From: a virus
Direction: 5' to 3' (one strand)
Virus record (IMG/VR): IMGVR_UViG_3300044675_003048
Coordinates: 1 to 24,891 of that record
DNA: 24,891 nt
Below, in pieces: positions 1-24,891 of this stretch. Made by a program: the position numbers and the translations under genes. Within the stretch, counting starts at the first letter, position 1. Each line of letters opens with the position of its first letter. Under the pieces are notes generated by a model that saw only the letters and a list, made by a program, of their open reading frames with translations, did not search any database and was not told the origin of the DNA.

Positions 1-96
1 ACTGAAGAGGCTAGAATAAAGAGAAGTAACGGTGATATGATATTTTTTACGCTGTTGAAAGATAAATGTAAATTTTTAGGAGGCAAGTATGGGTAA
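1..96 (+). CDS. 3' end of an unidentified phage gene (partial)
   Basis: The frame starting at base 1 is open from the left edge to a TAA at 94-96; the other two forward frames stop almost at once. The last 31 residues include the stretch NGDMIFFTLLKDKCK and end in GGKYG. The stop lies 5 bases beyond the start codon of the next gene, an overlap typical of this genome, and the ribosome site of the next gene (AGGAGG) lies inside this reading frame. A pattern of the type SDT-IFLLK occurs near the C-terminus of some small phage packaging or DNA-binding proteins, but the fragment is too short to name. Confidence 0.5.
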   Translation, partial: TEEARIKRSNGDMIFFTLLKDKCKFLGGKYG

Positions 97-1246
97 GAAA
101 GCAACTCCACCGCCAGTACCAGACTATGGTGCAGCAGCTAAACAGCAAGGTACTGCTAACTTAGAGTCTGCTGTAGCTACGTCTAAACTATCTAACCCCA
201 ATACATACGGGCCATTAGGTAGTCAGGTAGTTACCTACGGCACTGGAGCAGATCAGTACACCCCAACCATTAGGCAGACACTTACGCCAGACGCTCAAGC
301 TACTTTAGAAGCTCAACAGGGCGTAGAGAGATCACTTGCAGAATTAGGTCAGCAAGGTGTTGCACAAGCTAAAACCATACTAGGTACACCGTTTAATCCT
401 AATCTGCCGGGCATTGATACAAGCATAGCAGAGTCAGTTTCACCAGTTAACCAAGCTACATACAACGCTGGAAGCGCACAGAGGTCTGTGGCTGGTCCTA
501 CTTTTCAGCAAGGTATAGATACGTCAGGAATAGCCGCAATGCCTGTTAACGCAGGGATGACTGGTCAGCAAGCAATTATGTCTAGGTTACAGCCTCAGTT
601 AACACAGAATGAGAATGCAACAAGGCAGCGTCTTGCAAATCAAGGTCTAGTTACGGGTGGCGAGGCTTATGAGAATGAGATGCGTACTATGGGCCAGAAC
701 AGAAATGACTTAGAGCTACAAGCTGCTGCACAAGGTATCAATCTTGATGCAATGATGAATCAGCAAGGCTTTGGACAGGCTCAGGCTCAAGGACAGTTTG
801 GCAATGAAGCCCAACAATCACAGTTTAACGCTGCTTTGCAGAATGCTGGCATGGGTAATACGGCGCTCCAGCAAGACTACCAGAATCAATTAGCTGCACA
901 AACTGCACAGAACGCCGCTGTTGCACAAAACTTTAACCAGCAACTTAATTTAGCTCAATTTGGCAATGCAGCACAGCAACAAAGTCTTGAGCAGCAACTT
1001 GCGCTGCGTAATCAGCCACTGAATCAGATCACGGGCTTGATGAGTGGATCACAGATACAGATGCCGCAGTTTCAAGGCTTTCAGCCATCTAATGTTGCTG
1101 CTGCTCCGATCTATCAGGGTGTACAAGATACGTTTCAAGGTCAGATGGATCAGTACGGCATCAGACAGCAAGCTAAAAATAACCTTACAAGCGGCTTAAT
1201 GAGTCTTGGCGGCGCTGGGGCTGGCGCTGCTGGTATGTTTGCATAA
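89..1246 (+). CDS. Glutamine/asparagine-rich virion protein, probable internal or ejection protein
   Basis: A 385-residue protein that I cannot assign to a named family. It has a short proline-rich N-terminus (MGKKATPPPVPDYGAAAKQQ). A long central part (about residues 150-310) is dominated by Gln, Asn and Ala with an alpha-helical look (AQAQGQFGNEAQQSQF). It ends in a hydrophobic glycine/alanine tail (GGAGAGAAGMFA). No signal peptide is seen. The start is preceded by a strong AGGAGG at 79-84. The composition, and its position at the head of a run of similar proteins before the fibres, resemble the internal virion or DNA-ejection proteins of podovirus-like phages. That role is inferred. The stop shares a base with the next start (TAATG). 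Confidence 0.6.
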   Translation: MGKKATPPPVPDYGAAAKQQGTANLESAVATSKLSNPNTYGPLGSQVVTYGTGADQYTPTIRQTLTPDAQATLEAQQGVERSLAELGQQGVAQAKTILGTPFNPNLPGIDTSIAESVSPVNQATYNAGSAQRSVAGPTFQQGIDTSGIAAMPVNAGMTGQQAIMSRLQPQLTQNENATRQRLANQGLVTGGEAYENEMRTMGQNRNDLELQAAAQGINLDAMMNQQGFGQAQAQGQFGNEAQQSQFNAALQNAGMGNTALQQDYQNQLAAQTAQNAAVAQNFNQQLNLAQFGNAAQQQSLEQQLALRNQPLNQITGLMSGSQIQMPQFQGFQPSNVAAAPIYQGVQDTFQGQMDQYGIRQQAKNNLTSGLMSLGGAGAGAAGMFA

Positions 1247-1929
1247 TGTTAGGACTTGCTTTCTCAGGCGGTAAAGATTCTCTAGCTTGCTGGTATTTAT
1301 ATAAAGCTAAGAATCCTATCGTGTTATGGGTAAACACTGGCAAGGCTTACCCTGAGACATTAGCTATAGTAGAAGAGATTAGAGCAGAAGCAGTCGAATT
1401 CATTGAGATTAATGTAGATCAACAAGCTCAGATTGACGCTAATGGCATACCTAGTGACATAGTGCCAATTGCCAATACCTTAGATGGGATGATTGTATCG
1501 GGTAAGAAGGATGTTTTGATACAGAGTCACTTAAACTGCTGTATGGAGAATATTACTCTACCGCTGCTTGAAGCAATGAAAAAGAGGGGCATTACTCAAC
1601 TCATTAAGGGTCAGCGTAATGATGAGTCATTCAAGGGCGAGTCTAGGCATGGAGCAGTTGTAGACGGTATAGAGTACATACAACCTATAGAGAAGTGGAC
1701 GAGTAAACAGGTATTAGACTTTGTAGCAACGCAGCGCGGTCAACTGCCAGAACACTTTAGCTTAAACCATACAAGCCTTGACTGTTACGACTGCACTGGC
1801 TTTATGAAGGACTCAGCAGATAGGATTGAATGGACTAAAGTAAACCATCCAGAACTATATGATAAGTATGCGTTAAACATGAGCAAATTAAAGGGTACAA
1901 TCATTCCAATCGTTGAGTTAATGAGGTAG
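1246..1929 (+). CDS. PAPS-reductase-like / adenine nucleotide alpha-hydrolase family protein
   Basis: A 227-residue protein of the phosphoadenosine-phosphosulfate reductase-like (PP-loop) superfamily. The ATP-pyrophosphatase P-loop SGGKDS is at residues 8-13, followed by the beta strand IVLWVNTGKAYPET. Later come LNCCMENITLP (about 99-109), the phage-typical KGQRNDESFKGE and a C-terminal CYDC pair. Members bind ATP or PAPS and act in sulfur transfer, sulfate reduction or nucleic-acid thiolation; which of these applies here cannot be told. It sits inside the virion-gene run with a TAATG overlap upstream and a 2-base gap downstream, so it is co-expressed with structural genes. Paired cysteines (CC and CxxC) suggest redox or metal chemistry. 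Family assignment is good; substrate unknown. Confidence 0.85.
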   Translation: MLGLAFSGGKDSLACWYLYKAKNPIVLWVNTGKAYPETLAIVEEIRAEAVEFIEINVDQQAQIDANGIPSDIVPIANTLDGMIVSGKKDVLIQSHLNCCMENITLPLLEAMKKRGITQLIKGQRNDESFKGESRHGAVVDGIEYIQPIEKWTSKQVLDFVATQRGQLPEHFSLNHTSLDCYDCTGFMKDSADRIEWTKVNHPELYDKYALNMSKLKGTIIPIVELMR

Positions 1930-1931
1930 TT

Positions 1932-2360
1932 ATGGCAAACAGAATCGTAAATTTCCAGATGCAGCAACCGGGTGAGATGGCTAATCCACAGGTAGTAGGA
2001 GTGCAACAGCAGAACCGTTTGTCACTAGCTGAGAGACTTAGGAAGTATGGCCTAGATCAAGATAGTAACGGCCCACAATCGTTTGCAGATTCGTTTAATC
2101 AGCAAATGCGGAATCAAATGAGGCAGCCACAGGATGAGCCACAGACACCACAGCAGCAACAAGCTGGTCAAATTATGAAGAGCTACAACGCTAGTGGTGG
2201 TGGCTCTGAGATGGGATGGAAGCCAAGCGCACCTATGTCAGCACAGCGCGGAATGATGGGAGATATGGCAAGGGCTGGCGGTGCAATTAGCAGAGGTGCA
2301 AGCAATGCTGGTGGCGCTCTCAAGTCTGCTGCCGCTGGCTTTGGCAAACTTTTTGCATAA
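1932..2360 (+). CDS. Small Gln-rich, Ala/Gly-tailed virion protein
   Basis: A 142-residue protein of unknown function. The N-terminal half is Gln-rich and polar (FQMQQPGEMANPQ; a run of PQ repeats around residues 65-80). The last 40 residues are an Ala/Gly/Ser-rich amphipathic segment (SRGASNAGGALKSAAAGF) ending GKLFA, much like the end of the protein at 89-1246 (AAGMFA). It starts 2 bases after the PAPS-reductase-like stop; no strong ribosome site is visible, so coupled translation is likely. The shared composition and tail suggest a second, smaller internal virion protein. Function is inferred from context only. Confidence 0.6.
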   Translation: MANRIVNFQMQQPGEMANPQVVGVQQQNRLSLAERLRKYGLDQDSNGPQSFADSFNQQMRNQMRQPQDEPQTPQQQQAGQIMKSYNASGGGSEMGWKPSAPMSAQRGMMGDMARAGGAISRGASNAGGALKSAAAGFGKLFA

Positions 2361-2371
2361 GGGAGATAGTC

Positions 2372-3643
2372 ATGGCAGATAACCAATTCATTAATTTCAA
2401 TTCGCAAGATGTTGCTGATATGTATCGGCGTAATCAGTACGCCAGAATGCTACAGGATCAGGCTAACGCACCCATTGAACGTGCTAGCTACAAGGGCATA
2501 GAAGCTCCTCTTCATCCAGTACAGGGCGTTGCTAAGATGGCTGCTGCTTTACTAGCTGGCTACCAGCAGAATCAGATGGATGAAAGATATGCCAAAGAGA
2601 AGTCTGATGCCGAACAGAAGTTAGTTGCTGAACAGGAACGTAGTAATCAAGCGTATAACGAGTTTGAAGCTGGTCTAGCTCCAAAGCCCGGTTTTGGCGC
2701 ATCTGGTAGCGTTGAAGATTATGGTGGTCAGGAAATGATGCCGAAGCCACGATCAGACGCGGAACGTCTTGCACACTTAATGCGTTCTAGAGGTAGTCCT
2801 GATGAGAGAATTCGTAGTTCTGCAAAAAATTACTTAGATTATGACGCTGCTCAAGTTCAAGAGAAAACAAGGTTAGATGAGAGAGAGCGAGATAGATTAG
2901 ACACTCAAGCGCAGAGAGAGCAAGATCAAAAAAATAAAGATAGGACATTTAAGCAAACTGAGCTTGCTTCAGAAAGGTCATATAACCAGCAAGCAAATAG
3001 ACAGCCACCTTTAAATAAAGGTGAGCGATATAACAAAGAAACTGACACAGTTGAGCAAATACCCGGCTCTCAGGCATATTTAAAAAATAAAGGACTTCAT
3101 GCCGCTGATTTATCATCAGCACAACTAACTTCTTCAATAGATGACAATTTGGGAAGCAATATTAGCAAACTACTTGCATCGCCCGGATTTGATTCAATTT
3201 TTGGAATAGCTGGTGGGCTAACTCCAAATGTTCTTCCAGAGGCTAAATCCGCAGCAACACTTAGAAAGCAAGTTATGGATGCGATGGGGCCTGCTGGTAT
3301 GCTAATAAACAAGGGAGCAGTTGGAAGTATTGGAACAATGGCTCTTGGTGAGTGGGATAAGGTTGCATCTTACATAGCTGCAATAAAAGATACGGACAAT
3401 CCAGAAGATGCTCGTAAAGCCTTTGAAAACGCATTAATAATCCTTAAAAGGACTAAACAAATAGCAACTGATAAATATGAAAATGAGTGGGGCGGGAGTC
3501 AATACGATACTAGAAAAGCAAGCTCTAATGGTAAACAAGATACAGTAACAACTGCGTCATCTGTTGCACCAATGTTTGCTAATAACGGCAAATCAAGAAT
3601 TACTTCCACAGATGGCGGGAAAACATGGAAGGAGATTAGATAA
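2372..3643 (+). CDS. Coiled-coil internal virion protein candidate
   Basis: A 423-residue soluble protein. The N-terminal region (residues 30-60) has the pattern IEAPLHPVQGVAKMAAALLA, seen in internal proteins of podovirus-like phages. It is followed by a long charged helix-rich stretch (about 70-100 and again 160-210) rich in Glu, Gln, Arg and Asp that should form coiled coil. A more globular half (about 250-370) includes DNLGSNISKLLASPGF and IIKLKRTK-like basic helices. The C-terminus has SRITSTDGGKTWKEIR, resembling a short beta-hairpin repeat. GGGAGA lies upstream at 2361-2366. The stop overlaps the next ATG (TAATG). I read it as a DNA-ejection or internal core protein; direct proof is lacking. 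Confidence 0.6.
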   Translation: MADNQFINFNSQDVADMYRRNQYARMLQDQANAPIERASYKGIEAPLHPVQGVAKMAAALLAGYQQNQMDERYAKEKSDAEQKLVAEQERSNQAYNEFEAGLAPKPGFGASGSVEDYGGQEMMPKPRSDAERLAHLMRSRGSPDERIRSSAKNYLDYDAAQVQEKTRLDERERDRLDTQAQREQDQKNKDRTFKQTELASERSYNQQANRQPPLNKGERYNKETDTVEQIPGSQAYLKNKGLHAADLSSAQLTSSIDDNLGSNISKLLASPGFDSIFGIAGGLTPNVLPEAKSAATLRKQVMDAMGPAGMLINKGAVGSIGTMALGEWDKVASYIAAIKDTDNPEDARKAFENALIILKRTKQIATDKYENEWGGSQYDTRKASSNGKQDTVTTASSVAPMFANNGKSRITSTDGGKTWKEIR

Positions 3644-5223
3644 TGGGACTGCCAGCAGGGTTTACGCTAGAAGAGCCAAAAAAATCAACTCTTCCTACAG
3701 GATTTGTATTAGAAAAGCCAGAGCGTTCATTTGGCAATGTTGCTACAAGTGCTGTACAGAACCTTATACCGTCAACAGGTAGGTTAATTGGCGGTGTAGC
3801 TGAAGCTGTTATGAGTCCTGTTAAAACAGCAAGAAGCCTTGTTGACTTAGGCGCTGGTGCAATACAGAACGCCTTGCCAGAATCACTTGTAAACGCAATC
3901 GGTGCAGATAAACCATCGCAAGAGATGGCCTCCAGAGTAGGTCAATTCTACAAAGAGAGATACGGCAGTATGCCGGGCTTCAAAGAAGCTCTAGCTACAG
4001 ACCCAGCAGGTGTCGCTGCCGATGCCGCTTCTGTTCTTACTGGCGGTGGTGCAGTCGCCAGAGTAGGTCAATTCTACCGAGTACCGGGTATGTCGAGACT
4101 AGCTGAAGGCTTAAAGCGTTCTGCATCAGCAGTAGACCCATTGGCTAACGTGGCAAGGGGCGCTGGAGCGATTACACGAGGTGTAGGCTCTACTGCTGCG
4201 GCTTTACTTGGAAACACCACTGGGGCGGGTTCTGAGGCGATTAAACAGGCTTATGGCGCTGGAAGAGCCGGGGGTTCTAAAGCTACTGAGTTTGCTGACA
4301 ATATGCGTGGGAATGTTCCTATGGACGATGTATTAGGCGCTGCCAAGTCAAACCTATTGGCTATGAAGCAAATAAAGTCTGCCGAATACAATAAGAATAT
4401 GTCCTCTGTTAAGGAAAGTCAGTCAATCCTTGATTTTGGTGGGATTAATAAAGCGCTGGCTAATGCTAAAGATAAAGTAATGTTTCGTGGACAAGTAAAG
4501 AATCAAGAAGCCGCAGAAGCGTTATCCACCATACAAAAAACGCTAGATGATTGGAATAAGCTAGACCCCGCTCAATACCATACCCCAGAAGGAATGGATG
4601 CGTTAAAGCAGAAGGTTGGTGGGATTGTAGAGAAGATTCCGTTCGAGACAAAAACAGCTAAAATGGTCGGTGGCGATATTGTTAACGCAATTAAGTCTGA
4701 AATCACAAAACAAGCTCCAGAGTATTCTAAGGCTATGAAAGACTATCATGCCGCCTCAGATCAGATAACAGAGATGGAAAGGGCTTTATCTTTAGGTAAT
4801 AAGGCTTCTAAAGACACTGCAATGAGAAAGCTGCAATCTGTTATGAGAAACAACGTAAACACTAACTACGGCAATCGTCAGGCTCTAGCAAAGCAGTTAG
4901 AAGAAATGGGCGGTAGAGAAATAATGCCAGCATTGGCAGGGCAATCTCTGAACTCTGGAACTCCACGAGGATTGCAGTCTCTAGGCACAACTGGTGCAAT
5001 AGGCGCTACTGCTGCATTCGGTAATCCTTTAGCTCTTGGACTGATACCATTGCAATCTCCTAGACTTGTTGGTGAAGCCTCTCTTGCCGCAGGTAGGGTT
5101 GCTGGGGCGGGTAGAGCTGGTGCTGACGCATTGCAGAGAATACCCGGAGTTAACAAGATTGACCCACGCATTTTAGCTAATGCGCTATATCAGATGCAGC
5201 AACCAAAGGAGCAAAATCAATGA
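3643..5223 (+). CDS. Ala/Gly-rich internal virion / DNA-transfer protein candidate
   Basis: A 526-residue protein. It opens with two tandem copies of an LPxGFxLExP motif (LPAGFTLEEP at residues 3-12, then LPTGFVLEKP), a motif recurrent in phage virion proteins. A hydrophobic Ala/Gly-rich region with several amphipathic helices follows (about 25-200; VDLGAGAIQNALPESLV, ADAASVLTGGGAVARV). Then come a polar helical middle (about 220-400) and a second Ala/Gly-rich region near the C-terminus. Such proteins often enter the cell envelope with the DNA. A 20-bp direct repeat inside the gene encodes RVGQFY twice. The stop overlaps the first fibre start (ATGA). Role inferred from composition and position; no enzyme motif seen. 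Confidence 0.6.
   Translation: MGLPAGFTLEEPKKSTLPTGFVLEKPERSFGNVATSAVQNLIPSTGRLIGGVAEAVMSPVKTARSLVDLGAGAIQNALPESLVNAIGADKPSQEMASRVGQFYKERYGSMPGFKEALATDPAGVAADAASVLTGGGAVARVGQFYRVPGMSRLAEGLKRSASAVDPLANVARGAGAITRGVGSTAAALLGNTTGAGSEAIKQAYGAGRAGGSKATEFADNMRGNVPMDDVLGAAKSNLLAMKQIKSAEYNKNMSSVKESQSILDFGGINKALANAKDKVMFRGQVKNQEAAEALSTIQKTLDDWNKLDPAQYHTPEGMDALKQKVGGIVEKIPFETKTAKMVGGDIVNAIKSEITKQAPEYSKAMKDYHAASDQITEMERALSLGNKASKDTAMRKLQSVMRNNVNTNYGNRQALAKQLEEMGGREIMPALAGQSLNSGTPRGLQSLGTTGAIGATAAFGNPLALGLIPLQSPRLVGEASLAAGRVAGAGRAGADALQRIPGVNKIDPRILANALYQMQQPKEQNQ
3932..4077 (+). repeat. 20-bp direct repeat, two copies 126 bp apart, inside a coding region
   Basis: The sequence ccagagtaggtcaattctac occurs at 3932-3951 and identically at 4058-4077. 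The offset is 126 bp, a multiple of three, so both copies read in frame as the peptide (A/S)RVGQFY. The flanking sequence is not duplicated. It may be a remnant of an internal duplication or a site for recombination between the copies. Confidence 0.85.
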
Positions 5224-6524
5224 GTTATAACGGTTCTGGGGTATTCACAATAAACACGGCTGGGCAACCAGTCATTACTGGTACAACCATCTCCAGTACA
5301 ACATTCAACAACCTTACGGCAGACTTAGCGACTGGTCTGACTACAGCACTAACTAAGGACGGTCAGTCTACTCCTACCGCCAACATTGGCATGGGCGCGT
5401 TTAAGATCACGAATCTTGCCGCTGGTACTGTTGCCTCTGATGCTGCTAGGCTCGATCAGGTACAAGGTGGCGCTGCTACGTTCATCACAGTAGCGGGTAC
5501 TGATACCCTGACGGGTACGACTACTCCTGCCTTAGCTGCTTATGCTACAGGCAATCAGTTCAGCTTCTTAGTTGCTAATACGAATACTGGCGCTGTAACC
5601 CTGAATGTAGACGGTATTGGTGCTAAAGCGATTACTAGGACTGGTACTACTGCTCTAGTCGCTGGAGATATGGTTGCAGGGCAGGCGGTCGAGATTATCT
5701 ATGACGGTACTAGATTCCAATTGGTTAACGGCAACTCATTTACCAATCTTAAAGTCTCAGGAACTCTAGGTGTTACTGGTGTAAGCACTTTCACAGCGCA
5801 GCCAATAGTATCTAGTTTGACCGCTTCACTACCTGTATTTACAGACGCTTCTAAGGGTCTGGTAAGCAACACGATGACTGGTACGGGCAACGTAGTTATG
5901 TCTACGAGTCCTACTCTGGTAACGCCAGCACTAGGAACACCTGCAAGCGGAGTAGCTACTAACCTCACAGGGCTACCGCTAACTACTGGTGTAACTGGAA
6001 CTTTGCCAATAGCCAATGGCGGTACTAATGCGGTAACGGCTGCCGCTGCAAAGATAAGTTTAGAAGTAATTAGTGCTGCTACAGGCTCAGAGATTCTGCC
6101 TACTGGAACGACAGGACAGAGAGATGCAAGTCCGGCAGCAGGGTATCTACGGTTTAATACTACAAGCACAGAGTTTGAAGGCTATAATGGCACAGCATGG
6201 TCAAGCGTTGGCGGGTCAGCGATCACGAACGATACGACCACAGCGACTAACCTATACCCAGCATTCTTAGGCGCTACAACTGGTACTGCTACAGCGATAT
6301 ACACGGGCAATGCTAACTACCTCTACAAGCCTAGTACGGGGGAATTGCAAGCGAGAGTGCCAGTAGCATTGAACGGATTGTTTGTAAATGCAACAACATT
6401 GGTGTCAAGTTATACTATTGCTTCTGGTCAAAGCGCTCAAAGTGTTGGTGGATCAAGTGGCTTCACAATACCGGGTGGCCTAAGCGTAACAATTTCCAGC
6501 GGCTCACGTTGGGTAGTCTTGTGA
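5220..6524 (+). CDS. Tail fibre protein
   Basis: A 434-residue Thr/Gly/Ala-rich, beta-rich protein. After a short N-terminus comes a fibre domain (about residues 85-175) with the recognisable pattern TGAVTLNVDGIGAKAI, LVAGDMVAGQAVEIIYDGT. A Thr-rich shaft repeat follows (about 205-275; GTGNVVMSTSPTLVTPALGT, GVTGTLPIANGGTNA), then the module GTTGQR..P..GY..FNT...EFEGYNGTAW (about 298-330), also present in the next gene. The end is SSGSRWVVL. These shaft and knob patterns are known from many phage tail fibres. It binds the host surface or links to such an adhesin. The ATG overlaps the upstream stop (ATGA), preceded by AAGGAG at 5206-5211. It is the first of four fibre-like genes. Confidence 0.85.
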   Translation: MSYNGSGVFTINTAGQPVITGTTISSTTFNNLTADLATGLTTALTKDGQSTPTANIGMGAFKITNLAAGTVASDAARLDQVQGGAATFITVAGTDTLTGTTTPALAAYATGNQFSFLVANTNTGAVTLNVDGIGAKAITRTGTTALVAGDMVAGQAVEIIYDGTRFQLVNGNSFTNLKVSGTLGVTGVSTFTAQPIVSSLTASLPVFTDASKGLVSNTMTGTGNVVMSTSPTLVTPALGTPASGVATNLTGLPLTTGVTGTLPIANGGTNAVTAAAAKISLEVISAATGSEILPTGTTGQRDASPAAGYLRFNTTSTEFEGYNGTAWSSVGGSAITNDTTTATNLYPAFLGATTGTATAIYTGNANYLYKPSTGELQARVPVALNGLFVNATTLVSSYTIASGQSAQSVGGSSGFTIPGGLSVTISSGSRWVVL

Positions 6525-6541
6525 TTAAGGGAGATATGTAA

Positions 6542-7624
6542 ATGGCCTCAATTAATGCTTCAACTTCTGGCGGGGGGGGCGTAATTGTTACCTCTGATGC
6601 CAGCGGCGATTTAAACATACAAAGTGGTGCAACTACAGTAGTTGCTGTGACATCTACTGGTGCTACTGTGACGGGTGCTTTAGCGGTATCTGGTACTGGA
6701 GCATTGACTCTACCAGTAGGTACAACGGGGCAAAGACCAACTCCTGTTACTGGAATGACTAGATATAATAGTACCTTTGGAGAAGTTGAGGTTTATAACG
6801 GAACAGCTTGGACTTTTATTGGTACAGCTCCAGTGGTCACTGCGGTAGAGTATTTAGTAGTTGCTGGCGGTGGTGGCGGCGGAACTAACATTGGTGGTGG
6901 TGGTGGTGCAGGTGGTTTTAGAACTAATACTGGATTAGCGGTTTCGGCTGGCTCGGCGATTACAGTTACTGTAGGACTTGGGGGGGCTTCTGGTGTAACA
7001 GGTTCTAATTCAGTATTCAGCACAATAACTTCTAATGGTGGCGGCGGTGGTGGCAATGTAAATCTTGGCGGCTCATCTGGGGGTTCTGGTGGTGGAGCTT
7101 CTGGAAATAACCTTTTGACTGGCGGGGCAGGAAACACTCCATCTACGACTCCTAGTCAGGGTAATACTGGTGGCAGTACAGCAGCTCAATCTGGATTAAG
7201 AGGGTCGGGAGGAGGTGGAGGGGCTTCTGCTGTTGGAGTTAATGGAACTGGATCAGCATCAGGCAATGGCGGCAGTGGTACAGCATCATCTATTTCTGGA
7301 TCATCTACTTATTATTCTGGTGGTGGTGGTGGCGGATCATATAGAGCCGGATCATCTACGGGAGGATTGGGTGGCGGTGGAAACGGATTAGGAAATACTG
7401 ATGCTACAGCACCAAGCGGCACGGTTAATACTGGCGGCGGTGGTGGCGGTGGTGGCAATAGCTCTACAGGAGGCAATGGTGGTGCTGGTGGCTCTGGTAT
7501 TGTTATTATCCGTTATGAAGATGCTTACGCTGCGGCAACCTCTACGACAGGCTCACCTACCATAACAGTTGCTGGTGGATACCGTGTCTACAGCTGGACA
7601 GCATCCGGCACGATTACGTTCTAA
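6542..7624 (+). CDS. Glycine-rich tail fibre / adhesin
   Basis: A 360-residue protein. Residues 1-95 form a fibre-like N-terminal part including the GTTGQR..P..GM.RYN....EVEVYNGTAW module shared with the upstream fibre. From about residue 101 (VEYLVVAGGGGGG) to about 325 the protein is a polyglycine domain with many runs of 3-7 Gly broken by Ser, Asn and Thr, ending in GGAGGSGIVIIRYE. A short C-terminal beta segment follows (YRVYSWTASGTITF). This layout is known from glycine-rich phage adhesins, where the Gly strands form a polyglycine-II-type bundle and loops contact the receptor. Start ATG has GGGAGA upstream. Likely a receptor-binding protein partnered by the assembly gene that follows. 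Confidence 0.85.
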   Translation: MASINASTSGGGGVIVTSDASGDLNIQSGATTVVAVTSTGATVTGALAVSGTGALTLPVGTTGQRPTPVTGMTRYNSTFGEVEVYNGTAWTFIGTAPVVTAVEYLVVAGGGGGGTNIGGGGGAGGFRTNTGLAVSAGSAITVTVGLGGASGVTGSNSVFSTITSNGGGGGGNVNLGGSSGGSGGGASGNNLLTGGAGNTPSTTPSQGNTGGSTAAQSGLRGSGGGGGASAVGVNGTGSASGNGGSGTASSISGSSTYYSGGGGGGSYRAGSSTGGLGGGGNGLGNTDATAPSGTVNTGGGGGGGGNSSTGGNGGAGGSGIVIIRYEDAYAAATSTTGSPTITVAGGYRVYSWTASGTITF

Positions 7625-7634
7625 GGAGAACAGT

Positions 7635-7931
7635 ATGTATTTTTACGCAGGTTCAACCAATTGTTTTTACACAGCAGGTTCTGATACTCCATCTGATGCA
7701 CTTGAGATTACTGATGAGCGTTACCAAGAATTACTGGCTGGTATGGCAGAAGGTAAGACTATCCTTTCCAAAGCAGGGCATCCAGAATTCTATGTTCCAA
7801 CCTACGCTGAACTCCGCGCTGCTGCCTATCCACCAATAGTAGACCAGCTAGACACCATCTTTCACGGTGGTCTTGATGCTTGGAAAGCTGAGATACAGGC
7901 TGTTAAAACTCAATTTCCTAAGGGAGAATAG
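7635..7931 (+). CDS. Tail fibre assembly chaperone-like protein
   Basis: A 98-residue protein starting at the ATG preceded by AAGGAG (7623-7628); an in-frame start further upstream lies in the previous gene and has no ribosome site. The N-terminus is FYAGSTNCFYTAG and the middle has ITDERYQELLAGMAEGK, where such proteins often bind the fibre tip. The C-terminus has the hallmark YPPIVDQLDTIFHGGLDAWK, seen in many phage tail-fibre assembly and DUF4376-like proteins. It probably folds or trimerises the glycine-rich fibre encoded just upstream. Confidence in the family is high, in the exact partner moderate. Confidence 0.8.
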   Translation: MYFYAGSTNCFYTAGSDTPSDALEITDERYQELLAGMAEGKTILSKAGHPEFYVPTYAELRAAAYPPIVDQLDTIFHGGLDAWKAEIQAVKTQFPKGE

Positions 7932-7935
7932 TAAC

Positions 7936-8559
7936 GTGGCTAAGTTTGCTACTGGACAAATTCCGTGGAACAAAGGAATTGCTTGCTCAGTAGAAACTAA
8001 GGCTAAGATTAGTGCAAAAGTAACTGGGAATAAGCATACGCCTGAGATGCAAGCCAGATTAAATCTTAATTTAATCAAAGGTCAAGCTACTAGATTTACA
8101 AAGGGGATGGCTCCACATAATAAAGGAATTAAGTGTCCCAGATTTTCCGCAGAAGAATTAAAGGCTCATCAAAAAGAATGGAGAGTTAAGAACAAAGAGT
8201 GTATTACCCTTAATACCAAAAAGTGGCGTAAAGCCAATGTGGAAAAAACTAAGTTACATATTAAGAAATCTAGATTAAATAATCTTGGTAGAGTATATGC
8301 AGCTAATTCCAAGTATCGGGCAGATAAATTGCAGCGCACCCCAATATGGGTGGATTCAGAAGAGTTGTGGGCAATTAAAGAAGCGTATGCTTTGGCTGTT
8401 CTTAGGACTAAAATGTTTGGCTTTAGTTGGCACGTTGACCATATTATTCCAATGCAAGGTAAAACAATTAGCGGGCTACATACTATTACAAACTTGCAAG
8501 TAATTACAGGGAAAGAGAATCTTATGAAAAACAATAAATTTCAAGGAGAACTATCTTGA
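7936..8559 (+). CDS. HNH homing endonuclease with NUMOD-type DNA-binding repeats
   Basis: A 207-residue protein from a GTG start at 7936; AAGGGAGA at 7919-7926 precedes it, and a start further upstream would lie inside the chaperone gene. N-terminal repeats WNKGIACSVETKAKIS (residues 11-26), GNKHTPEMQ and HNKGIKCPRFS look like NUMOD3-type DNA-binding motifs. A basic helical linker follows. The C-terminal HNH nuclease has H166-V-D168-H169, H182 and the ending N195...N199 (TNLQVITGKENLMKNNKF). It would nick or cut double-stranded DNA and spread itself as a freestanding mobile gene. It lies between two fibre cassettes, and its TGA overlaps the next start (TTGA). Confidence 0.92.
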   Translation: MAKFATGQIPWNKGIACSVETKAKISAKVTGNKHTPEMQARLNLNLIKGQATRFTKGMAPHNKGIKCPRFSAEELKAHQKEWRVKNKECITLNTKKWRKANVEKTKLHIKKSRLNNLGRVYAANSKYRADKLQRTPIWVDSEELWAIKEAYALAVLRTKMFGFSWHVDHIIPMQGKTISGLHTITNLQVITGKENLMKNNKFQGELS

Positions 8560-9170
8560 GTTCAATTTCGGTCGCAGGGGACACTTCTGGCAGCATCACA
8601 ATAGCTGCTCCGGCTGCAGCTGGCTCTGGAACACTAACACTTCCAACTGGAACCGACACCCTAATCGGCAAGGCCACGACTGATACGCTGACGAATAAGA
8701 GCATAGCAGCTACTCAGCTAACAGGAACTATTGCAGCAGCAGCATTGCCAGCGGGGAGTGTTTTGCAGGTTGTTAATGCAAGCACTTCTACTTTAGCTAG
8801 TAACACAACTGTGACTTATGCTGATACAGGATTAACTGCAACCATAACGCCAAAATTTAATACAAGTAAAATATTAGTTCTTGTATCTCAGTCTTGTTTT
8901 AAATCAAATGGCAATTTAAACAACGCAGTAAATATTAAACTTTTTAGGGGGGCAACTGATTTGGGGAGAATTGTATACGCGCAAGGATATACAGGCACAA
9001 CTATTGAGAATTATGGACAGCCAGCCACCCAATATTTAGATTCACCTGCAACCACTTCTGCAACAACATATAAAACACAATTTGCCAACAACGCAGCGGC
9101 GGCGACGATAACGGTACAACCTGACAACTTTGGGCTTTCTGTCATCACTCTAATGGAGATAGCAGCATGA
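8556..9170 (+). CDS. Short tail fibre-like protein
   Basis: A 204-residue protein that starts with TTG at 8556, supported by AAGGAGAA at 8543-8550 and by the overlap with the HNH stop. The N-terminus (SSISVAGDTSGSITIAAPAA, then GTLTLPTGTDTLIGK and TDTLTNKSI) is a widespread attachment and shaft pattern of phage fibres. The C-terminal 110 residues form a beta-rich domain with unrelated sequence (FNTSKILVLVSQSCF, VQPDNFGLSVITLMEIAA). It may be an alternative or auxiliary receptor-binding protein. Its stop overlaps the next gene by the ATGA type. The TTG start may keep its expression low. Confidence 0.75.
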   Translation: MSSISVAGDTSGSITIAAPAAAGSGTLTLPTGTDTLIGKATTDTLTNKSIAATQLTGTIAAAALPAGSVLQVVNASTSTLASNTTVTYADTGLTATITPKFNTSKILVLVSQSCFKSNGNLNNAVNIKLFRGATDLGRIVYAQGYTGTTIENYGQPATQYLDSPATTSATTYKTQFANNAAAATITVQPDNFGLSVITLMEIAA

Positions 9171-9508
9171 ACAACTTCATTTCAGCACTATACAAACTCT
9201 ATCCTCAGACTGTTCGCACTATGGGCGATGATGCCTTTGATGTTGATGGCAATCCAGTTATCTATGACAAAGCAGCAGTGCAACTCGAATCAGAGAAGAT
9301 GACTAATGCACAGACCGCTGTTGGCATCCTAAACAGCACTGACTGGACAACCATAGCTGACGTTGCTAGTCCTATAAACAATCCATATCTAGCCAACCAA
9401 AGTGAATTCATAGCCTACCGTAACGTCATCAGGGCGATTGCTGTCTACCCACCTGCTGGTGAAGTGGTCTGGCCTACACCGCCAACAGAAGTTTGGAAAG
9501 GAGAATAA
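9167..9508 (+). CDS. Tail assembly chaperone-like protein (XkdW/DUF4376-like)
   Basis: A 113-residue protein whose ATG overlaps the fibre stop (ATGA). The C-terminal half carries the pattern LNSTDWTTIADV...NPYLANQSEFIAYRN and a Trp/Pro-rich end (VVWPTPPTEVW), which is common in phage tail-fibre assembly proteins downstream of fibre genes. The N-terminal half (MNNFISALYKLYPQTVRTMG and VDGNPVIYD) resembles the same group. It probably assists folding of the fibre at 8556-9170 or of the one that follows. It is not an obvious duplicate of the chaperone at 7635-7931, so the two cassettes likely have different partners. Confidence 0.75.
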   Translation: MNNFISALYKLYPQTVRTMGDDAFDVDGNPVIYDKAAVQLESEKMTNAQTAVGILNSTDWTTIADVASPINNPYLANQSEFIAYRNVIRAIAVYPPAGEVVWPTPPTEVWKGE

Positions 9509-9509
9509 T

Positions 9510-10049
9510 ATGATTACGCTCGATGGAACTTTAGGAATTACTACACCCAGCGAAACTAACACAGGAACACTGAGTGTCACTGGAGTAACAACGCTGACTG
9601 GTGGACTAAACGCTGCTCTGCCAGTATTGAGTGGCGGCACAGGAGTTACTACTAAGACTGGTACTGGTGCTGTAGTGCTGGGTACTTCGCCTACTCTAGC
9701 CACCCCTACATTTGACTCTGCTCAACTACCCACAATCTCTGGGACTGCACCACTCTATATGTGTCGTGCATGGGTAAACTTCAACGGAACTGGTACTGTG
9801 GCTATTCGTGCAAGCGGGAACGTGAGTAGTATTACGGATAACGGCACTGGCGATTACACGGTGAACTTTACTACTGCATTGGTGGATGCGAATTATTCTG
9901 CAACACATGGACAAGGCCCAAGGTCTACTGCTCCTTTTTGTTCGGTTTATGTTTCAAACACTTCATCAACTTATAGTTTTCAAACAATTAATACTATAAC
10001 TGGCGCAGTAGCAGACGCTTCAATAGTATTTGTTGCTATTGTTCGCTAA
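9510..10049 (+). CDS. Tail fibre-like protein with shaft repeat
   Basis: A 179-residue protein starting at the ATG at 9510, with AAAGGAGA at 9497-9504; an in-frame ATG at 9438 lies inside the previous gene and lacks a ribosome site. The first 80 residues are Thr/Gly-rich shaft, including LPVLSGGTGVTTKTGTGAVV and LGTSPTLATPTFDSAQLP, closely similar to the shaft in the fibre at 5220-6524. The rest (about 80-179) is a beta-rich tip (YMCRAWVNFNGTGTVAIRAS, then DNGTGDYTVNFTTALVDANY) of a type found at the C-terminus of several phage fibres. Probably a receptor-binding or fibre-tip protein. Confidence 0.75.
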   Translation: MITLDGTLGITTPSETNTGTLSVTGVTTLTGGLNAALPVLSGGTGVTTKTGTGAVVLGTSPTLATPTFDSAQLPTISGTAPLYMCRAWVNFNGTGTVAIRASGNVSSITDNGTGDYTVNFTTALVDANYSATHGQGPRSTAPFCSVYVSNTSSTYSFQTINTITGAVADASIVFVAIVR

Positions 10050-10064
10050 TAAAAAGGATTAATT

Positions 10065-10259
10065 ATGAACAAAAGAATAATATACAAGACGCCCGATGGC
10101 GGCGTAGCAGTTCTAATTCCGACACCAGAATACCTACAAGACCACACTATCGAAGAACTTGCTGCCAAAGATGTACCGGCAAATACTCCTTTTGAGATTG
10201 TAGACACAGACACAGTACCAGCAGACCGTACATTCAGAGGAGCATGGACATGGGCATAA
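10065..10259 (+). CDS. Small conserved phage protein near tail fibres
   Basis: A 64-residue acidic protein, MNKRIIYKTPDGGVAVLIPT..., with AAAAAGGA at 10051-10058 upstream. It has a Pro/Thr/Asp-rich C-terminal half and ends FRGAWTWA. Proteins of this pattern (IYK.PDGGVAV..P, then IVD...VP.DR.FR.AW) occur between fibre genes and lysis genes in many phages, usually just before the type of protein that follows here. Function is not known; a role in tail tip or fibre assembly is inferred from position. Confidence 0.7.
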   Translation: MNKRIIYKTPDGGVAVLIPTPEYLQDHTIEELAAKDVPANTPFEIVDTDTVPADRTFRGAWTWA

Positions 10260-10474
10260 TCATTGATTTCACTAAGGCACAAGGAATCACAAAAGACCGC
10301 CTACGCCAAGAACGCGCTCCACTGTTAACGGCCTTAGACGTACAGTATCAACGCGCTCAAGAAGATGGCAGAGATACCACCATTATCATCTCAGAGAAAC
10401 AAAGACTGCGTGACGTTACTAAACTAGCAGATAAGGCTACAACGCTGGATGAACTCAAGGCGTTATCAGCATGA
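10250..10474 (+). CDS. Small tail-region protein (fibre-assembly-like)
   Basis: A 74-residue protein. Two in-frame ATGs exist, at 10244 and 10250. The AGGAG at 10238-10242 is only 1 base from the first but 7 from the second, so I chose 10250 (MGIIIDFTKAQGI). It overlaps the previous gene by 10 bases. The helical body (KDRLRQERAPLLTALDVQY) and the C-terminal KQRLRDVTKLADKATTLDEL are a recognisable pattern of phage proteins encoded beside tail-fibre genes, with similarity to C-terminal parts of fibre-assembly proteins. Its stop overlaps the next ATG (ATGA). Confidence 0.7.
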   Translation: MGIIIDFTKAQGITKDRLRQERAPLLTALDVQYQRAQEDGRDTTIIISEKQRLRDVTKLADKATTLDELKALSA

Positions 10475-10629
10475 TTAAAGACAAAGCTAAGAAGGTAGTG
10501 GGCAAGATTGATGAGGAGATCATTAAGGTTGACTCCACCGTAGACCATGCACTTGACCTTATCAAGTCCTCAAAGAGAACTGTTCTCATTATTATCTTAA
10601 TCGTTGGTCTAATTATTTGGATGGTGTAA
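10471..10629 (+). CDS. Small C-terminally anchored membrane protein, lysis-region
   Basis: A 52-residue protein, MIKDKAKKVVGKIDEEIIKV..., with a charged N-terminal helix and one strongly hydrophobic C-terminal segment (about residues 37-52; VLIIILIVGLIIWMV). The ATG overlaps the preceding stop (ATGA) and its TAA is followed immediately by the ATG of the next gene. One membrane span with an N-terminal cytoplasmic helix fits a pinholin, antiholin or small accessory membrane protein in the lysis cassette. Nothing in the sequence decides among these. Confidence 0.65.
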   Translation: MIKDKAKKVVGKIDEEIIKVDSTVDHALDLIKSSKRTVLIIILIVGLIIWMV

Positions 10630-10884
10630 ATGGACGGTCAGATGATAATCAATTTACTGGCTGGGTCAGCGCTGGCTGTAATAGGTTGGTTCGCTCGTCA
10701 ACTCTGGGATGCTGTTGAGAGATTAAAGTCTGATGTTAAGGATATTGAGATCTGTCTCCCATCGAACTATGTTCGGAAGAAGGATATGTCCGATCTTAAA
10801 CATGACATGGAAGCAAGGTTTGATAAGATTGATAATACGCTAGAGAAGCTGTTTGAGAAACTCGACACCAAAGCAGATAAGTGA
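10630..10884 (+). CDS. Membrane-anchored coiled-coil protein, lysis-region
   Basis: An 84-residue protein with an N-terminal hydrophobic segment (residues 5-22; MIINLLAGSALAVIGWFA) and a long charged helix. It has the motif CLPSNYVRKKDMSDLKHDME followed by a heptad-like tail (FDKIDNTLEKLFEKLDTKAD). This type, a short N-terminal anchor plus LPxxYVxKxD and a coiled coil, is common in phage lysis or tail regions next to holins. It could help the holin or act as a small membrane scaffold. It overlaps the next gene by 4 bases (GTGA). Confidence 0.65.
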   Translation: MDGQMIINLLAGSALAVIGWFARQLWDAVERLKSDVKDIEICLPSNYVRKKDMSDLKHDMEARFDKIDNTLEKLFEKLDTKADK

Positions 10885-11069
10885 AACAGAAGCGCAAGTC
10901 TAAGACGCTCTGGTGGAACGGGATATTAGTCTTAATACTGGCAATAATTGAACTTGCTGCACAAACATTCTCCATGTTTATCCCACCGATAGCGTATGCC
11001 GTTATGGTCTTTATTAGTAGTGCAGGCAACATGATTCTTAGGTTTTACACCTCTGAGGGCATAAAATGA
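10881..11069 (+). CDS. Holin (candidate)
   Basis: A 62-residue protein from a GTG at 10881 overlapping the previous stop. A basic N-terminus (KQKRKSKTLWWNG) precedes two hydrophobic segments, about residues 14-30 (ILVLILAIIELAAQTFS) and 34-53 (PPIAYAVMVFISSAGNMILR), ending FYTSEGIK. The order WWN, membrane pair and a C-terminal N-x-x-LRF-x-T is a pattern found in small phage holins. It lies directly before the endolysin, whose ATG overlaps its stop (ATGA). It would form the inner-membrane lesion that times lysis. Confidence 0.7.
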   Translation: MKQKRKSKTLWWNGILVLILAIIELAAQTFSMFIPPIAYAVMVFISSAGNMILRFYTSEGIK

Positions 11070-11476
11070 TTACCTTGCAAGACTACTTTGGTGATAAGCC
11101 TCACCCTAATGAATACAATCTAAACGCTTTAACTTTACTATACAGGGTGAATAACTTACTAGCTGCGTATACAACTGACACTGGTAAATTGCCGGAGATT
11201 AATAAGGTTACAGGTACGTTAGTCTCAGGCTCTAAGGGTGGTGATGGCGGCTTTAGGCTTCCTACATCTACCACAGGATCATCAAAGTCAGCACATAAGC
11301 TTGGGATGGCTATAGACATAGTGGATCATGACCAGTGCCTAGATAAGTGGCTTGATGCAAAGCCAGACGCACTAATTAAGTATGATTTGTATAGAGAAGA
11401 GCCAGCATCAACTGTAAATTGGCTTCATCTTTCCTCGCGTAAGCCTTTGTCTGGTAAAAGAACATTCAAACCATGA
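11066..11476 (+). CDS. Endolysin, peptidase M15-type (D,D/L,D-carboxypeptidase-like)
   Basis: A 136-residue enzyme of the M15 peptidase family used by phages as endolysin. Zinc ligands fit H77 and D84 in SAHKLGMAIDI (the SxHxxGxAxD motif) and H121 in NWLHLS; the Glu pair at 111-112 supplies a candidate catalytic Glu. It has no signal peptide, so it would rely on the holin for access to peptidoglycan, where it would cut stem peptides. It is flanked by the holin candidate and the Rz-like gene with 4-base overlaps on both sides. Its length is normal for a stand-alone M15_3-type domain. Confidence 0.88.
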   Translation: MITLQDYFGDKPHPNEYNLNALTLLYRVNNLLAAYTTDTGKLPEINKVTGTLVSGSKGGDGGFRLPTSTTGSSKSAHKLGMAIDIVDHDQCLDKWLDAKPDALIKYDLYREEPASTVNWLHLSSRKPLSGKRTFKP

Positions 11477-11961
11477 TATGGGCTGGATTACAGGCACTAT
11501 CTCTAAGTAGTAAAATTGCTATCTGTACAACGCTCGCTGCTGCGTTATTTTCTGCTGGTCTACACGTTGGTAACCGTTTAGGAGTATCGTCTTGCTATGA
11601 GGCTCAAATCGAGGCGCAAGCCCACTCTATTGAGACAGGGATCAAACAGGCAGTGGTTTCAGATCAAACGGTCACAAGGTATGTGGACAGAGTACAGGAT
11701 TTGCAAAAAACAAGCAGGGCGATAATTAAAGAGGTGATTCATGTACAAGATACTTGCACTTTGTCTGCTGATTGGAGGTTGTGGCACGACAGCGCCATCT
11801 ACAATGAACTTCCCGACCCCACCAGAGATTCTGATGAGGCCACCGTTACCGCTACAGACGCTCTCGAAACAGTCATCAGGAATTACGGTATCTGCCACGA
11901 AAACTCTACCACTCTCACAGCCCTCCAGTCTTGGGTCAGAGAGCAGTCGCTAATTAAGTAG
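11473..11961 (+). CDS. Rz: Rz-like inner-membrane spanin (i-spanin)
   Basis: A 162-residue protein with an N-terminal hydrophobic anchor (residues about 12-30; SKIAICTTLAAALFSAGLHV). A periplasmic helical part follows (about 38-90; EAQIEAQAHSIETGIKQAVV, RYVDRVQDLQKTSRAIIKEV), then a less helical C-terminus with Cys residues. Size, topology and position after the endolysin match Rz-type i-spanins, which span the periplasm and, with Rz1, fuse inner and outer membranes at the end of lysis. The strongest support is the lipoprotein gene nested within it. Sequence similarity to lambda Rz itself is not obvious. Confidence 0.82.
   Translation: MIWAGLQALSLSSKIAICTTLAAALFSAGLHVGNRLGVSSCYEAQIEAQAHSIETGIKQAVVSDQTVTRYVDRVQDLQKTSRAIIKEVIHVQDTCTLSADWRLWHDSAIYNELPDPTRDSDEATVTATDALETVIRNYGICHENSTTLTALQSWVREQSLIK
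11741..11953 (+). CDS. Rz1: Rz1-like outer-membrane lipoprotein spanin, nested inside Rz
   Basis: A 70-residue protein read in another frame entirely inside the Rz-like gene. Start ATG is preceded by AGAGGTG at 11730-11736. A short lipoprotein signal peptide (MYKILALCLLIGGCGTT) has a lipobox IGGC with Cys14 as the lipidation site. The mature part is proline-rich (TMNFPTPPEILMRPPLPLQ) and then Ser/Thr-rich. This is the classic o-spanin signature, and fully nested Rz1 genes are known in lambda-like lysis cassettes. It would sit in the outer membrane and join Rz across the periplasm, which implies a Gram-negative host. Confidence 0.82.
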   Translation: MYKILALCLLIGGCGTTAPSTMNFPTPPEILMRPPLPLQTLSKQSSGITVSATKTLPLSQPSSLGSESSR

Positions 11962-11962
11962 T

Positions 11963-11980
11963 TATACTCGTTTTAGTATA
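11963..11980. terminator. Weak AT-rich hairpin between convergent genes
   Basis: Between the rightward spanin stop (11961) and the leftward zinc-ribbon stop (11994) there is a 6-bp inverted repeat, TATACT at 11963-11968 and AGTATA at 11975-11980. The stem has little G+C and only a short T run. It sits where a two-way terminator would be expected, but it is weak by itself. Confidence 0.3.
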
Positions 11981-11993
11981 TAAATTGATATAA

Positions 11994-12161
11994 TTACTTC
12001 TTGTACACGCCCGTAGAGTCAAACTTCTTCCTACCAGCAGCACAGGCAGGGCAAATCCTTCTAGTTACCTTACCCAGCTTGTTGTAGATAGGCTTCCATG
12101 CGCTCAGGTCTTTGTCTATGACATAGACGGGCTTATTGCACTGCATACAAAATTTGGTCAT
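11994..12161 (-). CDS. Small zinc-ribbon protein (55 aa)
   Basis: A leftward gene for 55 residues, starting MTKFCMQCNKPVYVIDKD and ending GRKKFDSTGVYKK. It has a CxxC at residues 5-8 and a second CxxC at 37-40 (ICPAC), spaced like a treble-clef or zinc-ribbon fold, with a very basic C-terminus. The start overlaps the stop of the SleB-type gene (ATGA), so it is the last gene of the leftward operon. Such small zinc proteins in phages often bind nucleic acid or host RNA polymerase; no specific role can be assigned. Confidence 0.75.
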   Translation of the reverse strand: MTKFCMQCNKPVYVIDKDLSAWKPIYNKLGKVTRRICPACAAGRKKFDSTGVYKK

Positions 12162-12523
12162 AGATAGAAGTGGTGGCCGCCACAGGTCTTATAGAACGGC
12201 CTACCCCATTTAGGATTGACTGTTACAGCGTGAAAATGAGTGGCTAAAAATGTACCGTCTGAGTATATCGCAGTCCTAGCAGACTCTTCTGCTCTCTTCC
12301 ATGCTACTGACTCAACATTAGGTCTGTGTTCTGGCTTTAGTACACCATTATTTAGCTTCTCAGACACCCATGAGAACTGTGCAGGAGCTAAGATAACCTT
12401 CTTAATGTCTCCATCTGTCATCCGATTTAAGGCTACGCTGGCAATAGCTTGCTGACAAATACTAGGCTCTCCGCGACCTTCAAAGTAGACCGTCATGGTC
12501 AACCACATTAGCATTTCAGCCAT
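12158..12523 (-). CDS. SleB/CwlJ-type cell wall hydrolase
   Basis: A 121-residue protein. The start chosen is the ATG with a full AGGAGG a few bases upstream (12529-12534 on this strand); a 30-residue in-frame extension has no ribosome site. It carries the Hydrolase_2 pattern: MTVYFEGRGEP (candidate catalytic Glu at residue 15), ICQQAIASVALNRM, APAQFSWV (residues 47-53), THFHAV (95-100) and the C-terminal GGHHFYL. Family members are lytic transglycosylases or amidase-like peptidoglycan hydrolases. No signal peptide is seen. It lies at the end of the replication operon, opposite the M15 endolysin cassette, giving the phage two cell-wall enzymes. Confidence 0.88.
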   Translation of the reverse strand: MAEMLMWLTMTVYFEGRGEPSICQQAIASVALNRMTDGDIKKVILAPAQFSWVSEKLNNGVLKPEHRPNVESVAWKRAEESARTAIYSDGTFLATHFHAVTVNPKWGRPFYKTCGGHHFYL

Positions 12524-12531
12524 TTGACCTC

Positions 12532-12636
12532 CTATAGCATCAGTCCTATGAGATACCCAATTATGACTAGAATCACTACTATCGGAGTAACAGCTATGCC
12601 GATCATCAACCACTCGTGGTAGCTAAAACGTCTCAT
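12532..12636 (-). CDS. Tiny single-span membrane peptide (34 aa)
   Basis: A leftward reading frame for MRRFSYHEWLMIGIAVTPIV..., a basic N-terminus followed by about 24 hydrophobic residues (MIGIAVTPIVVILVIIGYLI) and GLML. It fits exactly between the stop of the gene at 12641 and the AGGAGG of the SleB-type gene, and its stop lies within that ribosome site. Its own ribosome site is poor (A-rich). A charged head with one membrane span suits a small holin-like or membrane regulator. The tight fit supports it as a gene; length and weak start lower confidence. Confidence 0.45.
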   Translation of the reverse strand: MRRFSYHEWLMIGIAVTPIVVILVIIGYLIGLML

Positions 12637-12640
12637 AAAT

Positions 12641-13057
12641 TTATTTTTTATCATCTGTGACACCTGTTACAAAGAACCTGCGGTTATGGGTAAAGCCGTT
12701 GGTTTTAAGCATCCCACGCTGGACGAGGGCGGCTAGACTAGCCCCAAGACTAGATGGAGAGATTGTATCGCCTCCCAGCGGCTTATTGAGCAGGTCACTG
12801 CGCCTAGTGCCGGGCCATTTTTTGATATATTTGATGATGTCCAGCATCGCCATCGTCATACGCTTGATGGGCTTGGCACGGCTCTCGCGCTTGTAATCGC
12901 GCATCTCGACCGTTCTCATTGTCCTTGCTATAGCCTCACGATCCTTTCTCTCTCTATGATTCTTACTGATGTTGAGGATGTCATCGGCTATGCCTGCCAG
13001 TGAGCCTTTGCCAGTCAGCTTGCAATACTGTCCACCTACCGGGTAATAGTGTTCCAT
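12641..13057 (-). CDS. Winged-helix-like hypothetical protein
   Basis: A 138-residue basic protein. The N-terminal third is short and polar (EHYYPVGGQYCKLTGKG). A very basic helical stretch follows (residues 33-67; NHRERKDREAIARTMRTVEM). The C-terminal half has a pattern of three helices and a beta wing: MAMLDIIKYIKKWPGTRRSD, ISPSSLGASLAALVQRGMLK, HNRRFFVTGV. This looks like a winged helix that binds DNA. Start is preceded by AGGAG at 13064-13068 on this strand. It is the first gene after a promoter at 13162-13170, so it could control itself or the downstream SleB-type gene. Confidence 0.65.
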   Translation of the reverse strand: MEHYYPVGGQYCKLTGKGSLAGIADDILNISKNHRERKDREAIARTMRTVEMRDYKRESRAKPIKRMTMAMLDIIKYIKKWPGTRRSDLLNKPLGGDTISPSSLGASLAALVQRGMLKTNGFTHNRRFFVTGVTDDKK

Positions 13058-13137
13058 TTTAATCTCCTAAAAAATATAGCTTGTTTCAATTAAGCATCAA
13101 AACTTTTGTCAGCACTAGGCTATTTCGCGCACGATAC

Positions 13138-13155
13138 ATTCACCTGGAGATGAAT
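13138..13155 (-). promoter_or_regulatory. Dyad at the start of the transcript (possible operator)
   Basis: An imperfect inverted repeat (attca...tgaat arms with the inner part nearly paired) lies directly downstream of the -10 at 13162-13167, where transcription should begin. As DNA it could be an operator; as RNA it would be a 5' stem-loop. The position is seen, the function inferred. Confidence 0.35.
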
Positions 13156-13161
13156 AATTGC

Positions 13162-13170
13162 ACTATAGCA
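13162..13170 (-). promoter_or_regulatory. Extended -10 promoter, leftward
   Basis: On the minus strand the 9-mer TGCTATAGT forms an extended -10 element (TGn plus TATAGT). It is the same 9-mer as in both mirror promoters at 18.6 kb, and the longer context TATGCTATAGT is shared. No convincing -35 is present at 16-18 bases. It would drive the gene at 13057 and the genes after it, with a leader of about 100 bases. Confidence 0.55.
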
Positions 13171-13179
13171 TAGGATGGT

Positions 13180-13196
13180 CTTTAGCTTTGCTAAAG
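13180..13196 (-). terminator. Hairpin directly after the helicase stop
   Basis: A perfect 7-bp stem, CTTTAGC and GCTAAAG around a 3-base loop, begins right after the helicase TGA. There is no T run, so it is at best a weak or pausing terminator or an RNA 3'-end stabiliser. It lies upstream of the promoter at 13162-13170. Confidence 0.4.
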
Positions 13197-14531
13197 TCAA
13201 ACACTTTTTAATGCTTTGAGTAAATTAGTCTGAACTGCGTCTTTTTGTCTCAGCACATCCATTACCCGTTCGTCAATCGTACCCGTAGCAATCAAGTGAA
13301 TTATGCGAACAGGTCGGCCTTGACCCTGCCTGTGAAGCCTAGCGTTGAACTGCTGGTAGTTGCCCAGCGACCAGCACATCCCAAACCAGACTGAAATACA
13401 CCCACCAGCCTGCAAGTTCAGACCATGCCCAGCAGACTGAGGATGAGCAAACATTAGCTGTATTTCGCCCCGCTGCCAGCGGCTAACGGTCTCTGGGTTC
13501 TTGTCGAGAACTACCCCCTGCGGGAAGTGCTTTTGCAGTCGCTCTAGGTCGCTCTTAAAGTTGTAGGCGACAAGGATGTTCTCCCCCTCGTTCGCCTCAA
13601 GAATCTCAGCTAGTGCCTCGATCTTGGTGTCGTGAACCAGTGACCAGTTGCGATGCTCGTCTGTGTAGACCGCGCCGTTGGCGTACTGCAACAACTTACC
13701 TGCAAGAACCGCTGCGTTCACCGCCTCAACCTCCTCCCCATCGGGCAAGGTTGAGAGCAGGGTCTTTTCAAAGTCCTGATACGCCAGCAGCGACTTTTCT
13801 GATAGATCAACTCTCTGCACTAGGTCTATCCTGTCGGGGAGCTGTAGATAGTCAGCGGACTGCATAGATAACACCTTGTCGGCAAGCAGTTCATAGATTT
13901 TGGCAGCAGACCCCTCACGAATTGACCATGTATGCCCAAAGTAATCCTGCTCAAAAAAGCGTTGTCTGAATGCTGTTACTGTACGCCCAAGCCGCTGCCC
14001 GAAGTCGATTAGGTAGAGCTGCGCCCAGAGGTCAGCCAAGCCGCTAGGTGATGGCGTACCGCTGAGAAGGATCATGTGGGTGGTATCGGGTATGACCTTA
14101 CGCAATGCCTTAAAACGCTTACTTGACGAGTTCTTGAACGAGTCGCTCTCATCAATAACCACGCAGTCAAAGTCCCAAGACCTTATTCGTACCAACCATT
14201 CCACGTTCTCACGATTAATAACATATATGTCAGCCGTTTGCATCAATGCACTAAGTCTCTCTCGCTCACTGCCAGTGCAGATACTCACCTTCAGGTGTGA
14301 GGTATGCTCCCAGCTTACCGCCTCCTGCTTCCAGATTGAGTTCGATACTCGCAAGGGTGCGATGACCAGCACCCTGTGTATAGTGAAGGAGTCAAGCAGG
14401 TCAGAGATGGCGGTCAATGTCGATACCGTCTTACCCAGACCCATCTCAATCGCCAGCAAGCACCGCTTCTCACGCTTTATGAAGGAGATGGCGTTCTGCT
14501 GAAACTCGTGGAGGTCAGTTCGGGAAAGCAT
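13197..14531 (-). CDS. SNF2-type DEAD/DEAH-box helicase/ATPase
   Basis: A 444-residue superfamily 2 ATPase from the ATG at 14529-14531, preceded by GAAGG; an in-frame ATG 7 codons earlier has no ribosome site. Motif I is MGLGKT (residues 30-35), motif II DESD (127-130), motif III LLSGTPSPS, and motif VI is in FNARLHRQGQGRPVRIIHLI near the C-terminus, followed by IDERVMDVLRQKDAVQ. These are Snf2-like signatures. Phage versions translocate on double-stranded DNA and are thought to assist replication or recombination. It overlaps the VRR-NUC gene by 17 bases; helicase and VRR-NUC are frequent partners in phage replication modules. Confidence 0.92.
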   Translation of the reverse strand: MLSRTDLHEFQQNAISFIKREKRCLLAIEMGLGKTVSTLTAISDLLDSFTIHRVLVIAPLRVSNSIWKQEAVSWEHTSHLKVSICTGSERERLSALMQTADIYVINRENVEWLVRIRSWDFDCVVIDESDSFKNSSSKRFKALRKVIPDTTHMILLSGTPSPSGLADLWAQLYLIDFGQRLGRTVTAFRQRFFEQDYFGHTWSIREGSAAKIYELLADKVLSMQSADYLQLPDRIDLVQRVDLSEKSLLAYQDFEKTLLSTLPDGEEVEAVNAAVLAGKLLQYANGAVYTDEHRNWSLVHDTKIEALAEILEANEGENILVAYNFKSDLERLQKHFPQGVVLDKNPETVSRWQRGEIQLMFAHPQSAGHGLNLQAGGCISVWFGMCWSLGNYQQFNARLHRQGQGRPVRIIHLIATGTIDERVMDVLRQKDAVQTNLLKALKSV

Positions 14532-14781
14532 TGCAACCTTCGATACTATCAATCACCCGCACATCACAGCCAAGACCTCGGCGTATATCATGGTCACGCT
14601 GTTGCAGCGGTTTTGGTAGTTTGCCGGGTGCTTTTAGCTCTACGAAAATGATAACGCCGAGGGGTAACGTCACTATTCTGTCAGGCACACTTCGCTTGTT
14701 CGGGCTGGTGAACTTCTCAGCCATACCGCCCAGTGCCTTCACGCGCTTGATTAAGGCAGCTTCAATTGTCTTTTCTAACAT
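14515..14781 (-). CDS. VRR-NUC domain nuclease
   Basis: An 88-residue single-domain nuclease of the VRR-NUC (PD-(D/E)XK) family. Candidate active-site residues are E7 in the first helix, D34 in SVPDRI, E48 and K50 in FVELKAPG, and the Gln pair at 60-61. The family cuts branched or structured DNA; phage members are typically this short. It overlaps the polymerase gene by 7 bases and the helicase gene by 17, so the three are translated as a unit and probably act together at replication or recombination forks. Confidence 0.9.
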   Translation of the reverse strand: MLEKTIEAALIKRVKALGGMAEKFTSPNKRSVPDRIVTLPLGVIIFVELKAPGKLPKPLQQRDHDIRRGLGCDVRVIDSIEGCNAFPN

Positions 14782-16544
14782 CCGATCTCTCCTAGTAAGT
14801 TTTTAGCTTCTGCTATGTAATAGGCGTGGTGAACATCGCTTGGGAACTCAGCGGGTAGCTGCATCAATGGTCGTGTACCAGCACTGTTAGGCACTCGGTT
14901 AGAGTTAGTGGCGTAGTGGATGTACTGATCGGCGTGTACCGCGTTGCTGTGGTAGAACCGTACAGCCTTACCCAACTTCTCATCACGCCAGATCGCACCA
15001 CCCTGCACCCTGCGGATAGTCACAAACTGCGTAATGTCTTTGCAGTCCTTTATGGTTTGCTCAATGGGTGTACCCTTCGCCAATAACTGTGCAACTGCTG
15101 TAGCCACGATCTGCCGATCAGGGTTCTTGGCAAGGCTCGCTGGTGCAAACACACCCTTGCCTTTGGTCTTGCCATCCTGCTTTACAGCCACATAGTTATT
15201 AACGTCACGGATTCCAATCGCCTTGTAGTCGGTACGCTCTAAGGTGAACGAGGTATCTAGCTCCCAGTCGAACGCGACCTCCTTGCACTTATGCTCAAGA
15301 CCCCTGCGGCAGTAGATCACCACCCCATCAGTGTTGGCGCTTACAACCCTAGCTCCGACCTCCTCGAGGCGCTCAATCAGCATCAGCAGGCATAGCTGCC
15401 CCGTGATCGTGGTCTGGATCAATAGCTCAGGGGCAAACAGGGCCGAATACTTACTGCCCAGCTTGCCGAAACTTCCGTTGACTGCAATCTTGAGTACGTC
15501 GGCAGTGACGGTATCGCCAGCCTTCTTGGCGGCAAGCCTACTGGTAACGATGCGCTGATAGACTGCGAGGAACGGCGCACCCATGCTTTTAGGCGCAAGC
15601 CGCTGCTGTAGTATTATGCTGGGGTAGTACGAAGAAACGTCCAGATCAAATAACACATAATCTTTGTCTGAACAAAAATACTTAGACTTCTCACAGGAGT
15701 GCAGGCCACCTATCCCCATTTGATACTCGGTATCTCCAATTCTGATCTTGGTATCACGCAACCAGCCGGGCATGGTAACTGCTCCATTCCCACCAAGCGT
15801 GAACGGATGCTCTAAAATCCTAACGAAAATCTCATTTAACTGCCCCCGCTTAAAAGTCACCATCTGAGGATCAAGGTACTTGAAGGTAGCAGTGTCAGAG
15901 TAGACAGTCTTGCTGTATTGCGTACCCGTCACCCTGCTGACTTCATCCAGTATGATCTTCTCGGCAATCTGGGCATCACTCTTAGAGCGCAAGTCCATGC
16001 CGTACTTGTCAGACATCTTTGCTCTCAGGTCAATTTGAGGCCGTAGCTCGTTAAACAGCAGGGATGTGGTGTGGAGGTCGTTCTCACAATACTCTCGCAG
16101 CAGGGAGCGATCTGATGCCGCTATCGAGGCTGATGGTTCAATGGGTAGGTCTTGCATCTTGGCGGCGTGTAATCTACCACCGTATATCTTTAGGCTGGAC
16201 TGCCCGATGGCTACATCGAACAAGTCAATGTGATCTAGTTTTAGTAGTGCGAATTTATGATTCTTGAGGATCGACCAGCTTGGGAGTTTTGAGCCGATAA
16301 TGCTATCGCTCAAGGCTTTTAGCTGTGCGTTGTCGTAGCCTGCCATTGCCGCACTCAGCAGGGGGAGGTCGTAGTTGTTGCCATTGAAGGTAACGATTGT
16401 GTCGGACTTCAAAAATCCGATAATTAGCTTGGTGTCGAGCTTTGAACTGTCGTGAAGTTCAAAGTGACGGATTTTGCCAGTCTCTAGTTTAAGCATTGAG
16501 ACAAGCCAATAGTCCGAGAAGCACTCGGTATCGAGGATAAACAT
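14775..16544 (-). CDS. Family B-type DNA polymerase with 3'-5' exonuclease
   Basis: A 589-residue replicative polymerase. Exonuclease: Exo I D5/E7 (ILDTEC), Exo II FNGNNYDL (residues 53-60), Exo III YCENDL (152-157). Polymerase: motif A DLDVSSYYPSI (300-310, catalytic D302), motif B KIAVNGSFGKLGS (352-364), motif C SANTDG (402-407, D406). Motif C has NTD where many family B enzymes have DTD. A compact size and no insertion domains fit a phage enzyme. AGGA 7 bases upstream of the ATG is the ribosome site. A terminator lies between this gene and the ssDNA-binding gene, so its transcription may need read-through. Confidence 0.9.
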   Translation of the reverse strand: MFILDTECFSDYWLVSMLKLETGKIRHFELHDSSKLDTKLIIGFLKSDTIVTFNGNNYDLPLLSAAMAGYDNAQLKALSDSIIGSKLPSWSILKNHKFALLKLDHIDLFDVAIGQSSLKIYGGRLHAAKMQDLPIEPSASIAASDRSLLREYCENDLHTTSLLFNELRPQIDLRAKMSDKYGMDLRSKSDAQIAEKIILDEVSRVTGTQYSKTVYSDTATFKYLDPQMVTFKRGQLNEIFVRILEHPFTLGGNGAVTMPGWLRDTKIRIGDTEYQMGIGGLHSCEKSKYFCSDKDYVLFDLDVSSYYPSIILQQRLAPKSMGAPFLAVYQRIVTSRLAAKKAGDTVTADVLKIAVNGSFGKLGSKYSALFAPELLIQTTITGQLCLLMLIERLEEVGARVVSANTDGVVIYCRRGLEHKCKEVAFDWELDTSFTLERTDYKAIGIRDVNNYVAVKQDGKTKGKGVFAPASLAKNPDRQIVATAVAQLLAKGTPIEQTIKDCKDITQFVTIRRVQGGAIWRDEKLGKAVRFYHSNAVHADQYIHYATNSNRVPNSAGTRPLMQLPAEFPSDVHHAYYIAEAKNLLGEIGC

Positions 16545-16562
16545 AGGGGTGTCCTATAAGTT

Positions 16563-16586
16563 AAAAACCCCACCCCGAAGGGTGGG
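16563..16586 (-). terminator. Rho-independent terminator with TTCG tetraloop
   Basis: On the minus strand CCCACCC, loop TTCG and GGGTGGG form a 7-bp GC-rich stem (16569-16575 with 16580-16586), followed by G and TTTTT (16563-16567). This is a strong intrinsic terminator shape. It lies 9 bases past the ssDNA-binding gene stop and 18 bases before the polymerase start, so it would cut expression of the polymerase-VRR-NUC-helicase genes relative to the ssDNA-binding gene. Confidence 0.85.
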
Positions 16587-16595
16587 AGGTATTAA

Positions 16596-17108
16596 TTAAA
16601 ACTCGTCATTCTCATCAATAACGTCAAAATCACTTACACTTACTTTAGCGCCACCGTCACCGAACGGTTGACCATCACCCCTAAACTGAACGCCCTCAAG
16701 ACTGGCATTGATGCGCTTGCCAAAGCCGTTGTCCTGAAACCAGAGAGTAATTATCGCATCAACGTAGCAGCCACTGTAGATAACATTGTCATCTTCAGCC
16801 AGTGGTGACTTGTCCTTGCCGATAACGAGGGGGCGATTCTTGTTGCTTGCCTTCAGAGTCATCGTGCCAGCATAACCCTCGTACTCGACATCATCACCGT
16901 CCTTCAGGCAAATCTTGTCGGGAGAGAGCTTGGTCTTATGCTCTTTAAGCATCTCAGCAATAGCCTTGCTTATCTCATCAATCGCTGCACGATGCTCGGT
17001 CTTATCCAGCAAGAAAGTGCCTTCATACTTAGTCTCAACACCTTGAAACGAAGCCTTGCGGAATAACGATGGGAAGGAGAGACGTACATTTTTAATTTTA
17101 GTTGCCAT
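16596..17108 (-). CDS. ssDNA-binding protein, DUF2815 family
   Basis: A 170-residue protein starting at ATG 17106-17108 with AAGGAAA at 17115-17121 on this strand; a 15-residue upstream extension (MSVSQRHKNQ...) would start before the ribosome site. It has the DUF2815 layout: KIKNVRLSFPSLFRKASFQG at residues 4-23, YEGTFLLDK, the central LKDGDDVEYEGYAGTMTLKA, NRPLVIG, YSGCYVDAI and a C-terminal FGKRINASLEGVQF. The tail is acidic (DFDVIDENDEF), as in other single-strand DNA-binding proteins, where it recruits partners. It has its own promoter and terminator, fitting a protein needed in large amounts. Confidence 0.88.
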   Translation of the reverse strand: MATKIKNVRLSFPSLFRKASFQGVETKYEGTFLLDKTEHRAAIDEISKAIAEMLKEHKTKLSPDKICLKDGDDVEYEGYAGTMTLKASNKNRPLVIGKDKSPLAEDDNVIYSGCYVDAIITLWFQDNGFGKRINASLEGVQFRGDGQPFGDGGAKVSVSDFDVIDENDEF

Positions 17109-17157
17109 TTTAATTTCCTTATTTTGGTTTTTATGTCGTTGTGAAACCGACAAGAGA

Positions 17158-17186
17158 AGTATAGCAGAACTAAATTATTATTTCAA
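17158..17186 (-). promoter_or_regulatory. Sigma70-like promoter for the ssDNA-binding gene
   Basis: On the minus strand TTGAAA (17181-17186), a 17-base spacer ending in TGC, and TATACT (17158-17163) make a good sigma70 promoter with an extended -10. It overlaps the end of the DUF2800 gene and leaves a leader of about 40 bases before the start at 17108. The TGCTATA core is shared with the promoters at 13.2 and 18.6 kb. Confidence 0.75.
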
Positions 17187-18297
17187 AGTCTTTTGCGGAA
17201 ACGATACAGCTTGGTCGTTTATCGCTCTCCGGCACGAGCGTTGGCGTACCCTGCGGCTTGGTCGAGAGGCTGTCGATTATCTCCTTGTTACCCTTACCAA
17301 CCGCCTTTTCCGCTTTGGCAACGCTGAGTAGCTTGTGTTCGAAGGCATCCAACCCCAGCAGATCACTCAGGGCTGATGCTGCACGATCATCATCTATCCA
17401 TGCCCTGTTCGACCTACCCTCGACCATCTTGAAGCCCTCGAAGGATTTGCCTGACTCTAGCCGCTCGGAGACTAGGCTCTCTACTGCGTCCAGCCAGCTC
17501 ACGATCAACTTTTTGCTCTCGAGGGCTTTCCGTAGTTGCTGGTCGGTCAAGGTGTCAGGGTTGGCTGGTGACAGATCATCAAACTGACTCATCATTGCCT
17601 GCTCGGCGTAGACCTTTAGGGCCGGGCAGGTTGCCTTCGCCCTACACCACTGGCACTGCTTCTCGCCGGGGGTACGCGGTGCGTTAGGTTGCGCTGCCCG
17701 TTCAGCCGCTTGCGTAAGCCTCTCTGCCCAAGCGTTAACCTCATCAATGGTTAACTCCCACTCACTTATATGATCTAGGCGTGGCTGCACGATGGTAATT
17801 ACAATGGTTTTGAAGGCCATCCAGCTATGATTGCTAATAGCACCAATGGCATAAAGCAATGCCTGTGTGTTATTCTCAGCATCAACTCGGACACCCTTCC
17901 CATATTTGAGATCGATCACGTGCAGAGTGTCGTTACCCATCACGAGGGCATCGCACGTTCCAAAACCATCCGGCGCGACATGGCTGAAGTCTACGTACTG
18001 CTCAACCAGCACCATTCCTTTTTTAGATTTAACGTAGTCAACGTAGACTTGCACATAGTCGGCCATCTCCTGAGTGACAGTAACCGCATTGTTATCAATG
18101 AGTTGTTTATCCACCCACTCAGACGCTCGCTCGCCCATTGTTAAGCATATCTCCGCTAACTCATGGGCGGCTGTACCCTCATCGGCGTAAATGCTGCTCT
18201 TGTTGGGTAAGCCCTGCTCGGCTTCGATTGATCCAGCGCACAGAAACCACTTGGCGCTTCCTGATGCTGAGAACCTAGCGTGTGCCTTAGTGTTCAC
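17170..18297 (-). CDS. DUF2800 protein, Cas4/RecB-like PD-(D/E)XK nuclease fold
   Basis: A 375-residue protein of the DUF2800 family, common in phage replication modules next to DUF2815. Visible features: HARFSASGSAKWFLCAGS (C20), DEGTAAHELAE (about 39-49), FGTCDALV then LHVIDLKYGKGVRV (the D...DxK nuclease core, about 112-137), and CQWCRAKATCPAL (about 214-226). The single Cys plus the C-x2-C-x5-C set resembles the iron-sulfur cluster of Cas4/AddB-type nucleases. It may be an end-processing exonuclease in recombination. It overlaps the upstream small gene by 11 bases. Confidence 0.85.
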   Translation of the reverse strand: MNTKAHARFSASGSAKWFLCAGSIEAEQGLPNKSSIYADEGTAAHELAEICLTMGERASEWVDKQLIDNNAVTVTQEMADYVQVYVDYVKSKKGMVLVEQYVDFSHVAPDGFGTCDALVMGNDTLHVIDLKYGKGVRVDAENNTQALLYAIGAISNHSWMAFKTIVITIVQPRLDHISEWELTIDEVNAWAERLTQAAERAAQPNAPRTPGEKQCQWCRAKATCPALKVYAEQAMMSQFDDLSPANPDTLTDQQLRKALESKKLIVSWLDAVESLVSERLESGKSFEGFKMVEGRSNRAWIDDDRAASALSDLLGLDAFEHKLLSVAKAEKAVGKGNKEIIDSLSTKPQGTPTLVPESDKRPSCIVSAKDFEIII

Positions 18298-18580
18298 TGA
18301 TCGCCTCCAGCTTTGCTTTGATCGCTGAGTAATGTTTGGCAGGGATGTCCGAAATTATCTTGGCGTTGTCATAGGCAGCTAGTGCCGCTACGATCTGCGG
18401 CTTCTTGGTGCGGTCATTACGCACGATGGTTGTACACATGGCTTGCAAGTCCTCGGCGGTGACAGTTTTATCAAGTGCCGGAATAGAAGCAGGCAAAGGC
18501 GGTGCTTTTTGGGCGATTATTGCTGCTGTATTGGCATCAACAGACGCGATTAGCGCGGTGAGTAGTTGTTCGATTGTCAT
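18287..18580 (-). CDS. Small early protein, first gene of the leftward operon
   Basis: A 97-residue protein from the ATG at 18578-18580 with AAAGGAAA just upstream; a longer in-frame start reads into the promoter repeat and is rejected. The N-terminus is helical with an Ala-rich VDANTAAIIAQ segment, then a short Pro/Ala linker (APPLPASIPALDK), then VTAEDLQAMCTTIVRN and a C-terminal helix pair (IVAALAAYDNAKIISDIPAK). That last part resembles the small C-terminal domain of phage proteins linked to single-strand binding or recombination genes. Function unknown. It is the first gene read from the leftward mirror promoter. Confidence 0.7.
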   Translation of the reverse strand: MTIEQLLTALIASVDANTAAIIAQKAPPLPASIPALDKTVTAEDLQAMCTTIVRNDRTKKPQIVAALAAYDNAKIISDIPAKHYSAIKAKLEAISEH

Positions 18581-18614
18581 TTTAGTTTCCTTTTGTTTGT
18601 GGTTTGGAAGTAGA

Positions 18615-18623
18615 ACTATAGCA
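18615..18623 (-). promoter_or_regulatory. Leftward extended -10 promoter
   Basis: On the minus strand TGCTATAGT forms TGn plus TATAGT within the left arm. At a 17-base spacing its -35 would fall on the central bases 18638-18643, the same bases used by the rightward copy. It would drive the operon from 18580 leftwards. Confidence 0.7.
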
Positions 18624-18657
18624 TAAGACAAATAATTTATATGTTTTATTTGTCTTA

Positions 18658-18666
18658 TGCTATAGT
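18658..18666 (+). promoter_or_regulatory. Rightward extended -10 promoter (mirror copy)
   Basis: TGCTATAGT in the right arm is the exact mirror of the leftward element. The initial transcribed bases are identical for about 12 bases in both directions. It drives the Cro-like gene at 18698 and the primase. No consensus -35 is visible, so the extended -10 probably carries recognition. Confidence 0.7.
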
Positions 18667-18697
18667 TCTACTTCCAAAACAACTTATGGAGAACAAG

Positions 18698-18907
18698 ATG
18701 CAAAACATACTAATGATGAAGATCATTAAACATTACGGCTCACAGCGGAAACTCGCAAAGGCTTTGGGTGTTACAGAGGGTTCCGTTTCGCACTGGGTAA
18801 AGGCGGGGTATTTCCCACCAGCTCAGGCTATCAGGATTGAACGGGCGATGGGTAATAGTGCTTTTCGTGCAGTATATCTGGTTGCTCCTGATAAAGAAGG
18901 TGCGTGA
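18698..18907 (+). CDS. Cro/YdaS-like helix-turn-helix repressor
   Basis: A 69-residue DNA-binding protein starting MQNILMMKIIKHYGSQRKLA. A GGAGA 5 bases upstream of 18698 fixes this start; an earlier in-frame ATG (18686) and a longer frame through the repeat lack a good ribosome site. The helix-turn-helix is at about residues 12-34 (GSQRKLAKALGVTEGSVSHW) and is followed by KAGYFPPAQAIRIERAMG, the usual Cro/YdaS continuation. It would bind a palindromic operator as a dimer, most likely inside the adjacent inverted repeat, and so regulate both early arms and itself. Its stop overlaps the primase start (TGATG). Confidence 0.88.
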   Translation: MQNILMMKIIKHYGSQRKLAKALGVTEGSVSHWVKAGYFPPAQAIRIERAMGNSAFRAVYLVAPDKEGA

Positions 18908-21207
18908 TGAAGATCGCCACTGGCGGTGAAAACAAGGGAAAAGTTAAAAATGTAGAGATCGCGTGGTCTGACCTATCTGCAAAGTTAACTACCCACGCGG
19001 TGGGTGACAAGGGTAAGAAGTTCTTTGTAGGTGGTCACTTCCAGCGTGATGTTAGAGAGGATTCTGAGCTAATAGCTCGAACGCTCTTGACGTTCGATGT
19101 CGATAACGCGGGTATGACGCTGGACAACATCGAGTATCTTTTGACGATGAACCTCGACTGCGCTTTCGCTGCTTACTCCACGCATAGCCACACTGTGGCC
19201 TCCCCTCGACTGCGAATAGTCATACCTCTCTCCCGTGAGGTCACAGGCGATGAGTACCGCGTACTTTCTCGCTCTGTGGGTGCTAGTCTTGGCATACCTC
19301 TGGATGAGTGCAGCTTCAAGCCTAATCAGCTTATGTACACTCCATCGATGGTTGCTGGTGCTGACGTATGGTCAATGCTGGGTGAGGGTGAGTTCTATCC
19401 CGTCCCTGACTTTATAGCTACACCAAAAGTTAAGGAGCTGGATGACCTCTCCGCGATGGTTGCAGCGTTACCCCTAGACATAACGGATGTAGAGGTAGAT
19501 GCAACGCTGTCAGCATACCCCGCTACCGGGCTGGACTATGACGCATGGCTCAAGTGTGGCATGGCGCTCTACCATCAGTTCTTAGGCTCTAAGGTGGGCT
19601 TTGCTCGGTGGGTGGCGTGGTCTAAGCTCGATGCTGAACGCTTTGATGATGGCGAGATGAAGGCTAAGTGGAAGTCCTTTGGTGGTAGTGATAAGCCAGT
19701 CACGATGGCTAGTATTATCTACCACGTTAAGCAGGCAGGGGGAGTTGTATCAACTGCAAAGGGTTGGCTTGAGCAAATTGATGCTTGTGAGGATAAACAC
19801 GCGCTTGAGAAGCTGGTGCAGTTCAAAATATCTGCCGACAAGACCATAGGGGCGGTGGATCAGGCTGGGTTAGAGATAGCAGTAAAGACCAAATTCTCTG
19901 AGTTCGGCGTAGTTCTACGCGCTGATCCATTGCGTAAGTTGTTCAAGCCAAAACACAAACGGGCATTGCCTGATATTAGTGGGAGTGAATTGCCGCTGGA
20001 AACCATAGGTAATCTCAGGGCCGTTGCTGATAACTGCAATGTTACGATCAGATACAACGTCATCAAGAAGGAAGATGAAATTCTAATACCTGACGCGGGT
20101 TGGTCAATTGACAATGGCAAGACTGCTTCAATAACGTGGCTACAGTCTGAGTGCCACAAGGTCGAGATGCGAACCGCCAATATAAAAAACTTTGTAACCC
20201 TGCTGGCTGATAGTAACCAGTTCAATCCCGTGACCGAATGGATTAATTCAAAGCAGTGGGATGGTGTTTCAAGAATTGATGCTTTTTACGATACGGTTCA
20301 AGAGGATACCGATAAATGCTCTGCCAAGATGAAACGTATCGTAATGTTGCGCTGGGCGGTGTCTGCTATTGCAGCGGCGTTTAGTCCTAATGGCATTATG
20401 GCTCGTGGTGTGTTGGTATTTCAAGGTGTGCAATACTCTGGCAAGACGCGGTGGATTGATGCGCTTGCACCAAAGGACATGGAATTAATTAAAACAGGTA
20501 GAGCATTGAATGTTCACGATAAGGACTCGGTTAAGCAGATAGTTTCCTCTTGGATCAGTGAGTTAGGTGAATTAGATGCTACGTTCAAGAAGTCTGACAT
20601 TGCCGCACTAAAGGCGTTCATCACATCGGACACGGACGAATTGCGTAGACCTTATGCCGCTGCCGAAAGCCGCTACGCTAGGCGTACAGTATTTGCGGCC
20701 TCTGTGAATGAGTCAAAGTTCTTGCAGGACGATACGGGTAATAGTAGGTTTTGGGTTATCCCAATTGTTTCAATTAATCACGCCCACGAGTTAGATATGC
20801 AGCAGGTGTGGGCTGAGTTTTATGTGTTGTGGAAGGGTGGCGAAAAGCACTATTTAACTAATTCAGAAATGGCAATGCTCAATGGACATAATGAAAGTTT
20901 TACCGCCCCTGAACCTATTTTTGAGATGGTTTCCAGTCACCTTGACTGGGCTAATTTTGACCCTAACGACTGCCGATGGATGCAAACGAGTGATGTTTTG
21001 AGGTGGATAGGTAAGGAAAATCCGTCAAAATTTGAAACAATTGTGGGGGGTAGAGCAATTCAAAAAATGAACGGGGGTATGCAAAGAAAGAGTCATGGAA
21101 AGTTACTTTCGGCAGTTCCCAATGAAAAACTCTCAATTGAGGTTCATAATTTTGACAAACTTGGTAATACTTCCAGTGAGGGGGGATATGAATCTATCCC
21201 CTTTTAG
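18907..21207 (+). CDS. Bifunctional primase-helicase (primpol, PriCT_2 and VapE-like ATPase)
   Basis: A 766-residue replication protein; ATG at 18907 follows AAGAAGG. N-terminal primase-like domain: LTFDVDN (metal-binding D64/D66), THSHTVASPRLRIVIPL (about 92-108) and KPNQLMYTPS. Middle: PriCT_2-like LDYDAWLKCGMALYHQF ... FDDGEMKAKWKSF. C-terminal superfamily 3-type VapE ATPase: Walker A in GVQYSGKTRW, Walker B in SWISELGELD, and the arginine-finger region DDTGNSRFWVI. It should make primers and unwind DNA at the fork for the family B polymerase encoded on the other arm. Being co-transcribed with the repressor ties replication start to the promoter switch. Confidence 0.9.
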   Translation: MKIATGGENKGKVKNVEIAWSDLSAKLTTHAVGDKGKKFFVGGHFQRDVREDSELIARTLLTFDVDNAGMTLDNIEYLLTMNLDCAFAAYSTHSHTVASPRLRIVIPLSREVTGDEYRVLSRSVGASLGIPLDECSFKPNQLMYTPSMVAGADVWSMLGEGEFYPVPDFIATPKVKELDDLSAMVAALPLDITDVEVDATLSAYPATGLDYDAWLKCGMALYHQFLGSKVGFARWVAWSKLDAERFDDGEMKAKWKSFGGSDKPVTMASIIYHVKQAGGVVSTAKGWLEQIDACEDKHALEKLVQFKISADKTIGAVDQAGLEIAVKTKFSEFGVVLRADPLRKLFKPKHKRALPDISGSELPLETIGNLRAVADNCNVTIRYNVIKKEDEILIPDAGWSIDNGKTASITWLQSECHKVEMRTANIKNFVTLLADSNQFNPVTEWINSKQWDGVSRIDAFYDTVQEDTDKCSAKMKRIVMLRWAVSAIAAAFSPNGIMARGVLVFQGVQYSGKTRWIDALAPKDMELIKTGRALNVHDKDSVKQIVSSWISELGELDATFKKSDIAALKAFITSDTDELRRPYAAAESRYARRTVFAASVNESKFLQDDTGNSRFWVIPIVSINHAHELDMQQVWAEFYVLWKGGEKHYLTNSEMAMLNGHNESFTAPEPIFEMVSSHLDWANFDPNDCRWMQTSDVLRWIGKENPSKFETIVGGRAIQKMNGGMQRKSHGKLLSAVPNEKLSIEVHNFDKLGNTSSEGGYESIPF

Positions 21208-21213
21208 GGTCAT

Positions 21214-21288
21214 TTACCCCCGCATATACCCCACCCTTACCTCCAGTAGTGGTAAGGGTTTGGAGCATAGGGGGTAATAGGGGGTAAT
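21214..21288. repeat. Structured region with repeated TTACCCCC boxes
   Basis: The octamer TTACCCCC occurs at 21214-21221, and its complement GGGGGTAA at 21270-21277 and 21280-21287, the latter in two tandem copies of the 10-mer agggggtaat. The boxes flank an inner hairpin (21233-21259), so nested stems can form. This is the first part of a 283-base gene-free stretch (21208-21490). It could be an origin, protein-binding site or transcription control region. Confidence 0.7.
21233..21259 (+). terminator. Hairpin after the primase gene, possible terminator
   Basis: A perfect 9-bp stem, ACCCTTACC at 21233-21241 and GGTAAGGGT at 21251-21259, closes a 9-base loop. Only TTT follows, so if it terminates the early rightward transcript it is moderate in strength. 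It is 25 bases after the primase stop. Confidence 0.5.
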
Positions 21289-21333
21289 AGAAAGTTAGTA
21301 TAAACTTATATAGGGAATAGGAACTTGGGTATT

Positions 21334-21345
21334 GGTATATATACC
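21334..21345. repeat. 12-bp perfect palindrome GGTATATATACC
   Basis: A perfect palindrome in the gene-free control stretch, just upstream of CCTATAGGGAG (21350-21360). It may be an operator or an easily melted site. The sequence is certain, the function is not. Confidence 0.5.
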
Positions 21346-21410
21346 TCTTCCTATAGGGAGTTTGAAAATGGGTACTACCCCCACCCCCACTACCCCCCGT
21401 GATAAAAAAC

Positions 21411-21438
21411 TTGACATATATTATAGAAGGATTAATAT
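21411..21438 (+). promoter_or_regulatory. Sigma70-like promoter before the small-gene/terminase block
   Basis: A consensus -35 TTGACA at 21411-21416 is followed after 16 bases by TAATAT (21433-21438), 4 of 6 matches to the -10. It lies about 55 bases before the membrane-protein gene at 21491 and is the best promoter candidate for the rightward block that leads into the terminase genes. Confidence 0.6.
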
Positions 21439-21490
21439 CTTAGTTATCGAGGTCACTGGGACTGAGAGATCACAAATCTGGAGATGCAAA

Positions 21491-21616
21491 ATGAGCAAAT
21501 ATGACGAGTTCTTCCCGCGCCAAAAGCGACCACCATTCGAGCCTACACCTTGGCTCGTAATAATTATTGTGGTGATGGCGATTGCCTTCACTTCGTACCT
21601 CTCTCAATCTTGCTAG
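21491..21616 (+). CDS. Small single-span membrane protein (41 aa)
   Basis: A 41-residue protein, MSKYDEFFPRQKRPPFEPTP followed by one hydrophobic span (WLVIIIVVMAIAFTSYL) and SQSC. GGAG 7 bases upstream of 21491 supports this start. A longer version from the ATG at 21368 also has a GGGAG at good distance and would add 41 residues of unremarkable sequence covering the promoter at 21411; I prefer the shorter form. Function unknown. It heads a run of small closely spaced genes before the terminase. Confidence 0.55.
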   Translation: MSKYDEFFPRQKRPPFEPTPWLVIIIVVMAIAFTSYLSQSC

Positions 21617-21625
21617 GAGCATAAA

Positions 21626-21877
21626 ATGGATTTTATCGAAATTACAGCGTTTCAAGTTGGAGCAGCTAGGTTGGTCATTAGCTTTTCCCGAGCAGACAAT
21701 GAAACCAAAAGGAATCTGCTGGACTCCTACACGGCAATCGTCAGGGAGTATGAGGAAGCCTTGTACCACAGCCGAGAGCAAGAACAGAATCAGGGCTTGG
21801 ACGAGGTGGAGTTGGATCAGTATTTAGACGATCCGCGTCATGGACAGGCAGAACCATTAAACAGAGGTGACTTCTAA
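21626..21877 (+). CDS. Hypothetical small acidic protein (83 aa)
   Basis: An 83-residue protein starting MDFIEITAFQVGAARLVISF with TAGGAG 8 bases upstream. The middle is helical (ADNETKRNLLDSYTAIVREY) and the C-terminus is acidic and polar (DEVELDQYLDDPRHGQ). No known domain is recognised. The stop shares a base with the next ATG (TAATG). A neighbouring frame (21582-21827) lacks support and is a shadow. Confidence 0.65.
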   Translation: MDFIEITAFQVGAARLVISFSRADNETKRNLLDSYTAIVREYEEALYHSREQEQNQGLDEVELDQYLDDPRHGQAEPLNRGDF

Positions 21878-22107
21878 TGAACTCTAACTACGATACTAGC
21901 CCTAGAACGCTCAGAGAGGGCGTAGAACGCAATAAGTCTCACGATGGATACCTACCCTACCTAAATGCACCCCGAGGGCTTGTAGGAGGCTACAGGTCGT
22001 CTACATGGCAAGATGACGATAGGGCTTTCCTTTTGTGGGTCAAGGTTGTGGTAGTTGCTACCGTTGGTGGGTTGGTTACTCTTATTGCGGTGGTGGCAAA
22101 TGGCTAA
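21877..22107 (+). CDS. Hypothetical protein with C-terminal membrane span (76 aa)
   Basis: A 76-residue protein with a polar N-terminal half (NSNYDTSPRTLREGVERNKS, YLPYLNAPRGLVGGYRSS) and a hydrophobic C-terminal segment (about 53-74; LLWVKVVVVATVGGLVTLIA). It is probably anchored in the inner membrane with the N-terminus in the cytoplasm. It overlaps the previous gene (TAATG) and the next by 8 bases. Function not recognised. Confidence 0.6.
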   Translation: MNSNYDTSPRTLREGVERNKSHDGYLPYLNAPRGLVGGYRSSTWQDDDRAFLLWVKVVVVATVGGLVTLIAVVANG

Positions 22108-22318
22108 GGCGGTCTCGAGTATTCGACTACTAATCTCAAACACTCAAGGGCTTATCACCCTGTCGCAAATCAAAAAAATACTTGACTTAACCTCTGCGGA
22201 GATTAGCATGGCAGTTGCCTACCTATATCGGCAGGGTTCGGTAGATCGAATCAAGATAGACAATGAGGGTGCTGGGCCTAGCCAAGTCTGGGCCTATCAG
22301 CACAAGAGCAGATTATGA
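22100..22318 (+). CDS. Winged-helix-like small DNA-binding protein (72 aa)
   Basis: A 72-residue protein, MAKAVSSIRLLISNTQGLIT, then LSQIKKILDLTSAEISMAVA and YLYRQGSVDRIKID, with a final GPSQVWAYQHKSRL. The order helix, helix-turn-helix (QIKKILDLTSAEISMAVAYL), then a beta wing matches a winged helix such as those in small phage regulators. Start at 22100 overlaps the preceding stop by 8 bases; a longer frame from 22055 has no ribosome site. It may regulate the terminase/late block. Function inferred from fold alone. Confidence 0.65.
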   Translation: MAKAVSSIRLLISNTQGLITLSQIKKILDLTSAEISMAVAYLYRQGSVDRIKIDNEGAGPSQVWAYQHKSRL

Positions 22319-22512
22319 TTAGAATGGTGCGAACACACGCAGGCTACGCAATGCACGAGATTGTATGTGATTCCAATGGAGTGCCAGTCAGCAGCTTTCC
22401 AGCTACCATTCAAGGTATGACAAGATTAGACGCTATAAAATACTTGGGCGATGTGATAGAAGCAGCTAAACTCCCAGCTATTAGACTCAATGAAATACGC
22501 ACTGCACATTAA
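22315..22512 (+). CDS. Hypothetical protein (65 aa)
   Basis: A 65-residue protein whose ATG overlaps the preceding stop (ATGA). Sequence features: MIRMVRTHAGYAMHEIVCDS, a short loop NGVPVSSFPATI, then a helix MTRLDAIKYLGDVIEAAKLP. No motif that I recognise. Its coding sequence overlaps the next small gene by 23 bases. Confidence 0.55.
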   Translation: MIRMVRTHAGYAMHEIVCDSNGVPVSSFPATIQGMTRLDAIKYLGDVIEAAKLPAIRLNEIRTAH

Positions 22513-22615
22513 TCATCCTGTAAAATCAGGAGATTGCGATCTTTGTGGTCGCTATAGTAGCAAGTTAATTCACGGTGTATGCTTGCCGTGTCGATTAAAA
22601 TTTAAGCAAAAATAA
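22490..22615 (+). CDS. Tiny zinc-finger-like protein (41 aa)
   Basis: A 41-residue frame from 22490, starting MKYALHINHPVKSGDCDLCG and ending PCRLKFKQK. It has two CxxC pairs, C16-x2-C19 and C31-x2-C34, at zinc-ribbon spacing, and a basic tail. No clear ribosome site is present, so translation may be coupled to the overlapping upstream gene. The paired cysteines make a chance frame unlikely. It fills the gap before the small terminase gene. Confidence 0.6.
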   Translation: MKYALHINHPVKSGDCDLCGRYSSKLIHGVCLPCRLKFKQK

Positions 22616-22624
22616 GCGAGATAT

Positions 22625-22924
22625 ATGATGGTCATTAAAAAACCAAGTAAAACTGGTAGAAAGGCTGGCCCGGGTAGGCCAAAAGGATTGGTTAACAAGT
22701 CCACAGCCAACGCTAGAGAGGCTATTGCCCGGTTTGTTGATGGTAATGCTCATCGAGTGCAGGAATGGCTAGACCTGATCGCTGAGACCAAAGGCCCTCT
22801 GGTAGCATTCCAGTGTTACACCGACATGATCGAGTATCATGTACCAAAATTGAGCCGCACAGAACTCACTGGCAAGGATGAAGGGCCAGTTCAGATGGTG
22901 ATTAAGTGGAAACCAACGAAATAG
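22625..22924 (+). CDS. Small terminase subunit candidate
   Basis: A 99-residue basic protein just before TerL. The N-terminus is rich in Lys, Gly and Pro (KTGRKAGPGRPKGLVNKSTA), an AT-hook-like GRPKG stretch seen in phage packaging and DUF5681-like proteins. A helical body follows (NAREAIARFVDGNAHRVQEW, LIAETKGPLVAFQCYTDMIE). The C-terminus has PKLSRTELTGKDEGPVQM, common at the end of small terminases. It probably recognises phage DNA and loads TerL. Two ATGs at 22625 and 22628 are both possible. It overlaps the TerL start by 19 bases. Confidence 0.75.
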   Translation: MMVIKKPSKTGRKAGPGRPKGLVNKSTANAREAIARFVDGNAHRVQEWLDLIAETKGPLVAFQCYTDMIEYHVPKLSRTELTGKDEGPVQMVIKWKPTK

Positions 22925-24243
22925 AGCTTGATTACGAGCCAAGGCGGGCGTTCATGCCGTTCCATGAGAGGACGGAACGCTGGGCCTGCCTAGTGGCCCA
23001 CAGGCGCGCAGGTAAGACAGTCGCAGCTGTGAACGAGCTAATTCGTGCTGCCGCTGTCTGTGCGTCTGCTATGCCCCTATTCGCATACATAGCACCATAC
23101 CGCAGTCAGGCCAAGTCCGTAGCGTGGGAATACCTCAAGCATTACGCACGACCAATACTTGCATCAGTCAATGAGTCCGACCTTTATGTAGACCTAGTCA
23201 ATGGCGCTAGGATAAGGCTATTTGGGGCCGATAACGCTGATGCCATGAGAGGTTTGGGATTTGATGGGCTGTTCCTAGATGAGTACGCTGATTTCAAGCC
23301 TAGCGTCTGGGGATCAATTCTGCGTCCAGCACTCAGTGACAAGCAAGGCTGGTGCGTCTTTAGCGGTACTCCGAAGGGTAAGAATCAGTTTTGGGACATC
23401 TACAGCACAGCTCAGAGAATACCTAGCGAGTGGTTCTGCTTGGAGCTACCTGCATCGGTCAGCAAGCTATTGCCAGAGGGTGAGCTGTCGGCTGCTAAAG
23501 CTCAACTATCACCTGACCAGTATATGCAGGAGTACGAATGCTCATTCGAGGCCGCTATCCTTGGCGCGTACTACGGTACAGAGATGCGTGAGGCTACAGA
23601 GCAAGGGCGCGTCACCAAAGTCAATTACGACAATAACGTGCCTGTCCATACTGCATTCGATCTTGGTTATAGAGATGATACGGCAGTCTGGTTTTATCAA
23701 GTAATTCGCGATGAAGTACATATAATTGATTATTACGCCGTTTCTGGTGCTAATATTGATGAAATTGCTGCAAATATCCTGTCAAGGCCGTATAATTTCG
23801 GTAAGCACTATTTACCTCATGATGCTAGAGCTAAGACTCTGGCGGCTGCTGGTAAGTCAGTAATTGAGCAATTAGCGGTACATTTTGGCATCAATAGCCT
23901 AGCTATCGTGCCAGATCTGTCAGTGCAAGACGGTATACAGGCTGTTCGTAAAGTCTTGCCGCAGTGCTGGTTTGATGCAGACAAGTGCAGTGAAGGTATC
24001 GAGGCTTTACGTCAGTACCAACGAGAGTATGATGAGGACAAGAAGGCGTTTCGGCAGACACCAAGACATGACTGGTGTTCTCATCCGGCAGACGCTTTCC
24101 GAATGTTATCAATAGCATGGCGGTCAGAGCCAAGAGTCAGACAACCTGATACGGCTAAACCGCTGATGGTAGGAGAGCAAAACACAGCAACTTTGAACGA
24201 TGTGTGGGCGCAAGCAAATCAACCTAAGAGAGGCAGAATATGA
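22906..24243 (+). CDS. terL: Terminase large subunit
   Basis: A 445-residue packaging motor. ATPase: adenine-binding YEPRRAFMPFH (residues 10-20), Walker A HRRAGKT (32-38), Walker B GLFLDEYADF (121-130), coupling motif SGTPKGKNQFW (about 153-163). Nuclease: AFDLGYRDDTAVW (about 245-257), a central HDARAKTLAAAGKSV and the C-terminal HPADAF. It pumps DNA into the procapsid and cuts it. The GTG at 22906 is taken as start because the YxPRxxFxPFH stretch belongs to the family; an ATG at 22954 would cut it off. The stop overlaps the next ATG (ATGA). Confidence 0.93.
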   Translation: METNEIELDYEPRRAFMPFHERTERWACLVAHRRAGKTVAAVNELIRAAAVCASAMPLFAYIAPYRSQAKSVAWEYLKHYARPILASVNESDLYVDLVNGARIRLFGADNADAMRGLGFDGLFLDEYADFKPSVWGSILRPALSDKQGWCVFSGTPKGKNQFWDIYSTAQRIPSEWFCLELPASVSKLLPEGELSAAKAQLSPDQYMQEYECSFEAAILGAYYGTEMREATEQGRVTKVNYDNNVPVHTAFDLGYRDDTAVWFYQVIRDEVHIIDYYAVSGANIDEIAANILSRPYNFGKHYLPHDARAKTLAAAGKSVIEQLAVHFGINSLAIVPDLSVQDGIQAVRKVLPQCWFDADKCSEGIEALRQYQREYDEDKKAFRQTPRHDWCSHPADAFRMLSIAWRSEPRVRQPDTAKPLMVGEQNTATLNDVWAQANQPKRGRI

Positions 24244-24560
24244 GCATACAATCACCATTTAGATACCAATCCGAACACGTTGCAGCAAGTCAAACAGCAC
24301 AAGTTCTAGGCGGCACAGGCGCAATCGGTGACTACATCCACAGACTAATATGTACAGTCACCACCGCTGCTACAGGCAATGTAGTTCTGGTAGACGGAAC
24401 AGGCGTAGGCATATTGACCCATACAGTGCTACCTGCATCATGCGGCACAGGTATCAATGTCTACAATATCGAGATCAACGCTGCATCTACTACTGGTGCA
24501 TGGAAAGTAACGACAGGAGCAGGTGTTGAGGTTATGGCTGTAGGCATATTCTCAGCATAA
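24240..24560 (+). CDS. Hypothetical virion-associated protein (106 aa)
   Basis: A 106-residue, beta-rich, Thr/Gly/Val-rich protein: SEHVAASQTAQVLGGTGAIG, DYIHRLICTVTTAATGNVVL, and a C-terminal TGAGVEVMAVGIFSA. No enzyme motif or signal peptide. The small beta-sandwich look and the position right after TerL suit a head decoration or connector-associated protein, as found in some podovirus-like phages. It starts inside the TerL stop (ATGA) and ends with a TAATG link to the next gene. Function is inferred only weakly. Confidence 0.6.
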   Translation: MSIQSPFRYQSEHVAASQTAQVLGGTGAIGDYIHRLICTVTTAATGNVVLVDGTGVGILTHTVLPASCGTGINVYNIEINAASTTGAWKVTTGAGVEVMAVGIFSA

Positions 24561-24891
24561 TGCCTAGTCCTAAACAATACGCAGAAGGTCTGAAAGCTAG
24601 AGACAAGGTATATGGGTATGAGATACGCGACCCATCTGAGTCTGAGAATACATACTTTAAGCAAAACCCTAACGTAACAGGCATGGCTGCTGATGACGGT
24701 AGAATCATATTGAACTCCTTTAGCGGCATGAGTCCTGAGAGCCAGAGGAGCGTTGCTGGTAATGAGGCTACAAGGCTGTACATGAGAGACAAGGGTTACA
24801 AATTCGACTTTCCTGTACCGCAAGCCAGTCAAGCACCGTTTAAGGGTACTGTATATGCAGACCCAGAGAACTTACACCATTTGCAAAGCAC
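24560..24891 (+). CDS. Unidentified protein, truncated by the window end
   Basis: An open frame from the ATG at 24560 (TAATG overlap with the previous stop) runs to the last base, 110 complete codons, and continues past the window. It starts MPSPKQYAEGLKARDKVYGY, has NPNVTGMAADDGRIILNSFS in the middle and a helical SPESQRSVAGNEATRLYMRD stretch, then FDFPVPQASQAPF. I do not recognise it. Being in the TerL operon, it is likely a packaging or virion gene. Confidence 0.65.
   Translation, partial: MPSPKQYAEGLKARDKVYGYEIRDPSESENTYFKQNPNVTGMAADDGRIILNSFSGMSPESQRSVAGNEATRLYMRDKGYKFDFPVPQASQAPFKGTVYADPENLHHLQS

Follow-up and report, generated by a model that had tools for sequence, protein, structure and literature searches.

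The junction between the leftward and rightward early operons of this viral DNA carries a 76-bp inverted repeat that is probably an early control region, in which two back-to-back mirror copies of one promoter-operator unit are co-repressed by the adjacent Cro protein. We examined the element in the window (the whole stretch of 24,891 nucleotides analysed here), in related contigs that carry the same or exchanged versions of it, and in a wider survey of phage sequences.

Results

The preliminary description had reported a perfect 33-bp inverted repeat. The two arms, at 18603-18635 (left, minus strand) and 18646-18678 (right, plus strand), are indeed fully complementary and flank a 10-bp centre, TTTATATGTT, at 18636-18645. 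The arms reach 36 bp if one mismatch is tolerated. The inverted-repeat score of 33 compares with a mean of 7 and a maximum of 10 in dinucleotide-resampled versions of the region. Folding of the single strand gave -35.2 kcal/mol versus a shuffled mean of -5.1 (z = -15), and the 76-bp element is AT-rich with strong hairpin potential. A search across the window for a second copy of the 21-bp core, allowing up to 3 mismatches, found none. We rejected an intrinsic terminator because the element was absent from the terminator scan list, and a mobile inverted-repeat element because there is a single copy in the window.

The repeat lies exactly where the two operons diverge. The rightward operon starts with the cro-like gene (18698-18907, plus strand), followed by a VapE-type primase/helicase gene (18904-21207, plus strand; Pfam VapE-like_dom and PriCT_2). 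The first leftward gene is an ORF for a 97-aa protein (18287-18580, minus strand), which is found at the same place in the relatives L005, L008, and L041 and has no Pfam match. It is followed by a DUF2800 PD-(D/E)XK exonuclease (17170-18297, minus strand; Pfam and PHROG), SSB, DNA polymerase, an 88-aa gene in the VRR-NUC position, and SNF2; the operon has also been given with a helicase after the DNA polymerase. Neither a Peptidase_S24 repressor nor a tyrosine integrase was found in 13 contigs (the window and 12 relatives, up to 57 kb, possibly incomplete or fragmentary), and the gene content suggests that the phage is likely to be strictly lytic. Elsewhere in the window, among the structural genes, an ORF at 1246-1929 carries an SGGKDS motif and by this motif resembles PAPS reductase/ATP pyrophosphatase.

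The cro-like gene encodes a 69-aa protein that both its sequence and its predicted fold place in the P22/N15 all-alpha Cro family, in agreement with its first description as Cro-like. It scored 47.4 bits against Pfam P22_Cro (cut-off 30.2), and its matches among PDB sequences included N15 Cro (8e-6) and P22 Cro (1e-5). The predicted model (pLDDT 84.5) is a small all-alpha fold with five helices and no strands, and its top fold matches, 6on0 and 3bd1 (E ~3e-3, TM 0.64-0.72), are the N15 Cro-operator complex and Xfaso 1 Cro.

Each arm contains an extended -10 element, TGC TATAGT, at 18658-18666 on the plus strand (predicted start ~18673) and at 18615-18623 on the minus strand (predicted start ~18608). 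On both strands TGN abuts a TATAAT-like hexamer with 5 of 6 matches, as in extended -10 sigma-70 promoters, the transcripts of which are expected to start 6-8 nt downstream. The two -10 elements are 40 bp apart and the predicted starts ~65 bp apart, leaving ~6 transcribed bases in each arm and not the ~12 first proposed. The proposal that the two -35 positions coincide stands: at 17-bp spacing, both hexamers are 18638-18643, within the centre. In the window these hexamers read TATATG and CATATA, each matching the consensus TTGACA at 2 of 6 positions, and the promoter reading thus rests on the extended -10 elements and on the comparison with relatives. A consensus promoter scan listed no promoter at the repeat, a -35/-10 matrix did not rank the two repeat sites first, and the promoter score of the window's own junction, taken alone, was not significant against shuffles.

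The -10 motif recurs before other genes. Allowing up to one mismatch, we counted 6 occurrences of TGCTATAGTTC in the window versus 0.5 expected, and 3 of the 4 copies outside the arms lie just upstream of a correctly oriented gene. One copy, TGCTATACTTC (17156-17166, minus strand), lies in the gap before the SSB gene; another, TGCTATAGTGC (13160-13170, minus strand), lies in the gap before a 138-aa gene; and a near-copy at 10034-10044 (plus strand) is just upstream of the gene at 10065. The SSB copy is kept in the L008, L028, and L041 lineages; in L008 it was observed in the same contig as L029. By sequence, the near-copies before these three genes are likely extended -10 promoters. Because copies precede other genes and the SSB copy is conserved, we take TGC-TATAGT to be a general promoter element of this phage.

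The inner arm segments (18624-18635, minus strand; 18646-18657, plus strand) behave differently: they belong to the repeat alone and are missing from the window's other TGCTATA promoters. These segments are the best candidates for a Cro site, a putative operator present once in each arm. A local dyad search for a discrete Cro operator returned candidates, none of which recurs in L120, one of the relatives described below.

L003 and L004 carry an element identical to that of the window. In L005 and L006, the Cro proteins of which are 99% identical, the 22-bp core of each arm is kept, the outer left arm is altered, and the centre differs by 1 base. The extended -10 elements are identical in all four. 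L120 is more distant: its Cro is 54% identical, the gene order on the left is the same, including the DUF2800 neighbour, and a Prim-Pol/AAA protein stands in place of VapE. Its arms are GAACTATAGCATTAATAAATTTA and TAAATTTATTATTGCTATAGTTC; the core of each -10 element, the centre length of 10, and the -10 to -10 distance of 40 are as in the window. Six inner positions changed identically in both arms and 1 in a single arm, and the two inner segments thus changed together while staying complementary, as the preliminary description had asked of aligned relatives. The chance overlap of the shared changes is 7e-5 over 23 positions before the same base is required; over the 12 inner positions it is 0.008, or 1e-5 to 4e-4 with the same base required. 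These statistics take positions as independent and do not distinguish selection from homogenisation of the arms.

The centre of L120, GCTTGTCAAA, contains TTGTCA and TTGACA on opposite strands, so that the right promoter reads TTGTCA-17-TGC-TATAGT and the left, on the opposite strand, TTGACA-18-TGC-TATAGT. Promoter scoring picks out both strands of the L120 junction (p = 0.005). This layout supports a shared central -35 region. With both L120 -35 elements inside the central 10 bp and the -10 motif recurring before other genes, the idea of twin mirror promoters gained support. The exactness over 33 bp, on the other hand, is not maintained: identity extends over ~22 bp in L005 and over 23 bp with 1 mismatch in L120, and L041 is asymmetric. 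Part of the conservation of the arms can be put down to their common promoter type.

L008 belongs to the same phage type, with exonuclease and VapE genes 97.3% and 97.7% identical to those of the window at the DNA level. Between the outer boundary of the left arm and the 3' end of cro, however, identity drops to 59%. L008 carries a different Cro of 65 aa and its own repeat, AATATTAGCACA-12-TGTGCTAATATT, with the extended -10 TGC-TAATAT on both strands. Because L008 differs in both promoter pair and Cro and is ~97% identical on either side, we conclude from the alignment that the two are exchanged as one cassette. A P22/N15-type Cro would be expected to bind, as a dimer, a palindromic operator at its own promoter, and the joint exchange is an indirect sign of such binding. 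The Cro proteins of L045-L047 have the same recognition helix as L008, TQGAVSQW, and their element resembles that of L008 but is less perfect. Upstream of cro, L045-L047 also show three TAATATTA-like sites at 15-bp steps, perhaps tandem Cro sites. L041 represents a third version, in which the left extended -10 is kept and the right mirror partner is missing. Symmetry is thus not essential, and among these relatives mirror symmetry appears to be common but not obligatory. L041, a close relative, also shows a mosaic exchange at 1030-3432, where both the VapE-type protein and the Cro differ but the exonuclease beside them is almost identical.

We asked how general this layout is. At 15 representative Cro/DUF2800 junctions, a pool that includes junctions related to each other, promoter scores on both strands exceeded those of shuffles (Fisher p = 1e-6). 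Most distant relatives with the same gene order had no significant inverted repeat at the junction, and compact divergent promoters therefore appear as the general rule and long mirror identity as a special case. Interlocked promoters that we saw by eye in L056, L058, and L039 were dropped, as they were not significant against shuffles in this AT-rich DNA. The window gene order is kept in Pseudoalteromonas phages AL and PHS21 and in Vibrio phages 1.017.O and LP.1, none of which has a long perfect repeat; the LP.1 junction protein, by eye unlike the window Cro, was left out. Annotated phages with VapE matches mostly had a different gene order, and a distant blastn search of the junction against sequenced phages gave no match. 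A scan of genome contigs gave weak relatives only, including two Marinomonas loci that by eye lack a mirror promoter, and an arm-core scan of viral contigs also matched unrelated coding sequences.

Exact copies had been thought rare among divergent phage promoters. Pattern scans for paired ACTATAGCA/TGCTATAGT changed this picture, as near-exact mirror pairs also occur at divergent starts in unrelated phage contigs. ORF starts flanked 26 of 45 scan pairs on both sides, versus 25% of random places, in a set of 45 that counts the window group and some near-duplicates. Unrelated contigs in which divergent starts carry a mirror pair of TGCTATAGT are L205 (3011-3091), L203, L198, L202, L270, L244, and L255. 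L205 has long arms and an ATG six bases past both -10 elements; in several of these pairs an ATG follows the -10 by 6-7 nt on both sides, which suggests leaderless mRNAs. In L261 (950-1040), ~20-bp perfect mirror arms surround TGCTATAGT, with TTGACA and TTGACT at 17 bp; this element adjoins a divergent gene for a Cro/C1-type HTH protein (HTH_26) and is a possible independent case of the mirror layout.

Discussion

We propose that each arm acts as a host sigma-70 type extended -10 promoter with a putative repressor-binding segment upstream. The right copy would drive cro and the primase gene, and the left copy the operon for exonuclease, SSB, and polymerase. The two promoters would be of equal strength. 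Cro expressed from the right promoter would bind the same site in each copy and repress the two operons, including its own, about equally. One bound RNA polymerase would be expected to exclude a second from the element, because only ~65 bp separate the starts and the two -35 positions fall on the same central bases. The arms would match because a single Cro requires the operator and the -10 element to keep one register in each. In the window's lineage this match would have been lengthened to 33 bp, either because one arm was copied or because the other decays slowly. As L005 and L120 have not kept the extension, the best explanation for it is that one arm was copied from the other or that the two share a recent origin.

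Copying might account for more than this extension. If template switching or gene conversion homogenised the arms, the long exact identity could be mainly mutational, with selection acting on the short promoter elements only. Imperfect inverted repeats are documented sites of template switching (PMC8604942, PMC7202029). In the window the outer 11 bp match perfectly, which they do not in L005 or L120, and the left-arm TTTGGAA also belongs to the backbone of L008 and L041, as outward copying of one arm would produce. We nevertheless consider this account unlikely: identity in L005 and L120 does not end randomly but 2-4 bp past the -10, the centre length and -10 spacing are constant, and L008 has a different repeat of similar layout with a different Cro. 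The last observation also bears on the idea that two ordinary promoters are alike through a common host motif, the repeat being a recent accidental duplication without regulatory meaning. The presence of the same -10 motif at other phage promoters and the lack of a mirror in L041 fit such an accident, but the inner segments are absent from those other promoters and yet change together in L120, and L008 exchanges repeat and Cro jointly, making it rather improbable.

Another possibility we considered is that the element serves chiefly as an origin of replication or as a cruciform recognised by the primase, the promoters being incidental. It is AT-rich with strong hairpin potential, adjoins the primase gene, and has a GC-skew minimum nearby, although divergent gene direction also predicts the skew. 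The extended -10 elements are placed symmetrically at the divergent operon junction, a search for iterons in the surrounding 700 bp found none, and in L008 the element has been replaced although the primase is almost identical. An origin or cruciform role thus seems very improbable, and we favor the mirror pair of Cro-controlled promoters.

In lambda, cro is first in the rightward operon, near the replication genes, and a recombination-type exonuclease is encoded in the leftward operon. The window is similar to lambda pL/OL and pR/OR in that cro heads a rightward operon near replication genes and the exonuclease lies leftward, and, by analogy with pL and pR, its two divergent promoters would be expected to share one repressor. 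Unlike in lambda, no cI-type gene lies between the promoters, which stand back to back within 76 bp with mirror-copy candidate operators. A lambda-type switch has a divergent prophage repressor opposing cro; here the leftward neighbour is the 97-aa protein. By this comparison, the layout resembles lambda pL and pR joined without cI. At the bio operator of Escherichia coli, overlapping divergent promoters lie under one palindromic operator controlled by BirA. One symmetric element with two divergent promoters would be a feature common to both, but the regulator here is Cro and the geometry is different.

The window Cro has the fold and family of the Cro proteins of the telomere phages N15, PY54, and phiKO2, and N15 OR3, TTATAGCTGGCTATAA, has TATAGC/GCTATA in common with the window arms. 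The Cro proteins of these phages oppose the prophage repressor at tandem or single compact operators, and PY54 Cro has strict specificity for a 16-bp palindrome (PMC4488713, PMC4997575). In the window, by contrast, the matching halves are at least 34 bp apart and a prophage repressor was not found. E. coli bidirectional promoters are pseudo-symmetric, share a -10 and have starts 10-23 bp apart; opposing polymerases exclude each other there, and compete only if the promoters are strong (PMC12825309). The window element is likewise pseudo-symmetric, but it has two separate -10 elements 40 bp apart and starts ~65 bp apart.

More tentatively, and with somewhat less than even confidence, we suggest that a mirror promoter-operator pair and its Cro form an exchangeable specificity cassette, that the symmetry is selected for balanced repression, and that the layout has arisen repeatedly in unrelated phages. 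Two divergent promoters of the same sequence make polymerase competition and coordinated repression testable without promoter differences, and the natural swap of Cro and repeat in L008 and the co-varied repeat of L120 are ready-made specificity comparisons. Taken together, these results suggest that cro can occur without cI in phages that seem not to be lysogenic, where it would govern the early genes symmetrically.
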